Assembly (NCBI RefSeq): GCF_022869865.1
Contig: NZ_CP094984.1
Coordinates: forward strand, 3,038,001 to 3,102,000
Direction of reading: 5' to 3'
Source: Arthrobacter zhangbolii
Lineage (GTDB): Bacteria > Actinomycetota > Actinomycetes > Actinomycetales > Micrococcaceae
DNA: 64,000 nt
The notes below the pieces were generated by a model. It saw only the letters and a list, made by a program, of their open reading frames with translations, ran no database searches and had not been told where the DNA came from. Both the position numbers and the translations under genes were made by a program. This document shows positions 1 to 64,000 of the stretch, one piece after another (position 1 is the first letter of the stretch; the number at the start of each line of letters is the position of its first letter).

Positions 1-2092
1 CCCGCAGCAGCCGGTGCCGCTTCGGTTCGCGCTTCCACAGGCGTGCCGGCAGGGACCGCAGGGCCAGCACAAAGGCCACCAGCACAATGGTTTCGACCAG
101 CATCTGGGTGAGGGCCAGGTCAGGGGCCCCCTGCAGCGCGAAGATCAGCGCAATGCCGTATCCGCTGACGGAGACCATCAGCACGGCGAGGAAGCGTTTG
201 CTGGCCCGGGCGGCGGCAACGGCGCCGAGGATCACTGCTGCGCCGATCACGGCCTGAAGGGGATTGTCGTACAGCCGGAAATCCTGCGGCATGGGTGCGG
301 CACGAACCAGCAGCGCCGACAACGGCGTCACAATCGCCATGGACAGGATGACGAAGAGGTAGAAGGACAGCGAGCCTCGCTGGGTGCGTCCGGTGACCCA
401 GACGGCGACGTCGTCGAGCACGCCGATGGTGCCGCGGTAGGAACGCTCCGCGTCCAGCGGGAAGGCAATGTCCCGCTGGAAGGACTCCACGTTCCGGCGC
501 AGCAGGAACAGTGCAACGCCGGCAGCAATGGTCAGTCCGGTCAGCCCGAGGGCCGGCGTCAGCCCGTGCCAGAGGGCCAGGTGCGTGGGCGGGCCGTCAG
601 CCGGGAACAGGTCGGCGTAGGAGGCAATCGCGGTATCCAGCGGTCCCGGCCAGAGACCAAAAACCACGGTGGCCGCGGCGAGGATGGCCGGCGCGGCGAG
701 GAAGGACCAGGAAACCGCTTTGAACGGGGTAGGTGCGCATCCGCCCTTGGTGGCGAAGGCACCCCAGATGAAGCGCGCACTGTAGGCGAAGGTAAGGACG
801 GAACCGATAACGACGCCGGCCAGCAGGATCCAGCCCGCGAAGGTGCCTTGCTCCTCGCCATAGTGCACGTAGGTCTCGTAAACGGATTCCTTCGCCACGA
901 AGCCCAGGAACGGCGGGATGCCTGCCATGGAGGCGGCGCCGATGACGGCAACCACCGCCAGTTTCGGCGCAGCGCGGAAGATGCCGGAGAGTTTGCGGAT
1001 GTCACGCGTTCCGGCCTGATGGTCAATGATTCCCACCACCAGGAACAGGGTGGCCTTGAAGAACCCGTGGGCAAGCAGCAGGCCCATTCCGGCCACCGCC
1101 GCTTCGCGGTTGCCCAGGCCCACCACCAGGGTCAGGAAACCGAGCTGGCTCACCGTCCCGTAGGCAAGGATCAGTTTGATGTCGAACTGCCGCAGCGCCC
1201 GCCAGCCGCCGACCAGCATGGTGAGCAGGCCCAGGATCAGCACGATCGGGTGCCACAGCAGGGTCTCGGAGAATCCGGGGGCCAGCCGCGCAATCAGGTA
1301 GATACCGGCTTTCACCATGGCCGCGGCATGCAGGTACGCGCTGACCGGAGTGGGGGCGGCCATGGCGGCCGGCAGCCAGAAGTGGAACGGCACCAGCGCG
1401 GACTTCGAGACAGCACCCACCAGCATCAGGGCGATGGCCACGTTGACCAACGTGCCCTGGGAGACCAGCTCCGGGGCCTGCGCCAGGATCTCCGAAATCC
1501 GGTAGGTCTGCGCTGCCGAGCCGAGCATGATCATGCCCACCAGCATCGCCAGACCGCCGAAGGTCGTCACGATCAGCGCCTGCAATGCCGCACGCCGTGC
1601 CGACAGGCGGTGTGCTGCGTAGCCGATCAGCAGGTAGGACAGGATGGTGGTCAGTTCCCAGAAGATGAACAGCAGGATGAGGTCATCTGCCGTAACAAGG
1701 CCGAACATCGTCGCTGCGAAAGCCAGCAGCTGCGCGCCGAAGGATCCCATCTTCGGATCATTGGGCCGGAAATACCGGGCGCAGTAGAACAGGACCAGCG
1801 CGCCAACACCGAGGATAAGGATGGAAAGAACCGCGGAAAGCGTGTCCATCCTGAACGCCAGCTCTACCCTGAGGTCAGGGATCCACGGAATAGTGACTGA
1901 CGGGGGTGCGTTCGGGGCACCCGAGGCGAGCGTCTGGTCAGCACCTGTGTACCGGGGGAAGGTGGCCACCAGCCAGATGAAGGCGGCGGCAGGGAAGGCC
2001 GCAAGAACGTAGAACGCCGACCGGCCCACCTTCCGGAACAATAAGGGCGCAACCAGTGCCACCGTAAACAGAACGGTGAGCACAAATAGCAC
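1..2092 (-). CDS. mrpA: Na+/H+ antiporter subunit A (MrpA/MnhA), 3' end outside window
   Basis: This is the large membrane subunit of a multisubunit Mrp cation/proton antiporter, which exports Na+ for H+ and helps with alkaline and salt stress. About 697 codons are visible and the frame stays open through the left edge. The translation opens with hydrophobic helices and then shows the complex-I NuoL-like core (FIFWELTTILSYLLIG, then KSALVPFHFWLPAAMAAPTP and SAYLHAAAMVKAG), with the conserved charged Glu and Lys residues in membrane helices. I chose the GTG at 2092 because GGGAG lies six bases upstream; an in-frame TAA lies a little further up and no ATG comes between. The remaining mrp subunits should lie to the left of the window. 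Actinobacterial MrpA is often 900-1000 aa because it carries MrpB-like C-terminal domains, so roughly a quarter is missing here. Confidence 0.9.
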   Translation of the reverse strand, partial: MLFVLTVLFTVALVAPLLFRKVGRSAFYVLAAFPAAAFIWLVATFPRYTGADQTLASGAPNAPPSVTIPWIPDLRVELAFRMDTLSAVLSILILGVGALVLFYCARYFRPNDPKMGSFGAQLLAFAATMFGLVTADDLILLFIFWELTTILSYLLIGYAAHRLSARRAALQALIVTTFGGLAMLVGMIMLGSAAQTYRISEILAQAPELVSQGTLVNVAIALMLVGAVSKSALVPFHFWLPAAMAAPTPVSAYLHAAAMVKAGIYLIARLAPGFSETLLWHPIVLILGLLTMLVGGWRALRQFDIKLILAYGTVSQLGFLTLVVGLGNREAAVAGMGLLLAHGFFKATLFLVVGIIDHQAGTRDIRKLSGIFRAAPKLAVVAVIGAASMAGIPPFLGFVAKESVYETYVHYGEEQGTFAGWILLAGVVIGSVLTFAYSARFIWGAFATKGGCAPTPFKAVSWSFLAAPAILAAATVVFGLWPGPLDTAIASYADLFPADGPPTHLALWHGLTPALGLTGLTIAAGVALFLLRRNVESFQRDIAFPLDAERSYRGTIGVLDDVAVWVTGRTQRGSLSFYLFVILSMAIVTPLSALLVRAAPMPQDFRLYDNPLQAVIGAAVILGAVAAARASKRFLAVLMVSVSGYGIALIFALQGAPDLALTQMLVETIVLVAFVLALRSLPARLWKREPKRHRLLR

Positions 2093-2303
2093 GATGATCT
2101 CCCGGACTCTCTTGTCGATGTTGCAGCGTTACAGAGCTGTAGTTATCAGGCTGTACTTATCAAGGGGCGGTCAAGGTCGGTCTATACATTCTACCCATGG
2201 CATAGACGCCACTTCCTATTCGGGCTCTTCCGCACCGGGGGCACACATCCGCGCAGCGGCGTGGAATACACGGGAAAACCCCGGTTGCGGTTAGGCTCTG
2301 CGC

Positions 2304-3698
2304 ATGAGTCTCAGCACACACAAGGAGCCCGCGGTGGCGGCGCCCTCCCCGCAACCGGCACGCTGGAAGCAGGTGCTCGCCTGGGCCTCCTGGGACTGGG
2401 GATCCGCTGCCTTCAACGCGGTGATGACCACCTTTGTGTTCACCGTCTACCTCACCTCCTCCTCCTTTGGCGATACGGACGAGAACTCGGCAGTGCTCGG
2501 CGCCGCCCTGGCTATCGCCGGTGTGGCCGTCGCCCTGTTTGCCCCCGTTACCGGACAGCGCTCCGACGCCGGCGGCCGGCGCCGCAAATGGCTGACCATC
2601 AACACGCTGCTCACCTGCGCCCTGATGGCCGGGTGCTGGTTTGTCCTCCCCTCCCCCAATTACCTGATCCTCGGCGTGACGCTCATTGCCCTCGCAAACC
2701 TGTTCTTCGAATTTGCGGGCGTGAACTACAATGCCATGCTCCGCCAGATCTCCACCCCGGCATCCGTGGGCAGAATCAGCGGGCTCGGCTGGGCCATGGG
2801 TTATGTGGGCGGCATCGCCGCCCTGGCACTGGTTCTGGTGGGCTTTGTCCAGCCCGACGTCGGCTGGTTCGGTGTCACATCCGAAGATGGACTGAACCTG
2901 CGGTCCGTGGCCCTGTTCTCAGCCGTCTGGTTCCTGCTTTTCGCCCTGCCCCTGATGTTCGCGGTCCCCGAGGTGCCGCGCCAGGAAGCAGTGGCCCGGC
3001 TGGGTATCATTGCCTCCTACAAACTGCTCTTCAAGCGCATCCGGTCCCTGCTCAAAAGCAGCCCCCACACCATCTACTTCCTGCTCGCCAGCGCCGTCTT
3101 CCGTGACGGACTGGCCGCAGTGTTCACTTTCGGCGGAGTCATCGCGGCCGGCACCTTCGGATGGGAACTGTCCGAGGTGATTATGTTCGCCATCTTCGGC
3201 AATGTGGTGGCAGCAGTGGGATCCGTGATCGGCGGATTCCTGGACGACCGTGCCGGCCCGAAGGCCGTTATTGTGGGCTCGCTGATCGGACTTATCCTGG
3301 CCGGCACCGCCGTCGTGGTGCTGGGACCGGGCGACCAGGACATGCTTGGCCTGCAGTGGACAGGGGACACGACCTTCTGGATCTTCGGCCTGCTGCTCTG
3401 CCTGTTTGTGGGGCCTGCGCAGTCAGCGTCGCGGGCGTTCCTTGCCCGGCTTGCCCCGGAGGGTGAGGAAGGCGAACTCTTCGGCCTCTATGCAACCACC
3501 GGCCGTGCCGTCAGCTTCCTGGCACCCACGCTGTTCTCCGCCTGCATCGTGATCTTCGGCGCGCAGCGCTACGGAATCATCGGCATTATTGCCGTGCTGC
3601 TGGCCGGCCTGCTCGTGCTGCTGCCGGTGCGCTCCCCGGCCGCCGTCGGACACCCCCGCAAGGGCTCCGACGGCGCCCGGCATAAAGGCAACCGCTAG
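2304..3698 (+). CDS. MFS transporter, UMF1/Atg22-like family
   Basis: A 464-aa membrane protein with about 12 hydrophobic segments. The N-terminal [15 protein letters not shown] block and the [17 protein letters not shown] block are typical of the UMF1 branch of the MFS, related to fungal Atg22. Substrates of bacterial members are largely unknown; amino acid or small metabolite export is only a guess. The basic GRRRKW loop after helix 2-3 is the usual MFS cytoplasmic signature. The start is the ATG preceding SLSTHKEP. The gene stands alone, with 211 bp between it and the divergent mrpA. Its stop codon overlaps the stop of the convergent dcd gene within a shared CTAG. Confidence 0.8.
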
Positions 3699-4324
3699 GA
3701 GGAAGCGCGGACTTCCGTCTGGCCGGCGGCGCTGACCGCGGCGTCGTCGGCCACATTGGTGCGGTGGAAGTTCAGGTGGCTGCGCGACGCCGTCGGACCA
3801 CGCTGGCCCTGGTACCGGTTGCCGTACTGCCCCGAACCGTAGGCAAACTCCGCCGGCGAGCTCAGCCGGAAGAAGCACAGCTGGCCGATCTTCGACCCGG
3901 GCCAGAGCTTGATCGGCAGCGTGGCCATGTTCGACAGCTCCAGGGTGACATGCCCCGAGAAGCCCGGGTCGATAAAGCCTGCGGTGGAGTGCGTCAGCAG
4001 CCCCAGCCGGCCCAGCGAGGATTTCCCCTCCAGCCGTGCGGCGATATCGTCCGGCAGCGTGACCTGTTCATAGGTCGAACCCAGCACAAACTCGCCGGGG
4101 TGGAGGATGAACGGCTCGTCCGGTTCCACCTCCACAAGGCGGGTCAGCTCCGACTGGTCCTGCGACGGATCAATGTGGGCGTATTTGTGGTTATCGAAGA
4201 GCCGGAAGAACCGGTCGATGCGCACATCGACGCTGGAAGGCTGGACCATTGCGGGGTCATACGGGTCCAGGGCGATCCGGTTTTCGGCAATCTCGGCTCG
4301 GATGTCACGATCAGATATCAGCAC
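3695..4324 (-). CDS. dcd: dCTP deaminase, probably dUMP-forming (bifunctional)
   Basis: A 209-aa pyrimidine nucleotide enzyme that supplies dUMP for thymidylate synthesis. The [12 protein letters not shown] start, VQPSSVDVR, the active-site block [12 protein letters not shown] (about residues 99-110) and [14 protein letters not shown] (112-125) are all present. The sequence closely follows the mycobacterial enzyme that both deaminates dCTP and hydrolyses the resulting dUTP, so dUMP formation is likely; the bifunctional label rests on that resemblance. The C-terminal tail after [15 protein letters not shown] is about 15 residues longer than in many homologues and has no obvious motif. The gene is monocistronic. 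kynA ends just upstream on the same strand (22-bp gap), so cotranscription is possible. Confidence 0.93.
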
Positions 4325-4346
4325 TCTTCAAAAATAGCGCATACCC

Positions 4347-5201
4347 CTAGCGCCCGATCTCCGCACGGACGGCATAAAGCTCCGGGAAGAACGTGAGGTC
4401 CAGTGCCCGCCGGAGGAAGCCCGCACCGCTGGAACCGCCGGTGCCGCGCTTCATGCCGATAGTGCGTTCCACGGTCTTGAGGTGTCGGAAACGCCACAGC
4501 TGGAAATTGTCCTCCAGGTCCACCAGCTCCTCGCAGGCCTCATAAACATCCCAGTTCGCCTCGTGGTTCTCATAGACGTATTTGTAGACCTCCAGCAGCG
4601 ACTGGTCGTAGACATGGGCCTTGCGCACATCCCGCTGAAGCAGGGCAGCGTCCACCGCGTAGCCGCGGCGGTGCAGATACCGGATGAACTCGTCATAGAT
4701 ACTGGTCTCCCCCAGCAGCCCCGACAGCAGTGCCTGCGCCTGCGGGTCAGCGGAGAATACTGCAATCATTGACTCGTTCTTGTTCCCCAGCAGGAACTCC
4801 ACGGCACGGTACTGGTAGGACTGGAACCCGCTGGAAGCCCCGAGATCTCCGCGGAACTGCGCATATTCGGAGGGGGTCAGGGTTGCCAGTACGGACCACT
4901 GCTCGGTCAGCGAGCGCTGGATGTGCTTGATCCGGGCAATCCCCTTCATTGCTGAACGAAGGTCATCCTCCTGCAGCCGGGACCGCACGGCCAGCAGCTC
5001 ATGCAGGACCAGCTTCAACCACAGCTCCGAGGTCTGGTGCTGGATGATGAACAGCATCTCGTCGTGGTGCTCGGGCCGGCTGACCGGATGCTGCGCAGAA
5101 AGCAGTTCATCCAGTGCAAGGTAGGACCCGTAGCTCATTTTGTCGCTGAAATCCCGTTCAATACCAGCTTCAAGGCTGCGGGTGTTCTCGTTGGCTTCCA
5201 T
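4347..5201 (-). CDS. kynA: Tryptophan 2,3-dioxygenase
   Basis: A 284-aa haem dioxygenase that opens the indole ring of L-tryptophan to N-formylkynurenine, the first step of the kynurenine pathway. Family marks are the substrate-site block FIIQHQTSELWLKL near the N terminus, the haem-ligand region LWRFRHLKTVERTIG and the terminal KRGTGGSSGAGFLRR loop. The reading frame extends about 150 codons further upstream, but that extension runs over the divergent sseB-like gene and is not homologous to the family. The ATG before EANENTRSLEAG gives the normal bacterial length. No kynurenine formamidase or kynureninase gene is in the window, so the rest of the pathway must be elsewhere or absent. Confidence 0.92.
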   Translation of the reverse strand: MEANENTRSLEAGIERDFSDKMSYGSYLALDELLSAQHPVSRPEHHDEMLFIIQHQTSELWLKLVLHELLAVRSRLQEDDLRSAMKGIARIKHIQRSLTEQWSVLATLTPSEYAQFRGDLGASSGFQSYQYRAVEFLLGNKNESMIAVFSADPQAQALLSGLLGETSIYDEFIRYLHRRGYAVDAALLQRDVRKAHVYDQSLLEVYKYVYENHEANWDVYEACEELVDLEDNFQLWRFRHLKTVERTIGMKRGTGGSSGAGFLRRALDLTFFPELYAVRAEIGR

Positions 5202-5270
5202 GCCCACCACGGTATCCGCTGGGTATGCCAGACTTGGGGTTTTGACCCCGATCTTTCCAAGGAGTCCCAG

Positions 5271-5771
5271 ATGGAACCGGACAATACTCCCGACGTCCCC
5301 GCAATGCCGCTGGCCAACGAGGACGCACCCGCCCCAGGCGCAGCCCTCGAGGAAGCCGTCAAAGCCGGCCGCGAGGGACGCCTCTCCAACCGTGAGGTCA
5401 TGTCCGTGATCTGGACGTCCGAGCTGCTCAGCGTGGGCCGGCTGGCAAAGGAGGACGATTCCTCCTCCTTCCAGGCACTGGTGCTCAAGGCCCCCGATTC
5501 CGAGTATTCCGTGGCCGCCGTGTTCTCCACTGCAGACCGGATCCCCCAGCAGCTGCGCGAGGCGGCACCGGTGGTCGTCAAGGCTACCGGCGAGGCCACC
5601 ATCCGCAGCATCGCACCCGGCTACGGCATGGCACTGAACCCCGGGCACGACGTCGGCATGGAGATCGGCCCGGACGTGGTGGCGTCGCTGACCGCCGCCT
5701 ATGACCAGGCTGCCGAGCAGGCGGCACAGGAAAATTCAGTGCGTCCGGAACGCCCCGGGACGGACGGCTAA
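5271..5771 (+). CDS. SseB-like family protein, function unknown
   Basis: A 166-aa soluble, acidic, alanine-rich protein. The layout (LEEAVKAGREGRLSNREVMSVIWTSELL, then a strand-rich middle and ATIRSIAPGYGMALNPGHDVGMEI) resembles the SseB N-terminal domain found in many actinobacterial hypothetical proteins; the assignment is by pattern only. The ATG at 5271 is chosen because AAGGAG lies seven bases upstream. The frame is open much further upstream but runs across the kynA coding region. The gene is divergent from kynA with only 69 bp between the start codons, so the two promoters overlap or abut. Confidence 0.6.
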   Translation: MEPDNTPDVPAMPLANEDAPAPGAALEEAVKAGREGRLSNREVMSVIWTSELLSVGRLAKEDDSSSFQALVLKAPDSEYSVAAVFSTADRIPQQLREAAPVVVKATGEATIRSIAPGYGMALNPGHDVGMEIGPDVVASLTAAYDQAAEQAAQENSVRPERPGTDG

Positions 5772-5847
5772 TCCACCCCGATAAGGACCGAATCGGGCAG
5801 GTTGGGTTGCGTTATGGCCATTTGATGGCATTTTGCGGTCTCAGCCC

Positions 5848-5889
5848 TTGAAGTGTCAGTGACGGGGCCTACGCTGGTGATCCTCACCA
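5848..5889 (+). promoter_or_regulatory. Predicted promoter and inverted repeat upstream of the M4 protease
   Basis: A TTGAAG -35 box (5848-5853) lies 16 bp from a TACGCT -10 box (5870-5875), which fits a housekeeping promoter. The inverted repeat TGGTGA-TCC-TCACCA (5875-5889) overlaps the expected transcription start and could be an operator or a short 5' hairpin. It is followed by the AGGAGGG ribosome binding site of the protease gene. Predicted by eye only. Confidence 0.4.
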
Positions 5890-5902
5890 GGAGGGCTGAC
5901 AA

Positions 5903-6970
5903 ATGACCAACTCACGCGTGACACATTCAATCTGTTCCATCGTTCCGCCGTATCTGCTGACCCGTCTCGCCGCCGCGGAAGACCCGGGCCGGGCTGCAGC
6001 GGCCGCCGCCGCGCGTCGCACCCTGACCACCCTCGGAACCGTCGAAGCGGCCCGGTCCCTGCCGCACCCGCCCCCGTCCCGCAGCACGGGGACCGCGTTC
6101 ACTCCCACTCTGCGACGCATCGTCTCGGATGCCCTTGGCCAGGAGGAGCTGCCCGGCACCCCGGTGCGGTCCGAGGGGCAGCCCGCAACCGGAGACGCCG
6201 CGGTCGACGAAACGTATGAGGGGCTCGGTGCCACGTACCACCTGTTCAGCGATGCCTACGGCCGCTCCTCTGTGGACGGCGCCGGGCGGACGCTGGAAGC
6301 CACGGTGCATTACGGCCGCGACTACGACAATGCCTTCTGGGACGGGTCCCGCATGGTCCTCGGGGACGGCGACGGCGAGGTCTTTGAGCGCTTCAGCAAA
6401 TCCCTCACCGTAATCGGCCATGAACTTGCACATGGATTCATCCAGTACACCGCGCAACTGGAATACCGGGACCAGTCAGGTGCCCTGAACGAGTCCATCG
6501 CCGACGTCTTCGGCGTACTGGTGGAGCAGAAGCTGCTGGGCCAGGAAGCCGGCCAGGCGAGCTGGCTGGTGGGCGAGGGCCTGTTCACCGAACATGTGGG
6601 CGGGCAGGCCCTGCGCTCACTCAAAGCACCCGGAACGGCGTACGACGACGACGTGCTGGGCAAGGACCCGCAGCCCGGATCCATGGACGACTACGTCCGC
6701 ACGGCAGCGGACAACGGCGGCGTGCACATCAACTCGGGCATCCCCAACCGCGCCTTCTACCTGGTCGCAGCCGCACTGGGCGGGTATGCCTGGGAACGCG
6801 CAGGACAGATCTGGTACGACACCATTACCGAGCCCAATTTCCCGGCCGACGCCACGTTCGCAGTCTTCGCCGCTGCCACACTGACGGCCGCCGAAAAACG
6901 CTACGGAGCGGGAACCGAGGAAAGTTCTGCTGTTCAGTCCGCATGGAAAGAGGTTAACGTCATGGTATGA
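5903..6970 (+). CDS. Protealysin-like M4 (thermolysin family) metalloprotease
   Basis: A 355-aa zinc endopeptidase precursor. Zinc ligands and catalytic residues are clear: HELAH at 173-177, third ligand Glu197 in NESIADVFG, and catalytic His275 in GGVHINSG. There is no signal peptide. Instead a short N-terminal propeptide carries HSICSIVPPYLL (8-19), whose PPY motif is typical of the protealysin subgroup rather than of secreted thermolysins. Self-processing in the region before the mature domain (roughly residues 55-100) is expected from the family. The start ATG has a strong AGGAGGG site. The stop overlaps the ATG of the next gene, a probable emfourin inhibitor, by four bases, so protease and inhibitor should be translated together. 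Cytoplasmic synthesis with regulated release is inferred from family knowledge. Confidence 0.9.
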   Translation: MTNSRVTHSICSIVPPYLLTRLAAAEDPGRAAAAAAARRTLTTLGTVEAARSLPHPPPSRSTGTAFTPTLRRIVSDALGQEELPGTPVRSEGQPATGDAAVDETYEGLGATYHLFSDAYGRSSVDGAGRTLEATVHYGRDYDNAFWDGSRMVLGDGDGEVFERFSKSLTVIGHELAHGFIQYTAQLEYRDQSGALNESIADVFGVLVEQKLLGQEAGQASWLVGEGLFTEHVGGQALRSLKAPGTAYDDDVLGKDPQPGSMDDYVRTAADNGGVHINSGIPNRAFYLVAAALGGYAWERAGQIWYDTITEPNFPADATFAVFAAATLTAAEKRYGAGTEESSAVQSAWKEVNVMV

Positions 6971-7308
6971 GACTGGTAGTAGTGCGCAGCGGCGGCTTCG
7001 CGGGAATGCAGCGTGAGTGGAGCACACAGGTCAGCCCCGAGGAAGCACGGGACCAGTGGCTGCCCCTCCTGAGCGACCCGCCGGAGACTGCGGATGACGA
7101 ACCGGACCGCTTTACCTACGAGATTTCCGTCGGTCCCGCAGCGGTGACCATTCCCGAGCGCCAGGTCAAAGGCCGGTGGCGCGAGCTTGTGGAACGTGCC
7201 CGCAGCGGGGCACCCGTTGACGCGGCTGCGGCGGAGGAGCCTTCTGACGTCTCCCCCGAAGAAAACACACACCGTGCCGGCCCGGACACCGGCGGGAATA
7301 AGGGGTAA
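6967..7308 (+). CDS. Emfourin-like inhibitor of M4 protease
   Basis: A 113-aa protein encoded directly after, and overlapping by ATGA with, the protealysin-like gene. It opens MRLVVVRSGGFAGMQREW. The RSGGFAG turn at residues 7-13, followed by a strand-rich domain (TYEISVGPAAVTIPERQV), matches the emfourin (M4in) family of proteinaceous inhibitors encoded beside protealysin-like genes in Serratia and other bacteria. The last 30 residues are polar and probably disordered. Inhibition of the neighbouring enzyme is inferred from family and gene order. Confidence 0.78.
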   Translation: MRLVVVRSGGFAGMQREWSTQVSPEEARDQWLPLLSDPPETADDEPDRFTYEISVGPAAVTIPERQVKGRWRELVERARSGAPVDAAAAEEPSDVSPEENTHRAGPDTGGNKG

Positions 7309-7421
7309 GTGACCGGGCGGGCCGCTCCGCCCAACGCGTAAACGGATCAGCCCGGCGCGTAAATTCGGCAACCGCCCGCTTCCATGTAAAGTAGGGAACT
7401 GTGCCGGAAATCTCCGGCGCT

Positions 7422-7495
7422 GCGGGCGTAGCTCAATGGTAGAGCGCTAGCTTCCCAAGCTTGATACGCGGGTTCGATTCCCGTCGCCCGCTCCA
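7422..7495 (+). tRNA. tRNA-Gly (anticodon CCC)
   Basis: The cloverleaf can be drawn by eye: acceptor GCGGGCG pairs with CGCCCGC, the D arm is GCTC-AATGGTA-GAGC, the anticodon loop is TTCCCAA with CCC at 7454-7456, the T loop is TTCGATT, and CCA is encoded (7493-7495). The anticodon stem CTAGC/GCTTG has one T-T mismatch. It reads GGG glycine codons. It stands alone between the emfourin-like gene and panD. Confidence 0.95.
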
Positions 7496-7607
7496 CAGCA
7501 CCGGCCGGGGTTCCCCGCAGAGCCGGCTCCCTCCCCCGCCAATCCCACGGCAGCCTGTCAAGAGCGGGGGCTCGAACTCTCCTGTGATCGGCGTAGACTT
7601 GTCCGCG

Positions 7608-8066
7608 ATGAACCGGAAAATGTTTAAGTCCAAGATTCACCGTGCAACGGTGACCCATGCAGACCTGCACTATGTTGGGTCCGTAACGGTTGACCTCGAC
7701 CTGCTCGAAGCCGCGGATATCCTCCCCGGCGAGCTCGTCTCCATTGTCGACGTCGACAACGGCGCCCGGCTGGAAACCTATACCATCGCCGGTGAGCGTG
7801 GCTCCGGGGTGCTGGGCATCAACGGCGCCGCCGCCCACCTGGTGCATGTCGGCGACACAGTCATCCTGATTACCTACGCGGACATGACCACCGACGAAGC
7901 CCGCTCCTTTGTGCCGACAGTGGTCCACGTGGATTCCTCCAACCGCATCCTGGAGCTGGGAACCGATCCCGCCGAAGCAGTCACGGAAGGGACCGAGCGT
8001 CCGCCGCTCGCCCTGAACAACACCCTCGTCCAGGGCAACACCCCGGACATCGCCACCGCCGGATAA
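7608..8066 (+). CDS. panD: Aspartate 1-decarboxylase proenzyme
   Basis: A 152-aa pyruvoyl enzyme that converts L-aspartate to beta-alanine for pantothenate and CoA synthesis. The self-cleavage site is Gly24-Ser25 in [14 protein letters not shown], at exactly the position seen in other PanD proteins when translation starts at MNRKMF; this fixes the ATG at 7608. [17 protein letters not shown] and INGAAAHLV are also conserved. No Shine-Dalgarno sequence precedes the ATG. A TAGACT box ends eight bases before it, so the mRNA may be leaderless. The C-terminal 30 residues are longer than in E. coli PanD, as is common in actinobacteria. Confidence 0.93.
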
Positions 8067-8075
8067 GCGCAGCCG

Positions 8076-9002
8076 GTGCTGGGGGTACTCACCGGATTCG
8101 CGGTTGTCTGGCTCATCATCCTGACCGGTTATGTCATCGGCAGGCTGGGGGTGCTGGGCGAGAACGCGCAGACAGTCCTGAGCCGCCTGGCCTTCTTCGT
8201 CGCCTCGCCGGCGCTGCTCCTGACCACCCTCAGTGAAGCGGATCTGCACACCGTGTTCTCGCTGCCCCTGCTTGTGGCCGCCGCCAGCGCACTGGCCACA
8301 GCCGGGCTGTATGTGCTGGTGACCCGCTGGTGGCTGAGGCGGCCGGTGCCGGAACTGCTTATCTCCTCCATGTCGGCTTCGCTGGTCAACGCCGCGAACC
8401 TCGGGTTGCCCATCTGCGTGTATGTGCTCGGGGACGCGGCGTACATTGCCCCGGTCCTGATTTTCCAGCTCGCCTTCTTCACGCCGCTGTTCCTGATGAT
8501 GCTGGATTCAGCCACCAGCGGCCGCCGCACGTCGGTCACCGTTTTCGCCGGGCAGGTGGTCCGCAACCCGATTGTGGTCGGCTCCCTGATCGGCCTCCTG
8601 CTGGCCGCCACCGGCACCCGCCTTCCGGAGATCATCCACGAACCGGTAAGCCTTATCGGCGGTGCCGCTGTGCCCGCCATGCTGCTGGCCTTCGGCCTCT
8701 CTCTGGTGGGTTCCCGGCCGATGAACGCCGACGGCGGACGCCGGGTGGACGTTGCCCTCGCCTCCGGGTTCAAGCTGGTACTCCAGCCCCTGCTGGCATA
8801 CCTGCTTGCCCGCTACCTGCTTGGCATGGACGGGCACCTGCTCTTTGCCGTAGTAGTGACGGCAGCCCTGCCCACAGCGCAGAATGTGTTCGTAGCCGCC
8901 GCCAGATACGGACAGGGCGTCCTCGTTGCCAAAGACACCGTGCTGATGACCACCGTGGCTTCCCTGCCCATCCTGGTTCTGGCTGCAGCCCTGCTCGCCT
9001 GA
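8076..9002 (+). CDS. AEC family (auxin efflux carrier-like) transporter
   Basis: A 308-aa membrane protein with about ten helices in two similar halves. VNAANLGLPICVYVLGD (about residues 105-121) is the conserved mid-protein signature of the AEC/PIN family, and ALPTAQNVFVAAARYG is its counterpart in the second half. Bacterial members move malonate, malate or similar anions; the substrate here is unknown. The GTG start lies nine bases after the panD stop, so the two may be cotranscribed. There is no direct sequence evidence linking the carrier to beta-alanine or pantoate. Confidence 0.8.
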   Translation: MLGVLTGFAVVWLIILTGYVIGRLGVLGENAQTVLSRLAFFVASPALLLTTLSEADLHTVFSLPLLVAAASALATAGLYVLVTRWWLRRPVPELLISSMSASLVNAANLGLPICVYVLGDAAYIAPVLIFQLAFFTPLFLMMLDSATSGRRTSVTVFAGQVVRNPIVVGSLIGLLLAATGTRLPEIIHEPVSLIGGAAVPAMLLAFGLSLVGSRPMNADGGRRVDVALASGFKLVLQPLLAYLLARYLLGMDGHLLFAVVVTAALPTAQNVFVAAARYGQGVLVAKDTVLMTTVASLPILVLAAALLA

Positions 9003-9138
9003 ACCGCACTTCGGCTACCCGCTTTTGTGTGGCGTAAATTACGATCAGGGCATATGGTCAAATCAAAGGCTGCTTAGTGTTGCGGCCCGTCCGCTGTCCG
9101 TCAGCGGATGCCTACGACGAGGTGGAGGCACTGTACCG

Positions 9139-10461
9139 ATGCCAAAGGATGCAAGACACTGGGGGCGCTCCCGGAAAGGGGCCCGGTCCGCCGTCGGCGT
9201 TGCCCTGGCCCTCGGTGCGACTCTCCTGACCGGCTGCGGATCCGATGAGGGCGCAGCACCAACACTGACTTGGTACATCAACCCGGACGCCGGCGGACAG
9301 GCCGAACTGGCCAAACAGTGCAGCGACGCGTCCAACGGCGCCTACACCATCGAAACATCCCTGCTCCCCAACGACGCCGCTTCGCAGCGCGAGCAGCTGG
9401 CACGGCGTCTGGCCGCCGGGGATAAGTCCATGGACATCATGAGCCTGGACCCGCCGAACGTCCCGGAGTACGCGGAACCGGGCTATCTCGCCCCGGTTCC
9501 CGACGACGTCGCAGAGCGCACTACGCAGGGGGTCCTGGAAGGTGCCCTGGCAGGTGCGAAGTGGAAGGACGAAGTGGTGGCCGTCCCGTTCTGGGCCAAC
9601 ACGCAGATCCTCTGGTATCGCAAATCCGTGGCTGAAGCCGCAGGGCTCGATATGAGCAAGCCGGTGACCTGGGACCAGATCATCGAAGCCGCGAAGAGCC
9701 AGGACAAATACATCGGCGTGCAGGGGGCACGTGCGGAATCCATGACCGTCTGGGTCAATGCCCTGGTGGCATCGGCCGGCGGCACCATCGTGGAGAATCC
9801 CGATGCCTCTGCCGATGAAATCCAGCTTGGCCTCGACAGTGATGCCGGCAAGCAGGCGGCCGAGGTGGTCTCTACCATTGGCAAGGAAGGACTCGGCGGG
9901 CCGGGCCTGCCCACCCAGACCGAAAACACGTCCATGGTCCAGTTCCAGGGTGACCAGGGCTCCTTTATGGTGAACTATCCGTTCGTCTGGCCCGCCACCA
10001 ATGCATCGGTGGAGGAAGGCGCGCTGCCGGAGTCCCTCATTGACGACATCGGCTGGACACTGTTTCCGGCCATGAACGAGGGTGAGGACACCGCTCCCCC
10101 GCTCGGCGGCATTAACCTCGGTGTGGGCTCCAACAGCCAGCACCCGGACCTGGCCTACGAGGCCATCGAGTGCATCGTGTCGCCGGAAAACCAGGCCCAG
10201 TACTTTGAGACCAACGGCAACCCGCCCTCGAATGAAGCCGCCTACGAGACTCCGGGCATCGAAGAGACCTTCCCGATGGCCCCGACCATCCGGGATTCGC
10301 TCGAGCTGGCCGTACCGCGCCCGCAGACCCCGTACTACAACGAAATCTCCACCGGCATCCAGCAGACGTGGACTCCGCCGAGCGACGTCAATCCGGATAC
10401 CACCCCGGCCACCAGCCAGGAGTTCATCACTGAGGTCCTTCGAGGGGAGAAACTGCTGTGA
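9139..10461 (+). CDS. Sugar ABC transporter substrate-binding lipoprotein
   Basis: A 440-aa extracytoplasmic solute receptor, first gene of a four-gene importer operon. The N terminus has basic residues, a hydrophobic stretch and a lipobox LLTGCGS with Cys33 as the lipidated residue. The mature part shows family-1 sugar-binding patterns: LTWYINPDAGGQAELAKQC, VPFWANTQILWYRKSVAEAAG and PLGGINLGVGSNSQHPDLAYEAI. It resembles LpqY-type trehalose/maltose receptors, but the exact sugar cannot be read from sequence. The ATG at 9139 is preceded by GGAGG; the frame is open upstream but without a signal peptide. Its stop overlaps the next start by four bases. Confidence 0.85.
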   Translation: MPKDARHWGRSRKGARSAVGVALALGATLLTGCGSDEGAAPTLTWYINPDAGGQAELAKQCSDASNGAYTIETSLLPNDAASQREQLARRLAAGDKSMDIMSLDPPNVPEYAEPGYLAPVPDDVAERTTQGVLEGALAGAKWKDEVVAVPFWANTQILWYRKSVAEAAGLDMSKPVTWDQIIEAAKSQDKYIGVQGARAESMTVWVNALVASAGGTIVENPDASADEIQLGLDSDAGKQAAEVVSTIGKEGLGGPGLPTQTENTSMVQFQGDQGSFMVNYPFVWPATNASVEEGALPESLIDDIGWTLFPAMNEGEDTAPPLGGINLGVGSNSQHPDLAYEAIECIVSPENQAQYFETNGNPPSNEAAYETPGIEETFPMAPTIRDSLELAVPRPQTPYYNEISTGIQQTWTPPSDVNPDTTPATSQEFITEVLRGEKLL

Positions 10462-11420
10462 GCACATCCATAGATGCGGTCCGGAACACCCCGGCCGAAG
10501 CAGCACCGCGCAAACAGCCCCTCAGCGACCGCGCCAAGGCTGAACGGCGGCTTGGTTTCTGGCTGGCGGGACCGGCTTTCATCATCATGCTGGCGGTCAC
10601 CGCCTACCCCATCCTGCTGGCACTGTGGGACTCCCTGTTCAAATACCGGCTGACGGCCCCGGACGACCGCGCATTCGTCGGTCTGGGCAACTACGCCACC
10701 ATCCTCACGGACGGGCTCTTCTGGCGGGATCTGGGTGTGACGGTGCTGATCACGGTGATCACGGTGGTGGTGGAACTCATCCTGGGTTTCGCGCTGGCAC
10801 TGGTCATGAACAGCGCACTGAAGGCCGTCCGTGGCTGGCTCCGAACCGCCATCCTGGTGCCGTACGGCATCATTACCGTTGTTTCGGCCTTCGCCTGGTT
10901 CTACGCGTTCGACATCAACTCCGGGTACATCAACAGCTGGTTCAGCTGGGTGCCGGGCATAGATCCGGACCTGAACTGGTTTGCCGACACCTGGACGGCC
11001 CTGTTTGTCATCATGGCATCGGAAATCTGGAAAACCACCCCGTTCATCTCCCTGCTGCTTCTGGCCGGCCTGGCCCAGGTGCCCGGGGAGCTGACCGAAG
11101 CTGCGGAAGTGGACGGCGCCACCTGGTGGCAGCGGATGTCCAGGGTCATCATCCCGAACATGAAGGCCGCCATCATGGTTGCCGTGCTGTTCCGGGCACT
11201 GGATGCCTTCCGCATTTTCGACAACGTCTACATCATGACCAACGGCGCGTACGGTACCGAGGTGCTCTCGCTGCTGGCCTACCGGACCTCGATCACGCGC
11301 CTGGAGATCGGCATGGGGTCCGCCGTGTCCGTCCTGCTGTTCATCTGCGTCATCATCATCTGTTTCATCGCCATCAAACTGTTCAAAGTGGACCTTTCCG
11401 GCGCACGAGGGGGTAACTAG
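10458..11420 (+). CDS. Sugar ABC transporter permease (MalF/SugA-like)
   Basis: A 320-aa inner membrane subunit with six predicted helices after a 30-residue cytoplasmic tail. The EAA loop that contacts the ATPase reads EAAEVDGATWWQRMSRVIIPNM. It overlaps the binding-protein gene by GTGA and the next permease gene by a single base (TAGTG), so the operon is translationally coupled. It pairs with the following permease to form the channel. Confidence 0.88.
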   Translation: MSTSIDAVRNTPAEAAPRKQPLSDRAKAERRLGFWLAGPAFIIMLAVTAYPILLALWDSLFKYRLTAPDDRAFVGLGNYATILTDGLFWRDLGVTVLITVITVVVELILGFALALVMNSALKAVRGWLRTAILVPYGIITVVSAFAWFYAFDINSGYINSWFSWVPGIDPDLNWFADTWTALFVIMASEIWKTTPFISLLLLAGLAQVPGELTEAAEVDGATWWQRMSRVIIPNMKAAIMVAVLFRALDAFRIFDNVYIMTNGAYGTEVLSLLAYRTSITRLEIGMGSAVSVLLFICVIIICFIAIKLFKVDLSGARGGN

Positions 11421-12262
11421 TGAAGTCCTCACCAGTCAAACGGCGGGTCATTTGGACCATCATTTCGGTCCTGGTCATTCTCTACGCGCTCTTCCCGGTG
11501 GCCTCGATCTTCGCGACCTCGTTCAAGCTCCCCAGTGACCTGACCTCCGGGACCTTCCTTCCCACCAACTGGTCAACCAGCAACTACGAGCAGATCCTGG
11601 TGGGCGACGCCCAGGGACTGTTCCTCAGTTCGCTCCGGAACTCGATCGGCATCTGCCTCATCGCGACGTTCATCGCGGTCATCCTGGCCACGCTGTGCGC
11701 GTACGCGATTGCCCGGTTGGACTTCCCCGGTAAGAAACTGGTCCTGACCACCGCGCTGGGTGTTTCCATCTTCCCGGTGATCTCCATCGTGACCCCGCTG
11801 TTCAACCTGTGGCGCAACATCGGCCTGTACGACACCTGGCCGGGCCTGATCATCCCCTACCTGTCCCTGACCCTGCCGATCTCCATCTGGACGCTCGCAG
11901 CGTTCTTCCGGCAGATCCCGTGGGAGCTGGAGCAGGCCGCACAGGTGGACGGCGCCACCACGTGGCAGGCGTTCCGCAAGGCCATCGTGCCCCTGGCTGC
12001 GCCGGGTGTTTTCACCACCGCCATCATCGCGTTCTTCATCGCGTGGAATGACTTTGTGTACGGCATCTCGCTGACCTCAACAGAGGCTGCCCGCCCCGTC
12101 CCGGCAGCGCTGGCGTTCTTTACCGGGGCGTCACAGTTCGAGGAGCCCACCGGTGCCATCTCCGCGGCAGCCATCATTGTCACCATTCCCGTAGTTGTCC
12201 TGGTGCTGGCGTTCCAGCGCCAAATCGTCTCCGGTCTAACCCAGGGCGCCGTCAAGGGCTAG
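11420..12262 (+). CDS. Sugar ABC transporter permease (MalG/SugB-like)
   Basis: The 280-aa second channel subunit, with six helices. The EAA motif reads EQAAQVDGATTWQAFRKAIVPLAAPG and is followed by the usual FFIAWNDFVYG segment. The GTG start overlaps the preceding stop in TAGTG. A short hairpin (AAGGGC-TAGC-GCCCTT, 12254-12269) spans its stop codon, 39 bp before the ATPase gene, and might tune the ratio of permease to ATPase. Confidence 0.88.
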   Translation: MKSSPVKRRVIWTIISVLVILYALFPVASIFATSFKLPSDLTSGTFLPTNWSTSNYEQILVGDAQGLFLSSLRNSIGICLIATFIAVILATLCAYAIARLDFPGKKLVLTTALGVSIFPVISIVTPLFNLWRNIGLYDTWPGLIIPYLSLTLPISIWTLAAFFRQIPWELEQAAQVDGATTWQAFRKAIVPLAAPGVFTTAIIAFFIAWNDFVYGISLTSTEAARPVPAALAFFTGASQFEEPTGAISAAAIIVTIPVVVLVLAFQRQIVSGLTQGAVKG

Positions 12263-12301
12263 CGCCCTTCGGCATCCGGACTCAGAAAAGGATCCCTAAC
12301 C

Positions 12302-13558
12302 ATGGCATCTATTACGCTCAACCACCTCGTCAAGAAGTACGGCGACGGTTTCCCGGCCGTCAACGACGTCAGCCTGGACATTGCCGACGGTGAGTTCATC
12401 ATTCTGGTGGGCCCCTCCGGCTGCGGCAAGTCCACCCTGTTGCGCATGATCGTTGGCCTGGAGGACATCACCTCCGGAGACCTGCTGATCAACGGCGAAC
12501 GCGTCAATGACAAGGCACCGCGGGACCGCAACCTGGCCATGGTGTTCCAGAACTACGCGCTGTATCCGCACCTGACCGTGTACGAAAACATCGCCTTCCC
12601 GCTTCGCCTGAACAAGGGCAAGTACAAGGAGGAGCAGGTCAAGAAGCTGGTGACCGATGCGGCCGCCACCCTGGAGCTGACCGACCACCTGGAACGCAAA
12701 CCCGCCAACCTTTCCGGCGGGCAGCGGCAGCGTGTGGCCATGGGCCGTGCCATCGTCAGGCAAGCTGATGCCTTCCTGTTCGACGAGCCGCTGTCCAACC
12801 TGGACGCCAAACTGCGCGGACAAATGCGGTCCGAAATTGCACAGATGCAGCGCCGGCTGGGAACCACCAGCGTGTACGTCACCCACGACCAGACCGAGGC
12901 CATGACGCTCGGTGACCGGGTGGCCGTACTCAAGAAGGGCGTCCTGCAGCAGGTGGCTTCTCCCCGGGAACTCTATGAACAGCCGGTCAACCTGTTTGTG
13001 GCCGGTTTCATCGGTTCACCGTCCATGAACTTCCTGCCGGCCACCCTTGAAAACAATGTGTTGAAGACCGCGGTGGGTGACATCCGCATCCCCGAGGAAA
13101 AGGCCGCCAAAGCCGCCGGCAAAAAGGTGGTACTGGTCGGGATCCGCCCCGAGTTCTTCGAAGATGCGTCCCTTGTGGAGGAGAGCAAGCTGCACCACGG
13201 GTCCACGTTCACCGCACCGATCACCCACACCGAGTGGCTTGGCAACGAGCAGTACGGGTACATCCACTTCGATCCGACCCCCGAGGTCAGGGAGCTGCTC
13301 GACAGCCTGGCCCGGGATATGGATGCCGACGAGCTGCGCCCGCAGGTGGTGGTGACCCTTGACGCCGCCAGCCGGATCCGCGGCGGCCGGGACGCTGAGC
13401 TGTGGCTGGACACCCGCAAGGTGCACCTGTTCGATCCGGAGACAGGGGAGAACCTGACCCGCGATGCGGACGCCGGCGCCCGCCTGACCGAGGAAGCCAA
13501 CGCCGCCCGGGCCGAGGAAATCGCGGCCGCACGTGACGAGGTTCCCGCCGCTTCCTAA
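12302..13558 (+). CDS. Sugar ABC transporter ATP-binding protein (MsmX/SugC/UgpC type)
   Basis: A 418-aa ATPase of the CUT1 importer class. Walker A is GPSGCGKST, the Q-loop lies in MVFQNYALYPHLTV, the signature is LSGGQRQRVAMGRAI, Walker B is AFLFDEPLSNLD and the switch histidine is in VTHDQTEAM. After the nucleotide-binding domain comes a TOBE/MalK-like regulatory region. The last 45 residues are alanine- and glutamate-rich and extend beyond typical homologues of 360-390 aa. This is the last gene of the importer operon. A proprietary ATPase here contrasts with organisms that share one ATPase among many sugar importers. Confidence 0.92.
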   Translation: MASITLNHLVKKYGDGFPAVNDVSLDIADGEFIILVGPSGCGKSTLLRMIVGLEDITSGDLLINGERVNDKAPRDRNLAMVFQNYALYPHLTVYENIAFPLRLNKGKYKEEQVKKLVTDAAATLELTDHLERKPANLSGGQRQRVAMGRAIVRQADAFLFDEPLSNLDAKLRGQMRSEIAQMQRRLGTTSVYVTHDQTEAMTLGDRVAVLKKGVLQQVASPRELYEQPVNLFVAGFIGSPSMNFLPATLENNVLKTAVGDIRIPEEKAAKAAGKKVVLVGIRPEFFEDASLVEESKLHHGSTFTAPITHTEWLGNEQYGYIHFDPTPEVRELLDSLARDMDADELRPQVVVTLDAASRIRGGRDAELWLDTRKVHLFDPETGENLTRDADAGARLTEEANAARAEEIAAARDEVPAAS

Positions 13559-13579
13559 CGACGCCTGGCCCACCTGACA

Positions 13580-13613
13580 CGAAGGCCGGAGCGGGACACC
13601 GATCCGGCCTTCG
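13580..13613 (+). terminator. Terminator-like hairpin after the sugar importer operon
   Basis: The 11-bp stem CGAAGGCCGGA / TCCGGCCTTCG has a 12-nt loop and sits 21 bp after the ATPase stop. No T-run follows, so it may be a weak or Rho-assisted terminator. Confidence 0.5.
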
Positions 13614-13640
13614 CCTGTCAGGACAGGTAACGTAATACCG

Positions 13641-14618
13641 GTGCAGGGAACATCACCGGTAATCAAGGCAGTGGCCGCATGGCTGCTAGCCCTCATGCTC
13701 ACTATCGCCGCCGCCATCGTGGCGGTCTATTTCGTCAATGCCAAGGCTTACGGGCCCGAGCAGCATATCCACGACTATGTCCGGACGCTCACTGACGGTG
13801 ACGGCGGTCAGGCCCTGGGTCTGCTCCACGCCGACGTCCCGGAGGCCAACGCCGCATTGCTCGACGACGACGCCCTCCGCGCATCTGTCGAGGGGCTGGC
13901 CATATCCGGGTTCGGCGACGTAAAGGACATCGGCGAGAACCGGGTCGAGGTACCCGTGACCTACACCTACGGGGACACGGAGGAAACCGCCACCTTCGTT
14001 CTGGAGAACACTGGCAAACGCTGGCTGTTCTTCGATACGTGGGATTTCGTTCCCTCGACACTGCCCACCGTCCAGATCACTGCCCCCGTACTGCGCGAAG
14101 CGTCGCTGAACGGTGTCCGGGTCACGCTGCCCGAGGGCAGCAACACCTTCGCCGCCTTCCCGCTCTCGCGGGTGGCCGCCTCATACAAAAGCCAGTACCT
14201 GGCTGCACCGGAAGAGTCCGCGGTGGTCACCGCCGAGTCCGGACGGCAGCTCACGCTGGCACCCGAAGCCACCGATGAACTGCTCTCAAAGGTGGACACG
14301 GGAATCCGTGAATTCCTGGACGGTTGCACGGCCGAAGACCGCCTGGCGCCGCCCGGATGCCCGTTCTACCACCTGACCAATAACCGGGTGGAGCAGCCCA
14401 TCAAGTGGAGCATCGCCAGCTATCCGGAGGTGGAACTGACGCAGGCAGAGGGCCGCTGGATCCTGAGCCCGCTGACCGGCACGGCCCGGGTCACTGCCAC
14501 CCAGGTGGATCTGTTCACCGGCGACAAGAGCCCGCTGGTAGCCGAGGAGGAATTCACGTTCAACGCCGCACTGCGGGTGGACGGCGAGGATGTAACCCTC
14601 AGCCCGCAGGTGAACTGA
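13641..14618 (+). CDS. Membrane-anchored protein of unknown function
   Basis: A 325-aa protein with one N-terminal transmembrane segment (about residues 8-32: IKAVAAWLLALMLTIAAAIV) and a large outside domain made mostly of predicted beta strands. The IHDYVRTLTDGDGGQALGLL stretch, followed by two Ig-like or NTF2-like strand-rich segments, recalls actinobacterial cell-surface proteins that look like lumazine-binding or TcaA C-terminal domains, but I do not recognise a named family. The start is a GTG with no strong ribosome binding site. It has its own transcription unit, ending in a bidirectional terminator shared with the convergent NHL-thioredoxin gene. Confidence 0.65.
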   Translation: MQGTSPVIKAVAAWLLALMLTIAAAIVAVYFVNAKAYGPEQHIHDYVRTLTDGDGGQALGLLHADVPEANAALLDDDALRASVEGLAISGFGDVKDIGENRVEVPVTYTYGDTEETATFVLENTGKRWLFFDTWDFVPSTLPTVQITAPVLREASLNGVRVTLPEGSNTFAAFPLSRVAASYKSQYLAAPEESAVVTAESGRQLTLAPEATDELLSKVDTGIREFLDGCTAEDRLAPPGCPFYHLTNNRVEQPIKWSIASYPEVELTQAEGRWILSPLTGTARVTATQVDLFTGDKSPLVAEEEFTFNAALRVDGEDVTLSPQVN

Positions 14619-14648
14619 CAACCCCGGCAGCGCAGCACCGCATGCCAT

Positions 14649-14690
14649 AACAAAACCGCCCCGGCCATTTACGGCCGGGGCGGTTTTGTT
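14649..14690. terminator. Bidirectional intrinsic terminator
   Basis: A perfect 18-bp stem (arms 14649-14666 and 14673-14690) with loop ATTTAC lies between two convergent genes. The arm ends in TTTTGTT on the plus strand and the mirror image on the minus strand, so it can stop transcription from both sides. Confidence 0.9.
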
Positions 14691-14712
14691 CTACGTTCGG
14701 TTCCGCGGGGGG

Positions 14713-16674
14713 TCAGTCCAGTCCGCGCAGGTCCAGGACCAGTTCGGATTCCCCGCCCGGGGTGATCACAACCGGGATACCCCAGTCCTGCTGGTACATG
14801 TGGCACGCAGCGTGGTCGGGGATCTCTCCGCCGGGCTCGCCGTCGCAGGCCGCCGCACGGGCAGTGATGTGCAGGACGCCTTCGGTAACCGTGTCGGAAA
14901 GGACGATGTCCCGGGTCAGCCCCGTGGCCGTGCCGCCGCCGGAGACGAGCAGCTCTTCCGGGGAGGCGGAGATCTTCAGCTGCGTGGGGTCACCCCAGCG
15001 GTCGTCGAGCTTCTGTCCCTTGGGAGCTGCGAAGCGGACGGTGAGGGCCATCGGGCCGGCCTCCACGGCGGTCTTGGGGCGCTGTGTCTGGCGGGCCCCC
15101 TCGTCCACGGACTGGGCTTCCTTGGGGATCGGCAGCCGGAGCAGCTGATGCCGGTTGGATTCCACCACAATAAGCAGGGGCTCCCCGGCACTGCTGTCCA
15201 CCAGGACATCCGAGGGTTCGGAGAGGCCGCGGGCCAGGGTGGAGACGGTGCCGGTAGCCGGGTCGTAACGGCGCACCGCGCCGTTGTACGTGTCGGCGAT
15301 GGCTACGGAACCATCGGGCAGCACTGCAACGCCCAGCGGGTGCTGCAGCCGGGCAGCAGCTGCCTCACCATCACGGAACCCGAAGTCGAACAGACCGGCA
15401 CCAACCGCGGTTTCCACCGTGACCCCGGCGTCGCTGACCGTGAGACGGCGCAGGGCCGACGTTTCGGAATCAGCCACCCACAGGTTGCCGTCGGCGTCTT
15501 CGGCCAGCCCGGAGGACTGGGCAAACCAGGATTCAGCCGCCGCTCCGTCGAGCAGGCCCTCCAAGCCGGTGCCGGCGAGGACGCTGACCGCACCGGTGAG
15601 CGGATCGAACGCGAAGATCTGGTGGGTGCCGGCCATGGCAACCACCAGGCGCTGCAGCCGTGCGGACCACACAAGGTCCCAGGGGGAGGACAGCGAGACC
15701 TTCAGCGGGTCCGCGCCGAGCAGATCCGAGGCATCCGCCGGAGCACTGTCCGCGAGGCCGGGTACCGCAGGCTCAGCGGATTCGGCAGCTGAACCGGCCT
15801 TGGTCTGGTTCCCGGCATCGAGCAACCTTTGCACGCCGTTGCCGGCGAGGGTGGATACGGTGCCCGTTTCGAGGTTCACGCCGCGCAGGCGGTGGTTCAC
15901 GGTGTCCGCGACAACGACGTCGTACCCGGCCTGTTCCGCCACTGCAGCGGGCAGCAGGGCCACACCCTGGGGTTCATTGAACTGTGCAGTACCGGCGTCG
16001 CCGTCGGCCCAGCCCTTGGTCCCGTGGCCGATGACCCGGCGGACGGTAGTGAGATCCGCCTCCAGTTCCACGAGGCGGTGGTGGCCGGTGTCTGCCACCA
16101 GGAAGGTGCCGCCCGGCAGTGCCGTGACCTTGCCGGGGAAGCGCAGGTCACCGGCAGTAGGCTCTGCAGGCACGTAGGGGCCGTCTCCGCGGTGCAGGGT
16201 GCCCTTGGCCTCGTGTTCCTCCACAAGCTCGGCTACAAGCGATTCCAGGCCCGCTGCGTGCCCTTCACCGGACAGGTGCGCCACGATGTAGCCCTCCGGG
16301 TCCAGCACCACGAGGGTGGGCCAGGCGCGGGCGGTATAGGCCTGCCAGGTGACCAGCTCGGGATCATCCAGCACCGGATGGTGGATTTCGTAGCGTTCCA
16401 CGGCCGCAGCCAGCGCTACCGGGTCAGCTTCATGCTCGAACTTGGGCGAATGCACGCCCACGGTGACCAGCACATCGGAGTACTTCTCTTCCAGGGGCCT
16501 CAGTTCGTCCAGCACGTGCAGGCAGTTGATGCAGCAGAAAGTCCAGAAATCCAGCAGCACGATCTTGCCGCGGAGATCTTCAAGGGTCAGCTGCCGGCCG
16601 CCGGTGTTCAGCCAGTTCCGGCCCTCAAGCTCAGAGGCCCGCACCCGGTATCCGGCGCGCACGGTTTCAGTCAT
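14713..16674 (-). CDS. Thioredoxin-like protein with NHL repeats (NHLRC2-like)
   Basis: A 653-aa, probably cytoplasmic, protein. An N-terminal thioredoxin-like/AhpC-TSA domain (about 1-165) carries WTFCCINC at residues 44-51, with the Cys48-x-x-Cys51 redox pair. This is followed by at least five NHL/beta-propeller blades (LFLVADTGHHRLVELE-type and VADTVNHRLRGVN repeats) and a C-terminal strand-rich domain ending LDLRGLD. The same architecture is found in human NHLRC2. The cellular role in bacteria is not established. The ATG overlaps the stop of the upstream CopD-CtaG gene in TAATG, so the two are translationally coupled, suggesting a role linked to copper or cytochrome oxidase assembly. Confidence 0.85.
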   Translation of the reverse strand: MTETVRAGYRVRASELEGRNWLNTGGRQLTLEDLRGKIVLLDFWTFCCINCLHVLDELRPLEEKYSDVLVTVGVHSPKFEHEADPVALAAAVERYEIHHPVLDDPELVTWQAYTARAWPTLVVLDPEGYIVAHLSGEGHAAGLESLVAELVEEHEAKGTLHRGDGPYVPAEPTAGDLRFPGKVTALPGGTFLVADTGHHRLVELEADLTTVRRVIGHGTKGWADGDAGTAQFNEPQGVALLPAAVAEQAGYDVVVADTVNHRLRGVNLETGTVSTLAGNGVQRLLDAGNQTKAGSAAESAEPAVPGLADSAPADASDLLGADPLKVSLSSPWDLVWSARLQRLVVAMAGTHQIFAFDPLTGAVSVLAGTGLEGLLDGAAAESWFAQSSGLAEDADGNLWVADSETSALRRLTVSDAGVTVETAVGAGLFDFGFRDGEAAAARLQHPLGVAVLPDGSVAIADTYNGAVRRYDPATGTVSTLARGLSEPSDVLVDSSAGEPLLIVVESNRHQLLRLPIPKEAQSVDEGARQTQRPKTAVEAGPMALTVRFAAPKGQKLDDRWGDPTQLKISASPEELLVSGGGTATGLTRDIVLSDTVTEGVLHITARAAACDGEPGGEIPDHAACHMYQQDWGIPVVITPGGESELVLDLRGLD

Positions 16675-18890
16675 TAACGATCTCCTTGGTCCGGGGTCCT
16701 GGCATCACGCTGCGCCAGGTTTGCAAACATGTTGTTGTAAGCGGCGAGGTCGGCGTCATTATTCCGCTCCGCTGCGCGGTCCGATCGGCGGGTCTCCCGC
16801 GCATCGGACTTGGACCACTGATACGCGACGCCGATGGCGACGAAGAGGGTCGGGATTTCACCGATCCCCCACATCAGGGAGCCGCCGAGCTGCTGGTCCT
16901 CCAGCGCGGAGAGACCCCATTCCCGGCCCATGTTGCCGAAGTAGGAGGCCTGGATCAGCGAGGTCCCGCCCATCACCGCCACACCGAAGAAGGCGTGGAA
17001 GGCCATGGTGGCCAGCAGGATGACCAGGCGCAGCGGGTACGGTGCCCGGCTGGGCAGCGGATCGATCCCGATCATCGTCAGGATGAAGATGTAGCCCGTG
17101 AGCAGGAAGTGAACCACCATCAGTTCATGGCCCACGTGTTCCCGCAGGGCAAATCCGAACAGGTCCGAGTAGTAGAAGACCACAATTGATCCGGCAAAGT
17201 TCACGGCAGCGAAGATCGGATTGGTGATGATCTTCGAGTAGCGCGAATGCACGCCGATCAGGATCCATTCACGGATACCCCGGGTGCCGTCCGGCCGCGG
17301 AGGAAGAGCCTTGAGCGCAAGGGTCACGGGGGCGCCGAGCACCAGGAACAGGGGAACCACCATGGTCAGGGCCATATGGCCGAGCATGTGGGTGCTGAAC
17401 AGGACCATGCCGTACACCTGGGGTGCACCGCAGGTGATGTAGAACAGGGCCACCAGGCCAACGAGCCAGCAGATGGTCCTTAGCACCGGCCATTTGTCTC
17501 CGCGCCGGCGGACCTTGACCGCGCCGATCAGATAGGACGTGGCGAGGGTGAGGATGATGGCCACCCAGAGCCAGTCCGGCCGCCACTCGGTCAGGTAGCG
17601 TTCGGGCGTCAGCTCGGGCGGAAGGTCGTAGCCGGTGAGGATCCGGGCCGGGGAGGCATCCGGGGGAAGCTCTTCCGAGCGCGGCGGCGCGGTGCGGCCC
17701 AGGGCCACGGCAACGCCGGAAACGGCGCCCATCACCGCCAGTTCCACGGCGATCAGCTGCCACAGCACGCGCTGGGCTGAAAGCTCACCCTTCGACCCGG
17801 GGACGGCGGCGGTGCCGGTTGCTGCTGCTGACGGTGTGCGCGCCGGGTTGGCGCCGGCAAGCCGGGGAATGATCCAGCGTCGGTGCATCAGCCCCAGAAG
17901 GCCCAGCAGGAGCGTCAGTGCCGCCTTGGTGATCACCAAGGCGCCCCATTCCGTGGCGAGCTGGCCCGGGGAGGTAATGCGCAGGGAAGCGTTAACGACG
18001 CCGGAGAGAAAGACGAGCGCAAAGGCAAAACCGGCCAGTGCGGAGAACCGGGTCAGGACTACCCCGGTAATGGATCCGAGTTGCCGGGAGATTACGGCCA
18101 GCACGATCATGCCGCCGATCCAGAGGCAGACGCCGAGCAGATGCAGACCGATGGAATTCACCGCCGCGCTGTGGTCATCACCACCGGCAGAATGCCCGAT
18201 CAGGGCCGTGGGCAGGAGTGCGCCGGCGGCGAGAATGCCGGTAAAGGCCAGCATGTTCAGGGACCGGACGCCGAAGGACAGTGCGGTGACAACGGCGGCA
18301 ATAATGCTCACGGCCAGCCAGGCCCGGCCGGTGGCGAAGTCTGTCAGGAAGGACGCCAGGCCGGATGTGTAAGTGGGGTCCCCGCTCAGCGGCAGCCCGG
18401 AGACGTCGGAGTAGGTGAACACCATGACTGCCAGCGCCGACAGGGTCCAGGTGACAGCCGCCGCCGAGGTCAGTGTCAGAGTGCGGGTGAAGGCCGGATG
18501 TTCCGGTTCCGCCGATGCCGTCCGTTCCGTGGCGGACTTGCGGCTGCGTTTGTAGTTCAGGTTCTTGGGCAGGATCGCCACGGCGAACACCAGTGAGCCG
18601 ATCACTGCGGCCATGGAAACGTTCTGCACCGCTTTGGCCACGGGCAGCGCCCAGCGTGTCAGTGCACCGGGATCGCCCAGCTGTGAGGCGCCTGCTGCGC
18701 CGGTGAAGAGCAGCGCTGCCACCAGGGCCACGAGAACCAGTGCCCCGGCCGCCGCCAGCCAGCCGTTGCGTACCGCCGGAACGGCGTTGCCGCTACCCCT
18801 CGGGGCAGCGGATTCGTCCCGGCTTCCGGCGTTCGGGGGCAGCGAACTGCCTGCGGAGCGGTCGGTCTGGGTTTTGGCGGATTTTGGCAC
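16674..18890 (-). CDS. CopD-CtaG fusion: copper transport / cytochrome c oxidase assembly membrane protein
   Basis: A 738-aa polytopic protein. Residues 45-390 hold about nine helices with the CopD-like copper-resistance pattern (ALIGHSAGGDDHSAAVNSIGLHLLGV with conserved His). Residues 430-700 form a caa3-type CtaG domain (STHMLGHMALTMVVPLFLVLGAP; HELMVVHFLLTGYIF; MAFHAFFGVAVMG), again rich in membrane histidines likely to bind copper. Together they are expected to handle copper for cytochrome oxidase assembly at the cytoplasmic membrane. The start is a GTG before PKSAKTQTDRS. The first 40 residues are a polar cytoplasmic tail. It is the first gene of a two-gene operon with the NHL-thioredoxin gene. 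Confidence 0.88.
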   Translation of the reverse strand: MPKSAKTQTDRSAGSSLPPNAGSRDESAAPRGSGNAVPAVRNGWLAAAGALVLVALVAALLFTGAAGASQLGDPGALTRWALPVAKAVQNVSMAAVIGSLVFAVAILPKNLNYKRSRKSATERTASAEPEHPAFTRTLTLTSAAAVTWTLSALAVMVFTYSDVSGLPLSGDPTYTSGLASFLTDFATGRAWLAVSIIAAVVTALSFGVRSLNMLAFTGILAAGALLPTALIGHSAGGDDHSAAVNSIGLHLLGVCLWIGGMIVLAVISRQLGSITGVVLTRFSALAGFAFALVFLSGVVNASLRITSPGQLATEWGALVITKAALTLLLGLLGLMHRRWIIPRLAGANPARTPSAAATGTAAVPGSKGELSAQRVLWQLIAVELAVMGAVSGVAVALGRTAPPRSEELPPDASPARILTGYDLPPELTPERYLTEWRPDWLWVAIILTLATSYLIGAVKVRRRGDKWPVLRTICWLVGLVALFYITCGAPQVYGMVLFSTHMLGHMALTMVVPLFLVLGAPVTLALKALPPRPDGTRGIREWILIGVHSRYSKIITNPIFAAVNFAGSIVVFYYSDLFGFALREHVGHELMVVHFLLTGYIFILTMIGIDPLPSRAPYPLRLVILLATMAFHAFFGVAVMGGTSLIQASYFGNMGREWGLSALEDQQLGGSLMWGIGEIPTLFVAIGVAYQWSKSDARETRRSDRAAERNNDADLAAYNNMFANLAQRDARTPDQGDR

Positions 18891-18969
18891 AGTACCTATT
18901 CTCTACCCGCTGTAAAAATAGGGCCAATCATTGTTGCCCCTCTCACGGTAAACGGGTGGGTCCGGCACC

Positions 18970-18987
18970 TGTCCCGGGCCCGGGACA
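18970..18987. repeat. Perfect 18-bp palindrome
   Basis: TGTCCCGGG followed directly by CCCGGGACA, with no spacer, lies between the HU gene and the divergent-side copD-ctaG start region. It is two bases from a second long hairpin (18990-19022). It could be an operator or part of a termination region for the HU transcript. Confidence 0.55.
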
Positions 18988-18989
18988 GC

Positions 18990-19022
18990 GGAAGGGCCGG
19001 CATCGACGATGCCGGCCCTTCC
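18990..19022. terminator. Hairpin after the HU gene, probable terminator
   Basis: A perfect 15-bp stem GGAAGGGCCGGCATC / GATGCCGGCCCTTCC has a three-base loop and sits 30 bp downstream of the minus-strand HU gene. No T-run follows, so termination may need help from Rho. Confidence 0.65.
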
Positions 19023-19051
19023 GTTACTGCGGCATCCTGCCGCTGTGGTTA

Positions 19052-19336
19052 CTACTTCTTGGAGACAGCAGCCTTCAGCTTGGAGCCGGCGGTCAGCTTG
19101 ACGCTGTGGCCTGCCGGGATCTGAATGGTTTCGCCGGTCTGCGGGTTGCGGCCCGTGCGTGCGGCGCGGTCGGTGCGCTCAACTGCCAGCCAGCCCGGGA
19201 TGGTGATCTTTTCGCCGTTTGCAACGGAGGTTGCGAAGATGTCGAAGACGGCATCCAGCACGCCGTTGACTGCGGTCTGGCTGTTGCCGGACTTTTCTGC
19301 AACTGCGGCAACAAGTTCACTGCGGTTCATAGCCAA
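19052..19336 (-). CDS. hup: HU family DNA-binding protein
   Basis: A 94-aa nucleoid protein that binds and bends DNA as a dimer. MAMNRSELVAAVAEKSG is the helical dimer body, GWLAVERTDRAARTGRNPQTGETIQIPAG is the beta-arm region that wraps DNA (with the conserved RxGRNPxTGE), and SVKLTAGSKLKAAVSKK closes the fold. It lacks the long lysine/alanine-rich tail seen in mycobacterial HupB, so it is the short form. It has a good AGGAGGACA site before the ATG. It lies downstream of the ribosomal protein operon on the same strand but behind a strong terminator, so it is probably transcribed separately. Confidence 0.95.
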   Translation of the reverse strand: MAMNRSELVAAVAEKSGNSQTAVNGVLDAVFDIFATSVANGEKITIPGWLAVERTDRAARTGRNPQTGETIQIPAGHSVKLTAGSKLKAAVSKK

Positions 19337-19641
19337 TTTATGTCCTCCTGGACTCTGGGATTACTCGTGCGGAAACGCGGATGCGAAACCGCCGCTGTTC
19401 GAAAACTTACCAGCTTGCACCCCCAACTCCTGCAAAAACCCCTGATTTTCGGGGATTTTTCGGGTTTTTCGGCTTGAAAACGCGCTTTTTCTGCCTTCCA
19501 GCGCATCGATCAGGCCGACGGCGCCCAACGGCTCGCCGATCCGTACGGCGGCACGCCGTGCCCCGCCGCCGGGCCGGTCCGGCGGCGTTAAAGACAAAAG
19601 GACGGCTCCCGTTCAGGGAGCCGTCCTTTTTCAGCCGGTGA
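19337..19641. other. Intergenic region upstream of hup
   Basis: This 305-bp stretch holds the promoter region of hup (near 19340-19480, AT-richer than its surroundings, with runs of TTTTTCGGG-type sequence), a GC-rich hairpin CGCCGCCGG...CCGGCGGCG (19564-19587) and the rpsN-operon terminator. No further gene is visible in it. Confidence 0.5.
19596..19630 (-). terminator. Intrinsic terminator of the rpmB-rpmG-rpsN operon
   Basis: A perfect 15-bp stem AAAAGGACGGCTCCC / GGGAGCCGTCCTTTT with a five-base loop sits 11 bp after the rpsN stop. On the minus strand the stem ends in TTTT. Confidence 0.9.
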
Positions 19642-19947
19642 TTACCAGCTGGACTTCTTGATACCCGGCAGTTCGCCTGCGTGGGCCATGTTGCGGAAAC
19701 GCACGCGCGAGATACCGAACTTCTGGAGGGTACCGCGGGGGCGGCCGTCAATCTGGTCGCGGTTGCGAAGGCGGACCGGGGAAGCGTTGCGCGGAAGCTT
19801 CTGCAGGCCGAGGCGTGCAGCTTCGCGGGCTTCGTCGGTAGCGTTTTCGTCTACCAGAGTCTTCTTCAGTTCGAGGCGCTTTGCAGCGTAGCGCTCAACA
19901 ACGACCTTGCGCTGCTCGTTGCGGGCAATCTTGGACTTCTTTGCCAT
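19642..19947 (-). CDS. rpsN: 30S ribosomal protein S14, zinc-independent form
   Basis: A 101-aa S14 with the long-form sequence [21 protein letters not shown] and the conserved [19 protein letters not shown]-terminal block. No CxxC pairs are present, so it is the cysteine-free (C-) type that does not need zinc. It is the last gene of a three-gene operon. It starts two bases after the rpmG stop and ends just before a strong terminator. Confidence 0.95.
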
Positions 19948-19949
19948 TC

Positions 19950-20117
19950 TTAGCGCTCCTCACGGAATTCGACGTGCTGGCGGATCTTGGGATCGTACTT
20001 CTTCAGAACCATACGATCCGGATCGTTGCGACGGTTCTTGCGAGTTACGTAGGTGTAGCCGGTGCCCGCAGTGGACTTCAGCTTGATGATCGGACGTACG
20101 TCCTTATCCTTAGCCAC
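19950..20117 (-). CDS. rpmG: 50S ribosomal protein L33, zinc-independent form
   Basis: A 55-aa protein read directly from the minus strand: GTG start, [18 protein letters not shown], then [19 protein letters not shown] and the stop TAA. It contains no cysteine, so it is the C- type that binds no zinc. Its GTG overlaps the rpmB stop by one base (TAGTG) and rpsN follows after two bases, so the three ribosomal genes are tightly coupled. Confidence 0.95.
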
Positions 20118-20353
20118 TACAGCTTCACACCCTTCGCGATCAGGTCGGTAACAACAGCGTCGATGCCGCGGATGTCAATCGTCTTGATGCCGCGTGCAGA
20201 AACCTGCAGCGTCACGTTGCGGCGCAGGGACGGAACCCAGTAGCGCTTCTTCTGAATATTCGGGTCGAACCGACGCTTGTTGCGGCGGTGCGAGTGCGAA
20301 ATGCTGTGACCAAAGCCGGGGATGGCTCCGGTTACCTGGCAGTAAGCTGCCAT
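20117..20353 (-). CDS. rpmB: 50S ribosomal protein L28
   Basis: A 78-aa ribosomal protein: [20 protein letters not shown], then [19 protein letters not shown] and [15 protein letters not shown]. The frame is open 13 codons further upstream, but the ATG at 20353 with GGAGGAGAG directly ahead gives the normal 78-aa length. Only one cysteine is present, so there is no zinc ribbon. It is the first gene of the rpmB-rpmG-rpsN operon. In many actinobacteria such cysteine-poor sets are controlled by Zur; I do not see a convincing Zur palindrome upstream. Confidence 0.95.
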
Positions 20354-20726
20354 GATCTCTCCTCCAGTTGTAGTAAATATGACGGTCCTCAAAAAACAGA
20401 CACAAGGCCAAAGCGCCTAAGCACCTGCCATAAAGAGCGTCCCGCCACCAGTTTTGACACCGTTATTACTGCGACTTTCCGGAGGTTGACCTGGCGGGGT
20501 GAGATCCAGCCGAAGTGCCTCGCCGCGGGGAAGACGGTGAAGTTCAGGCAGCCGAACGGGGAAACCCGGCTCGACAGCCTTCAATTCTAGGTTTATACGG
20601 GTGGCCACGCAAATGTTCAGCTGTCCGCACGGGGCAGGCAGATTAACACACGCATGACTTAACGCCTCTCTATCCTAGGGCCATCCGGCGTTTCGTTCAA
20701 ACTCGCAGATACCCGGGTGCCGGCCG
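20354..20726. other. Intergenic region between rpmB and the glgC-like gene
   Basis: 373 bp with no convincing gene. It must contain the promoter of the rpmB operon (minus strand) and the 3' end region of the glgC-like gene. AT-rich patches occur at 20375-20400 and 20580-20600. I found neither a clear intrinsic terminator nor a recognisable regulator palindrome by eye. Confidence 0.5.
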
Positions 20727-21872
20727 TCACGACGACGGCGGGTCCACCTTTGAATCCCGGGCCACCACTGCCACGCCCTTCTCCGGATCTTCCTGCGCGC
20801 CGTCCAGTTTCCGCCCTGCTCCGATCACCGCCCCGGAATCCACCACCAGGTTGGCCAGCCGCGCGCCGGAACGCACCGTAACGCCGTCCAGGAGCACGCA
20901 GGAATCCACCTCCGCCCCGGCCTCCACCACGGTTCCGGCGCTGAGGACGCTGCGGCGAACCGAGCCGTCCACACGGGCTCCGGGGGCGAGCAGGCTCTCC
21001 CGCACCGCCGCGTCCCGGCCTATATAGGCCGGAAGCCGCCGCGGGCTGGCTGACAGGATAGGCCACTGCTCATCATCGAAGTCCAGCCCGTGGCCCTCAA
21101 TCAGGTCCATGTGTGCCTGATGGTAGCTCTGCGGAGTACCCATGTCCCGCCAGTACCCCGGCAACCGGTGCTCCACCACCTTTGTGTTTTCCACGAGGTA
21201 CGGGATGAGCTGGTCGCCGTAGTCCTCCAGCTGTCCGTCACGCTTCACCAGCTTCTCCAGTGAGTCCAGCAGGACATCGGCGTCGTACAGGAAGATTTCC
21301 GCAGCCACGAGATCGGTTGCCGGCTTTTCGGGTTTGTACTCGAATCCGGTGACGGCGCCGTCGTCGGACACTTCGACCACACCATGGTCGCCGGGATTGT
21401 GCTCAACCCGGGTGGTGACGACGGTCAGTGCCGCGCCGCTTTGCTGGTGGGTCTGCACCACATCCCGGAAGTCCAGGCGGTAGAGATGGTCGGCACTGAG
21501 CACCAGCACCAGGTCGGGATCGAATTCCCGGATGTAGTCCACCTGCCGGTACAGGGCATCGGCGTTGCCCTGCGCGAAGCCTTCCCCCTCACCGCCCTGG
21601 AACGGAGGGAGCACACGCAGGCCGCCGTTGGTACGGTCCAGGTCCCACGGGCGGCCGCTGACCAGCTGGTCATTCAGCGACTGCGGTTTGTACTGCTCCA
21701 CGATCCAGACATCACCGAATCCGCTGTTATGCAGGTTGGAGAGGGAAATGTCGATGAGGTTGTAGGAGCCGGCAACCGGCATGGCCGGTTTGGCCCGGTG
21801 ATCAGTCAGGCTGCCCAGGCGCCCGCCGGTGCCACCGGCGAGGATTACGGCCAGGATTCGGGGAAAGCGCAT
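20727..21872 (-). CDS. GlgC-like glucose-1-phosphate adenylyltransferase family protein
   Basis: A 381-aa sugar nucleotidyltransferase. The N-terminal loop AVILAGGTGGRLGSLTDHRAKPAMPVAGSY binds the nucleotide and phosphate, LSADHLYRLDF carries the metal-binding Asp, and GFEYKPEKP and GYWRDMGTPQSYHQAHMDL match the ADP-glucose pyrophosphorylase pattern. The C-terminal 100 residues form hexapeptide left-handed beta-helix repeats. It is shorter than usual GlgC (about 400-430 aa) and has no glycogen synthase neighbour, so it may be a paralogue rather than the main glycogen enzyme. ATP preference is inferred. Confidence 0.8.
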   Translation of the reverse strand: MRFPRILAVILAGGTGGRLGSLTDHRAKPAMPVAGSYNLIDISLSNLHNSGFGDVWIVEQYKPQSLNDQLVSGRPWDLDRTNGGLRVLPPFQGGEGEGFAQGNADALYRQVDYIREFDPDLVLVLSADHLYRLDFRDVVQTHQQSGAALTVVTTRVEHNPGDHGVVEVSDDGAVTGFEYKPEKPATDLVAAEIFLYDADVLLDSLEKLVKRDGQLEDYGDQLIPYLVENTKVVEHRLPGYWRDMGTPQSYHQAHMDLIEGHGLDFDDEQWPILSASPRRLPAYIGRDAAVRESLLAPGARVDGSVRRSVLSAGTVVEAGAEVDSCVLLDGVTVRSGARLANLVVDSGAVIGAGRKLDGAQEDPEKGVAVVARDSKVDPPSS

Positions 21873-21945
21873 GCTTTGGTGCCTCTCGTCGTGCCGTCTG
21901 CGATACCTACCACGCTAACAAGGACGGACACCGGAGCCGTAACCG

Positions 21946-22440
21946 CTAGGGTGCCTGGTCCGGGCCAAGGATGCCGTTCTCCGGGTCGATCCGGGCCAGG
22001 ATCTTTTTCCCGACACGTTCCAGGTCCGCCACGTCAGCGGGAGTAAGGCCGTCGAAGACCGCATCCCTCACGGATGCCACGTGGTCCGGGGCCAGTTCCA
22101 CCAGGGCGGCCATTCCCTCGTCCGTCAGCGCCGCCGTGGTGACCCGGGCATCCTCCGGAGAGGGCGTTCGGGACATCCAGCCGCGTTGTTCAAGCTTTTT
22201 GACCACGTGTGAAAGCCGCGACAGGGAGGCATTGGACCGGGCTGCCAGTTCGCTCATGGGCAGGCTCCGCTCCTCCGCTTCGGAGACCATGGCCAGGACG
22301 TGGTAGTCGAAGAGAGTGATGCGCGCCCGGCGGAACAGGTCTGTATCCAGGACTGCGGGGAGCCGGCTGGACACCGCGTACAGCGCCAGCCAGGCCTGCC
22401 GTTCCTCTGCGCTTAGCCAGCGCGGTGCATTCTCAGTCAT
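21946..22440 (-). CDS. MarR family transcriptional regulator
   Basis: A 164-aa winged-helix regulator: LFDYHVLAMVSEAEERSLPMSELAARSNASLSRLSHVVKKLEQRGWMSRTPSPEDARVTTAALTDEG spans the helix-turn-helix and wing. The ATG at 22440 has GAGGG upstream; an in-frame TTG 12 codons earlier is less likely. The AT-rich segment TTGAAGCGTAAAGTTTTGATC directly upstream may be its promoter or operator. The nearest downstream neighbour is the glgC-like gene and the nearest upstream is the ProP-like transporter, so its target cannot be read from gene order. Confidence 0.85.
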   Translation of the reverse strand: MTENAPRWLSAEERQAWLALYAVSSRLPAVLDTDLFRRARITLFDYHVLAMVSEAEERSLPMSELAARSNASLSRLSHVVKKLEQRGWMSRTPSPEDARVTTAALTDEGMAALVELAPDHVASVRDAVFDGLTPADVADLERVGKKILARIDPENGILGPDQAP

Positions 22441-22615
22441 AACGGCCCTCGTCTCGATCAAAACTTTACGCTTCAATCATCTCAGGTCCGGGACCGTCAT
22501 GGAACCAGGATCCGGGGGGCCGGCAGCGTGCCTTAACCGACAGCGCCGCCGAACCATCCCTGGGGAGAAACAGTCCGGCGGCGCGTGCCGGATGCGGCCG
22601 GTAAGCGGCGGGAGC

Positions 22616-24169
22616 TTAGCGCTCGGCGGGCTCGGCGGGCTTGCTGCCCAGCGTGTCGAAGGGCAGCGAATCGACGTCGAGCAGCGGGTTCTCGTCCTGT
22701 CCCGCTACCAGCTCGCGGGCTTCGGCATTGCTGTCCACGCTGGGCATGGACCCGGGCATCGGGCGGTTCGCTGATTCCTTCATGATGCCCACGGCAATGG
22801 CGCCGGCGACGGAGGTGAACATCAGCCAGTAGGCGGGCATCATGTCATCACCGGTGAGCGTGATGAGCCCCTGCATGATCAGCGGCGCGGTGCCGCCGAA
22901 GATGGCAACGGCGAAGTTGTAGGAGATGCCCATGGCGCCGTAGCGGCTAGCGGTCGGGAAGAGGGCCGGCAGCGAGGACGCGAGGTTGGAGACATAGAAG
23001 GTCACCGGCACGGCCAGCAGCGCAAGCCCCAGCAGTGTGGTGGCGATGGGCCCCTGGTCAATCAGCACAAACGCCGGGATGGCCAGAACGATGGTGGATC
23101 CGGCACCCATCCAGAGCACCGGGCGGCGGCCGATACGGTCCGAGAGCCGGCCGGTCAGCGGGATGCACAGGGCCATCAGCACCAGGACGGGAATGGTCAG
23201 CAGCGTGCCGTGCAGCGGGTCGTAGCCCTTGGAGTCCGTCAGGTAGGAGGGCATGTAGGAGGTCAGGGCGTAGCCCACCGTGTTGGCGGCGGCCACCAGG
23301 ACCATGGCCAGCACAATCGGGCGCCAGTAGGAGCGGAAGATGCCGAAGGTACCCAGCGCCTGGCCGTCGCCGGCAGCCGAGCTGTTGCCCACTTCCTGCG
23401 CGTCCAGGGTGGCCTGGAAGGCCGGTGATTCCTCGATCTTGAGACGGAAGTACACCGCAATGGCACCCAGCGGACCCGCAATCAGGAACGGGATCCGCCA
23501 GCCCCAGTCCAGCATGGCCTCTTCCGAGAGGCTCAGCTGCATGATGGAGACAACACCGGCGCCCAGGGCAAAACCCATGTAGCTGCCAAGGTCCAGGATG
23601 CTGGCCAGGAAGCCGCGGCGCTTGTCCGGCGCGTATTCGGTGACGAAGGTGGTGGCACCGGCATACTCGCCGCCGGTGGAGAAACCCTGGAGCATCTTCA
23701 TCAGCACCAGGAGGACCGGCGCCCAGAAACCAATGGTGGCGTAGCCGGGCAGCAGGCCGATGGCGAACGTGGACGCGGACATCAGCAGCAGTGTGATGGC
23801 CAGTGTCTTCTGCCGGCCCACCCGGTCTCCCAGGCGGCCGAAGACCACTCCGCCAAGCGGACGGGCCAGATAGGTCGAGGCGAAGACGCCAAGGCTGAAG
23901 AGCAGCTGCACGTCCTTGTCGGCGTCGGACATAAAGACGGCACCCATGGTGACGGCCAGGTAGCCGTAAACACCGACGTCGAACCATTCCATGGTGTTAC
24001 CGACGACGGTGCCGCTGACGGCTTTTTTCAGCATGGATTTGTCTACAACATTTACGTCATCAACCTCGAGCCGGCGGCGGCGCCGGGACGGGAAGCGCGG
24101 CTTTTTCGCCGTTGTTGCAGACGGTGCGTCCGGGGCCTCGGAAATATGGGGTGGTGCATCTTTCGGCAT
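22616..24169 (-). CDS. ProP-like MFS symporter (metabolite:H+ symporter family)
   Basis: A 517-aa transporter with 12 helices. The order SGTVVGNTMEWFDVGVYGYLA, RPLGGVVFGRLGDRVGRQKTLA, QGFSTGGEYAGATTFVTEYAPDKRRGF, LDWGWRIPFLIAGPLG and, near the end, GIMKESANRPMPGS follows E. coli ProP almost segment by segment, including the spacer lengths. Uptake of proline, glycine betaine or similar compatible solutes is therefore the best guess. The osmosensing C-terminal coiled coil of E. coli ProP is absent; the tail here is acidic and proline-rich. An arginine-rich stretch (SRRRRRLEVDD) precedes helix 1. Confidence 0.8.
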   Translation of the reverse strand: MPKDAPPHISEAPDAPSATTAKKPRFPSRRRRRLEVDDVNVVDKSMLKKAVSGTVVGNTMEWFDVGVYGYLAVTMGAVFMSDADKDVQLLFSLGVFASTYLARPLGGVVFGRLGDRVGRQKTLAITLLLMSASTFAIGLLPGYATIGFWAPVLLVLMKMLQGFSTGGEYAGATTFVTEYAPDKRRGFLASILDLGSYMGFALGAGVVSIMQLSLSEEAMLDWGWRIPFLIAGPLGAIAVYFRLKIEESPAFQATLDAQEVGNSSAAGDGQALGTFGIFRSYWRPIVLAMVLVAAANTVGYALTSYMPSYLTDSKGYDPLHGTLLTIPVLVLMALCIPLTGRLSDRIGRRPVLWMGAGSTIVLAIPAFVLIDQGPIATTLLGLALLAVPVTFYVSNLASSLPALFPTASRYGAMGISYNFAVAIFGGTAPLIMQGLITLTGDDMMPAYWLMFTSVAGAIAVGIMKESANRPMPGSMPSVDSNAEARELVAGQDENPLLDVDSLPFDTLGSKPAEPAER

Positions 24170-24323
24170 GTCGGTCTTCCCTCAATTTGAAGTCAGCGGC
24201 TGTGAACAGAAGCAACCGCGCGGCGCACAGTTGTGCCGGGCAGACCTACAAGTTTAGAAAAATGCACTCCCCCTGCCGAATTGAAAGCCGGTTTTTAGCC
24301 CTTTTAGGTAGCCATGCACCCGG

Positions 24324-24345
24324 CCGCTTATCAGATAACAAGCGG
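24324..24345. repeat. Inverted repeat with a nested 11-bp palindrome
   Basis: CCGCTT-(10)-AAGCGG encloses the perfect palindrome TTATC-A-GATAA (24328-24338). It lies about 155 bp upstream of the ProP-like gene and just after the GDSL hydrolase gene. It has no T-run, so it looks more like a protein-binding site than a terminator. Confidence 0.45.
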
Positions 24346-24382
24346 ACTTATGTTTAATTCTGTGAGTTGGGACACATCAGCC

Positions 24383-25165
24383 CTATCGGGCGGGCAAAGG
24401 AGGCTGGATCAGCTCCGGATAGCGAGGGTTCAGGTTGTCTCCGGAGGAGACACCGCGGAGGCGCCGGCTGACCCACGGACCAAGATATTCGCGTGCCCAC
24501 TGGGCATCCCGGCGCAGCTGTTCCACCCGGTTCCTTGAGCGCTGTTCCTCCAGTTCGGGAAGGTCAATGGCGTCGGTGCCGCGGAGCACTTCGAGGACCT
24601 TCTTGGCCGTCAGCATGTGGCCCGCCGGAGACATGTGCAGCCGGTCCACCGCCCAGTAGCGTTCGTCCTGCAGGATCTTCATCCGCCAGTAGTCCACCAG
24701 CACGGCGTCATTCTTATCCACGATTTCCCGGACCAGTTCGTTATAGAGGGCTGTCCGGCCCCGTGTCCGGCCGAAGACCGGCGACTGGCCGGAGTCGAAT
24801 CCGGTGAAAACAAGGACGGCTGCACCGCTGGAGCGCAGCTTGGCAATCCCGCCGTCGTAGGCATCAACTATTGCGTCGATATCCACTTTGGGGCGCAGGA
24901 TGTCATTCCCGCCGGCATAAACGGTGACCAGGGTGGGTGACAGGGCGATCGCGGCATCCACCTGCTCATTCAGGACCTGGTGCAGTTTCTTGCCGCGGAT
25001 TGCCAGGTTGGCGTAGCCCCACGAATCATCGGCGAGCACCAGCTGCTCGGCCACGCGGTCCGCCCAGCCGCGCACGCCGTTGGGACGGGACTCGTCCTCG
25101 TCCCCCACGCCTTCCGTAAACGAATCCCCCAGGGCCACATATCGCTGCGTAAAAGTCACCACCAC
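24383..25165 (-). CDS. SGNH/GDSL-type hydrolase
   Basis: A 260-aa esterase or lipase-like enzyme. Catalytic blocks are present: block I GDSFTEG with the nucleophilic Ser, the Gly in NLAIRGKK, block III GGND, and the Asp-His pair in DRLHMSPAGH. No signal peptide is visible, so it acts in the cytoplasm. The substrate is unknown. Three consecutive GTG codons (25165, 25162, 25159) precede TFTQRYVALGDS and any could start translation. The C-terminal 70 residues are arginine-rich and contain QWAREYLGPWVSRRLRG, a pattern seen in actinobacterial homologues. Confidence 0.85.
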   Translation of the reverse strand: MVVTFTQRYVALGDSFTEGVGDEDESRPNGVRGWADRVAEQLVLADDSWGYANLAIRGKKLHQVLNEQVDAAIALSPTLVTVYAGGNDILRPKVDIDAIVDAYDGGIAKLRSSGAAVLVFTGFDSGQSPVFGRTRGRTALYNELVREIVDKNDAVLVDYWRMKILQDERYWAVDRLHMSPAGHMLTAKKVLEVLRGTDAIDLPELEEQRSRNRVEQLRRDAQWAREYLGPWVSRRLRGVSSGDNLNPRYPELIQPPLPAR

Positions 25166-25279
25166 AGCGTACAAGCAACCGGCCGGGGACAGGGCCGGCA
25201 CAGCGCCTCAGTCCGTTGCGCCGGATCCCCGGTTAGACTCAGAGCCGGTACTAGTTCGCCTGCTTACGATAAGGACCCC

Positions 25280-26242
25280 ATGACCAGCCAAGAGACCCCG
25301 GCCCGCCAGCGCGCCGCTGTCATTGTGAATCCAATCAAGAAAACGGATTTTGACGTGCGCGTCCGGGTGGCTGAAATCTGCGCGGATGAAGGCTGGGACG
25401 AGCCGCTGTTCTTCGAAACCGAGGAAGACGATCCCGGGCATTCGATGGCACGGAAGGCCATGGAGGCCGGCGTTGACCTGGTGATCGCTGCCGGCGGTGA
25501 CGGCACCGTGCGGTGCGTTGCGGCGGAACTGGCCGGCACCTCGTTCGCCATGGGCCTGCTGCCACTGGGCACGGGCAACCTGCTGGCCCGGAACCTGGAC
25601 ATTGGCGTGGATGACCCTGAGCAGGCTGTCCGCGCCGCCCTGAACGGAACCGAGCGGCGCATCGACGTCGTCCGTGTGACCGTGGACGAGTCGGTGGACA
25701 GTGACACCTTCCTGGTTATGGCCGGACTGGGGTACGACGCCGGCATGATGGCGGACACCCGGGACGTGCTGAAGGATAAGATCGGCTGGCTGGCCTACGT
25801 TGACGCCGGGATCCGAAACCTGCCCGGCAAGCCCGTGAAAACCACCATCTCAATTGACGGCGGCAAACCCATCCACCGCCGGCTGCGCAGTGTGATGGGC
25901 GGGAACTGCGGCAAGATCACCGGCGGTTTGGAGATTTTCCCCGGCGCGAAACTGGATGACGGGCTGCTGGACATCCTGACCCTGGCCCCCAAAGGCAAGC
26001 TGGGCTGGCTGGGCGTGATCTCCGGCCTGCTCCGCCGAGGGAAGGGAAGCAGCACATCGGTGGAGTACTACCAGTGCAAACGCGCCGAGGTCTGGACCGA
26101 GTCTCCGCTGGACTTTGAAATGGACGGCGACCATCTGGGGACGGCCACCCACATTCTCTTCGAGACGGACGCCGGTGCCCTGCGCATCCGCATGCCGCAC
26201 GGCAAGAAGGACCCGGCGGTGCTGACGAATCCGGAGCCCTGA
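25280..26242 (+). CDS. Diacylglycerol/lipid kinase family protein
   Basis: A 320-aa kinase of the DAGK catalytic family (DgkB/YegS type). AVIVNPIKK is the N-terminal strand, AAGGDGTVRCVAAEL (70-84) contains the GGDGT nucleotide loop, and LLPLGTGNLLARNLDI is the second signature. The C-terminal domain includes FPGAKLDDGLLDI, the family's terminal signature. It probably phosphorylates a diacylglycerol or related lipid at the membrane face. The ATG at 25280 is supported by AAGGA upstream. The gene is divergent from the GDSL hydrolase and convergent with the M23 peptidase (8-bp gap). Confidence 0.88.
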   Translation: MTSQETPARQRAAVIVNPIKKTDFDVRVRVAEICADEGWDEPLFFETEEDDPGHSMARKAMEAGVDLVIAAGGDGTVRCVAAELAGTSFAMGLLPLGTGNLLARNLDIGVDDPEQAVRAALNGTERRIDVVRVTVDESVDSDTFLVMAGLGYDAGMMADTRDVLKDKIGWLAYVDAGIRNLPGKPVKTTISIDGGKPIHRRLRSVMGGNCGKITGGLEIFPGAKLDDGLLDILTLAPKGKLGWLGVISGLLRRGKGSSTSVEYYQCKRAEVWTESPLDFEMDGDHLGTATHILFETDAGALRIRMPHGKKDPAVLTNPEP

Positions 26243-26250
26243 CGGGCCGG

Positions 26251-27114
26251 CTACAGCCAGCCCATCGGATCTTCGTAGTCCCCGTGCCGCAGCACTTCAA
26301 AGTGCAGGTGCGGGCCGGTTGAGTTACCGGTGCTGCCTACACCTCCTACCACCGCGCCGGCGTCAAGGTTCTGCCCCACGGAGACATCGATGCTGTTCAG
26401 GTGGTTATAGGTGGTCTGCAGCCCGTCACCGTGATCAACCACCACACGCAGTCCCCCGCCGCCGGTGGTGTGCCAGCTGGCCTCGACCACCGTCCCGCCG
26501 AGCATGGACTTCACCGGGGTCCCGGTGACCGCACCGAAGTCCGTGCCGGTATGGAACTCGGGGTAACCAGGTGCCAGCGGATTGTCGCGGTAGCCAAACG
26601 GGGAAGTAACCACCATGTCATCCACCGGCGCAACCGGGCCCGGCTCGGCAGGCTCGGGGGCCGGAGCGTCATTGACGGGAGGTTCGGCTGCGGGTTCAGG
26701 TTCAGTGGCAGGCGCGCCTTCGCCGGCCTCGCGCCCGGCATCGGTGTCCAGTGTGGTCACCATAGCCTGGCGTTCAAGCTTTAGCTCCGGCTCTGCGGTG
26801 GCCGCGGTGCCGGCAACCACCCCGGACAGGGCGACGGCGGCGGCCACCCCCAGCGCACCGGTGCGGCGGTTGGGCGTGTCATGATCCTGAAGCCAGGCCC
26901 GGGTCCTGCCCCGCAGCGCCTTGGCGCGGACACGCAGCTGCTCGGCATCAGCGGCAAAGTCACGGGGTTTCCGCAGTGCGGCGTGCTCGCCCGGCGGACG
27001 CCGCTCCAGCAGGTCGGCAGCCCGGTTCCGGAGGTTTTGAACCGTGCGCAGCATCATCCGGGAGGAAACGGTTTCATATGCTCGTGCGGGTTCCAAAAAG
27101 TGCTCGGTCAACAA
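26251..27114 (-). CDS. M23 (LytM-type) peptidase, membrane anchored
   Basis: A 287-aa cell wall endopeptidase candidate. A cytoplasmic N-terminal part of about 85 residues (basic, helical) precedes a transmembrane helix (86-107) and a Pro/Glu-rich linker (about 125-165). The peptidase domain has zinc ligands His188 and Asp192 (FHTGTDFG), catalytic His in YNHLN (near 238) and PHLHFEV (269-271). The internal rather than N-terminal helix makes it a type II membrane protein with the peptidase outside. Translation probably starts at TTG with AGGTGAT just upstream; two ATGs at codons 20-21 are alternatives. Confidence 0.82.
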   Translation of the reverse strand: MLTEHFLEPARAYETVSSRMMLRTVQNLRNRAADLLERRPPGEHAALRKPRDFAADAEQLRVRAKALRGRTRAWLQDHDTPNRRTGALGVAAAVALSGVVAGTAATAEPELKLERQAMVTTLDTDAGREAGEGAPATEPEPAAEPPVNDAPAPEPAEPGPVAPVDDMVVTSPFGYRDNPLAPGYPEFHTGTDFGAVTGTPVKSMLGGTVVEASWHTTGGGGLRVVVDHGDGLQTTYNHLNSIDVSVGQNLDAGAVVGGVGSTGNSTGPHLHFEVLRHGDYEDPMGWL

Positions 27115-27307
27115 TCACCTCAGTGTGAGTATTGGTCAAGGACTCTTTTGTCCCCGGACTCCTGTGTCGGGGACCGGTGGGAGCCGCCCTAATTCCCGCA
27201 GGCGGCACCACTTCCATGGTAGGAAATCCACAATGGCTGTGTCCGCCTTTTGTGGCCAATCCCAAACTCCCGGGTGACCTGCTGCGTTTCCTCCTGTGGC
27301 CGCCCTC

Positions 27308-28360
27308 TCACAGCCTTCCTTTACGCGCCTCCGCAAACAGCAGATACCCGAGATAGGCGCTGCCCAGCGCAGCGGTGAAGATTCCGACCGGCAGCGACGC
27401 CGCACCGAATTCAATGTGCTGGACGGCGAAGTCCGAGAGGATCAGCACCAATGCGCCCACCAGCGCCGGAGCCACGACACCGGGAGCAGACGTCCGCAGC
27501 AGCCGCAGGGCAATCTGCGGCGCCACCAGTGCCACGAAGGCCACCGGCCCGCAGACGCTGACAGCCGTGGCTGCCAGCACCACGGCCAGAATCACCGCCA
27601 GGGTTCGGGTCCGGTCCACCCGGACGCCGAGGGACTCGGCCAGCTCATCCCCCATGGCGACGAGGTTCAGCCGCCTTTGCAGCGCCGCCGCCAGGGGCAG
27701 CACCACCAGCAGCGCAAGGCCAATGGTCGCCGCATGGGACCAGGACCGGGAGGCCAGCGACCCGTTGAGGTAGAACGCCAGTGTCTGGGCCTGCTGTTCG
27801 CCCAGCGTTGTCATGGCCAGCGAGGTCAGGGCTGAGGCCACGGCTGAGATACCGATGCCTGCCACGATCATCCGTCCGGGCCGGGCGAACCCGCGGCCGG
27901 TGCTGAGCCAGACCAGCACCACGGCCAGGCCGCCGCCAAGGATGGCAGCAACGGGAACGGGCACGTATCCGGGCCACAGGGCGGTGGCCGCTGCCCCGGC
28001 GGCAGCCCCGCTGGTCAGGCCCACTACTTCCGGGCTGCCCAACGGATTCCGGGTCACCGTCTGGAAGAGTGATCCGGCCACCCCCAGTGCCATGCCGGCG
28101 CCAACGGCGGTCAGGAACCGGGGTCCGCGCAGGCGTTCGAGGACAAAGGCAGCACTCCCCTCCGGTGGGGAGACGGCCAGGGCAAACAGTTCCTGCCAGT
28201 CCAGGCCCAGCTGGCCGGCGGTGAGCGTAAACGCACCTACCAGGGTAACGGCAGCGGCCAGGAGGATGGAAAGGACCAGGCTGCGCCTGCGGTACCTGAA
28301 GCTCAGCTTCCGTCCCCATCGGAGCGTGGATACCGCCGGCGGGTTCCGGACCGGGCTCAT
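27308..28360 (-). CDS. FecCD family siderophore ABC transporter permease (FepG-like)
   Basis: A 350-aa permease with about ten helices. RGPRFLTAVGAGMALGVAGSLFQTVTRNPLGSPEVVGLTSGAA is the conserved FecCD N-terminal block, and CGPVAFVALVAPQIALRLL is the coupling-helix region that meets the ATPase. The frame is open further upstream, but that part belongs to the preceding permease gene in another frame; the ATG at 28360 overlaps the upstream stop in ATGA. It is the last gene of the iron-uptake operon. Confidence 0.9.
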   Translation of the reverse strand: MSPVRNPPAVSTLRWGRKLSFRYRRRSLVLSILLAAAVTLVGAFTLTAGQLGLDWQELFALAVSPPEGSAAFVLERLRGPRFLTAVGAGMALGVAGSLFQTVTRNPLGSPEVVGLTSGAAAGAAATALWPGYVPVPVAAILGGGLAVVLVWLSTGRGFARPGRMIVAGIGISAVASALTSLAMTTLGEQQAQTLAFYLNGSLASRSWSHAATIGLALLVVLPLAAALQRRLNLVAMGDELAESLGVRVDRTRTLAVILAVVLAATAVSVCGPVAFVALVAPQIALRLLRTSAPGVVAPALVGALVLILSDFAVQHIEFGAASLPVGIFTAALGSAYLGYLLFAEARKGRL

Positions 28361-29481
28361 GCGACTGCCCGCATCCGGCGCACGGCCAAGATCAGCAGGG
28401 GTGCACCCAGCAGAGCGGTCACCACGCCGGTGAGCACTTCGCCGGGCCGGGCGACGAGGCGTCCCAGGACATCGGCGAATAGCAGCAGGGACGGCCCGGC
28501 CAGGAGGCTGAGGATCAGCAGCCAGCGGTGGTCCGGACCGGTAAGGCTGCGCACAATGTGCGGCACCGCGAGTCCTACGAAACCTATGGGCCCGACGGCG
28601 GCAGTGGCCGAGGCGCACAGCAGCGTGGCCGCCAGGGCGCCGGTGATCTTGGCTGCCTGCGGGCGTACGCCCAGCGAGGCGGCAGCCTGCTCGCCCAGCG
28701 CCAGGGCATTCAGGGACCGGCCGGTGGCCAGCGCTGCCACCAGGCCCACCAGGAAGAACGGAAGAATGTCCCGGGCCTGTTCCAAGGTGCGGCCGCTCAG
28801 GGAACCCACCGCCCAGAACCGGTAGAGGGAGAAGACGTCCGGGCGGGTAAGGGCGATGGCCTGGATATAGGACATCAGCACTGCGGACATCACGGTTCCG
28901 GCCAGCACCAGCCGTACCGGTGAGGAACCGCGCCGGCCCGAGGCCAATCCGTACACCACCAGGACGGTAAGGACTGCGCCGGGCAGGGCAATCCACACGT
29001 TGGCGCCGGTGGCTCCCACGCCGAAGAAGGCCATACCGGTGACCACGGCGGCTGCTGCGCCGGCGTTGATGCCCAGGATGCCCGGGTCGGCCAGCGGATT
29101 GCGGGTCAGCCCCTGCATGATCACCCCGGCAAGAGCCAGGGCGGCCCCTGCCATGATGCCGAGGACGGTGCGGGGAATCCGGCTGGCAACGACGTCGTCG
29201 GCGTAGGAGCTGCCCGTGCCGTTGAGCTCCGCCCAGAGGGAGGCTGCCACTTCGGCGGGTCCCAGCTGGTGGGCACCTACCGCAAGGCTCGTTAGCACTG
29301 CTGCTGCCAGCAGTGCTGTTCCGGCAGCGAGCAGCACTGTCCCGCGGGCAGGGCCCACGGGACCGCGCGGGGTAATACGCCCGGCGGCCGGTGCACCTGC
29401 ACCGGCCGCCGCCGGGTCCGCGGTTTCCGCCGGAACCTGCAAGGGGGTGGAACTAACCGACCTTGGCAACTGCTTCTTCAA
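28357..29481 (-). CDS. FecCD family siderophore ABC transporter permease (FepD-like)
   Basis: The 374-aa partner of the next permease. RIPRTVLGIMAGAALALAGVIMQGLTRNPLADPGILGINAGAA and VGPIGFVGLAVPHIVRSLTGPDHR are family blocks. The exact start is uncertain: the reading frame opens with a TTG inside the end of the binding-protein gene. A TTG 13 codons later, just after that stop, or a GTG near RGTVLLAAG would also leave all helices intact. Confidence 0.88.
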   Translation of the reverse strand: MKKQLPRSVSSTPLQVPAETADPAAAGAGAPAAGRITPRGPVGPARGTVLLAAGTALLAAAVLTSLAVGAHQLGPAEVAASLWAELNGTGSSYADDVVASRIPRTVLGIMAGAALALAGVIMQGLTRNPLADPGILGINAGAAAAVVTGMAFFGVGATGANVWIALPGAVLTVLVVYGLASGRRGSSPVRLVLAGTVMSAVLMSYIQAIALTRPDVFSLYRFWAVGSLSGRTLEQARDILPFFLVGLVAALATGRSLNALALGEQAAASLGVRPQAAKITGALAATLLCASATAAVGPIGFVGLAVPHIVRSLTGPDHRWLLILSLLAGPSLLLFADVLGRLVARPGEVLTGVVTALLGAPLLILAVRRMRAVA

Positions 29482-30484
29482 TCATCGGCTCGAACCGATC
29501 AAGGACCCACGGAACACTCAGCGGGGTGAGGAAGCTGGAGGCCATTCCCACCTGGCGGTCCAGGTTGCGAACCACGGAGCCGCGCTCGACGGCGGGAATC
29601 TGGGCGAAGAGCCGCTGCTCCTCGGTGCGCTGCTGCTCGGCTTCGTCGTTGTACCAGGTGAACAGCACATCAACGTCGTTGAGCTTTCCTGCGTTCTCCA
29701 GGCCGAGTTCCGACGTGAAGCTTCCTTCGGAGGAGGGAATGTCCTTCACCTCCGGTGCCACTGTCATTCCCAGTGCAGTGAGCAGGTCAACCCGTGCGTC
29801 ACCCTCGTTGTAGAGCACCAGGGATCCCGGGGCGCCGCCGCCCCAGACGTAGGCGAAGCTCTTGCCGGCAAAGTCAGGGTGCTCGGCGGCACTGTCCGCC
29901 AGGGACTGTTCGATGCCTGCCACCGCTTCTTTTGCGGCGTCCGGCTCGCCCAGGGCCTTGCCGATCACGGTGATCTGGTCATCCCAGTCAATGTTCCAGG
30001 CCTTCTCCGGGTAAGCCACGGTGGGTGCCAGGTCATTGAGGATGTCGAAGTCCTCCTGCGTGATACCGGAGTTCGGGGCCAGGATCAGGTCCGGTTCCAG
30101 CGCCACAATGGCATCAATGTCAATGTCGGTGCCGCCGGTGAAGGTGGCCGGAAGGTCATCGCCGCGCTCCTGGATGGCTTCCGTGACCCAGGGGTAGTTC
30201 CCGTGTTCATCGTTGCCCCAGCTGACTTCCTCCACGCCCACGGGGGTGGTGCCCAGCGCGACGGCGGTGTCCGCGGAGCCCCAGCCGATGGTTACTACCC
30301 GTTCCGGCTTGGCTTCGATGACGGCCTCGCCCAGCGCGGAGTCAACGGTTACCGGGAACTGGCCGGACGCCTGGCCGGAGTCCTCCTGCGCCGTATCCCC
30401 GGCTGCGTCGGCACCGCAGCCGCTCAATGCCAGCAGGAGAGCGGGAACCGCCAGCAGAGCGGCGGCTTTCGGGGCACGTTGCAT
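29453..30484 (-). CDS. Iron-siderophore-binding lipoprotein
   Basis: A 343-aa extracytoplasmic receptor of the FepB/FhuD type (cluster A-II fold). The signal peptide ends in the lipobox LALSGCG with Cys23. EAKPERVVTIGWGSADTAVALGTTPVGV, LEPDLILAPNSGITQEDFD and LAPTVAYP are conserved siderophore-receptor segments. It is upstream of two FecCD permeases and downstream of the reductase gene on the same strand. The ligand is not predictable; the second lipoprotein at 42.7 kb is related but clearly different. Confidence 0.88.
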   Translation of the reverse strand: MQRAPKAAALLAVPALLLALSGCGADAAGDTAQEDSGQASGQFPVTVDSALGEAVIEAKPERVVTIGWGSADTAVALGTTPVGVEEVSWGNDEHGNYPWVTEAIQERGDDLPATFTGGTDIDIDAIVALEPDLILAPNSGITQEDFDILNDLAPTVAYPEKAWNIDWDDQITVIGKALGEPDAAKEAVAGIEQSLADSAAEHPDFAGKSFAYVWGGGAPGSLVLYNEGDARVDLLTALGMTVAPEVKDIPSSEGSFTSELGLENAGKLNDVDVLFTWYNDEAEQQRTEEQRLFAQIPAVERGSVVRNLDRQVGMASSFLTPLSVPWVLDRFEPMIEEAVAKVG

Positions 30485-30504
30485 GAATTTTTCCTCTCAG
30501 AAGT

Positions 30505-30528
30505 CCGGCCCGCCGAGCGGCGGGCCGG
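30505..30528 (-). promoter_or_regulatory. Intergenic hairpin inside the iron operon
   Basis: A perfect 10-bp GC stem CCGGCCCGCC / GGCGGGCCGG with loop GAGC lies in the 105-bp gap between the siderophore reductase gene and the binding-protein gene. It has no T-run and could act as an mRNA-stabilising or attenuating structure that raises receptor levels over the upstream genes. Confidence 0.45.
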
Positions 30529-30589
30529 TAATAAAACACAAAACGGTGGAAGCGGAAGGCGGCACGGAACGGGCGTTCCGCGGACGCGG

Positions 30590-31672
30590 CTAGGACTCGG
30601 CGCGTCCCTTGCGCCAGTAGCCCATAAAGGCCACCTGCTTGCGGTCGATGCCGACATCGCGGACCAGATAGCGGCGCAGTCCGCGGACCACGGCTGCTTC
30701 ACCGGCAATCCAGGCGTAGAACGGCAGGGCGCCGGAAGGGGTCCCCGGGTTAGGTGAAGCCTGCACTGCGGCCTGGTCCAGTCGCTGCGGGGTTTCCCAA
30801 AGGATGGTTTCATCCACGTTGATTTCCTCGGGCTCGGTCAGCGTCCGGGTCCTGAACGGGAGGCCGTCCGCCGTTTCCACCGAGGCCCAGCCGGGCAGCG
30901 CCACGGACTGCCGTACAGCGGCGTCCAGCAGTTCCCCGTGCGGGCGGGAGCCGCGGGCCAGCCAGATGATCTGCACCCCGGAGGCGGTGGTAACGGGCTG
31001 CCGGTCCGCTGAGGAGGGAATCTCCATCAGGGCGTGGCCGGTGACGTCTGCGGGAAGGGATTCCAGAATGGAGGTAATCGCGGGAACGGCCGTTTCATCA
31101 CCTGCCAGCAGCACGTGCCGGGCCATGCCGGGACGCCATTCGATGCCGCCATAGGATTCTGCCGTCACGCAGTGGGCACTGTTGGGGCCGATGATGCAGA
31201 CCCGGTCTCCGGGCTGTGCGGCAGCGGCCCAGCTCGACGCCGGCCCGCCGTTGCCCTCGTCGTCGAAATGGAGCACGAAGTCCACGTCGATCTCCGGTTC
31301 CGGTCCCGAGCAGCGGGCGCCGCGCACGGTATAGGTACGCATGCAGCCGCGGGTGGCCGGGTCCAGCCTAAGCCAGTCCTGGTACCAGCCCGCTTCCAGG
31401 GTGGAGAGGTCCGGCAACGGCAGGGACGTGCCGTCGTCGTCCACGCAGGGCACAATCACCTTGATCCGCAGATCGTGGGTGTCGCCCTGGACACCGAACT
31501 CGGCCAGCCTCTCGCCCGCAAACGTAATCCGCCGGAAGTTGGCGCCCAGCTGCACCGTCCGCTTGACCTCCACGTCAAAGGACATAACGGCACCGGCGGC
31601 CTTGGCACGCCTGGGCCGGGCCGGGGTACTGACGGCAGCAGCCGTTGCCCCGTTGGCGGACACGTGGCTCAT
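30590..31672 (-). CDS. Siderophore-interacting FAD-dependent ferric reductase (SIP family)
   Basis: A 360-aa cytoplasmic flavoprotein that releases iron by reducing Fe(III)-siderophore. GANFRRITFAG and MRTYTVRG form the FAD-binding part, with the RxYTxR motif typical of the ViuB/SIP family. HVLLAGDETAVPAITSILESLP begins the nucleotide-binding half and PFYAWIAGEAAVVRGLRRYLVRDVG the C-terminal signature. A 25-residue alanine-rich leader precedes the domain. It overlaps the ATPase gene by four bases, so uptake and reduction genes are coexpressed. Confidence 0.92.
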   Translation of the reverse strand: MSHVSANGATAAAVSTPARPRRAKAAGAVMSFDVEVKRTVQLGANFRRITFAGERLAEFGVQGDTHDLRIKVIVPCVDDDGTSLPLPDLSTLEAGWYQDWLRLDPATRGCMRTYTVRGARCSGPEPEIDVDFVLHFDDEGNGGPASSWAAAAQPGDRVCIIGPNSAHCVTAESYGGIEWRPGMARHVLLAGDETAVPAITSILESLPADVTGHALMEIPSSADRQPVTTASGVQIIWLARGSRPHGELLDAAVRQSVALPGWASVETADGLPFRTRTLTEPEEINVDETILWETPQRLDQAAVQASPNPGTPSGALPFYAWIAGEAAVVRGLRRYLVRDVGIDRKQVAFMGYWRKGRAES

Positions 31673-32556
31673 GATGCTGCCTCCATGGATTCGTTGATGC
31701 TTGAACGGTGGTCACCGGGGTTGGGCAGGTATCCCTGCCTGACGTCCGGTTCCGGTTCCGGCACGGTGCTGTGGTGGCGGCCCAGCGGGACCACCATGGG
31801 CGTTCCGGAGACCGGATCCGGGATGACCCGGGAAGCCAGGCCGAAAACGTCGCGGACCAGGTCCTCGGTCACGACGTCGGCCGGGGCGCCCTCCGCGGCG
31901 ATCCGGCCGTTCTTCATGGCCACCAAATGGTCCGCATAGCGGGCGGCCAGGTTCAGGTCATGCAACACAATGGCAACGGTGGTGCCGGAGCGCCGGTTCA
32001 GGTCCGTGATCAGGTCCAGCACCTCGATCTGGTGCGTCACGTCCAGGAACGTTGTGGGTTCATCCAGCAGCAGGATGTCCGTTTCCTGTGCCAGTGCCAT
32101 GGCAATCCAGACCCGCTGGCGCTGGCCGCCGGACAGCTCGTCCACGTTGCGCGACGCCAGCTGGTCGGTCTGTGTGGCGGCCAGGGCGGCGGCGACGGCG
32201 GTGTCATCCTCCGGTGTCCACTGCCGGAACCAGCCCTGGTGGGGATAGCGCCCGCGCCCCACCAGGTCCGCCACGGTGATGCCTTCGGGTGCGGTGGGGG
32301 TCTGTGGCAGCAGGCCCAGGGTGCGGGCGACCTGACGGCTGGGCAGGCTGTGGATGTCCTTGCCGTTGAGGTAGACGGTACCGCCGGTGGGCTTCAGCAG
32401 CCGGGCAAGCCCGCGCAGCAGGGTGGACTTGCCGCAGGCATTGGCCCCCACGATGATGGTGATTTTTCCCGCGGGCAGCTCCAGCGAAAGTGATTCCACC
32501 ACCTTGCGCTCGTCATACCCGAGCTCCAGTTTCTGTGCGGAAAGCAGGTTCTCCAT
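31669..32556 (-). CDS. Siderophore ABC transporter ATP-binding protein (FepC-like)
   Basis: A 295-aa ATPase. Walker A reads GANACGKST (the usual second residues PNG are replaced by ANA), signature LSGGQRQRVWIAMALAQ, Walker B ILLLDEPTTFLD and H-loop VLHDLNLAARY. It is the only ATPase in a cluster with four FecCD permeases, so it probably serves both permease pairs. A C-terminal tail of about 35 residues after the domain is polar and ends MEAAS. Confidence 0.93.
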   Translation of the reverse strand: MENLLSAQKLELGYDERKVVESLSLELPAGKITIIVGANACGKSTLLRGLARLLKPTGGTVYLNGKDIHSLPSRQVARTLGLLPQTPTAPEGITVADLVGRGRYPHQGWFRQWTPEDDTAVAAALAATQTDQLASRNVDELSGGQRQRVWIAMALAQETDILLLDEPTTFLDVTHQIEVLDLITDLNRRSGTTVAIVLHDLNLAARYADHLVAMKNGRIAAEGAPADVVTEDLVRDVFGLASRVIPDPVSGTPMVVPLGRHHSTVPEPEPDVRQGYLPNPGDHRSSINESMEAAS

Positions 32557-32557
32557 G

Positions 32558-33664
32558 TCAGCCTCCTTGGCCTACGCGGTTGGACGTGACCAGCAGCCAC
32601 AGAAGGAAAGGTGCGCCCAGAGCGCCGGTGACCACGCCTACGGGCAGGGTGACCCCGGGGATGAGGTTGGCGCCGGCAAAATCGGCGGCGAGTACGATGC
32701 AGGCGCCCACCAGCCCTGCGGTCAGCAGCGTGGTTTCCCCGCGCATCAGCCGGCGGGCGATGGGTCCGGACAGGAACGCCACAAAGGCCACCGGCCCGGC
32801 AGCGGCCGTAGCGACGGCGGCCAGCGCCACGGCCACGATGATCAGTGCCAACCGCGCTGTTTCGACCCGGATACCCAGGCCGGCGGCGGCGTCGTCGCCC
32901 AGTTCCAGGCCGCGCAGTCTGCGCGCAAGCAGGGCCGCGGCGGGCAGCAGCACCAGCAGGGAGCCGGCAAGCACTGCTGCACGGTCCCAGCTGCTGTTGT
33001 TCAGGGAACCGTTCAGCCAGACCAGTGCCTCGGAGGCGGTACGGATATCGGTGCGGGTCAGCAGGAAGCTGACCAGTGCCTGCATCACGGCGGCGAAGCC
33101 GATGCCCACCAGGATCAGCCGATAGCCGGCCACTCCCCCGCGGCGTGCCAGGAGGTAAATGAGCAGGGCCACTGCCAGCGCCCCGACCAGCGCTACGGCG
33201 GACACGGTGGTCCCGGCAGCACCGAACAGCACAATGGCGGCAACGGCGCTGGCGCTGGCTCCGTAGCTGATGCCGATCACGTCGGGACTGGCCAGCGGGT
33301 TGCGCAGCAGGGTCTGGAAAACGGCTCCGGCAATTCCGAAGCCCACCCCAATAAGGGTGCCGATGACTGCCCGCGGGAGCTTGCTCTCCATCAGGATGTA
33401 CGTGGCGCCGGGGATCTGCTCGCCGAAGAGGATGCGGAAGAAATCCGGGATGGTGAACGTGTAGGTGCCGAGCAGGACGTAGACCGCGAAGAGGACCAGC
33501 ACGGCAGCGCCCAGCAGCGACGGGACCAGGACACGGTGCCTGCGGGCCTGCTTGCGGGCGGCGCGGACGGCCTCGGCGGCGCCGGCGGGTGCGGTCCGCA
33601 CGGCGCGGGTTTCGGCAGCAGTGTTCGTTGCGCCAGCAGTGTTCGTTTCGGCAGCGGTGTTCAC
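32558..33664 (-). CDS. FecCD family siderophore ABC transporter permease
   Basis: A 368-aa permease. SKLPRAVIGTLIGVGFGIAGAVFQTLLRNPLASPDVIGISYGASASAV and AGPVAFVAFLSGPIARRLMRGE are family blocks. The GTG at 33664 overlaps the upstream permease stop (GTGA), although the reading frame is open further. The first 20 residues come from three near-identical 18-21-bp DNA repeats (NTAAET-NTAGAT-NTAAET), which makes the length of this tail likely to vary between strains. Confidence 0.9.
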   Translation of the reverse strand: MNTAAETNTAGATNTAAETRAVRTAPAGAAEAVRAARKQARRHRVLVPSLLGAAVLVLFAVYVLLGTYTFTIPDFFRILFGEQIPGATYILMESKLPRAVIGTLIGVGFGIAGAVFQTLLRNPLASPDVIGISYGASASAVAAIVLFGAAGTTVSAVALVGALAVALLIYLLARRGGVAGYRLILVGIGFAAVMQALVSFLLTRTDIRTASEALVWLNGSLNNSSWDRAAVLAGSLLVLLPAAALLARRLRGLELGDDAAAGLGIRVETARLALIIVAVALAAVATAAAGPVAFVAFLSGPIARRLMRGETTLLTAGLVGACIVLAADFAGANLIPGVTLPVGVVTGALGAPFLLWLLVTSNRVGQGG

Positions 33665-34749
33665 AGTTCGGCCAGCTTCCGACGGCGGACCAGCCAGATG
33701 AAGACGGGGGCGCCGATGACGGCCGTAGTGATGCCTACCGGGATCTCCCCCGGCGGCAGCAGGACCCGTCCGATGACGTCCGCGATGACAAGCAGGGCGG
33801 GGGCGAGGAGCATGGAAAAGGGCAGGATCCAGCGGTAGTCGGGACCGGTGAAGCTGCGCACCACATGGGGAATGACCAGGCCAACGAAGGCAATGGGACC
33901 GGCGGCGGCGGTGGCGGCACCGCACAGCAGCACCACGCCCAGGGCAGTGATGCCGCGGCTGAGCCCCACGCGCTGGCCCAGCCCGCGCGCGACGTCGTCG
34001 CCCAGGCTCAGCCCGTTGAGGGCACGTCCGGAGAGCAGCGCAATCAGGGCGCCTGCGGCCAGGAAGGGCAGCACGGCGAGGATGGTGTCCCAGTCACGGC
34101 CGGAAACGCTGCCCACCCGCCAGAACCGGAAGGTATCCAGCGTCTGCTGGCTGGAGACCAGCACGGCGCTGAGCATGGACATCAGTCCGGCGCTCAGCGC
34201 GGCTCCGGCCAGGGCCAGCTTCACCGGGGTGGCGCCCTCGCGTCCAATGCTGGCCACCATGTACACCACGACGGCGGCAAGGGCGGCGCCGGCGAGGGCG
34301 AACCAGATGTAACCGGTGAGGTTGGTAATGCCGAAGATGTAGATGCCGAGCACCACGGCAAAGGCCGCTCCGGCATTAACGCCAAGGATGCCGGGATCAG
34401 CCAGCGGATTGCGGGCCACGCCCTGCATCGCGGCACCCGCGAGGCCCAGGGCTGCGCCGGTTACCAGGCCCAGGACGGTGCGGGGCACCCGGGACATCAC
34501 CACGGCGTGGTCGCCGTTGGCGGGGTCGAAGGCGGTGAAGGCGTCCCACACCGTGCCGGGGGCTACCGGGCGGGCGCCGACGGCCACGGATGCGGCGCAG
34601 GCCAGCACCAGAACGGCGACCGTGAGAAGCAGCAGCATCATGCGGGTGCCGGGGCGCTTTCGCCCTGCGGGGGCGGGACGTCCCTCTGCTGCCCGGGTCT
34701 GCCCGGGTGCGCCGGAGGGAACGCCGGCGGGGCGTGCGGCAACGCTCAC
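33661..34749 (-). CDS. FecCD family siderophore ABC transporter permease, first gene of iron operon
   Basis: A 362-aa permease. SRVPRTVLGLVTGAALGLAGAAMQGVARNPLADPGILGVNAGAA and AGPIAFVGLVIPHVVRSFTGPDYR are conserved. The GTG start has GGGGAGGTG nine bases upstream. It heads an operon of seven genes on the minus strand and lies directly downstream of an iron box, so it should be repressed by IdeR/DmdR when iron is plentiful. Confidence 0.9.
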   Translation of the reverse strand: MSVAARPAGVPSGAPGQTRAAEGRPAPAGRKRPGTRMMLLLLTVAVLVLACAASVAVGARPVAPGTVWDAFTAFDPANGDHAVVMSRVPRTVLGLVTGAALGLAGAAMQGVARNPLADPGILGVNAGAAFAVVLGIYIFGITNLTGYIWFALAGAALAAVVVYMVASIGREGATPVKLALAGAALSAGLMSMLSAVLVSSQQTLDTFRFWRVGSVSGRDWDTILAVLPFLAAGALIALLSGRALNGLSLGDDVARGLGQRVGLSRGITALGVVLLCGAATAAAGPIAFVGLVIPHVVRSFTGPDYRWILPFSMLLAPALLVIADVIGRVLLPPGEIPVGITTAVIGAPVFIWLVRRRKLAEL

Positions 34750-34785
34750 GTAGGCACCTCCCCGGGCAGTAGCAATGCGATTTGC

Positions 34786-34804
34786 TTAAGTAAGGCTAGC
34801 CTAT
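34786..34804 (-). promoter_or_regulatory. Iron box (IdeR/DmdR-type operator) for the iron operon
   Basis: TTAAGTAAGGCTAGCCTAT matches the actinobacterial consensus TTAGGTTAGGCTAACCTAA at 15 of 19 positions, including the central AGGCTA core. It lies 37-55 bp upstream of the first permease start. Confidence 0.85.
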
Positions 34805-34821
34805 GCTCAGGGTGTTTAAGA

Positions 34822-34838
34822 AACGTTTATGTTGCGTA
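34822..34838 (-). promoter_or_regulatory. 17-bp motif shared with the second iron-box promoter
   Basis: On the minus strand TACGCAACATAAACGTT lies 17 bp beyond the iron box. The same motif, 14 of 17 bases identical, recurs at 43854-43870 beside the other iron box. Function unknown: a second operator or an upstream promoter element. Confidence 0.5.
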
Positions 34839-34891
34839 TTAGGACCCGGCGCGGGTTCCTTTTCCGGCCGGGCCCTTCCGCCCGGCCCGCC

Positions 34892-35923
34892 CTAGTTTCC
34901 GCCGGCCCCGTGCCCGGGGGTCACGCGCTCGGATTCACGTACCGGTCCCGGCGCTGTTCCGTTCCCAAACGGCCTTCCGCCAAGGGCCTCCCGGCCGTGT
35001 TCCGAAAGCCAGTTGGAGGTATCCGGGCCCTTGGGGATGATGCCGATGGGATTGATGTCCTCGTGCACCACGTAGTAATGCGCCTTGATCTGCTCGAAGT
35101 CCACGGTGTCACCGAAGCCGGGGGTCTGGAACAGGTCCCGGGCGTAGCCCCACAGAGCCGGCATTTCGGTGAGCTTGTTCCGGTTGCATTTGAAGTGGCC
35201 GTGGTAAACCGGGTCGAAGCGCACCAGCGTGGTGAAGAGCCGGACGTCAGCCTCGGTAATGGTGTCCCCGATGAGGTAGCGCTGCGTTGAGAGCCTGTCC
35301 TCCAGCCAGTCCATGGCAGTCCACAGCCGGTCATACGCGGCGTCGTAGGCTTCCTGCGATCCGGCGAACCCGCACCGGTACACGCCGTTGTTCACCTCGG
35401 TGAAGATCCGCTTGTTCACCGCCTCCATTTCCTCCATGTGCTCGGCAGGCAGCAGGTCCGGCGCACCCTCGCGGTGGAAGTCCTTCCACTCGGTGGAGAA
35501 GTCCAGGGTGATCTGGGGAAAGTTGTTGGTAACCACCGCGCCGGTGGGAACATCCACTATCGCGGGGACGGTAATGCCGCGCTGATAGTCGGGGACGCGC
35601 TTGAAAAAGGCTTCCTGCAGGCGTTCGATGCCCAGCACCGGGTCCTTGCCGTCCGGGTCCAGGTCGAAGGTCCAGCTGCGCGCGTCATGGGTGGGGCCGG
35701 GCAGCCCCAGGGAAATCGCGTCCTCGAGTCCCAGCAGCCGGCGGACAATGATGGTCCGGTTGGCCCACGGGCAGGCCCGCGCTGCGACCAGCCGGTAGCG
35801 GCCGGCTTCCACCGGATAGCCGTCCCGGCCGTCACGGGTGATCCGGGTTTCTATGTAGTTGGTATCCCGGGTGTATTCGGTTCCGCCGGTAACGTAGGCA
35901 CCCTTGGTGCTGTGGGAAGTCAT
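34892..35923 (-). CDS. ECM4/YqjG-type glutathionyl(thiol)-hydroquinone reductase
   Basis: A 343-aa omega/xi-class GST-fold enzyme. The catalytic cysteine is Cys51 in ARACPWANRTIIVRRLLGLE, WTFDLDPDGKDPVLG follows, and the C-terminal helical domain has YLIGDTITEADVRLFTTLVRFD. Members reduce thiol-hydroquinone conjugates. Most actinobacteria use mycothiol, not glutathione, so the natural thiol may be mycothiol. I chose the ATG before TSHSTKGAYVTGG; the open frame further upstream has no homology. The gene ends 87 bp before the iron box. Confidence 0.88.
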   Translation of the reverse strand: MTSHSTKGAYVTGGTEYTRDTNYIETRITRDGRDGYPVEAGRYRLVAARACPWANRTIIVRRLLGLEDAISLGLPGPTHDARSWTFDLDPDGKDPVLGIERLQEAFFKRVPDYQRGITVPAIVDVPTGAVVTNNFPQITLDFSTEWKDFHREGAPDLLPAEHMEEMEAVNKRIFTEVNNGVYRCGFAGSQEAYDAAYDRLWTAMDWLEDRLSTQRYLIGDTITEADVRLFTTLVRFDPVYHGHFKCNRNKLTEMPALWGYARDLFQTPGFGDTVDFEQIKAHYYVVHEDINPIGIIPKGPDTSNWLSEHGREALGGRPFGNGTAPGPVRESERVTPGHGAGGN

Positions 35924-36048
35924 GGCAATCAGACTACGCGCCCTGCCCCTCCCCTGCAGGCCTCTGCGTCCCTGAGGCTGCCGCAAACCGGAGGCACCGG
36001 TAGAGTCGGTTTCAACGCCGGCAGCAGTGCAACGGAAGGACCTTCACC

Positions 36049-37095
36049 ATGCGAGTAGCCGTAATTGGAGCGACCGGGAATGTCGGGACTGCGGTGCTGC
36101 GCCGGCTGGCGGATGCCCGCCGGGAACGCGGCGGGGATTTGGAAGTCGTGGGCATTGCCCGCCGCATCCCCGACAAGCAGCAGCCGCCCTACAACGACGT
36201 CGAGTGGCACAGCATCGACATTGGCGACCGGGGGAACACGGCCGCCCTGACCGAAGCACTAAACGGTGCCGATGCAGTAATCCACCTGGCCTGGCTGATC
36301 CAGCCCAACCGCGACGAGGCCGAGCTGCACCGGGTCAACGTCGGGGGAACGGAAAACGCCCTCGCCGCAGCTGCCTCAGCCGGGGTACGCCAGTTTGTCT
36401 GCGCCTCCTCGGTGGGTGCCTACAGTCCCGCCCCCAAGGACCGGCTTACTGACGAGTCCTGGCCGGCCCGCGGCATTGCCAGCTCGCACTACAGCAGGCA
36501 CAAGGGTGAACAGGAGGCCCTGCTGGACCGGTTTGAAACGGAGTATCCGGAGATTCCCGTGGCCCGCCTGCGGCCCGGGCTGATCTTCTCCTCGGATGCC
36601 GGCAGCGAAATCGGCGATTACTTCCTTGGCCGCCTGGTCCCGAAGTTCTTCCTGAACAGGCTTTCACTGCCGCTGATACCGCTGCCCTCCTCCTTTATCT
36701 TCCAGGCCGTGCATGCCGACGATATTGCCGATGCGTACTGGCGGGTGGTGGACCGGCGGGCCGAGGGAGCGTTTAACATTGCCGCGGATCCGATCATCAC
36801 ACCGGACCTGCTCGCCGGCGTGCTCGGTGCAAAGCGGATCCTGGACGTGCCGGTGAAGTTCATCCGCGCCGTCGTCGGCCTTACCTGGGCGGCCGGCCTG
36901 CAGGCCACCGATCCCGGCTGGGTGGACATGGCGGCCGGAGCGCCAGTGATGGACACTTCACGGGCCCGCGAAGTGCTGGGCTGGGAACCGCGCAGGACCT
37001 CGCTGGAATCCCTGCAGTTTGTCCTGAACGGGATGAGCGGGGGCGACGGCGTGGCCGGCTCGCCGCTGCTGGCCCCCCGCAACCGGCAGCGCTAG
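36049..37095 (+). CDS. NAD-dependent epimerase/dehydratase (extended SDR)
   Basis: A 348-aa enzyme with an N-terminal Rossmann fold. VAVIGATGNVGTAVLRRL is the GxxGxxG nucleotide loop, ADAVIHLAWLIQP and CASSVGAYSPAPKDR hold the catalytic Ser region, and Tyr-x-x-x-Lys is YSRHK. The substrate-binding half has no family-specific mark, so the substrate (sugar nucleotide or other) is unknown. It is divergent from the ECM4-type gene and convergent with the thioredoxin reductase-like gene. Confidence 0.85.
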   Translation: MRVAVIGATGNVGTAVLRRLADARRERGGDLEVVGIARRIPDKQQPPYNDVEWHSIDIGDRGNTAALTEALNGADAVIHLAWLIQPNRDEAELHRVNVGGTENALAAAASAGVRQFVCASSVGAYSPAPKDRLTDESWPARGIASSHYSRHKGEQEALLDRFETEYPEIPVARLRPGLIFSSDAGSEIGDYFLGRLVPKFFLNRLSLPLIPLPSSFIFQAVHADDIADAYWRVVDRRAEGAFNIAADPIITPDLLAGVLGAKRILDVPVKFIRAVVGLTWAAGLQATDPGWVDMAAGAPVMDTSRAREVLGWEPRRTSLESLQFVLNGMSGGDGVAGSPLLAPRNRQR

Positions 37096-37120
37096 CCGGC
37101 AGCTGCCGGTCCGGGAAGGG

Positions 37121-38155
37121 TCAGACGGCTTCCCGGATCGCTGCTTCCTCGAGTCCGGCCGGCTCTTCCGGGCCGTCCTGCTCCCCAGCGCCGCCCTGCT
37201 CCCCTGCGCCGTCCTGCTCCCCTGCGCCGTCCGCAGCCGATGCCACGGCCAGCCCGAGGTCCTCTTCGAGCAGCTTTGCGTTGACCACCACGGCCAGCCG
37301 GTAGGCGTCTCCGGCTGCGGCGACCACCTGGGCCGAGGGGTCGGTGGCATTGCCGACGGCCCACACCCGCTCCTGGCTGGTGCGGCCGAGTTCGTCAGTA
37401 ACTATGCAGCCGTCCCCATCGAGCTCAAGGTGTTCCGTCAGGCCCGGCTCGAGCTCAGCCTCGGGTTCAAGGAACAGCGCCTCGCAGGGGACCGTACGGC
37501 CGTCGGCAAGCACCAGTCCGGCCAGGGCGCCGCCTTCCGTTGCCAGACCGGCAACCTCTCCGCGAAGTGTCCGGATGCCCATTGCGGCAAGCCCGCCCGC
37601 GTCCTCCTCCCCCAGCTCAATGTCCCCGGGCAGCACCAGTGTCACGTCCTCGGAGAAGGTACGTACCAGCTGGGCCTGCTGGATGGATGTCCGGGCAGTG
37701 CCCAGTACGGCCAGCACCTTGCCCGCCACCTCGTACCCGTGGCAGTAGGGGCACTGCAGCACGTCCACTCCCCAGCGCCCATCAAGACCGTCAACGTCCG
37801 GCAGGACGTCGCGCAGCCCGGTGGCCAGAATCAGCTGCCGCCCGCGGAAGCTGCGTCCGTCTGCGGTCCGCACAGCAGCCGGGGGTTCCAGGCCGGTGAC
37901 GGTTGCGTCCACCAAATCGACGCCGTAGCCGGCCACCTCCGCCCGTGCCAGCTCCAGCAGTTCAGCCGGAGGAACCCCGTCCCGGGTCGGAAAGCCGTGG
38001 ACGTGGCCGGCCGGCGCGTTGCGCGGGCTGCCCGCATCGATAACCAGCACGCGGCGGAGAGCACGGGCGAGGACCAGCGCGGCGGTGAGGCCCGCCATGC
38101 CTCCGCCGATAATAACGACGTCGTACTCTTCGGAGAGGATTTGCGAAGTTGCCAT
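37121..38155 (-). CDS. Thioredoxin reductase-like FAD/NAD(P)-dependent oxidoreductase
   Basis: A 344-aa flavoprotein. YDVVIIGGGMAGLTAALVLAR binds FAD, CPYCHGYE (Cys135, Cys138) is the redox-active disulfide, VLAVLGTARTSIQQAQLVRTF is in the NAD(P)-binding part and RVWAVGNATDPSAQVVAAAGDAYRLA closes the FAD domain. The CPYCHGYE form is typical of TrxR-like proteins that do not necessarily reduce thioredoxin. The C-terminal 35 residues contain a tandem AGEQDG/AGEQGG repeat and may be disordered. Its promoter is shared with the divergent APC permease gene. Confidence 0.85.
   Translation of the reverse strand: MATSQILSEEYDVVIIGGGMAGLTAALVLARALRRVLVIDAGSPRNAPAGHVHGFPTRDGVPPAELLELARAEVAGYGVDLVDATVTGLEPPAAVRTADGRSFRGRQLILATGLRDVLPDVDGLDGRWGVDVLQCPYCHGYEVAGKVLAVLGTARTSIQQAQLVRTFSEDVTLVLPGDIELGEEDAGGLAAMGIRTLRGEVAGLATEGGALAGLVLADGRTVPCEALFLEPEAELEPGLTEHLELDGDGCIVTDELGRTSQERVWAVGNATDPSAQVVAAAGDAYRLAVVVNAKLLEEDLGLAVASAADGAGEQDGAGEQGGAGEQDGPEEPAGLEEAAIREAV
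37172..37225 (-). repeat. 18-bp tandem repeat, three units, within coding sequence
   Basis: Three units of GCCGTCCTGCTCCCCTGC (plus-strand reading; the first two differ at one or two bases) encode the repeated AGEQDG/AGEQGG hexapeptide at the C terminus of the TrxR-like protein. A fourth partial unit follows. Confidence 0.9.
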
Positions 38156-38221
38156 AGGAAATTTTTACCGGACGCGGACGCGATCATCAGCATTCTTAGT
38201 AAATTCTTTACACTTTCCTTC

Positions 38222-39595
38222 ATGGGAGAAATTACGCAGGAGAAGCCTGCATCCAAACTCAAGCAGGGCATCACCGGCCCCATGCTGTATCTGTTCATCC
38301 TTGGCGACGTTCTCGGCGCAGGCATCTATGCACTGGTGGGAGAGGTCTCGGGCGAAGTGGGGGGCGCCATCTGGGTGCCGCTCGTTGTGGCGCTGGTCCT
38401 CGCGCTGCTCACCGCGGCATCCTACGCGGAACTTGTGAGCAAGTATCCGCGCGCCGGAGGCGCGGCTGTTTTTGCCGAACGGGCGTTCAAGGTGCCGGCT
38501 ATTTCCTTTCTGGTGGGCTTCGCGATGCTGGCCGCCGGAGTCACCAGCGCGGCCGGACTGGCACTGGCTTTCACCGGGGACTATCTGGCGCCCTTCCTGG
38601 ATGTGCCGGCCGTTCCGGCCGCCATCGTGTTCCTGCTGCTGGTGGCTCTGTTGAACGCCCGCGGCATTTCCGAATCCGTGCGCAGCAATGTCGTGATGAC
38701 CATCATCGAGGTCTCCGGGCTGGTCCTGGTGATTGTGCTGGTGGGCCTGATGCTGGGCAAGGGCGAGGGCTACACCGAGCAGATCACGCAGTTCCCCGCC
38801 GGCGTGAATCCGGGCACCGCCGTCCTGGCCGCTTCGGTGATTGCCTATTACTCATTTGTGGGATTCGAAGTGTCCGCCAATATCGCCGAGGAGGTTCGTG
38901 ATGTCCGCCGGGTCTACCCGAAGGCCATCTTCGGCGCGATGCTTACCGCGGGCCTGGTCTACGTCCTGATTGGGCTGGCCGCGTCCGTGGCACTGCCCAC
39001 GGAAGACCTGGCCGGATCCTCCGGGCCGCTCCTTGATGTAGTCAGCGCCACCGGATTCGGTATCCCGGATTGGACCTTCAGCCTGATCGCGCTGGTGGCA
39101 GTGGCCAACGGTGCCCTGCTGACCATGATCATGTCCTCCCGCCTGACCTACGGAATGTCCGAGCAGGGGCTCCTGCCCGGTGTGTTCGGCAAGGTCCTGC
39201 CCAACCGCAGGACCCCGTGGGTGGCCATCGCCGCCACGACAGTGGTGGCCATGATCCTGACCACCACCGGCGGCCTGGCGTCCCTGGCCGAAACGGTGGT
39301 CCTGTTGCTGCTGTTCGTTTTCCTGAGCACCAACATTGCCGTGATTGTGCTGCGCAGGGACAAGGTGGAGGAAAAGCACTTCCGCACCCCCATTGTGGTT
39401 CCTTACCTCGCCATCGCCTCCTGCATCCTGCTGCTTACCCAGCAGGACGCCGCCGTCTGGCTGCGGGCCGGGATCCTGATGGCCATCGGCCTGGTGCTGT
39501 TCGCCGCCCGCCGGCTGACCAAGGGCAAGACCTTGGGCTCAAAACGCCCCGGAGCCAAGGAAGCCAAGGGGAAGGAATCCGCGGCGCAGCAGTAA
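38222..39595 (+). CDS. APC family amino acid permease
   Basis: A 457-aa transporter with 12 helices. GPMLYLFILGDVLGAGIYALVGEVSGEVGGA is the conserved first helix with the unwound GAGIY substrate site; FVGFEVSANIAEEVRDVRRVYPKAI is the later signature. The amino acid carried is unknown. No ribosome binding site precedes the ATG, but a TACACT box ends seven bases before it, so a leaderless mRNA is possible. The C-terminal tail is basic and lysine-rich. The gene is monocistronic and followed by a long palindromic element. Confidence 0.88.
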   Translation: MGEITQEKPASKLKQGITGPMLYLFILGDVLGAGIYALVGEVSGEVGGAIWVPLVVALVLALLTAASYAELVSKYPRAGGAAVFAERAFKVPAISFLVGFAMLAAGVTSAAGLALAFTGDYLAPFLDVPAVPAAIVFLLLVALLNARGISESVRSNVVMTIIEVSGLVLVIVLVGLMLGKGEGYTEQITQFPAGVNPGTAVLAASVIAYYSFVGFEVSANIAEEVRDVRRVYPKAIFGAMLTAGLVYVLIGLAASVALPTEDLAGSSGPLLDVVSATGFGIPDWTFSLIALVAVANGALLTMIMSSRLTYGMSEQGLLPGVFGKVLPNRRTPWVAIAATTVVAMILTTTGGLASLAETVVLLLLFVFLSTNIAVIVLRRDKVEEKHFRTPIVVPYLAIASCILLLTQQDAAVWLRAGILMAIGLVLFAARRLTKGKTLGSKRPGAKEAKGKESAAQQ

Positions 39596-39604
39596 GCCCC
39601 GCAC

Positions 39605-39694
39605 ATCGAGAAGGCACGACTTACCGTTTTCGAGCCGGAAAACGGTAAGTCGTGCCCTCTCGTTTGGCAGACCTGCACTTTGTGCCTTTTCGAT
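39605..39694. repeat. Nested palindromic element downstream of the APC permease
   Basis: The inner hairpin is a perfect 19-bp stem (39613-39631 with 39638-39656; GGCACGACTTACCGTTTTC and its complement). An outer pair, ATCGAGAAGGCAC (39605-39617) and GTGCCTTTTCGAT (39682-39694), matches at 12 of 13 bases and competes with the inner stem. There is no strong T-run, and the element looks more like a dispersed palindromic repeat than a plain terminator. Confidence 0.7.
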
Positions 39695-39721
39695 TGAGGC
39701 CAGGGCCCCCGCACCATGGAA

Positions 39722-39751
39722 AACGCCCCGGACCGCGTGGTCCGGGGCGTT
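39722..39751 (-). terminator. Terminator of the BrkB-like gene
   Basis: A perfect 13-bp stem AACGCCCCGGACC / GGTCCGGGGCGTT with a GCGT loop, running into TTTTCC on the minus strand, sits 12 bp after the stop of the membrane protein gene. Confidence 0.8.
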
Positions 39752-39763
39752 CCCTATGCGTGG

Positions 39764-40837
39764 TTACTCATGCAGGTCGTCGTCGTAGTCCTTGCCGGCG
39801 TGCTCCTGGCGCAGCTTCCGGCCCTCCGCGATGTCCTCTTCCTCCTGCTCCTGCCGCTTCTCCGTCTGGCGGGTGTCGCGCGGGGGCAGCTGCACGGATT
39901 CCTCGGCCTGGATCCCGGCCTGCAGTTCGCGGCCGCGCTCCACCTCTGCGTCGAACTCGGCGCCGAAGAGCAGGGACAGGTTTGCCAGCCAAATCCACAG
40001 CAACAGGACAATCACGCCGCCGATGGCTCCGTAGGTAGCGTTGTAGTTGCCGAAGTTGCCGACGTAGAAGCTGAAGCCGAGGGTGGCCACGGCCAGGATC
40101 AACAGTGCGATCAGCGACCCCATGCTCATCCAGCGGAACTTGGGCTGCTTCACGTTCGGCGTGGCGTAGTAAAGGATGGCGATGATCAGCACGGCGAAAA
40201 GCACCATGACCGGCCACTTGGCAATGTTCCAGACGGTCACGGCCTGGCTCCCCAGTCCGATCACGTTGCCGATCGCTTCGGCGATCGGCCCGCTGATCAC
40301 CAGCATCAGCAGCAGCGCGGCTGCCAGCAGGATCATGACCAGGGTGACCAGCAGCTGCGTGGGAAGCAGCTTCCAGATGGGCCGGCCCTCGTCGATTTCG
40401 TAGATGCGGTTCATGGACCGGCCGAACGCCTTCACATAGCCGGAGGCGGACCACAGGGCACCGAGAATACCGACAATCAGGGCGAGCCCGGCACCGCTGG
40501 ATGAGGTCAGCTGCTCAATCGGGCCCTGGATCACCTTCACGGCATCCTCCGGGGCGAACTGCCGCAGCAGGTCCAGCATCGCGTTGGTGGTGGCTTCGGC
40601 CTGCCCCACCAGGCCCAGGATGGACACCATGGCCAGCAGGGCCGGGAAGATCGCCAGGACCGTGTAGTACGTCAGGGCCGCGGCCAGGTCGGTGCACTGA
40701 TCCTTGGAGAATTCCCTGATGGTCTTCTTCAGGGTGTATTTCCAAGTGGGCTTGGAGACCTCGGTGGGATTGTCCGGTTTGCTCGCATGGTCCGGACTGG
40801 GAGCTGTCTCGGCCTTGCTTTTGCTGTCCTGCGCCAC
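39764..40837 (-). CDS. YihY/BrkB family membrane protein
   Basis: A 357-aa protein with about six helices. DLAAALTYYTVLAIFPALLAMVSILGLVG is the family signature, ALWSASGYVKAFGRSMNRIYEI and YNATYGAIGGVIVLLLWIWLANLSLLFGAEFDAE complete it. Members were once labelled ribonuclease BN, which is not supported; they are probably membrane transporters or envelope proteins. The first 35 and last 50 residues are highly charged and likely cytoplasmic. Confidence 0.87.
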   Translation of the reverse strand: MAQDSKSKAETAPSPDHASKPDNPTEVSKPTWKYTLKKTIREFSKDQCTDLAAALTYYTVLAIFPALLAMVSILGLVGQAEATTNAMLDLLRQFAPEDAVKVIQGPIEQLTSSSGAGLALIVGILGALWSASGYVKAFGRSMNRIYEIDEGRPIWKLLPTQLLVTLVMILLAAALLLMLVISGPIAEAIGNVIGLGSQAVTVWNIAKWPVMVLFAVLIIAILYYATPNVKQPKFRWMSMGSLIALLILAVATLGFSFYVGNFGNYNATYGAIGGVIVLLLWIWLANLSLLFGAEFDAEVERGRELQAGIQAEESVQLPPRDTRQTEKRQEQEEEDIAEGRKLRQEHAGKDYDDDLHE

Positions 40838-40926
40838 TACGGCCTCCTGCGGGAATCGGTGTTCAGCTTCCCATCGTATTAGTAAGCGTCCTTAGCACCA
40901 ACAAGGTACCCGCAACGGGAAGCCGG

Positions 40927-41247
40927 CTACCGGGCAGTGCCCAGGCCGTAATAGTCCATCAGGACCGCTTCCTCTTCGGGGCTCAGCGGGTTTTCCGGAT
41001 TTGCGCCGGGGGAATCGGAAATCTGGTCCTTGGAGTAGTTCACGAAGATGTCCTGCCCGTCACGCCGGGCCGCAGCCAGGGGCACGTAGTGTTCGCCGGT
41101 GTCGAAGAGCCCCAGATCCACGGTGATCCACACCGGCTGGCCGGTGCCACGGTCCAGATGAACTTCCCCCACCAGACCCAGCCGCTCGCCGTCGTTGGCC
41201 CAGACGTTGGATCCCTGGATCTGGTGGAGCACAAAAGCGTCCGTCAT
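40927..41247 (-). CDS. PRC-barrel domain protein
   Basis: A 106-aa small protein. IQGSNVWANDGERLGLVGEVHLD is a typical PRC-barrel N-terminal half with the D-x-x-G-x-x-G-x-V pattern, followed by QPVWITVDLG and HYVPLAAARR. Such domains occur in RimM and photosynthetic reaction centre subunits; stand-alone members are often stress related. It is the middle one of three minus-strand genes with gaps of 89 and 115 bp, so it is probably independently expressed. Confidence 0.8.
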   Translation of the reverse strand: MTDAFVLHQIQGSNVWANDGERLGLVGEVHLDRGTGQPVWITVDLGLFDTGEHYVPLAAARRDGQDIFVNYSKDQISDSPGANPENPLSPEEEAVLMDYYGLGTAR

Positions 41248-41362
41248 AACCCCTCCCTTCCCGCGCCCGGCGGGGATGCCGGGCTATCCCATTGGCGCGC
41301 GCGGCACCGGCCGGTGTCAACAGCGGGAGGGTTCCACCGGTCCCCGACGGCGGAAATCGGGA

Positions 41363-42586
41363 TTAGCGCCGGGCGTCCTCCCCCGCGTTCTCCTCACGCT
41401 CGGCGAACACTTCCTCGCCGGGGCCGGAGAAGACCTGCCGGCGTTCCACGGCGTCGATACTGCCGGTGAAGAGCTGCGAATCGCTGGTGTCCGAACTGCG
41501 CGGCAGCGGGGCCTTCCGGGGAGCTGCAGCGGTTTCCGGTGCAGGGTTGCTGACTTCCTCCCACCGCTGGCGGGGCAGTGCATCCGGATGCCGCTCCTGC
41601 AGATAGGTCACCATGGTTTCCCGGATCAGGCAGCGCAGGTCAAACAGGGTGCCGCTGTCTGCAGCGCTGACCAGGATACGCACGCGCACCACGCCGTTCA
41701 CTGCCTCTGTCACCTGCAGCACGCTGGTGCGCCCGTCCCACAGCTCGGTGCCGGCCAGGGTCTCCTTCAGCTTGGCCCGCAGATCACCCACGGGCACCCG
41801 CCAGTCCAGGTCCAGCTCCACGGTCCCCAGGATGGCCGACTGGCGGCGGGTCCAGTTCTGGAAGGGTGTGGTGGTGAAGTAGGTCGAGGGCAGGATCAGC
41901 CGGCGGTCATCCCAGATATGCACCACCACATAGGTCATGGTGATTTCCTCGATAGTGCCCCACTCGCCCTCCACCACCACGACGTCGTCGGCGCGGATGG
42001 CGTCGGTGAAGGCCAGTTGCAGTCCGGCGAAGACATTGCTCAGGGTGCCCTGCACGGCGAGGCCGGCCACAATGGAGAGCAGGCCGGCGGAGGCGAGGAT
42101 ACCGGCGCCAAGTGCGCGGACCTCCGGAATGGTCAGCAGCACAAAGGCCACGGCAATGGTGATCAGCACGGCAATGCCGATCCGCCGGCCCAGGATCACC
42201 TGGGTTTTCAGGCGCCGCAACCGGCGATTATCCCGGGTGTCCGTGCTGTATTTGGTGAGGATCATGGCCTCGATGATCAGCAGCATCACGACGCCGAACC
42301 AGGCCACGGCACCGATCAGCCCCACCACCAGCAGGTAGTCCAGGGTGGGCAGCCAGGAGGCACCCGGAGCCGTGGCTCCGAGAGCAATCCGGATGCCGAT
42401 CAGGCTCAGCACCAGCCGCAGCGGATTGCGCGCGCGGACGGAAACATCCCGAATGCCGGGCACCTTCCGGAATGCCTTGTTGGCTGCCACACGGGCGGCA
42501 AAGGCAATGATCAGGGAGATACCTACCGCCACGAGTACGGCGAAGAGCGGTTTCAGTCGAACAGCAAGCTCAAGCAGGTCTTCCAT
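41363..42586 (-). CDS. MscS-like mechanosensitive channel
   Basis: A 407-aa membrane protein. Four or five helices lead into the pore-lining helix and beta domain: LGAGILASAGLLSIVAGLAVQGTLSNVFAGLQLAFTDAIRADDVVVVEGEWGTIEEITMTYVVVHIWDDRRLILPSTYF is the MscS core, with the conserved small-residue pore helix. The C-terminal 70 residues are polar and outside the channel fold. The start is the ATG before EDLLELAVRLK; two upstream in-frame ATGs would add a segment without similarity to known channels. Confidence 0.88.
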   Translation of the reverse strand: MEDLLELAVRLKPLFAVLVAVGISLIIAFAARVAANKAFRKVPGIRDVSVRARNPLRLVLSLIGIRIALGATAPGASWLPTLDYLLVVGLIGAVAWFGVVMLLIIEAMILTKYSTDTRDNRRLRRLKTQVILGRRIGIAVLITIAVAFVLLTIPEVRALGAGILASAGLLSIVAGLAVQGTLSNVFAGLQLAFTDAIRADDVVVVEGEWGTIEEITMTYVVVHIWDDRRLILPSTYFTTTPFQNWTRRQSAILGTVELDLDWRVPVGDLRAKLKETLAGTELWDGRTSVLQVTEAVNGVVRVRILVSAADSGTLFDLRCLIRETMVTYLQERHPDALPRQRWEEVSNPAPETAAAPRKAPLPRSSDTSDSQLFTGSIDAVERRQVFSGPGEEVFAEREENAGEDARR

Positions 42587-42652
42587 GCAATCGATGATTG
42601 CAAACCCCGGTGGGGGGCTGTCCAATCCGCTGTTCATTGCCGGCTGAAAACA

Positions 42653-42687
42653 AACGGACGCCCCGGGAGGTCCCCGGGGCATCCGTT
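42653..42687 (-). terminator. Intrinsic terminator of the second siderophore lipoprotein gene
   Basis: A 15-bp stem (5' arm CCCCGGGGCATCCGTT on the plus strand) contains one position that pairs as G-U only in the minus-strand RNA. It is followed on the minus strand by TTTGTTTTC, so it terminates the leftward transcript. Confidence 0.85.
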
Positions 42688-42705
42688 ACTTCTGCGGCTG
42701 TGTTT

Positions 42706-43752
42706 CTACTTGGCGTTGTCCGCGGCAGTGGCGGCGTCTGCGATCATCGGCACCACGTTGTCCAGGGCGTAAGGGATACTCAGGACGTTGATGGCCGAGG
42801 TGGAGAAGACGCGGGTTGCATCGGCATCAGCCACCAGGCTTCCCTTTTTGGCAGCGGGGATCTGGCTGAGCAGCGGATCCGAGGCGATGCTGTCCGCCAC
42901 CTCTTCGCTGGCGACCCAGCTGACAAAGATGTCGGAGTCCAGCTGGTTCAGGTTCTCGTCGGACCAGGGGATGTAGAACTCATCGCCCTTGCTGTTTTCG
43001 GCCACCACCGGAGCCTGGGTCAGGCCCAGCGATTCCATGAACCGCGGCCGGTTATCGAGTGCGGTGTAGACGCCGTTCTCGGCGCCCGGAGCCAGGTTGC
43101 CGTAGATGAAGGTTTTCCCTTCGAGCTGCGGGTACTCGGCGGCCTTGTCGGTGATGCTCTTTTCAGTCTCGGCGACCAGTTCGTCCGCCTTGTCGCTCAG
43201 TCCCAGCGCCTGGCCAGTCATCCGGGCGGTGTCCTGCCAGGAGGTGCCCCAGGCAGCGTCCGGGTAGGCGACCACGGGAGCAATCTTGGCCAGCTTGTCG
43301 TAGTCCTCCTGGGAGAGCCCGGAGTACGCGGCGAGGATGACATCGGGGTTGGTTGCGGCAACGTCGTCGAAGGCGATGCCGTCAGCCTCGGAGTACTGCG
43401 CCGGGGCATTGTCCGAGCCGATCGGCGCGTCCAGTTCTTCCAGCGCCTCGTCGATCCAGGGTGTGGTTCCCTGCTCATTGCCGCCGAACTCGATCAGCGG
43501 CATGCCCACCGGAACCACGCCGAGGGCCAGGGCTGTTTCAGCGTTGGCCCAGGACACAGCGGCTACCCGCTCCGGCGCCTCTTCAATGACGGTCTCACCG
43601 AAGGCATGTTCAATGGTGACGGGGAACTGATCGGCGGCGGCAGCGCTGCCGGTCGATTCGTTTTCCCCGGAGGCACCCGTGGAGCAGGCGGAGAGGGAGA
43701 GGACGGCGACGGCGGCCGCGGCAGCGGCGCGGCGCATCCGGGACAGGGCCAT
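42706..43752 (-). CDS. Iron-siderophore-binding lipoprotein (second copy)
   Basis: A 348-aa receptor with a signal peptide and lipobox LSACS (Cys23). EEAPERVAAVSWANAETALALGVVPVGMP, NPDVILAAYSGLSQEDYDKLAKIAPVVAYPD and DSDIFVSWVASEE are typical of ferric-siderophore receptors. It shares domain layout with the lipoprotein at 29.5 kb but the two differ throughout. The ATG at 43752 has AAGGAG upstream. It stands alone behind an iron box and probably uses the permeases and ATPase of the 27-34 kb operon, giving that system a second specificity. Confidence 0.88.
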   Translation of the reverse strand: MALSRMRRAAAAAAVAVLSLSACSTGASGENESTGSAAAADQFPVTIEHAFGETVIEEAPERVAAVSWANAETALALGVVPVGMPLIEFGGNEQGTTPWIDEALEELDAPIGSDNAPAQYSEADGIAFDDVAATNPDVILAAYSGLSQEDYDKLAKIAPVVAYPDAAWGTSWQDTARMTGQALGLSDKADELVAETEKSITDKAAEYPQLEGKTFIYGNLAPGAENGVYTALDNRPRFMESLGLTQAPVVAENSKGDEFYIPWSDENLNQLDSDIFVSWVASEEVADSIASDPLLSQIPAAKKGSLVADADATRVFSTSAINVLSIPYALDNVVPMIADAATAADNAK

Positions 43753-43822
43753 AGGGGGCTCCTTGTAATGAGAATTCACTGTTAACGGACGAAGCGGATC
43801 CACTCAGGCGTGGACCCAAAAG

Positions 43823-43841
43823 TAAGGTTAGCCTAGGTTGA
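43823..43841 (-). promoter_or_regulatory. Iron box for the second siderophore lipoprotein gene
   Basis: The core TAAGGTTAGCCTA (plus strand) is the complement of TAGGCTAACCTTA, which fits the right 13 positions of the IdeR consensus at 12 sites; the left half is poor, giving 14 of 19 overall. It sits 71-89 bp upstream of the start codon. Confidence 0.75.
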
Positions 43842-43846
43842 GCCCA

Positions 43847-43872
43847 ATTACGCAACGCTAACGTTGCGTAAT
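43847..43872. promoter_or_regulatory. Perfect 11-bp inverted repeat containing the shared 17-bp motif
   Basis: ATTACGCAACG-CTAA-CGTTGCGTAAT forms two perfect arms six bases beyond the iron box. The minus-strand reading contains TACGCAACGTTAGCGTT, the counterpart of the motif at 34822-34838. It is a good candidate for a second operator. Confidence 0.65.
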
Positions 43873-43899
43873 GTGCCACGCACCCGAATGAGTCCCGAT

Positions 43900-45138
43900 T
43901 CAGGGCCTCGCGCGGGCCATCCGCCGCAGGTCCGCTCCCGCATCCGCCAGTGCCGCAGGATCGACAGCTCGCCCCGACTCGATCAGCCTCCGGGCCGCAC
44001 GGACGCTGGTTCCGGCGTCGACGGCGGCCACTCCGGCCAGCGTCCCGTCATCGGCCACACGGAACGTCATAAAACCGGGGCCGGGTGCCCCGCGCAATAT
44101 TGTCCGGCCCGGCACTGAAAGGCTGCCTGCCACTTCAAGGTGCACGCCGTAACGGTCGGACCAGAACCAGTCCGCGCCGGGGGCGGGCGGTGCGTCTGCA
44201 AGGATTCCGGCCGCCGCTGCCTCGCCGGTCCGCCTGGCGGCATCCCAGTGCTCGAAGTGCCGTCCGGACAGGCTGCCGCCACCCCTCAGGCGTGCCGAGT
44301 CGCCGGCGGCGAAGACCCGGGGATGCGAAGTGCGGCCTGCCCGGTCCACCAGAATGCCGCCGTCCACCTCCAACCCGGCGTCCTCGGCAAGTGCGGTGAC
44401 CGGCTCACCACCCACGGCCACAAGCACCGCTGTCGCCGTCAGCCTGCGGCCGTCTTCCAGATCCACCGAAAGGGCACGGCCATCCGCCGCGATTCCCACT
44501 GCCCGGCCCCGGACATAGCCGGTGCCGTGCGCTGCGTGCAGACCGTGCAGGTATCCAGCCATCTCCGGCCCCACCGCCCGCTCAAAGGGGAGCTCCGCCG
44601 GGTCCACCAGTGTCACTTCGGCCCCCAGACCGCGCGCCGTCGCAGCGGTTTCGGCACCGATCAGCCCCGCTCCGAGGATAACCAGCCGGGCCTCCGGCCC
44701 CATCAGTGCACGCAATTGCCCGGCATCCCCTGCAGTGCGCAGCGTCAGGACGCCGGGAAGGTCCATGCCTGGCAGTGGCAGGCGGCGGGCACGCGCTCCG
44801 GTGGCCAGCAGCACCACGTCGGCCGCCTGCTCCTGGCCCGAGGAAAGTGTCAGGACAGATTCAGCGCTTCCGGGATTAAGCTTGCAGACGCTCTCCGCGA
44901 GCAGTTCAACGCCGTTGTCTGCATACCACCGCGCCGGCGCCAGCTGCAGCCGTTCCCGGTCCAGGCTGCCGGCGAGGAAGGCCTTGCTCAGCGGCGGGCG
45001 GTCGTATGGCAGTCCGTCCGGATCCACCAGTTGGAGCGTGCCGGCATACCCTCGGCGGCGAAGCTCACGGACCGCACTGAATCCGGCTATGCCGCCGCCT
45101 ACCACCGCCACCGAGGCGGGGCCTGCCGCCTCGCTCAA
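43900..45138 (-). CDS. FAD-dependent ferredoxin reductase of a Rieske-type electron chain
   Basis: A 412-aa reductase of the BphA4/RhodF family that passes electrons from NAD(P)H to a ferredoxin. VAVVGGGIAGFSAVRELRRRGYAG binds FAD, LVILGAGLIGAETAATARGLGAEVTLVD binds NAD(P)H, and RVFAAGDSARL is the second FAD motif. Translation probably starts at the TTG that overlaps the ferredoxin stop as TTGA; an ATG 11 codons earlier inside the ferredoxin gene is possible. No oxygenase subunits are nearby. Confidence 0.88.
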   Translation of the reverse strand: MSEAAGPASVAVVGGGIAGFSAVRELRRRGYAGTLQLVDPDGLPYDRPPLSKAFLAGSLDRERLQLAPARWYADNGVELLAESVCKLNPGSAESVLTLSSGQEQAADVVLLATGARARRLPLPGMDLPGVLTLRTAGDAGQLRALMGPEARLVILGAGLIGAETAATARGLGAEVTLVDPAELPFERAVGPEMAGYLHGLHAAHGTGYVRGRAVGIAADGRALSVDLEDGRRLTATAVLVAVGGEPVTALAEDAGLEVDGGILVDRAGRTSHPRVFAAGDSARLRGGGSLSGRHFEHWDAARRTGEAAAAGILADAPPAPGADWFWSDRYGVHLEVAGSLSVPGRTILRGAPGPGFMTFRVADDGTLAGVAAVDAGTSVRAARRLIESGRAVDPAALADAGADLRRMARARP

Positions 45139-45479
45139 GCGTCCTGCGGCGTCTCGTTGGGGTACAGCCATACTTGGTCTTCGCGCACTTCCACGCGGTG
45201 CGCCTTGGCATTCACCATCGCCGGCAGGCACAGTGCTTCACCGGTGCGCAGGCAGAACCGTGCCGAGTGGATGGGGCACTCCACCTCGTCGCCTTCGATC
45301 CAGCCTTCGGCCAGAGAGGCTTCTTCGTGCGTGCAGGTGTCGTTCAGGGCGTAGAAGCGGCCGTTGTCGCTGTGGAACACTGCAATGTCATCAGCGGTGC
45401 CGGCCTTTTCGGCATCCACCACCAGGGCCTCGCCCTCGCTTATTTCATCGACATCGGCAACGCGGATACCCTCGCTCAT
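45135..45479 (-). CDS. Rieske [2Fe-2S] ferredoxin
   Basis: A 114-aa electron carrier. The cluster ligands are Cys49-x-His51 (DTCTHEEASL) and Cys68-x-x-His71 (ECPIHSARF), with the NdoA/BphA3-like spacing of 16 residues between them. It is directly upstream of, and overlapping by four bases, the reductase gene. Together they make a two-component electron supply for an unidentified mono- or dioxygenase; a nitrite-reductase-type small subunit is a less likely alternative. Confidence 0.92.
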   Translation of the reverse strand: MSEGIRVADVDEISEGEALVVDAEKAGTADDIAVFHSDNGRFYALNDTCTHEEASLAEGWIEGDEVECPIHSARFCLRTGEALCLPAMVNAKAHRVEVREDQVWLYPNETPQDA

Positions 45480-45538
45480 GCCATTTCCTTCCCCGGCGCC
45501 ATGCCACTAACGTGTTGTGCTGCTCTTACCTCAACACG

Positions 45539-46045
45539 TTACCCCGGTCCGGCCTGCTCCCCGGCGGGGACCGTCGGGGAGGATCCGTTCCCGACGCTTT
45601 CCGGCCGCAGTACCATGGCTTCCTGCGTTGTGGCCCCGGGCTCAAGGCTTCGAATCAGCGTGATCAGCTCCGCCCTCAGTTCCGGACCGATCCCGACGGT
45701 GGAATTATCCTGTTCGAGGTTCTCCGCGTCGGCCAGCAGCTTCTGCCCGCGCTCGGAGATGGCCATCAACCGGCCGCTTTTCCCCGCAGCGATGGCCACC
45801 TCTTCCACGAGGCCCTGCCCCGCCATACTCACCAGCGCCGTCCCCAGTGTCTGCGCCGTGACGCGCAGACGCCGGGCCAGCTCCGCCCGGCGCATGGGCC
45901 CGTCCACCAGCAGGACCCGCAGAACGGTGACCCGCTCCTGCGTCAGGCCCACGGCCCGCAGCTTGTTGTCCACTTGGCGCCTTACCAGCCGTGCGGCGGT
46001 TGAGAGCAGCCGCACGGGTTCCCAGTCCCCCTCGTTCTGCATCAT
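45539..46045 (-). CDS. MarR family transcriptional regulator
   Basis: A 168-aa regulator: LSTAARLVRRQVDNKLRAVGLTQERVTVLRVLLVDGPMRRAELARRLRVTAQTLGTALVSMAGQGLVEEVA covers the helix-turn-helix, and KSGRLMAISERGQKLL is the wing. The start chosen is the first of two adjacent ATGs (QNEGDWEPV) after GGGAAGCAGG; the reading frame is open 41 codons further. It lies upstream of the Rieske ferredoxin and reductase genes on the same strand, 59 bp apart, and may regulate them. Confidence 0.85.
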   Translation of the reverse strand: MMQNEGDWEPVRLLSTAARLVRRQVDNKLRAVGLTQERVTVLRVLLVDGPMRRAELARRLRVTAQTLGTALVSMAGQGLVEEVAIAAGKSGRLMAISERGQKLLADAENLEQDNSTVGIGPELRAELITLIRSLEPGATTQEAMVLRPESVGNGSSPTVPAGEQAGPG

Positions 46046-46152
46046 CCTGCTTCCCTGATACGTCGTCGGTAAGCGATCCAGCTCGTCTGAAACAATCAGC
46101 GTGCTTACTATTTCAACGTGACCAGGGGTGTGCTTGTCAAGCCGGGTGGGGG

Positions 46153-46782
46153 TTACCGGGCCGCCCACTCGCGGAAGGCGCGCACGGCATCCCCGCCGCC
46201 TTCAATGCTCACATTCGCCGCTGCACGCCGGCCCATGGCATGAAGCGCCAGCTCCACCACGTCGGCAGAAACCAGCACCGAGGGCGACCCGGCCTTGACC
46301 CGGCGCCGCCCGAACCCGGGCAGGGCAAGCTCAACGCCGACCGGGCTGCTGCGATAGCCCATCCGGGCCATCATGCCCAGCTGCTTCCACAGCGCCTGCT
46401 GCTGCCCGGCCGGCAGCTGGCGTGCGGCGGCCGCCCCTGCCCCGCGCCGGATGTCCTCGTGATGGATGACGTATTCCACCAGGTTGGCTGCGTCTGTCCG
46501 GAAAGGTGACAACCGGCCCGGCCCCGCAGCGAACCTGTCCACCAGCGCTGCGTAGCCCTGCGGGGTGCCGGCGGCATTGGCCTCGGCCCCCAGGTTTTTC
46601 TCCTGTCCGGGTTTGGGCCGGCGGGCCACGTCGGCGGCAATCCGCCACGGAGCATGTTCCCGGAGCACCAGATGCGCCAGCAGCCTGCGAACGTCCCACC
46701 CTTCACACAGGGTTGGCGCGAAGGGGTCCGTCTCCCGCAGCGTCCGGACCAATTGCGCGCGTTCCGTTTCCACCCATGCCAT
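46153..46782 (-). CDS. TIGR03085-like family protein (DinB/maleylpyruvate isomerase-like fold)
   Basis: A 209-aa actinobacterial protein. The N-terminal ETERAQLVRTLRETDPFAPTLCEGWDVRRLLAHLVLRE and YVIHHEDIRRG blocks, with conserved His residues, resemble the mycothiol-dependent maleylpyruvate isomerase/DinB group; metal binding through His in LAHLVLREH and VIHHED is likely. The substrate is unknown. The ATG before AWVETERA gives the standard length; the open frame further up lacks similarity. Confidence 0.75.
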   Translation of the reverse strand: MAWVETERAQLVRTLRETDPFAPTLCEGWDVRRLLAHLVLREHAPWRIAADVARRPKPGQEKNLGAEANAAGTPQGYAALVDRFAAGPGRLSPFRTDAANLVEYVIHHEDIRRGAGAAAARQLPAGQQQALWKQLGMMARMGYRSSPVGVELALPGFGRRRVKAGSPSVLVSADVVELALHAMGRRAAANVSIEGGGDAVRAFREWAAR

Positions 46783-46967
46783 GACTGTCTCCTTCGGATT
46801 GGTCTGCCGGGATACTCGCATCCGTTCCAGCGGATTTCCACGGCAATACGGTCTGCGCCCCACATTAGCCGCGAACCCCCTTTACCCTTACCTACCGCGG
46901 CGTAGCATGGTCCCCACAGCGAGCCGAGGCTGCGAGCACGGTGCGGCCCTGAACGAGGAGAAATCCC

Positions 46968-48947
46968 ATGAGTGCCACCGATATCCAGGATGCCCAGGAC
47001 GCCGGCCGAAACGGCAGTGCCCGCAAAATCAAGGACCGTGTCGTCACCGAGCAGGATGCACGCAATGCCACCGAAGCGGCCCGGGACACCGGTGAATCCC
47101 GGCCGAGTTTTGCCAAGGGCATTTATCTCGGCAACTACAACCTGGACCTGATCCGGTCCCTGCCCGACGCCGACCCGGACGAGGAAGCCCGCGCCGAGCT
47201 GTTTCTGGAAGCGCTCACCGAATACTGCCGGACCCTGGACGGCCGGCTGATCGAGCGCACGGGCGTCATTCCCGACGAGTACCTGCGCGGTCTGGCAGAC
47301 CTGGGCGTTTTCGGCATCAAGATCCCCCGGCGCTACGGCGGACTCGGCCTGTCGCTGCTGCACTACGGCCGGGCACTGATGATCCTCGGCACGGTACACC
47401 CCAGCATGGGCGCACTGGTCTCCGCGCACCAATCCATCGGCGTGCCGGAACCGGTGAAGGTCTTCGGCAATGACGCGCAGAAAGAGGAGTACCTGCCCCG
47501 CTGCGCCGCCGGAGCGGTAACCGCCTTCCTGCTCACCGAGCCCGACGTCGGCTCCGACCCGGCACGGCTGCGGACCACGGCCATCCCGTCGGAGGACGGC
47601 AGCGAGTACATCATTGACGGCGTGAAGCTGTGGACCACCAACGGCGTGATCGCAGAACTGGTGGTGGTAATGGCCGCCGTCCCGCCGCACGGCGGGAACA
47701 AGGGCGGCATCAGCGCATTTGTCGTCGAGATGTCCTCCCCCGGGATCACCGTGGAAAACCGCAACAACTTCATGGGGCTGCGCGGCATTGAGAACGGGGT
47801 TACCCGCTTCACCAATGTGCGTGTCCCGGCGGCAAACCGGTTGGGCCGGGAGGGACAGGGGCTGAAGATCGCCCTCACCACGCTGAACACCGGCAGGCTG
47901 TCGATCCCTGCCATGTGCGCGGCGGCGGGCAAGTGGTCGCTGAAGATTGCCCGCGGCTGGGCCGGGGCACGTGAACAGTGGGGCCGGCCCATCGGCCGGC
48001 ACGAGGCCGTTGCCAAGAAGCTCGCCTACATCGCGTCGACCAGCTTCGCCCTCGAAGCGGTCTTCGAACTCTCCGCCGAGCTGGCGGACGCCGGCACCAA
48101 GGACATTCGGATCGAAGCGGCCCTCGCCAAGCTCTGGGCCAGCGAGATGGCCTACAACATTGCCGATGAGCTGGTTCAGGTGCGCGGCGGCCGGGGGTTC
48201 GAGACGGCCGATTCCCTTGCAGCCCGGGGCGAGCGCGCCGTCCCGGCGGAACAGCAGCTGCGGGACCTGCGCATCAACCGGGTTTTCGAAGGGTCAACGG
48301 AAATCATGCACCTGTTCATCGCCCGCGAAGCGGTGGATGCCCACCTCACGGCCGCCGGGGATCTGGCGGTGGCCGACGCACCGCTGAGCGCCAAGGGCCG
48401 TGCCGCCGTAAAGGCCAGCGGCTTCTACGGCAAGTGGCTGCCCACGCTGGCCGTAGGAAAGGGCAGCGTGCCGACGTCGTACGCCGAGTTCGGTATCCTC
48501 GGCAAGCACCTGCGCTACGCCGAACGGGCCTCGCGCCGGCTCGCCCGGTCAACGTTCTACGGGATGGCCCGCTGGCAGGCGGGGCTGGAGCAGCACCAGG
48601 TGTTTTTGGGACGGATAGTGGACATCGGTGCGGAGATTTTCGCGATTTCCGCCTCCTGTGTCCGGGCCTTGGCTATCCGCCGGGAGGATCCGGCGGAGGG
48701 CCAGGGTGCCTTCGAGCTCGCGGATACATTCAGTGCCGAGTCCCGGGTGCGCATCGAATCGCTCTTTGACGAACTGTGGCGGAATTCGGACGACGCCGAC
48801 CGGCAGCTCGCCAAGGGCGTCCTCGCCGGACGGTACACCTGGCTCGAGAAGGGTGTGCTTGACGCTTCCGAGGGCACCGGACCGTGGATCTCCGAAACGG
48901 CGCTCGGATCCGAGCCCAAGGAGAACCTGCACCGCTGGTACCGCTAA
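46968..48947 (+). CDS. Long acyl-CoA dehydrogenase (VLCAD/ACAD9-like)
   Basis: A 659-aa FAD enzyme that introduces the C2-C3 double bond in acyl-CoA. The dehydrogenase core (about 80-480) shows AFLLTEPDVGSDPARLRTTA, DGVKLWTTNG, GRPIGRHEAVAKKLAYIAS and INRVFEGSTEIMHLFIAREA, with the catalytic Glu in the FEGS motif. A C-terminal helical extension of about 150 residues (480-640) is characteristic of the very-long-chain class that can associate with membranes. A 50-residue polar leader precedes the core. The start has GAGGAG seven bases upstream. It is convergent with the TetR gene. Confidence 0.88.
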   Translation: MSATDIQDAQDAGRNGSARKIKDRVVTEQDARNATEAARDTGESRPSFAKGIYLGNYNLDLIRSLPDADPDEEARAELFLEALTEYCRTLDGRLIERTGVIPDEYLRGLADLGVFGIKIPRRYGGLGLSLLHYGRALMILGTVHPSMGALVSAHQSIGVPEPVKVFGNDAQKEEYLPRCAAGAVTAFLLTEPDVGSDPARLRTTAIPSEDGSEYIIDGVKLWTTNGVIAELVVVMAAVPPHGGNKGGISAFVVEMSSPGITVENRNNFMGLRGIENGVTRFTNVRVPAANRLGREGQGLKIALTTLNTGRLSIPAMCAAAGKWSLKIARGWAGAREQWGRPIGRHEAVAKKLAYIASTSFALEAVFELSAELADAGTKDIRIEAALAKLWASEMAYNIADELVQVRGGRGFETADSLAARGERAVPAEQQLRDLRINRVFEGSTEIMHLFIAREAVDAHLTAAGDLAVADAPLSAKGRAAVKASGFYGKWLPTLAVGKGSVPTSYAEFGILGKHLRYAERASRRLARSTFYGMARWQAGLEQHQVFLGRIVDIGAEIFAISASCVRALAIRREDPAEGQGAFELADTFSAESRVRIESLFDELWRNSDDADRQLAKGVLAGRYTWLEKGVLDASEGTGPWISETALGSEPKENLHRWYR

Positions 48948-49020
48948 ACCGCCGGTACCGCTGAGGTTCTGCCTGAGGTTCTGCCGGGTGGCCGGCAGGC
49001 GGCGTGACAGGCGGGGGCCG

Positions 49021-49632
49021 CTACCGCGCCTGGACCGTGCCCCGGCAGATCTGCACGTAGCGCGCCGCCAGTTCCTCCGGGCTGAGCGGACCGCCGGCCC
49101 GGTACCACTGGGCAACACCGGTGCACATGGTGGTGACCGCCCGGCTGGCGTCCTTGGGATACCGGGTAGCGAACCGGCCCAGCCGGGACCCTTCGGCCAC
49201 GACGTCGTCCAGCAGCTTCTGCTGCCGGTCACGGGCGGCGATGTGGCCGGCGCGGGCGGGGCCTTCCAGGCTGCGGATCTCGCTGGCGGCAATAAAGGCG
49301 TGCTCCCAGCGGTAGGCATGGACCAGCACCAGGCATTCGACCAGCAGTGCAAACCGCGCCTCCACGTCTTCCCCGGCCTCGCGGAGCGCCGCGCTGCTGC
49401 GGGCGTAGAGGTCCGCCATCGCGGATTCCGCAATGCCCACCAACAATGCCTGCTTGGACGGATAGTGATGGTAGAGACCCGGGACCGAGAGTCCGGCATG
49501 GGTGGCAACGGTGCGGATGGCCGTGCCGTGGTAACCGTGCTCGACAAAGCAGTCCAGGGCCGCGCCCAGCAGGGGCGGCAGGGCGGGAACGGAGAAGTCG
49601 CGCCAGTTCGGCGGCGTCCCGGCGGCTGTCAT
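49021..49632 (-). CDS. TetR family transcriptional repressor
   Basis: A 203-aa regulator. LDCFVEHGYHGTAIRTVATHAGLSVPGLYHHYPSKQALLVGIAE is a complete TetR helix-turn-helix. The ATG before TAAGTPPNWRDF sets the start; the open frame upstream adds 15 residues without similarity. It is divergent from the SDR-ACAD-APH operon with a 20-bp near-palindrome between, the usual layout of a local repressor controlling acyl-CoA metabolism and itself. Confidence 0.9.
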   Translation of the reverse strand: MTAAGTPPNWRDFSVPALPPLLGAALDCFVEHGYHGTAIRTVATHAGLSVPGLYHHYPSKQALLVGIAESAMADLYARSSAALREAGEDVEARFALLVECLVLVHAYRWEHAFIAASEIRSLEGPARAGHIAARDRQQKLLDDVVAEGSRLGRFATRYPKDASRAVTTMCTGVAQWYRAGGPLSPEELAARYVQICRGTVQAR

Positions 49633-49705
49633 GGCACCCTTTCGATGGATTCTCCGGCACTCTGTGACTCTTGACACAGCTGCGGTGTCTCCATCAGACT
49701 ACCCA

Positions 49706-49725
49706 TACCGAGCGGTCGCTCGGTA
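49706..49725. promoter_or_regulatory. Predicted TetR operator between regulator and acyl-CoA operon
   Basis: TACCGAGCG-GT-CGCTCGGTA, two perfect 9-bp arms with a 2-bp spacer. It lies 27 bp before the SDR start and 74 bp before the TetR start, so binding would block both promoters. Confidence 0.8.
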
Positions 49726-49751
49726 GTTGATGACGGAAGTTGGCGGAGCAG

Positions 49752-50552
49752 ATGACGGAACAGACACCGGAGCAGCACATACCCGGAACCGGCGCACGGT
49801 TGGAAGGCAAAACCGCCATTGTCACCGGCGCCAGCCGCGGTATCGGACTCGCCATCGCCCGCCGTCTGGCCGCCGAAGGCGCCCGCGTCTGCATCACCGC
49901 CCGCAATATCGGCCCGCTCAAGGAAGCTGCCGCCGAGTTCCCGGAAGGCAGCGTGCTGGTGGTTGCCGGCAAGTCCGATGACCCGGACCACCGCGCCGAG
50001 GTACTGGAGACGGTAACCCGCGCCTGGGGGCAGCTGGACATCCTGGTCAACAACGCCGGCGTTAATCCGGTCTACGGTCCGCTGACCGAGCTGGATCCGG
50101 CCGCCGGCCGGCGGATCCTGGACGTCAATCTGCTCGGCACGCTGGGCTGGGTACAGGACGTCTGTGCCTACGCGGCCCTGGATTTCACCGGCCGCGGCGG
50201 GGCCATCCTGAACCTCTCCTCCGTCTCCGCCCAGACCCCGGCGCACGGCATCGGGTTTTACGGCATCAGCAAGGCCGCGGTTGAACAGCTCACCCGGACC
50301 CTCGCCGTGGAACTGGCCCCCAGCGTGCGCGTTAACGCTCTGGCGCCCGCCGTCGTCAAAACACAGTTTGCCCGCGCCCTGTACGAGGGCCGGGAGGAAA
50401 AAGTCAGCGCCTCCTATCCCCTCAAACGGCTCGGCACCCCCGAAGACATTGCCGGCGCTGCGGCCTTCCTGGTCTCCGAGGACGCCGCCTGGATCACCGG
50501 GCAGATCCTGAACCTCGACGGCGGCCTGCTCGCGGCCGGTGGCTCAGCCTAA
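49752..50552 (+). CDS. SDR family oxidoreductase
   Basis: A 266-aa classical short-chain dehydrogenase. GKTAIVTGASRGIGLAIARRLA is the NAD(P) loop, LDILVNNAGVNP and LNLSSVSA (catalytic Ser) follow, and YGISK holds Tyr and Lys. VRVNALAPAVVKTQFARALYEG is the C-terminal loop. The first gene of a three-gene operon with an acyl-CoA dehydrogenase and an APH kinase; it may oxidise a 3-hydroxyacyl-CoA. The ATG at 49752 has a tightly spaced GGAG; an in-frame TTG four codons earlier is the alternative. Confidence 0.87.
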   Translation: MTEQTPEQHIPGTGARLEGKTAIVTGASRGIGLAIARRLAAEGARVCITARNIGPLKEAAAEFPEGSVLVVAGKSDDPDHRAEVLETVTRAWGQLDILVNNAGVNPVYGPLTELDPAAGRRILDVNLLGTLGWVQDVCAYAALDFTGRGGAILNLSSVSAQTPAHGIGFYGISKAAVEQLTRTLAVELAPSVRVNALAPAVVKTQFARALYEGREEKVSASYPLKRLGTPEDIAGAAAFLVSEDAAWITGQILNLDGGLLAAGGSA

Positions 50553-50631
50553 ACGCCGCTGGTTCCGCATTCTCCCCCGCTTCCTTCGCCGCGTTCCCGC
50601 CGCGTTCCCCGCCAAACCCAAAGGACCCGCC

Positions 50632-51918
50632 ATGAGCCCCGCATCCCTGCCCCCGGAGATCGAAGACCTGCGCCTGCGCACCCGTGACTTCATCCGCGGC
50701 ACGGTGATGCCCGCAGAGCCGCGTCCCGGCGAGGTGGTGCCGGAGCCGCTGCTGAAGGAACTTCGCGAAGCCGCGAAGGCGGCCGGCGTCTTCGCCCCGC
50801 ATGCACCGCGCGACTACGGCGGCCAGGGAGTGCCGCTGGAACACTGGTCCCCCATCTTCCAGGAGGCAGGCTACTCGCTGATCGGACCGTCCGCATTGAA
50901 CTGCATGGCACCCGATGAAGGGAACATGCACATGCTGCACCTGATCGGCAGCGAGGAGCAGAAGCGGCGCTATCTCGCCCCGCTGGTCGCCGGGGATGCC
51001 CGCTCCTGCTTCGGCATGACCGAGCCCCATCCCGGCGCCGGATCCGATCCGGCGGCCCTGCGCTCCCGTGCGGAGAAAGTCGACGGCGGCTGGCGGATCA
51101 CCGGCCACAAACGCTTTACCAGCGGGGCCAACAACGCCACCTTCTGCATCGCCATGGTCCGCACCGATGCCGTGGACGGCGCACCCGCCGGAGCCACCAT
51201 GCTGCTGGTGGATATGGACGCCCCCGGGGTACGGATCGGCGAGCAGCTGCACACCATGGACCGGGCCATCGGCGGCGGACATCCGCACGTGCATTTCGAG
51301 GACGTCTTTGTGCCCGACGGCGCCGTCCTCGGCGCGCCGGGCGAAGGCTTCCGCTACGCACAGGTACGCCTGGGCCCGGCACGCCTTACCCACTGCATGC
51401 GCTGGCTCGGCCTGGCCCGCCGCTCCCTGGACATAGCCCTGGACCGCACCAACCGGCGCGAGATCTTCGGCTCCGTCATGAACGAACTCGGCCTGGCGCA
51501 GGAAATGATCGCCCAGTCAGTCATTGACATTGAAACCTCCGACGCCATCATCACCAAGACCGCCGCCCTGCTGGAGGCCGATGCCAAGGCGGGCTCCGCC
51601 CTGTCCTCCGTGGCCAAGGCACACACCTCCGAGGCGGTCTACCGCGTGATCGACCGCAGCCTGCAGCTCTGCGGCGGCGACGGCGTCACCGACCGGCTGC
51701 CCCTGGCCTCCTACCTCAACGAGGTGCGGGCGTTCCGCATTTACGACGGCTCCAATGAAACCCACAAGTGGGCCATTGCCCGCCGGGCCTCGTCCGGCCG
51801 CCGCCGCGAGGTGGAGCACGGCGCCCCCTATCTTGCCGACGTCACGGACGCGGCCGGTCCCGCGGCCGGCAGCACACTGACCGACGACGCCGCGTTCCCC
51901 GCCGATGCGAAAGCCTGA
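50632..51918 (+). CDS. Acyl-CoA dehydrogenase, ACAD10/11-like
   Basis: A 428-aa flavoenzyme. CFGMTEPHPGAGSDPAALRSRA, GHKRFTSGANNATFCIAM, GPARLTHCMRWLGLARRSLDIAL and LQLCGGDGVTDRLPLASYLNEVRAFRIYDGSNETHKWAIARR are family blocks. The usual catalytic-Glu position (YEG) is Asp here (YDG), as in ACAD10/11-type enzymes, and a Glu two residues later (GSNE) is conserved. The ATG at 50632 follows AAAGGAC. The linked APH kinase gene supports a role on 4-hydroxyacyl-CoA rather than ordinary beta-oxidation, by family analogy. Confidence 0.85.
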   Translation: MSPASLPPEIEDLRLRTRDFIRGTVMPAEPRPGEVVPEPLLKELREAAKAAGVFAPHAPRDYGGQGVPLEHWSPIFQEAGYSLIGPSALNCMAPDEGNMHMLHLIGSEEQKRRYLAPLVAGDARSCFGMTEPHPGAGSDPAALRSRAEKVDGGWRITGHKRFTSGANNATFCIAMVRTDAVDGAPAGATMLLVDMDAPGVRIGEQLHTMDRAIGGGHPHVHFEDVFVPDGAVLGAPGEGFRYAQVRLGPARLTHCMRWLGLARRSLDIALDRTNRREIFGSVMNELGLAQEMIAQSVIDIETSDAIITKTAALLEADAKAGSALSSVAKAHTSEAVYRVIDRSLQLCGGDGVTDRLPLASYLNEVRAFRIYDGSNETHKWAIARRASSGRRREVEHGAPYLADVTDAAGPAAGSTLTDDAAFPADAKA

Positions 51919-51922
51919 ACCC

Positions 51923-53020
51923 ATGCACACCACCCCTGACGGCACCGAAGTAGTAGCCACCCGCGCCGAGGCAGAGGCTCTGGCATCCCCGCCGCTGCTG
52001 ATCCTCGACGAAGTCACCGCGTTTTTCGACACCCACGGTCTTGGCGCCGGGCCACTGGCCTGGGCCTCCATTGGCGACGGGCAGTCCAACGTCACCTACC
52101 GGATCCGGCGCGGCAATGAAGACTTTGTGCTGCGCCGCGGCCCGCGTCCGCCGCTGCCGCGCTCCACCCATGACATGGTCCGCGAGGCACGGATCCAGCA
52201 GCTGCTGCGCGTGCAGGGCGTACCCGTGCCGGAAATCCTGGCCGTCTGCGAGGACGAGTCGGTGCTCGGCGTGCCCTTCTACGTTATGAACTACCTCGAC
52301 GGGCTGGTCATCACCAACACCATTCCGCCCGCCCTCTCCTCGCCGGAGGACCGCCGGGCCACCAGCGCCGCCGTCGTCGACGCGCTGGTCCGCATCCACT
52401 CAGTGGACGTGAGCAGCGGGGATCTGGCCGGTTTCGGCAAACCCGAGGGATACCTCAGCCGCCAGGTGTCCCGGTTCTCTTCCCTCTGGGAGGTCAACAC
52501 CATGCGCACCCTGCCCGACGTGGCACGCATCGGCGGCTGGCTGGCCGACAACGTGCCGGACAGCCAGGCCGCCGCGGTGCTGCACGGCGACTACCGGCCG
52601 GGAAACCTGATGTTTGCCCCGCAGTCCCCGGCCCGCGTCATCGCCATCCTGGACTGGGAGATGTCCGCCATCGGGGATCCGCTCGCGGATCTGGGGTACC
52701 TCACCGCCACGTATTCCGAGCCCGGCAGCGAGTCCACCCCGCTGGAGCTCACCGGCGTGACCCGGCACCCCGGGTATTTCACCCGGGAGGATGTCATTAG
52801 CGCCTACCGGGAGCGGATGGACCTGGACCTGACCGCGCTGCCCTGGTACCAGGCCCTGGCGCTGTGGAAGGCATCCATCTTCTGCGAAGCCATCTACACC
52901 CGCTGGCTCAAGGGCGAGCGCCCGCATGACACCGTGTTCGGCCCCTCGCTGGAGGAAGGCGTGCCGCAGCTGCTGCGCACCGCGGCGCAGTTCGCCGGGC
53001 TGGACCGCGCTGCACTGTAG
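51923..53020 (+). CDS. APH-type phosphotransferase, ACAD10/11 kinase-like
   Basis: A 365-aa kinase-fold protein. GQSNVTYRIRRGNEDFVLRRGPRPPLPRSTHDMVREARIQQLL is the N-lobe, VLHGDYRPGNLMF is the catalytic loop and AILDWEMSAIGDPLADLGYL the metal-binding DWE. In human ACAD10/11 and in bacterial levulinate catabolism such kinases phosphorylate the hydroxyl of 4-hydroxyacyl-CoA. Start: ATG five bases after the upstream stop, or an overlapping ATG at 51905; neither has a strong ribosome binding site. It is the last gene of the operon, facing the convergent alcohol dehydrogenase gene. Confidence 0.85.
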   Translation: MHTTPDGTEVVATRAEAEALASPPLLILDEVTAFFDTHGLGAGPLAWASIGDGQSNVTYRIRRGNEDFVLRRGPRPPLPRSTHDMVREARIQQLLRVQGVPVPEILAVCEDESVLGVPFYVMNYLDGLVITNTIPPALSSPEDRRATSAAVVDALVRIHSVDVSSGDLAGFGKPEGYLSRQVSRFSSLWEVNTMRTLPDVARIGGWLADNVPDSQAAAVLHGDYRPGNLMFAPQSPARVIAILDWEMSAIGDPLADLGYLTATYSEPGSESTPLELTGVTRHPGYFTREDVISAYRERMDLDLTALPWYQALALWKASIFCEAIYTRWLKGERPHDTVFGPSLEEGVPQLLRTAAQFAGLDRAAL

Positions 53021-53049
53021 CCGCCACGCGGTCCGCCGCCCGGCGTTGG

Positions 53050-54087
53050 TCAGGGAACGACGACGGCGCGGCCCAGCAGCTGGTTGTTCTTCAGCTTCTC
53101 GTAGGCGGCCGGGGCATCATCCAGGCTGAAGGTCTCGGTGTGCACGTTGATTCCTTCGCTGCGGGCGAGATCCAAAACCTCAAACAACTCCGAGCGGGAG
53201 CCCCAGTAGGGGGCACGGATGGAGGTTTCCCAGGCAGAGGTCGCCGCCATGCCCACCGGCAGGGTGCCGGCACCGACACCCACCAGCACCTGATCCCCCT
53301 GCGCCGCAAGCATCGCCTGGCCCAGGTCCAGGGTGGCCTGGTTGGTCACGAAGTCAAAGACGGCGTCCACCCCCCGGCCGCCGGTCAGGTCCCGGACCAA
53401 GGCCACCGCCCCGGGCTCGGACGGGAAGGTGTAGTGCGCTCCGACGTCGGTGGCCAGGTTCAGCTTGGCCTCGTCAATGTCCAGTGCCACCACGGTGGCA
53501 GCCGTCATGGCCCGCAGGATCTGCACCCCCACGTGGCCCAGCCCGCCCACGCCGATCACTACGGCGGTGGAGCCTGAGGGCAGCTTATCCAGCGACCCTT
53601 TGATCGCGTGGTACGGAGTGAGGCCGGCGTCCGTCAGGGAGACATTCTGCACCGGGTCCAGGTCCCCCAGGGGCACCAGGTGCCGCGGGCTGTCCACAAT
53701 CAGGTATTCCGCCATGGCCCCGGGGGCGCCCAGCCCGGGCGGGGCGATGCCAAGTGCCGCGGCGTTCCGGCAGTAGTTCTCCTTGCCGCTGGAGCATTCG
53801 TAACACATCCCGCAGCCCCAGGGACCGTAGACGGCCATGGAGGTGCCGACGTCGATGTTTTGCACGCCGTCGCCGATCCGGTCCACTACCCCGGCGGCCT
53901 CATGTCCCAGCGTCAGGGGCAGTCCGTAGATGTATTCGCCCTCCGGCAGGCTCATGATGAATTCATCCGAGTGGCAGACCCCGGCGGCGGTGATCTTCAG
54001 CCGCACCTGGCCCGGTCCCGGTTCGGGGGTTTCGATTTCCACCACTTCGGGCGGCGCGCCCAGGGTGCGGTATTGAAGAGCCTTCAT
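53050..54087 (-). CDS. Zinc-dependent alcohol dehydrogenase (MDR family)
   Basis: A 345-aa enzyme. AAGVCHSDEF and LGHEAAGVV supply the catalytic zinc ligands, and four cysteines in CGMCYECSSGKENYC (about 92-106) bind the structural zinc. VVIGVGGLGHVGVQILRAM is the NAD(P) loop. It oxidises or reduces an alcohol/aldehyde of unknown identity. The start ATG has GGAG upstream. Its convergent position beside the ACAD-APH operon could reflect shared use of hydroxyacids, but no direct evidence links them. Confidence 0.9.
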   Translation of the reverse strand: MKALQYRTLGAPPEVVEIETPEPGPGQVRLKITAAGVCHSDEFIMSLPEGEYIYGLPLTLGHEAAGVVDRIGDGVQNIDVGTSMAVYGPWGCGMCYECSSGKENYCRNAAALGIAPPGLGAPGAMAEYLIVDSPRHLVPLGDLDPVQNVSLTDAGLTPYHAIKGSLDKLPSGSTAVVIGVGGLGHVGVQILRAMTAATVVALDIDEAKLNLATDVGAHYTFPSEPGAVALVRDLTGGRGVDAVFDFVTNQATLDLGQAMLAAQGDQVLVGVGAGTLPVGMAATSAWETSIRAPYWGSRSELFEVLDLARSEGINVHTETFSLDDAPAAYEKLKNNQLLGRAVVVP

Positions 54088-54214
54088 GGCGTGCTCCTAC
54101 TCTCCGCACCGGCGAAGCTCCGCCGCAGGTACGGGTGGATGGCTTTAGCACCTTAATCGTTGCACCCGGGCTCCGGTTGCACAGCCCCTGCGCGGCCCCG
54201 GTACCGTGAGGGGC

Positions 54215-54736
54215 ATGAAGAATCCGCTGCTTTCCCTTGCCCTTGCCGCTGTGTCTGCTGCAGGTACGCTCAGCCGGCCCGCCGACTGGTCCCCGTCCCT
54301 GCGCCGCCTTTACATCCTGGCACCGGGCGCAGCCATCGGCGCCATCAGCGTTGTGGCAGTGCAGAAGGGCACCCGCAAGGGCAGGGAACTGGCGGCCGCC
54401 TCAACGGTTGACCTGGTTACCCCGTTCACGGCCGCGGGTGAGGACGGCGCTGCGGGTGAGGCAACCGCGCCTTCCTATCTGCGTGCAGCCGGTTCCGCGC
54501 CGCGAACCCCGGCCATCGCACTGGCCGGCATGGCTGCGCTCGTGGGGGTCACCGTCAGCGGCGTTTTGGCACTGACCCTGGCACTGGATGAACAGGTTGA
54601 GAAATGGTTGGTCCGGCGCGGGGCGGCCCGTCCCCGGTGGGTGATGGCGGCGGCCGCCGCCGCCTCTTCCCTGCTTCTGGACTATGCCTTGGACGGGGCA
54701 ACGGACTCCGGGGACTCCGGGAAGTCCAAGGGCTGA
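54215..54736 (+). CDS. Conserved hypothetical membrane protein
   Basis: A 173-aa protein with about three hydrophobic segments (near 33-50, 100-125 and 140-158) and a polar Ala/Gly-rich middle. I recognise no family. The ATG at 54215 with GAGGGG directly ahead is preferred over a GTG three codons earlier. It stands alone, 33 bp before the convergent 34-aa gene. Confidence 0.6.
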   Translation: MKNPLLSLALAAVSAAGTLSRPADWSPSLRRLYILAPGAAIGAISVVAVQKGTRKGRELAAASTVDLVTPFTAAGEDGAAGEATAPSYLRAAGSAPRTPAIALAGMAALVGVTVSGVLALTLALDEQVEKWLVRRGAARPRWVMAAAAAASSLLLDYALDGATDSGDSGKSKG

Positions 54737-54768
54737 CCAGCCCCCCCTATCCGCACACCGGACAGCCG

Positions 54769-54873
54769 TCAGCCGAACAGTGCCGCTGCCCGGCTGAGGG
54801 TCTGAAAGACGCCGTACGCCAGCGGAATTCCCACCAGCAGCCAGCTCACTGTGACCATCGCTTTGTTGCTCAT
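54769..54873 (-). CDS. Small (34-aa) membrane partner of the OFA-type MFS transporter
   Basis: Read directly from the minus strand: ATG, then MSNKAMVTVSWLLVGIPLAYG followed by VFQTLSRAAALFG and TGA. The 34 residues form a single transmembrane helix. Its ATG overlaps the stop of the preceding MFS gene as ATGA, so it can only be translated by coupling. The WLLVGIPLAYGVFQTL pattern matches the small proteins annotated beside oxalate/formate-type MFS transporters as an MFS transporter small subunit. It is too short for routine ORF calling and easily missed. Confidence 0.78.
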   Translation of the reverse strand: MSNKAMVTVSWLLVGIPLAYGVFQTLSRAAALFG

Positions 54874-56276
54874 GCGTGCTCTCCGTCCGGGGTTGGTGTC
54901 TGCGCCGGAGCCTCCGGCTCGGACTTCGGTTCGTGGTGGCGGGAGTGGACCGGTGTCACCAGCAGATTCGCGATGAACCCGACAATCAGCAGGCCCACCA
55001 TGGTCAGCAGGGCGGGATAGTAGGCCCCCGCGGTCAGCTCGCCGGGAGTGCCTTGCGCGTCCAGGAATGAATTGACGATGAGCGGTCCGGCAATCCCGGC
55101 CGCGGACCAGGCGGTGAGCAGCCGGCCGTGGATGGCGCCCACTTGGAAGGTGCCGAACAGGTCCCGCAGATAGGCCGGAACCGTGGCGAATCCGCCGCCG
55201 TAGAAGGACAGGATCACGAAGGCCAGCGCTACGTAGAGGATGGTGGAGGTGTCTCCGAAGAAGGAGAGCAGGGCGTACAGGATGGCGCCGCCGCCGAGGT
55301 AGAGCATGTAGATGCGTTTGCGGCCGATCAGGTCCGAGGTGGCGGACCAGACAAAGCGGCCGCCCATGTTGCCGATCGAGAGCAGGCCCACGAATCCGCC
55401 GGCAACGGCGGCTGTGACCAGGGACGCGCCGTCGGACTGGCGGAAGAAGTCCTGGATCATCGGCGCGGCCTGTTCCAGGATGCCGATACCGGCCGTCACG
55501 TTGCAGAAGAGCACAATCCAGACGAGCCAGAACTGCCTGGTCTTGATGGCGTTGGCTGCCGAGACGTGGTTGGTGGTGACCAGGGATTTGGCGGCGACGG
55601 CGGAGGGATCAAAGCCCGCCGGTTTCCAGTCCGCGGCCGGAACCCGGATGGTCGCGGCGCCGTACAGCATGTAGATCAGATAAATGGCTGCCAGGGTCAG
55701 GAACAGCTTGCCCACCGCGTCCCCGCTGGCCACCCATCCCGGGGTACCCGAGGCCGGATCGTAGAAGGCCAGCAGCGCCGAGGACAGCGGGCTGGCAATC
55801 AGTGCACCACCGCCGAATCCCATGATCGCCATGCCCGTGGCGAGCCCGGGCCGGTCCGGGAACCACTTGATCAGGGTGGACACCGGGGAGATGTAGCCGA
55901 TGCCCAGGCCGATGCCGCCGATCACCCCGTATCCCAGATACAGCAGCCAAAGCTGGTGGGTGAAGATCCCCACCGCTCCCACCACGAAGCCGCCCACCCA
56001 GAACATGGCCGAGACAAACATCGCCTTTCGGGGTCCGTTGGCATCCACCCAGGTACCCATCACAGCTGCCGAAAGCCCCAGCATCACGATGGCAATCGAG
56101 AAGATCACACCGATCTGCGTGAGGCTGGCGTCGAAATAGTCCACCAGCGCCGTCTTGTAGACGCTGGTGGCGTAGACCTGGCCAATGCACAGATGGACGG
56201 CCAAAGCGGCCGGCGGGATGAGCCATCGGTTGAAACCGGGCGGGGCGATGGTGCGGTTGCGATCCAGCCAACTCAT
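54870..56276 (-). CDS. OFA family MFS transporter (oxalate:formate antiporter-like)
   Basis: A 468-aa transporter with 12 helices. HLCIGQVYATSVYKTAL is the family's first-helix block; GIGLGIGYISPVSTLIKWFPDRPGLATGMAIMGFGGGALIASPL and GGFVGLLSIGNMGGRFVWSATSDLIGRK are typical of OFA proteins. The carried anion is not evident; oxalate, formate, or another monocarboxylate are possible. No oxalate-degradation gene is nearby. It is translationally coupled to the 34-aa gene. Confidence 0.88.
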   Translation of the reverse strand: MSWLDRNRTIAPPGFNRWLIPPAALAVHLCIGQVYATSVYKTALVDYFDASLTQIGVIFSIAIVMLGLSAAVMGTWVDANGPRKAMFVSAMFWVGGFVVGAVGIFTHQLWLLYLGYGVIGGIGLGIGYISPVSTLIKWFPDRPGLATGMAIMGFGGGALIASPLSSALLAFYDPASGTPGWVASGDAVGKLFLTLAAIYLIYMLYGAATIRVPAADWKPAGFDPSAVAAKSLVTTNHVSAANAIKTRQFWLVWIVLFCNVTAGIGILEQAAPMIQDFFRQSDGASLVTAAVAGGFVGLLSIGNMGGRFVWSATSDLIGRKRIYMLYLGGGAILYALLSFFGDTSTILYVALAFVILSFYGGGFATVPAYLRDLFGTFQVGAIHGRLLTAWSAAGIAGPLIVNSFLDAQGTPGELTAGAYYPALLTMVGLLIVGFIANLLVTPVHSRHHEPKSEPEAPAQTPTPDGEHA

Positions 56277-56606
56277 ACGGACTCCCTTGTCAGGCTGCGT
56301 CGTGCTCAGACTGTGTGTAGGAGTCAGGATGCGCCCTGAAGAACGCCGTGTCCCGGAATGACACGCGTTTTGCCGTATCGCAGGAAAACATACCGTGCAA
56401 CCTACTCACCGGTAACTAATTTCCCAAAACGCTTGCTTTGTTACCGCTGGGTAGCTTAGATGTAACAGACATCACACTCACCCGGGTCGGTTTCGTCATC
56501 TGCGGAAACGGACCGGACACCATGCATTCGCGAAGGCTGCGCCCACCGGCGTGCTGCACGCAGCTCAGTCAGTCTCGACCCGTATGAAGCAGAAAAAGGA
56601 TATTCA
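56277..56606. other. Divergent intergenic region before the heptad-repeat gene
   Basis: 330 bp with no gene seen. It contains inverted repeats GGTAAC (56411) / GTTACC (56440) and TGTTAC (56439-56444) / GTAACA (56462-56467) around a possible TTGCTT...TAGATG promoter for the repeat protein gene. The ribosome binding site AAAGGA sits six bases before the ATG. Confidence 0.45.
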
Positions 56607-58556
56607 ATGACGAGTTCCACGTCCGGGCGCGCATCATCCCGCCCGCACACACTTTTAACCGCCCTTTTGGCGTTGTTCCTGATCCTCCTGCTGGCCTTCT
56701 TTGTGCTGTTTACCGGCAAGGTGGCCGACGGCGCGGTGCAGCTGAGCGATGGTGCTGAGCGTGCCTCCACCGGTGCAGGGGACCTAAAGGAAGGCGCGGC
56801 CAAGGCCAAGGACGGTGCAGACAAGGTCGCTGCCGGCTCCAAGAAGGTCGACGACGGCGCCAACACCCTGGCCAACGGCATCTCCTCCGCCAAGGCCGGC
56901 GTGACCACACTGAAGGAAGGCGCCACCACGCTCGATGAGGGTGCACTGAAGCTCCTCACCGGTGCCGAGGCTGCCAACACCGGCGCCAACAAGCTTGCTG
57001 CCGGTGCCACCACTGCCAACAGCGGCGCCGGCCAGCTGGTCGTGGGCGCCAACAGCGCATCCGAGGGCGCCAACCAGCTCGCCAACGGCGCTACCACCGC
57101 CAACAACGGTGCGAAGGAGCTGCAGGCCGGTGCGAACAGTGCCGCTGACGGTGCGGGCAAACTGGCCGCCGGTGCCACTGCGGCAAACACCGGTGTCAAG
57201 GAACTCAAGACCGGCGCCAGCTCGGCCGCATCCGGCGCCAAGCAGCTGGCTGAGGGCGCTAAGTCGGCGAAGGACGGGTCGACCCAGGTGGCTGGCGGGG
57301 CCAACGAGCTTTACAAAAAGATGGAGCCTCTCTACGAGAAGGCACCCGCCCTCGCAGGGGGCGCGCAGCAGGTTGCAGACGGGATTGCAAAGGCGGCACC
57401 GGGAGCTGCCGCCGTCAACGGTGGAGTGCTGCAGATTGACGCCGGCATCAACACGGTTCAGGAAGGCCAGTCCGACACGGTGGCCAATCAGATCAAGGCT
57501 GACCTCGTCCCCTACGGCCCGAACGGCGAGTCCATGGGCGCCGCCGAACTCGAAGCCGCTGCAGACCGCATTCAGCTCCTGCCGGAAGCTTTCGGAGGCG
57601 GAAAGGAACCGGCCGATCGCCTGCGCCTGGCGGCAGCGAAACTTGAAGGCCTCGAGCGTCTGGTTGCCACCATCGATCTTGGCCTTCAGGGCAACGGAAC
57701 CCCCCAGCAGCCGGGCCTCAAATACGGTGCCGCCGCAGTCTCCGACGGCTTGGCCCAGCTCAACGATCCTGCCGCTGCGCCAGCACTTGCTGCGGGAGCC
57801 GGCCAGGCCGCGGAAGGTATCGAACAGCTTTACGCAGGAGCAGGCCGGCTCTCCGCCGGCGCGACGGAACTCGATAAGGGTCTGGAAGTTCTGAAGCAGG
57901 GTGCTGATGCCCTTGCTGAGGGCAACGGCAAGCTCGCCGCCGGCGCAGGCACCCTCGCCACCGGCCTCGGCGCCCTGGAGAAGGGTTCGAAGGACCTCGT
58001 TGCAGGCAACGGCAAGCTCGCCGCCGGTGCAGGCAGCCTCGCCACCGGCCTCGGCACCCTGGAAAACGGTGCGTACACGCTGGCCGACGGCAACGGGAAG
58101 ATCGCCGCCGGCGCAGGCTCCCTGGCCACTGGGCTGAGCACGCTGGAGACCGGCGCTTACACGCTGGCCGACGGCAACTACAAGATCTACGATGGCACCA
58201 TCAGCCTGGCTGACGGCACCGGCCGCCTCTCCACCGGCACCGAGTCCCTGGACGAGGGCGTCACCAAGCTCGACGACGGCGGCAAGACCCTGACCGCAGG
58301 CACCAAGGACCTGAAGAAGGGTGCAGCGGACCTGGCTGACGGCAATGCCAAGCTCGCCGAAGGCAGCGAGACGCTGGCCAACGGCAACGGGGACATCGCC
58401 GACGGCGCCGACACCATGCGGGCCAGCACCACGGCCCTGACTCCGGGCGAGATCCTCACCTCCCCGAAGATCCTCGCCGTGCTGATCCCGCTGCTGCTGC
58501 TGCTGGTTCCGATCGGTATGCTGGTCGCCGGTACCCGCCGCAACGCACAGCACTAG
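56607..58556 (+). CDS. Heptad-repeat membrane protein tethered at both ends (YhgE/Pip-like)
   Basis: A 649-aa protein with one transmembrane helix near each end (about 15-37 and 623-643) and a long outside region between. About 60 heptads of the form G-x-x-x-L-x-x (GAxxLAxGAxxLxxG) occupy residues 38-233 and 380-610, split by a non-repeat segment (about 234-380) containing DLVPYGPNGESMGAAELEAAADRIQLLPEA. The heptads resemble those of YhgE/Pip proteins, but the multi-helix ABC-2-type membrane domain of that family is missing. A long helical or coiled rod anchored at both ends is the simplest picture; its partner and function are unknown. Residues in the C-terminal repeat block come from an 84-bp DNA tandem repeat. 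Confidence 0.85.
   Translation: MTSSTSGRASSRPHTLLTALLALFLILLLAFFVLFTGKVADGAVQLSDGAERASTGAGDLKEGAAKAKDGADKVAAGSKKVDDGANTLANGISSAKAGVTTLKEGATTLDEGALKLLTGAEAANTGANKLAAGATTANSGAGQLVVGANSASEGANQLANGATTANNGAKELQAGANSAADGAGKLAAGATAANTGVKELKTGASSAASGAKQLAEGAKSAKDGSTQVAGGANELYKKMEPLYEKAPALAGGAQQVADGIAKAAPGAAAVNGGVLQIDAGINTVQEGQSDTVANQIKADLVPYGPNGESMGAAELEAAADRIQLLPEAFGGGKEPADRLRLAAAKLEGLERLVATIDLGLQGNGTPQQPGLKYGAAAVSDGLAQLNDPAAAPALAAGAGQAAEGIEQLYAGAGRLSAGATELDKGLEVLKQGADALAEGNGKLAAGAGTLATGLGALEKGSKDLVAGNGKLAAGAGSLATGLGTLENGAYTLADGNGKIAAGAGSLATGLSTLETGAYTLADGNYKIYDGTISLADGTGRLSTGTESLDEGVTKLDDGGKTLTAGTKDLKKGAADLADGNAKLAEGSETLANGNGDIADGADTMRASTTALTPGEILTSPKILAVLIPLLLLLVPIGMLVAGTRRNAQH
57921..58172 (+). 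repeat. 84-bp tandem repeat in the heptad-repeat gene
   Basis: Three units start at 57921, 58005 and 58089, with a diverged fourth at 58173. Each encodes 28 residues, four heptads (GNGKLAAGAGSLATGLGTLE + 8 more). The high DNA identity between units implies recent duplication, so copy number may vary among strains. Confidence 0.9.
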
Positions 58557-58594
58557 CGTTTCGGAGCACCACCGCATCACCTCGCACCACTAAA

Positions 58595-58632
58595 GGAAGG
58601 GCAGGAACCGCAGCCGCGGTTCCTGCCCTTCC
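58595..58632. terminator. Bidirectional intrinsic terminator
   Basis: A perfect 16-bp stem (GGAAGGGCAGGAACCG and its complement) with a six-base loop sits between the heptad-repeat gene and the convergent IclR gene. The plus-strand arm has TAAA before it and no long T-run after. Confidence 0.75.
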
Positions 58633-58654
58633 CCGTTAACGGGAAATGTGATGC

Positions 58655-59419
58655 CTAGCGTGCGGCGAGGTTCAGCTCTGCGGAGATGCGTTCCGCCGCT
58701 CTGCGCAGGGCGGGGATGGCACGGCCGGCAAACCCTTCATCCACGCGCGACACAGGACCGGAGACGGAAACAGCGGCAGGTGTGGGTGCGTTCGGCACCG
58801 CCATCGCGAAGCACCGCACGCCGAGTTCCTGCTCCTGCTCGTCGATGGAATAGCCGCGCTCCCGGATGCGTGCCAGGTCCGCCAGCAGCGCTTCGGTGCT
58901 GCCCAGGCTGTAAACGGTAGGGGTAGGCATGCCGGCCCGCTCCACCATGCTGCGCACCTTCGCATCGGGCAGCTGCGCCAGGATGGCCTTGCCGACGCCG
59001 GTGTCATGGGTGTGTGCGCGGCGCCCCACTTCAGTGAACATCCGCATGGAGTGCTGTGACGGGACCTGCGCAATGTAAACCACCATGTCGGCGTCGAGCA
59101 CCGCCATGTTGGCGGTCTCGCCCAGCTCGTCCACCAGTGCCTTCAGATGCGGCAGGGCCACCGAGCCCAGCTGCTGGTTTGCCCCTTCGCCCAACCTGAT
59201 CAGCTTCGGGCCCAGGGCGTAGCGCCGGTTGGGCAGCTGCCGGGCGTAGCCCAGTGCCACGAGGGTGCGCAGCAACCGGTGAATGGTGGGAAGGGGCAGA
59301 CTGGCGGACGCGGACAGTTCGCTCAGCGTCACTGCACCGCCCGCATCGGCAATCAGTTCCAGCAGTTCAAAGACACGTTCCACCGACTGCACGCCGGATC
59401 CGGCGGCTCGTTCAGCCAT
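58655..59419 (-). CDS. IclR family transcriptional regulator
   Basis: A 254-aa regulator. SVERVFELLELIADAGGAVTLSELSASASLPLPTIHRLLRTLVALGYARQLPNRRYALG is the N-terminal winged helix, and the effector domain follows with GETANMAVLDADMVVYIAQVPS and HDTGVGKAILAQL. The effector is unknown. No obvious target gene lies next to it; the downstream direction is convergent to the heptad-repeat gene, and the upstream gene is a RibD-type reductase. Confidence 0.92.
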   Translation of the reverse strand: MAERAAGSGVQSVERVFELLELIADAGGAVTLSELSASASLPLPTIHRLLRTLVALGYARQLPNRRYALGPKLIRLGEGANQQLGSVALPHLKALVDELGETANMAVLDADMVVYIAQVPSQHSMRMFTEVGRRAHTHDTGVGKAILAQLPDAKVRSMVERAGMPTPTVYSLGSTEALLADLARIRERGYSIDEQEQELGVRCFAMAVPNAPTPAAVSVSGPVSRVDEGFAGRAIPALRRAAERISAELNLAAR

Positions 59420-59487
59420 AGTTGACCCTCCCGATACTCTCCCCGGAGTTTATCGCATCGCGGAAAAGCGTTCTCGCTCTGAGGGAG

Positions 59488-60075
59488 CTATGTCCCCTTG
59501 CGCATCAGGGTGACCGCCAGCGCACCGGACTCGGTGGTTTCCTTTTGGGTCAGGGTGTATCCGCCCAAATCGGCCGGGCTGCTGAACAGCCGCTTGCCCT
59601 CACCCACGGTTACCGGCAGCACCATCAGCCGGTAACCGTCCACCAGGCCGGCCTCATACAGGGAGCGGGCCAATTGGTAGCTTCCGTGCACCTGGATTTC
59701 GCCCATGCCGTGGGACTTGATCTCCTCCACTTTGTGCATCACGTCGCCGCGGATCACGCGGGTGTTGTGCCAGCCCGGGTTCTCCAGCGTGGAGGAGACC
59801 AGGTACTTGGGCATGTGGTTGAGGTGGGTGGCCACGAAATCAAACGGATCGGTGTCCGCTTCCCAGAATGGCCACAACATCTCGTAGGTGTTCCGACCCA
59901 AAAGCAGGGCATCCCCGTGGCCGAACCACTCCCCGCCTATGCGGGCAACCTCGGCGTCCATGTGCGGAATCATCCAGCCGCCGTGGGTAAATCCGCCGGA
60001 GGTGTCCTCATCGACGCTGCCCGGGCCCTGCATCACGCCGTCCAGCGTCAGGAAAGTATTGACAGTCAGTTTCAC
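59488..60075 (-). CDS. Dihydrofolate reductase/RibD C-terminal family protein
   Basis: A 195-aa protein with the RibD_C fold: VNTFLTLDGVMQGPG at the N terminus, ALLLGRNTYEMLWPFWEA and YQLARSLYEAGLVDGYRLMVLPVTVGEGKRLF are characteristic of the stand-alone actinobacterial group. It probably binds NADPH, but the substrate is unknown and it is not the essential riboflavin enzyme. The start is a GTG. It could be cotranscribed with the IclR gene, 68 bp downstream. Confidence 0.88.
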   Translation of the reverse strand: MKLTVNTFLTLDGVMQGPGSVDEDTSGGFTHGGWMIPHMDAEVARIGGEWFGHGDALLLGRNTYEMLWPFWEADTDPFDFVATHLNHMPKYLVSSTLENPGWHNTRVIRGDVMHKVEEIKSHGMGEIQVHGSYQLARSLYEAGLVDGYRLMVLPVTVGEGKRLFSSPADLGGYTLTQKETTESGALAVTLMRKGT

Positions 60076-60166
60076 CGGACACCCCTGTTCCTCGCCCTCG
60101 TTCCAGCGTCGGCCCGGGGGGAGCGGGTGTCAACGGTCGGCGGGCAGCCTGGGCGCCGCCGTCGTC

Positions 60167-60712
60167 CTACCAGATGTGGGGAGCAGGACGGCGGGTGCTC
60201 GGCAGGGCCACACTGGCGCGCCATTCCTTGATCCATTCAGGGAGAACAAGGTCCGACGGCGGAACCGCGCCCACCTTCTTGAAGATCTCCTCGTTGGACA
60301 GCGGGCCGTTCTTCGAGAGGAACCTGCAGCCAATATGCGCGCTGGCGTAAATCTCGCCGTCGGCGACCATCCGCTGCTCCAGGTAGATCGCCCGGTCATC
60401 AAAACCGACAATCCTGGATTCGATGGTGTAGCGCTGATGCAGCTGCAGCGACTTGCGGAAGCTGATGGTCTCGTTGTTCACCACCGGGCTCCACTTGTGC
60501 TTTTTCATCAGATCCCACATGCCGCTGCGCACCAGCAGGTCGAACCGGCCCAGGTCCATCAGCGAGAGGTACATGCCGTTGTTCAGGTGCATCGCCACGT
60601 CAATGTCCGTGACCAGCACCCGCATGGGCACGGAGGAGGACTCAAAGAACCCCAGCTTGGGGCGGCGGCGGGCGCGGAAGAGGATCAGGATGGTGCGCAG
60701 AATCAGGTGCAT
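60167..60712 (-). CDS. Thioesterase-like (hotdog fold, THEM6-like) protein
   Basis: A 181-aa protein. VTDIDVAMHLNNGMYLSLMDLGRFDLLVRSG is the hotdog active-site region, with Asp and the HLNNGMY motif, and VVNNETISFRKSLQLHQRYTIESRIVGFDDRAIYLEQRM is the central strand block. Hydrolysis of an acyl-CoA is likely; the specific chain is unknown. The ATG before HLILRTILILF is chosen, giving a short hydrophobic N terminus that may associate with the membrane. Confidence 0.8.
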   Translation of the reverse strand: MHLILRTILILFRARRRPKLGFFESSSVPMRVLVTDIDVAMHLNNGMYLSLMDLGRFDLLVRSGMWDLMKKHKWSPVVNNETISFRKSLQLHQRYTIESRIVGFDDRAIYLEQRMVADGEIYASAHIGCRFLSKNGPLSNEEIFKKVGAVPPSDLVLPEWIKEWRASVALPSTRRPAPHIW

Positions 60713-60861
60713 GGCCGCTATATTACCGCTCAGTAACTTAGTCCGGTAGACGGCGCGGTTTCTTTTCCTTCCCGCGTCGCCGCCGCTGCCAGGCACCCGC
60801 CCTTCCGTGAGTTCCCACACCACTCTGTCCCGCCGTCGTCGGCCGCGCTAGCCTGCCCGGC

Positions 60862-61158
60862 ATGCATACCCTTGTTGTCCTGTACGGGCACCCGCTGGAT
60901 CACGATGCGTTTCGGACGCACTTCACCACCGTGCACCTGCCGCTGGCCCGGAACATTCCCGGCATCCGCGGCTTCCGACACTCGCACCGGCTCACTGCAC
61001 CGGAGGGTACGGCACCCTACTTCGCCCTGTTCGAGGCGGATTTCGACGACGAGCCCGCCATGCAGGAGGCCATGACCACCGCCGAGGGCCAGCTGGCCAA
61101 CGCCGACATCCCCAACTTCGCCAGCGGCGGGGTGACCGTTTTCACCTACCGGCGCTAG
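60862..61158 (+). CDS. EthD family protein
   Basis: A 98-aa dimeric alpha-beta barrel-type protein: MHTLVVLYGHPLDHDAFRTHFTTVHLPLARNIPGIRGFRHSHR is the EthD/DUF family N-terminal half, followed by FALFEADFDDEPAMQEAM. Roles in EthD relatives include ether or polyketide metabolism; none is inferable here. The gene is divergent from the thioesterase gene and convergent with the DUF6308-like gene. Confidence 0.85.
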   Translation: MHTLVVLYGHPLDHDAFRTHFTTVHLPLARNIPGIRGFRHSHRLTAPEGTAPYFALFEADFDDEPAMQEAMTTAEGQLANADIPNFASGGVTVFTYRR

Positions 61159-61172
61159 CTGCGCGGGCACTG

Positions 61173-61865
61173 TCAGTCCTCCCCGGCCACATGCTTGTAC
61201 CCGCGCCGGCGGCCGTCCATCCACAGGATGACATCCATGACCCGCAGGGTGGAGACCGGGGCGGGCAGGTCCGCGCGGCTTTGAACGGCTGCGAGCCGGC
61301 GGGCCAGGTCCCTGTCATCCATGGTCAGCAGGGAATGCCATTCCTCCCACTGCGTGAGTGACGTGCCCAGACCGGCGCTTCTCGCCACCGTCGCATCCCA
61401 GATCGGGATGAGTTTGGGCCGCTTCCGTGCCAGCAGCTTGCTGGCCTTGCCGGCCCCCGTCTTCCACTGCCCGCCCTTGTAACCGCGGAAAAGATCCCAG
61501 AGCAGCCAGGCCGGGCTTTCCTTGCCCAGCACGTGGAAGTACTCCACGGGAGTGACATCCTCCATGGCAAGGTCCGCCGGGATGAGTTCCAGCAGCTCAC
61601 CTATCTGGGCTGCCTTGGTTTCGAGCAGGCCTACCACCGCCGGACCGGTAATTTCCTCACCCAGCAGGGCAAGGGCCACCAGGTCATCGGCGGTGATGCG
61701 GTTCGCGACACCCGGTGCGTCCCCTCCGCCGGCCCACGTATCGAACCGCGCGCCGGTCCGCACATGCCCGGAGGTGAGTTTCTGCCGGTAGTAGCGGTGC
61801 AGGAGGTCCGCGGCGTCGTCGATGTGCTTGGCATCCAGGATTGCTGGCAGGTCCACGGTGTCCAC
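61173..61865 (-). CDS. DUF6308-like actinobacterial protein
   Basis: A 230-aa soluble protein of unknown function. GARFDTWAGGGDAPGVANRITADDLVALALLGEEITG near the N terminus and WDLFRGYKGGQWKTGAGKASKLLARKRPKLIPIWDATVAR in the middle resemble the DUF6308 family of actinobacteria. It is one base away from the betaine-binding protein gene on the same strand, so it may be the last gene of the OpuC-type operon, which is unusual. Confidence 0.7.
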   Translation of the reverse strand: MDTVDLPAILDAKHIDDAADLLHRYYRQKLTSGHVRTGARFDTWAGGGDAPGVANRITADDLVALALLGEEITGPAVVGLLETKAAQIGELLELIPADLAMEDVTPVEYFHVLGKESPAWLLWDLFRGYKGGQWKTGAGKASKLLARKRPKLIPIWDATVARSAGLGTSLTQWEEWHSLLTMDDRDLARRLAAVQSRADLPAPVSTLRVMDVILWMDGRRRGYKHVAGED

Positions 61866-61866
61866 C

Positions 61867-62865
61867 TCACTCGGGAGCGGTAATCAGGCCCTTCAAAACC
61901 ATCCAGTCATAGGCGACGTCGGCCGGCTCCTCGCCGTTCACGTCCACTGCCAGGTTCATTTTCCTCAGTTCCTCGTCCGTCAGCAACGGTGCGATCTGGG
62001 CGAAAACGGCTTCGAGTTCCGGATATTCCTCCAGTGCTTTCGTGTTGAAGACCGGTGCGGCGTTGTAGGCGGGGAAATACGCCAGATCATCCTCCAGGAT
62101 GGTCAGCCCCAGTGAGTCGATCCGCCCGTCCGTGGCAAAGACCTCGCCGAAGTTGCATTCGCCGGTATCGGTGGCCGAATACACGGCGCCGGTGTCGTAA
62201 ATGCCGATGTTGCCCTCCGGGACACCCTCAGGTGAGCCGCGGGGGAGGCCGTAGCGTTCCAGCATCGGGTTCATGCCGTCGGGTCGGGAGTTGAATTCCG
62301 CCTCCAGGCAGAACGTGCGTTCCTCCACCGGCAGGGCGGCAATGTCTGAAATGCTCTCCACCCCCAGTTCCTCCGCGGCCTCATTGCGGATGGCAAACGC
62401 ATAGGTGTTGTTCATGGGCGCGGGTGCCCCCCACGTCAGACCGTTGGCCAGATCCGCATCGTGTACCGCCTGCCACTGCTCCTGTTTGTCCGCTATGCCT
62501 TCGGTCATCCCCAGGTACGCAATCCAACCGGTGCCGGTGTACTCCCACGTCACAGCCGCCTGCCCGGAAACCATCAATTCGCGGGCCGGTTGGCTGCCGG
62601 GAATGTTGGTCAGGTCGGTGACCTCGAACCCGGCGGCCCTGGTGGCCAGCACGGAGATTTTGCCCAGGATCAGCTGTTCGGTGAAGTTCTTCCCCGTGAC
62701 GGTAAGTTTCGCGTCATCAGGCAGGCCTTCGAGCGGCTGGATCAACCCGGGTTCGGCGTCCGGAACGTAGGAATCTGCCGGCTGCAGGCCGCATCCGGTG
62801 AGCAGCAGGCCGAAGGCGGCACCTGCTGCTGCGAACCGTAAACGGGCCGTTGACCGCGTCTTCAT
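61867..62865 (-). CDS. Glycine betaine/choline-type ABC substrate-binding lipoprotein (OpuCC/ProX-like)
   Basis: A 332-aa receptor for compatible solutes. Signal peptide with lipobox LLTGCG (Cys25). LTVTGKNFTEQLILGKISVLATRAAGFEV, GQAAVTWEYTGTGWIAYLGMTEGIAD and IYDTGAVYSATDTGECNFGEVFATDGRIDSLGLTILEDD are characteristic of the OpuAC/OsmF class, including aromatic residues that cage quaternary ammonium groups. The ATG overlaps the permease stop in TGATG. The upstream open frame is not used. Confidence 0.88.
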   Translation of the reverse strand: MKTRSTARLRFAAAGAAFGLLLTGCGLQPADSYVPDAEPGLIQPLEGLPDDAKLTVTGKNFTEQLILGKISVLATRAAGFEVTDLTNIPGSQPARELMVSGQAAVTWEYTGTGWIAYLGMTEGIADKQEQWQAVHDADLANGLTWGAPAPMNNTYAFAIRNEAAEELGVESISDIAALPVEERTFCLEAEFNSRPDGMNPMLERYGLPRGSPEGVPEGNIGIYDTGAVYSATDTGECNFGEVFATDGRIDSLGLTILEDDLAYFPAYNAAPVFNTKALEEYPELEAVFAQIAPLLTDEELRKMNLAVDVNGEEPADVAYDWMVLKGLITAPE

Positions 62866-63644
62866 CAGAGTCCTTTCGGCCGGGCCATGTGTTCCACAAC
62901 GCGCCCGATCCAATCCACGATCAGGGCGAGCAGGGCCACCAGCACGGCACCGGCCACCAACACGGTGGTGAGGTTCAGGTTCACTCCGGTGGTGATGAGG
63001 ATGCCCAGCCCGCCGCCGTTGACGAAGGTCGCCAGGGTGGCGGTGCCTACCAGCAGCACCAGTGCGGTCCGCACCCCGGAGAGCATGATCGGCACGGCCA
63101 GCGGAAGCTCAAGTCTGAACAGCACGCCAGTCGAGCTCATTCCCACGCCGCGGCCGGCTTCTACGATGCGCGGGTCCACCTGCTGCAGCCCCACCATGGT
63201 GTTCCGCATAACGGGTAACAGGGCATACACCACCAGCGCAGTGACTGCGGCCCGGAATCCGAATCCGAGCCAGAAGGCCAGCAGTACCAGCAGCCCGATC
63301 GCCGGTGCCGCCTGCCCTATATTGGCCACGGCCATCACGGGCCCGGTGATCCGGTGCAGCCGCCCGCGTGTCAGGACCACGCCCAGCGGGATGGCAATCA
63401 CCAGCACAATCACCGCGGCAACGCCGGTGAGGAGCAGATGCTGCACGGTGTAGTCCCAGAGGGCCGCCGGGGCCAGAGTGGTGCGCTCGGAGGCACTCAG
63501 CTCCGCCGTGCTCAGCCACAGCGTCAGCAGTGCAAAGGCCACCGCGATTCCTGCCAGCTGCAGGATCAGCGGACGCCACGACGCCGGCGCGGCACCATCC
63601 TGTGCCTGGGTCTGGGCCGCCGCCTGCGAAGCCACCGCGCTCAC
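62865..63644 (-). CDS. Glycine betaine-type ABC permease (OpuCB/OpuCD-like)
   Basis: A 259-aa permease with about six helices. GVAAVIVLVIAIPLGVVLTRGRL, VANIGQAAPAIGLLVLLAFWLGFGF and GLQQVDPRIVEAGRGVGMSSTGVLFRLELPLAVPIMLSGVRTALVLLVGTATLATFVNGGGLG (EAA loop) mark the family. It overlaps the ATPase gene by four bases and the binding-protein gene by one, so the complex is made stoichiometrically. A second permease subunit may lie beyond the right edge. Confidence 0.9.
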   Translation of the reverse strand: MSAVASQAAAQTQAQDGAAPASWRPLILQLAGIAVAFALLTLWLSTAELSASERTTLAPAALWDYTVQHLLLTGVAAVIVLVIAIPLGVVLTRGRLHRITGPVMAVANIGQAAPAIGLLVLLAFWLGFGFRAAVTALVVYALLPVMRNTMVGLQQVDPRIVEAGRGVGMSSTGVLFRLELPLAVPIMLSGVRTALVLLVGTATLATFVNGGGLGILITTGVNLNLTTVLVAGAVLVALLALIVDWIGRVVEHMARPKGL

Positions 63645-64000
63645 TGCGGTGCTCCGGTGCCGGCGACGTCCTGGACGGGGACCGGGTCCCCGGCACGCTG
63701 GATCATGCCGCTGTTGATGCCCACCGGCGCACTCGATGACCCCTGCTGCGCGGCGTCGTTCGCTGCAGTGATGGCCTCCATCACGGTCTGGACTGTCACC
63801 ATGCCCAGGAAACTCTCGCGCGGCCCGGTGACCAGTGCCGCGCCGGTGCTGGAAACCAGCATGGTGTCCAGGGCGTCGTTCAAAGTTGCCTGGTTACCGA
63901 TCACCGGAAGCCGCGGATCAACGGCGTCGGTGTGCCGGTCCAGGCGGCTGAGCTGGCGGCGGGAAAGCCATTGGATGGGCCGGCCGCGTTCATCGAGCAC
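63641..64000 (-). CDS. Glycine betaine-type ABC ATPase, C-terminal part only
   Basis: The last 119 residues of an OpuCA/ProV-type ATPase; the ATP-binding domain is outside the window. The visible part is a CBS-type regulatory region (GNQATLNDALDTMLVSSTGAALVTGPRESFLGMVTVQTVMEAIT), which in this family senses ionic strength or cyclic-di-AMP. The tail ends SSAPVGINSGMIQRAGDPVPVQDVAGTGAPQ. Confidence 0.82.
   Translation of the reverse strand: MLDERGRPIQWLSRRQLSRLDRHTDAVDPRLPVIGNQATLNDALDTMLVSSTGAALVTGPRESFLGMVTVQTVMEAITAANDAAQQGSSSAPVGINSGMIQRAGDPVPVQDVAGTGAPQ

Follow-up and report, generated by a model that had tools for sequence, protein, structure and literature searches.

The window, a stretch of 64,000 nucleotides of DNA from the soil bacterium Arthrobacter zhangbolii, carries a gene for a protealysin-type M4 metalloprotease that runs into the gene of an emfourin-family protein. 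The two probably constitute a cytoplasmic zymogen and its cognate inhibitor, produced from one mRNA by coupled translation and secured by a double lock. The pair is core, single-copy and syntenic in the sampled genomes of the genus (29/29).

The features that we refer to below, in window coordinates, are:

5889..5894, + strand: ribosome-binding site AGGAGG, 8 bases before the protease ATG (from the sequence)
5903..6970, + strand: protealysin-like M4 metalloprotease precursor, 355 aa (from the open reading frame, Pfam and the PDB match)
5936..5953, + strand: propeptide PP motif S12-I13-V14-P15-P16-Y17 (from the sequence)
6419..6433, + strand: HELAH, zinc-binding/catalytic motif, residues 173-177 (from the sequence)
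6491..6505, + strand: ESIAD, starting at residue 197 (from the sequence)
6725..6727, + strand: His275 of HINSGI (from the sequence)
6949..6953, + strand: weak ribosome-binding site AGAGG, 13 bases before the emfourin ATG
6967..6970, + strand: stop/start overlap ATGA (from the sequence)
6967..7308, + strand: emfourin-family protein, 113 aa, domain at about residues 1-80 (from the open reading frame, Pfam and a model)
6985..7005, + strand: RSGGFAG motif (from the sequence and an alignment)
7422..7495, + strand: tRNA-Gly (CCC), directly downstream and part of the conserved slot

The protease and its putative inhibitor

Both open reading frames, of 355 and 113 residues, and the ATGA between them lie where the original prediction had placed them. 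The larger product contains the Pfam domains Peptidase_M4 (93.5 bits) and Peptidase_M4_C (181.9 bits), each exceeding its cut-off, and its zinc-site motifs HELAH, ESIAD and HINSGI are intact. By homology, Glu197 of ESIAD is presumably the third zinc ligand, and we take His275 of HINSGI to be the catalytic histidine, as in thermolysin. The top match in the PDB is the protealysin precursor 2vqx, at 361.8 bits over residues 10-353, against 167 bits for the runner-up distinct sequence; as the alignment begins at residue 10, it covers the propeptide. The PLN_propep profile scores 14.9 bits on the window protease, below the Pfam cut-off of 28.1; the PPY motif is present nonetheless. Judged by its domains and motifs, this is a protealysin-like M4 enzyme, as had been proposed, and its maturation is predicted to be autocatalytic.

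The N-terminus of the protease is MTNSRVTHSICSIVPPYLL, with PPY at residues 15-17. Within residues 1-60, no signal peptide is visible, because the most hydrophobic uncharged 12-mer, SICSIVPPYLLT, averages just 1.38 in a hydropathy scan; the scan thus bears out the earlier view of a protein with the PPY motif and without a signal peptide. In the alignment with 2vqx, CS-IVPPYLL of the window protease faces RS|VIPPYML of protealysin, whose first self-cleavage occurs at Arg-Ser|Val-Ile according to passages of PMC6778150. The bond S12|I13 would correspond to this site. We also considered a cysteine switch, given C11 ahead of the PP motif, and dropped the idea: Cys is not general four residues before PP, a position held among the 74 named and window proteases by Cys in 24, His in 33, Arg in 11 and others in 6. 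An upstream promoter scan found nothing on the + strand.

The 113-residue protein reaches 39 bits against Pfam Emfourin (PF20242), whose cut-off is 27, and has the RSGGFAG stretch from which its emfourin-like nature had been guessed; by these marks it is a member of the Emfourin family, and inhibition is predicted. Across 55 aligned emfourins, G9, G10 and G13 of the motif are invariant and A12 is nearly so. A profile made from 55 emfourin relatives has a sole PDB match, 6zyg, named ‘Protealysin-associated protein’ (E=0.0032); the window emfourin used as a single sequence is too divergent to match it. The predicted structure has a pLDDT of 77, with the tail after about residue 80 poorly modelled, and 6zyg is absent from the matches listed in a fold search with this model. 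Those matches include Mago nashi (Z ~5) and Streptomyces subtilisin-inhibitor-type proteins, sermetstatin among them (Z ~3); because such Z values are typical of common arrangements, we draw no inference from them. The window genome has one copy of the protease and one of the emfourin.

The gene junction

The junction reads ATG-GTA-TGA, with its second ATG at 6967-6969, and the overlap is 4 bases long. The spacing of 13 bases between AGAGG and this ATG is longer than ideal, which would fit coupling. The NTGA overlap is preserved in 28/29 genus genomes, 22 with ATGA and 6 with GTGA: an NTGA at the protease stop was scored in 29/29, from which L268 (genome G458), with its disturbed protease frame and shifted stop, was excluded. 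Since NTGA persists even where the emfourin start is GTG and not ATG, translation of the two genes is likely coupled, in line with the original prediction. It would proceed on a shared mRNA and would balance the synthesis of enzyme and inhibitor. The emfourin gene starts more than 50 bases past the protease in 21 of the 80 named loci described below; tight coupling is therefore not universal.

Conservation in the genus

Our genus sample comprises 29 genomes, that of the window included, and all 29 junctions were examined. Every genome has a single protease match and a single emfourin match, and the two are adjacent in 29/29, which settles in its favour the point on which the prediction had been staked beforehand, that the genes be conserved as neighbours. 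The pair's slot is marked by dcd upstream (29/29), TDO (28/29) and a tRNA-Gly-like sequence downstream (29/29), and panD is found in 21/29 of the 6-kb stretches around the pair. Gene order is identical in 6/6 named Arthrobacter loci, and Pfam bears out the naming of the genes that flank the pair in the window.

The nearest named relative, at 84%, is Arthrobacter yangruifuii. Compared with three close relatives, the protease gene has a pN/pS of 0.16-0.19 and the emfourin gene one of 0.15; with two more distant relatives, both genes have values of 0.27-0.42. The two genes are under purifying selection. Low pN/pS values, together with presence in 29/29 genomes, make the pair more than a chance arrangement.

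Distribution beyond the genus

Pairs of this kind had been described as known from enterobacteria such as Serratia. The kind is indeed known, but it is not confined there, occurring also in Actinomycetota, Sphingomonas and Myxococcus. Our survey of 296 genomes across the phylum gave an emfourin match in 21 and an M4_C match in 40; among 149 genomes of the family, the numbers are 33 and 76. An iterated profile built from emfourin loci recovers more emfourins than Pfam does. M4 rows were divided into protealysin-type and other at 200 bits of similarity to the window protease.

An emfourin lies nearby in 90 of the 93 protealysin-type rows and in none of the 34 other M4 rows, where 25/84 M4 rows of the phylum survey are left out, rows below 60 bits against P0001 are dropped, one broken gene, L049, contributes two of the 93 rows, and two of the 34 (in L143 and L148) seem to be second, truncated views. 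L017, a cut view of the L136 protease, was set aside. Three of the 90 (L006, L041 and L112) had been missed by the profile or the distance rule and were added by inspection; the emfourins of L006 and L112 have Pfam matches. In 32/34 other M4 rows, a hydrophobic stretch falls within residues 1-150 of the open frame. Emfourin is closely associated with the signal-less, protealysin-type class of proteases. The arrangement varies among the 90: L136 has its emfourin gene about 1.2 kb after the protease, and in L119 the order is reversed, with the emfourin gene upstream of a protease that has a C-terminal extension.

We further compared 80 named loci, those nearest to the window protease; having been chosen by similarity to it, they are not an even sample. 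An emfourin was found in 76 of them and not in the other 4 (L170, L173, L219 and L226). Among the groups represented are Micrococcaceae, Microbacteriaceae, Nocardiaceae, Streptomycetaceae, Intrasporangiaceae, Sphingomonas and Myxococcaceae. The two genes overlap in 11 loci; the emfourin gene starts within 50 bases of the protease in 36 and later in 21; the genes are fused in 6, the protease frame is disturbed in 2, and no emfourin is present in 4. For 74 pairs (the 80 loci minus L203, L211 and L212, whose protease frames are disturbed or unclear, minus the 4 without emfourin, plus the window), protease and emfourin distances correlate with a Mantel r of 0.86, a value reached in 0/1000 permutations, which ignore relatedness. 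Emfourin changes about 1.8 times faster than the protease (177 comparisons at protease distances of 0.05-0.3).

Some relatives stand apart. L120 has an emfourin gene (4997-5395, − strand) with no protease in the 8 kb analysed; its contig, 22 kb long, has genes that look transposase- and partition-like and may be a plasmid or contamination. L020 encodes a 246-aa protein (1066-1806, − strand) with an N-terminal emfourin domain of 29.4 bits and an unassigned remainder; its genome gave no match to M4_C. On a Streptomyces canus plasmid (L273:2986-5193), there is a protealysin-like protease with an acidic glycine-rich tail, and the gene after it encodes a putative membrane protein, not an emfourin. 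Phage genomes encode protealysin-like M4 enzymes of about 299 aa (L271:2998-3897 in JustBecause, L274:2779-3678 in Frankenweenie); a search of both whole records, run without a control, found no emfourin. A mobile-element origin of the pair was considered and set aside: plasmid and phage searches gave relatives, the closest plasmid match being a protease-emfourin pair on a plasmid labelled ‘Pseudomonas sp. DR48’ (L272, protease 63.5% identical to the window's), and this record looks like actinobacterial DNA.

One-chain fusions

Protease and emfourin form one open frame in 6/80 named loci, all from Intrasporangiaceae/Dermatophilaceae, and in one survey locus:

L186:3974-5422, fused protease-emfourin
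L187:3950-5422, fused protease-emfourin
L192:3992-5377, fused protease-emfourin of Janibacter anophelis
L228:4001-5452, fused protease-emfourin
L233:3977-5473, fused protease-emfourin
L236:3962-5464, fused protease-emfourin
L022:85-1764, fused protease-emfourin (survey locus), from a genome of the same order as the other fusions

The linker is of low complexity, rich in proline, alanine, serine or glycine, and both Pfam domains exceed their cut-offs in 3/3 fusions checked (L186, L192 and L228). In a protease tree of 60 of the 74 rows, near-copies being left out, a branch supported at 98/94 separates the six named fusions from the rest. Four of these six (L186, L187, L228 and L233) lie downstream of recF/dciA-type genes, with gyrB on the other side of the fusion gene in L186, L187 and L233; the neighbours are named by Pfam for L186 and by sequence clustering for the other three. 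An AlphaFold model of the fused Janibacter protein has a pLDDT of 87 (mostly about 90 in the emfourin domain, below 60 in the linker) and a pTM of 0.71. We found no mention of a protease-emfourin fusion in the passages, titles and abstract openings of the emfourin literature that were searched.

It is conceivable, though we hold it only tentatively, that Actinomycetota keep the pair as a resident device for intracellular self-digestion, which has become fixed in at least one whole genus and whose two parts are held in step by coupling of their translation, and that in Intrasporangiaceae/Dermatophilaceae selection has welded both parts into one polypeptide with a flexible linker. The fused protease would then have a removable C-terminal inhibitor in addition to its N-terminal propeptide. 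Loss of inhibitor alone could not undo such a lock; the linker would need to be cut. The natural fusions lend themselves to a structural test of the way in which emfourin docks on the enzyme.

Proposed mechanism and alternatives

Primary work on emfourin includes Chukhontseva 2021 and Bozin 2023. According to passages of published work on Serratia, protealysin accumulates as an inactive precursor that is processed after lysis (PMC6778150; PMC11172720), emfourin attaches to its active-site region with 1:1 stoichiometry, and deletion of emfourin leads to lower FtsZ and an earlier fall in optical density (PMC9505478). The Arthrobacter pair may work like its Serratia counterpart. Its protease would be made without a signal peptide and held inactive by the short PP-motif propeptide, and any molecule that matured in the cell would be caught by emfourin; the two locks, propeptide and inhibitor, would keep the enzyme harmless. 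By this analogy, the 113-residue protein probably blocks the neighbouring protease and would be its actual inhibitor in the cell. The putative triggers would be cell lysis, loss or dilution of the inhibitor, or removal of the propeptide, after which the released enzyme would digest its presumed substrates, the proteins of the cell or those released. The window protease is probably kept inside the cell, and need not leave it.

The pair could instead be an interbacterial effector with its immunity protein, the protease entering neighbouring bacteria to cut FtsZ and RecA while emfourin protects sister cells. In the passages of PMC9505478 seen here, this is proposed for Serratia as the authors' assumption, cleavage of FtsZ and RecA is shown, and operon sharing is described as common among effector-immunity pairs. 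L120 and L020, whose emfourin-domain genes have no protease close by, are what one would expect of orphan immunity genes. Effector pairs are usually accessory and fast-changing, whereas this one is single-copy in one slot in 29/29 genus genomes, not of accessory, polymorphic distribution. Both genes are under purifying selection with similar rates among close relatives, and across genera the inhibitor distances track those of the protease. Around the 80 named loci, no neighbour family besides the pair is common to more than 5 genera, and those families that do recur seem to reflect common descent or to be antisense frames. The protease lacks a visible signal peptide, and neither an export signal nor a linked delivery system is evident near the pair in the window or as a common feature of the surroundings of the 80 loci. 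A toxin and its antidote fit a core, syntenic pair less well than the double lock, and we regard them as an unlikely explanation.

It is very unlikely that emfourin acts mainly on proteases from outside, for example the protealysin-like enzymes of phages, or as a folding helper, control of its neighbour being secondary. Candidate targets would be the M4 enzymes with an N-terminal PP motif encoded by the Streptomyces phages JustBecause and Frankenweenie; against this, nearly every emfourin goes with a protease encoded in the same genome, enzyme and emfourin make up a single chain in one family, and Serratia emfourin is reported, in the passages of PMC9505478, to bind 1:1 at the active-site region of the enzyme. 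We give still less credence to a degradative protease secreted by non-classical export, with emfourin guarding the cytoplasm beforehand. Some protealysin-like proteases (PrtS-type, Prt1) are discussed in passages of PMC6778150 as cutting host proteins extracellularly, but no signal peptide is visible here, the Pfam-named window neighbours include no secretion gene, and it is the other M4 proteases that have hydrophobic N-termini (32/34 rows) and no emfourin.

Comparison with known systems

Proteases controlled by emfourin may serve as virulence factor, interbacterial weapon or internal protease, and a genus with a universal single-copy pair is a clean place to probe an internal role by gene removal. 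The type of pair is already known, and that of Arthrobacter is a further member. With protealysin and emfourin of Serratia proteamaculans (Pln, 2vqx; M4in, 6zyg), it shares the M4 zymogen type, the PP motif of a putative propeptide, the lack of a visible signal peptide and the emfourin-family gene alongside, with catalytic motifs conserved in both. It differs in its actinobacterial host and in its fixed slot beside tRNA-Gly. Four residues ahead of PP, the window protease has Cys11 and 2vqx an Arg, and the window emfourin has diverged from 6zyg to the point of being reached by profile only. The Arthrobacter genes overlap by ATGA; the junction of the Serratia pair lies outside this comparison.

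Bacterial effector-immunity pairs likewise consist of adjacent enzyme and inhibitor; unlike them, the Arthrobacter pair is core, syntenic and under purifying selection, and no linked delivery genes were found with it. Thermolysin and secreted M4 proteases have the catalytic domain and its motifs in common with the window protease, whereas in the other M4 rows of our surveys the N-terminal region is long and usually includes a hydrophobic stretch, and 0/34 have an emfourin neighbour. To these known systems, our analysis adds that the pair is fixed in a genus, that the surveys separate protealysin-type from other M4 proteases cleanly, and that natural fusions unite enzyme and emfourin in one chain.

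Follow-up and report, generated by a model that had tools for sequence, protein, structure and literature searches.

A two-helix heptad-repeat protein of Arthrobacter zhangbolii and other Micrococcaceae, a probable surface hairpin stalk with arms of matched length

The gene and its product

The window, the whole 64,000-nucleotide stretch of Arthrobacter zhangbolii DNA analysed here, contains a gene for a 649-amino-acid protein that consists largely of heptad repeats and has one putative membrane helix at each end. The gene is identified by its open reading frame, its match to the repeat model TIGR03057 and its syntenic orthologues across the genus, and its start codon is supported by the conservation of MTSS..RPH and of the preceding stretch in the orthologues. 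In the following list, the arms and the tip are named after the model proposed below.

56594-56599, + strand: AAAAGG, a ribosome-binding-like sequence 5' of the ATG (sequence reading), which precedes MTSS in the orthologues too
56607-58556, + strand: gene for the putative two-helix heptad stalk, 649 aa
56607-56651, + strand: short and conserved N-terminal tail, predicted to be cytosolic, with two basic and no acidic residues
56652-56708, + strand: membrane helix 1, residues 16-34 (hydropathy 3.15; helical in the AlphaFold model)
56730-57296, + strand: outgoing arm, residues 42-230, 27 heptads
57465-57794, + strand: non-repeat tip of type A, residues 287-396
57795-58403, + strand: returning arm, residues 397-599, 29 heptads
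58470-58526, + strand: membrane helix 2, residues 622-640, with a TALTPGE motif before it and TRR after it
58595-58632, no strand assigned: perfect 17-bp hairpin between the convergent stalk and IclR genes, likely a terminator (-37.7 kcal/mol, z -9.3)

The protein contains 61 heptads of the G-x6-G type, 27 of them in residues 42-230, five degenerate ones in residues 252-286 and 29 in residues 397-599; the first heptad position is Gly, the second mostly Ala and the fifth Leu or Ala. This count, together with the helices found by hydropathy, bears out the original prediction of about 60 G-x-x-x-L heptads between two terminal membrane helices. The non-repeat region that it placed at residues 234-380 also exists, but the strictly non-repeat part covers approximately residues 287-396 and is preceded by a degenerate part (residues 231-286). 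TIGR03057 (xxxLxxG_by_4) matches the protein in 16 stretches with an E-value of 1.9e-52 and 173 bits, against a cut-off of 18.6, and is the sole model above cut-off in the NCBIfam search, while the Pfam search of the protein returned no model above cut-off. Long frames on the opposite strand of the gene (56784-58580, - strand) were regarded as a side effect of the GC-rich repeats.

Genomic context and distribution

The neighbours of the gene encode ADH, MFS, IclR, RibD-like and thioesterase proteins. At the 23 orthologous loci read (loci are denoted by L and genomes by G), a divergent MFS gene adjoins the stalk gene except at L053, and a RibD-like gene lies close to it except at L063. The gene appears to be monocistronic and transcriptionally isolated. 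The hairpin at 58595-58632 has a short T tract (TTCCCC) and resembles a terminator shared by the stalk and IclR genes; the promoter scan found no promoter. Elsewhere in the window, a 176-aa protein without a Pfam match is encoded at 54206-54736 and is syntenic in part of the genus.

Of the 29 Arthrobacter genomes searched with a C-terminal query, 28 contain the gene. The sole genome without it, G024, has a six-helix YhgE-like gene at positions 6192-8441 of L075. The two-helix form is present in at least 14 other genera of the Micrococcaceae, as 35 of the 38 loci read outside the genus and within the family encode intact two-helix proteins from 14 further genera, numbers that set a minimum rather than a frequency because the loci were picked by an N-terminal query. 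Outside the family, the majority of heptad proteins sampled from the phylum resemble the six-helix YhgE type. Two-helix forms are nevertheless seen in a distant actinomycetote family, f29, whose long heptad proteins (L150, L155, L156, L159 and L170) have few end helices and no YhgE-like helix bundle and may be an independent case. In genome G013, which is 94% complete, the orthologue at L061 (6036-8786, - strand) is without an in-frame first membrane helix, with TGA and TAG upstream, and is also short by one residue in a heptad of the C-terminal arm; it is either a pseudogene or the product of assembly errors. No relatives were found among phage records and plasmid records. In other genera, the stalk gene lies among different neighbours, and the neighbour search across genera found no conserved partner gene; five genera, none of them Arthrobacter, shared only background synteny around a glutamyl-tRNA synthetase-like gene.

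Relation to YhgE/Pip and to secretion proteins

The YhgE/Pip proteins (TIGR03061/TIGR03062), such as Pip of Lactococcus and PIP of E. faecalis, resemble the stalk in their TIGR03057 heptads and in an extracellular domain flanked by two membrane helices, and E. faecalis PIP also has a variable centre with conserved ends (PMC4999554). In contrast, the stalk has neither the N-terminal nor the C-terminal domain of YhgE and no ABC-2 part, and the final helix of the chain serves as its second anchor. The N-terminal YhgE model TIGR03061 matches neither the window protein nor four two-helix relatives, while the YhgE of the same genome, used as a control, matches at 2.5e-43. Likewise, TIGR03062 and the ABC-2 C-terminal membrane domain have no match in the window protein, which possesses a single C-terminal helix, while the control matches at 9.9e-63. 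The original prediction that the protein is like the repeat part of YhgE/Pip and lacks the ABC-2-type domain is supported by these matches to TIGR03057 and not to the YhgE and ABC2_membrane models. The control is encoded on the same chromosome as a separate and complete six-helix YhgE of 721 aa (L069), which matches both YhgE domains and ABC2_membrane_3. This protein, together with the retention of the two-helix form across the genus, excludes a truncated YhgE, one of the findings by which the prediction was to be refuted.

The YueB/EsaA proteins of type VIIb secretion, of which YueB is the receptor of phage SPP1, also have a large wall-spanning extracellular domain after a single N-terminal helix (PMC9863714), but YueB has five C-terminal helices rather than one and sits in a secretion locus. 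The EsaA N-terminal model TIGR03929 has no match in the window protein and a weak match in YhgE proteins only, and no T7SSb or other secretion genes are found among the neighbours of the window gene. The suggestion that the protein is an export partner is unsupported: the gene stands alone, a strong hairpin follows it, and no partner gene is conserved beside it. More generally, the protein could be an accessory subunit of an exporter or secretion system whose transporter partner is encoded separately, like a split YhgE or EsaA, given that its TIGR03057 repeat is common to YhgE, that its two helices are like TM1 and TM2 of YhgE and that the YhgE-like gene of an order-level relative (L067) adjoins a gene for a 12-helix membrane protein. 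Such a role is unlikely for an apparently monocistronic gene that has ordinary neighbours (MFS, IclR, RibD-like and thioesterase) and different ones in other genera, and whose product is without the N-terminal models of both YhgE and EsaA.

Symmetry of the two arms

The arms were delimited by the largest non-heptad gap, and an earlier phase-based definition was dropped as too brittle. In 24 Arthrobacter orthologues, in which the protein ranges from 502 to 959 aa and the ectodomain from 411 to 868 residues, the centre of the non-repeat gap lies at 0.449-0.546 of the ectodomain (mean 0.503, sd 0.028); the 35 homologues of the 14 other genera have a mean of 0.460 (sd 0.036). A rod-like chain that exits a membrane and returns to it must turn midway, which is where the gap is found. 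The heptad counts of the two arms are correlated among the Arthrobacter orthologues with a raw r of 0.985 and, as phylogenetic independent contrasts on a tree from five flanking proteins, with an r of 0.916 and a slope of 0.87 (permutation p about 5e-5; none of 20000 permutations equalled the observed value). Equal arms that change together, as expected of an antiparallel coiled-coil hairpin, are thus found, with L133 (see below), L130 and L140 as exceptions, the latter two having off-centre gaps. As read from the sequences, the matched arms show an equal distance from membrane to tip on both sides and, alone, are no proof of pairing within one chain.

The differences in length between relatives are mostly paired as well. 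One such pair in the window protein and the repeat units that face each other in its two arms are located as follows.

57096-57263, + strand: 56 aa of the outgoing arm (residues 164-219), missing in L051, mirror partner of residues 424-479
57876-58043, + strand: 56 aa of the returning arm (residues 424-479), missing in L051
56985-57236, + strand: repeat units of 28 residues in the outgoing arm (residues 127-210), opposite the array of the C-terminal arm; lag-84 DNA identity 0.58-0.67
57921-58187, + strand: 84-bp tandem array of 3.2 copies, full units with 70-82% DNA identity

Between the window protein and L051, 56 residues in one arm are matched by 56 in the other, and the mirror of residues 164-219 (423-478) is one residue off the observed 424-479. 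Compared with L066 (7/7), the heptad at residues 112-118 is missing along with residues 527-533, three residues off the mirror position, and compared with L045 the indels are 28/28 and 30 residues off. Among the relatives, the indels of the two arms (with the offset in residues from the mirror position, where given) are 84/84 for L045 and L048 (2), 42/42 for L044 and L065 (-1), 35/35 for L057 and L058 (5), 35/35 for L050 and L052, 42/42 for L115 and L116 (-17), 21/21 for L121 and L128 (-15), 14/14 for L120 and L125, 70/70 for L111 and L117 (7) and 30/28 for L139 and L142. The paired indels thus span 7 to 84 residues and usually lie near mirrored positions, with a median mirror distance of 9 residues, indel placement within the repeats being ambiguous by one unit; the pairs are partly non-independent phylogenetically, and the contrasts are the formal test. 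The exception is L124 against L133, in which 84 residues in one arm face none in the other, and the unmatched loss in L133, a draft assembly, is possibly a collapsed repeat. These comparisons suggest that length evolves by whole heptads and equally in both arms. With the limited search terms used, the literature yielded no publication on such matched indels.

The matched indels also bear on the proposal that the gene is a decayed YhgE that lost its transporter domain and whose functionless repeats expand by slippage. Although its repeats resemble those of YhgE and expand readily, as in the L046 array, we consider this extremely improbable: the gene is syntenic and equal-armed with conserved membrane ends in 28 of the 29 Arthrobacter genomes as well as in 14 additional genera, the intact YhgE is encoded separately, and unconstrained slippage would alter single arms, which the matched indels contradict.

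For constrained length of coiled-coil arms, the closest precedent is that of SMC proteins, whose arm length is under evolutionary constraint (PMC5344682). Like the proposed stalk, SMC/MukB/Rad50 proteins fold back into a hairpin, with two helical arms that run antiparallel and need to be of equal length; unlike them, the stalk has no ATPase head, is membrane-anchored and would be extracellular by its inferred topology. The SMC model scores 16 bits against the window protein, with a cut-off of 567.

The 84-bp units of the returning arm are real. Tandem Repeats Finder places three of them at 57921-58172 (82% matches), but their pairwise DNA identities are 81, 82 and 70%, so that the terms near-identical and recent expansion, both used in the original prediction, are overstated for the window genome. 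The 28-residue units of the outgoing arm (58-67% DNA identity) were absent from that account. A truly recent expansion occurs in another Arthrobacter species, where the gene at positions 6007-8103 of L046 contains DNA-identical 84-bp units from approximately residue 474. Two orthologues with 87% identity have equal length and align gap-free (710/710), and two others, identical at 544 of 545 positions, are both 545 aa long, which indicates that length is not fast-switching at that scale.

Predicted fold

Structure prediction, which had been named as the means to tell a rod from a solenoid, favours a rod together with the periodicity of the repeats. The AlphaFold model of the window protein is essentially all helix but weak (mean pLDDT 54, pTM 0.35), as is that of a 545-aa Arthrobacter homologue (mean pLDDT 59, pTM 0.46), in which the arm blocks reach a pLDDT of 73-87 and helix breaks at residues 106-110 and 431-440 lie near mirror positions. 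The hydrophobic power of the heptads in the window protein is 59.9 at the coiled-coil harmonic versus 14.5 at the beta harmonic. The ectodomain is predicted to be helical, with arms that may pair with each other. With Foldseek, both models yielded TM-scores of approximately 0.1-0.3 and rmsd values mostly above 20 Å, i.e., generic long helices only; the first-ranked entry, the Umb1 umbrella toxin 8w20, is no convincing fold match. Matches to SMC, exonuclease VII and DASH are far below cut-offs or partial.

A stalk with a beta-solenoid or beta-roll fold, as in the YadA head, with 14-residue turns and both ends anchored, was also considered, since phmmer matches the protein to the YadA head 1p9h (E 3.1e-5), Pfam LbR_Ice_bind matches weakly and below cut-off, and YadA has in common with the stalk a Gly at each seventh residue. 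We regard this fold as very unlikely and reject the match as one that follows the shared Gly spacing, which is outweighed by two models that are nearly all helix and by a coiled-coil harmonic that exceeds the beta harmonic in the window protein and in 52 of 61 proteins. Moreover, single-heptad paired indels suit a helix better than 14-residue turns, and a designed antiparallel coiled coil appears in the same phmmer match list. The trimeric adhesins of the YadA type share the seven-residue Gly spacing with the stalk but differ from it in having a beta-roll instead of a predicted helix and a barrel anchor instead of a single C-terminal hydrophobic helix.

Evolution of the tip and the distal half

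The proximal arms are 89-97% identical between close species whose tips differ. Two tip types, A and B, are found, and their distribution departs from the species tree. For instance, the proximal arms of L050 are 97 and 89% identical to those of L048, while the bit score of its tip is 38 with L048 and 169 with L054. The dS of the distal half exceeds that of the proximal arms in two of the four pairs tested (window protein and L045; L049 and L048), is flat in L057-L058 and is mixed in L115-L116. These patterns suggest, without proving, that the tip can be exchanged along with both distal arms, in which case both arms would change at once.

A model of the stalk

Based on these results, we propose that helix 1 would anchor the chain in the cell membrane, from which the outgoing heptad arm would extend outward as a long helix. 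The chain may turn back at the non-repeat tip, and the returning heptad arm would run beside the outgoing one, back to the same membrane, which helix 2 would enter. Together, the arms would form an antiparallel coiled-coil rod with Leu in one core position and Gly/Ala in the other. The distal half, made up of the tip and both distal arms, looks as if it was swapped as one cassette in some lineages, on conserved proximal arms. Arthrobacter is not known to possess an outer membrane, and the symmetry of the arms places both helices in the same membrane; the outward location of the arms and tip is what we infer. An alpha-helix rises 1.49 Å per residue, and at this value half of the ectodomain measures approximately 42 nm in the window protein and 29-65 nm in all relatives, enough for a Gram-positive wall, so that the tip would be at or beyond the peptidoglycan. 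The original prediction of an envelope-spanning tether is to be revised to a hairpin stalk with both ends in one membrane.

The anatomy of a hairpin stalk is very probable, and a free-standing hairpin stalk at the cell surface is probably the best explanation overall. The extracellular domain of YueB has the length needed to cross the wall (PMC9863714), and the phage tropism of E. faecalis is set by the variable centre of PIP between its conserved ends (PMC4999554); by comparison with both, the window protein may be a wall-spanning stalk with a variable tip. We tentatively suggest, as the most likely of the roles considered, that it presents a variable tip on the surface of the wall, much as a wall-spanning YueB/Pip fibre would if it were freed of its transporter, with phages as the likely source of selection on the tip; by analogy this role is plausible but short of probable. 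Alternatively, the protein may be a structural tether or ruler that sets or senses the spacing between membrane and wall through its length, the tip variation being drift. The co-ordinated lengths of the two arms, never below about 29 nm, and the near-universal presence of the gene in the genus are consistent with a ruler, which is nevertheless rather improbable given a twofold length range within one genus, odd for a fixed ruler, the outright replacement of tips between close species and the finding of no peptidoglycan-binding domain in the window protein by Pfam and NCBIfam searches. Returning to the display of a variable tip, the Micrococcaceae might possess modular stalks in which length-matched cassettes of tip and distal arms are swapped between species, driven by phages or other tip binders; the breakpoints would lie in the conserved proximal arms, and each swap would preserve the equality of the arms. 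We hold this extension to be doubtful.

TIGR03057 heptads occur in phage-entry proteins of Gram-positive cells, usually within a transporter-like protein. The free-standing two-helix form, conserved across a family of soil bacteria, lets the stalk be studied alone. Equal and mirrored indels provide a sequence-only readout of a hairpin and its length that can be used where structure predictors do poorly, and they predict the pairs of facing residues as well as the tips on which phage host range might depend.
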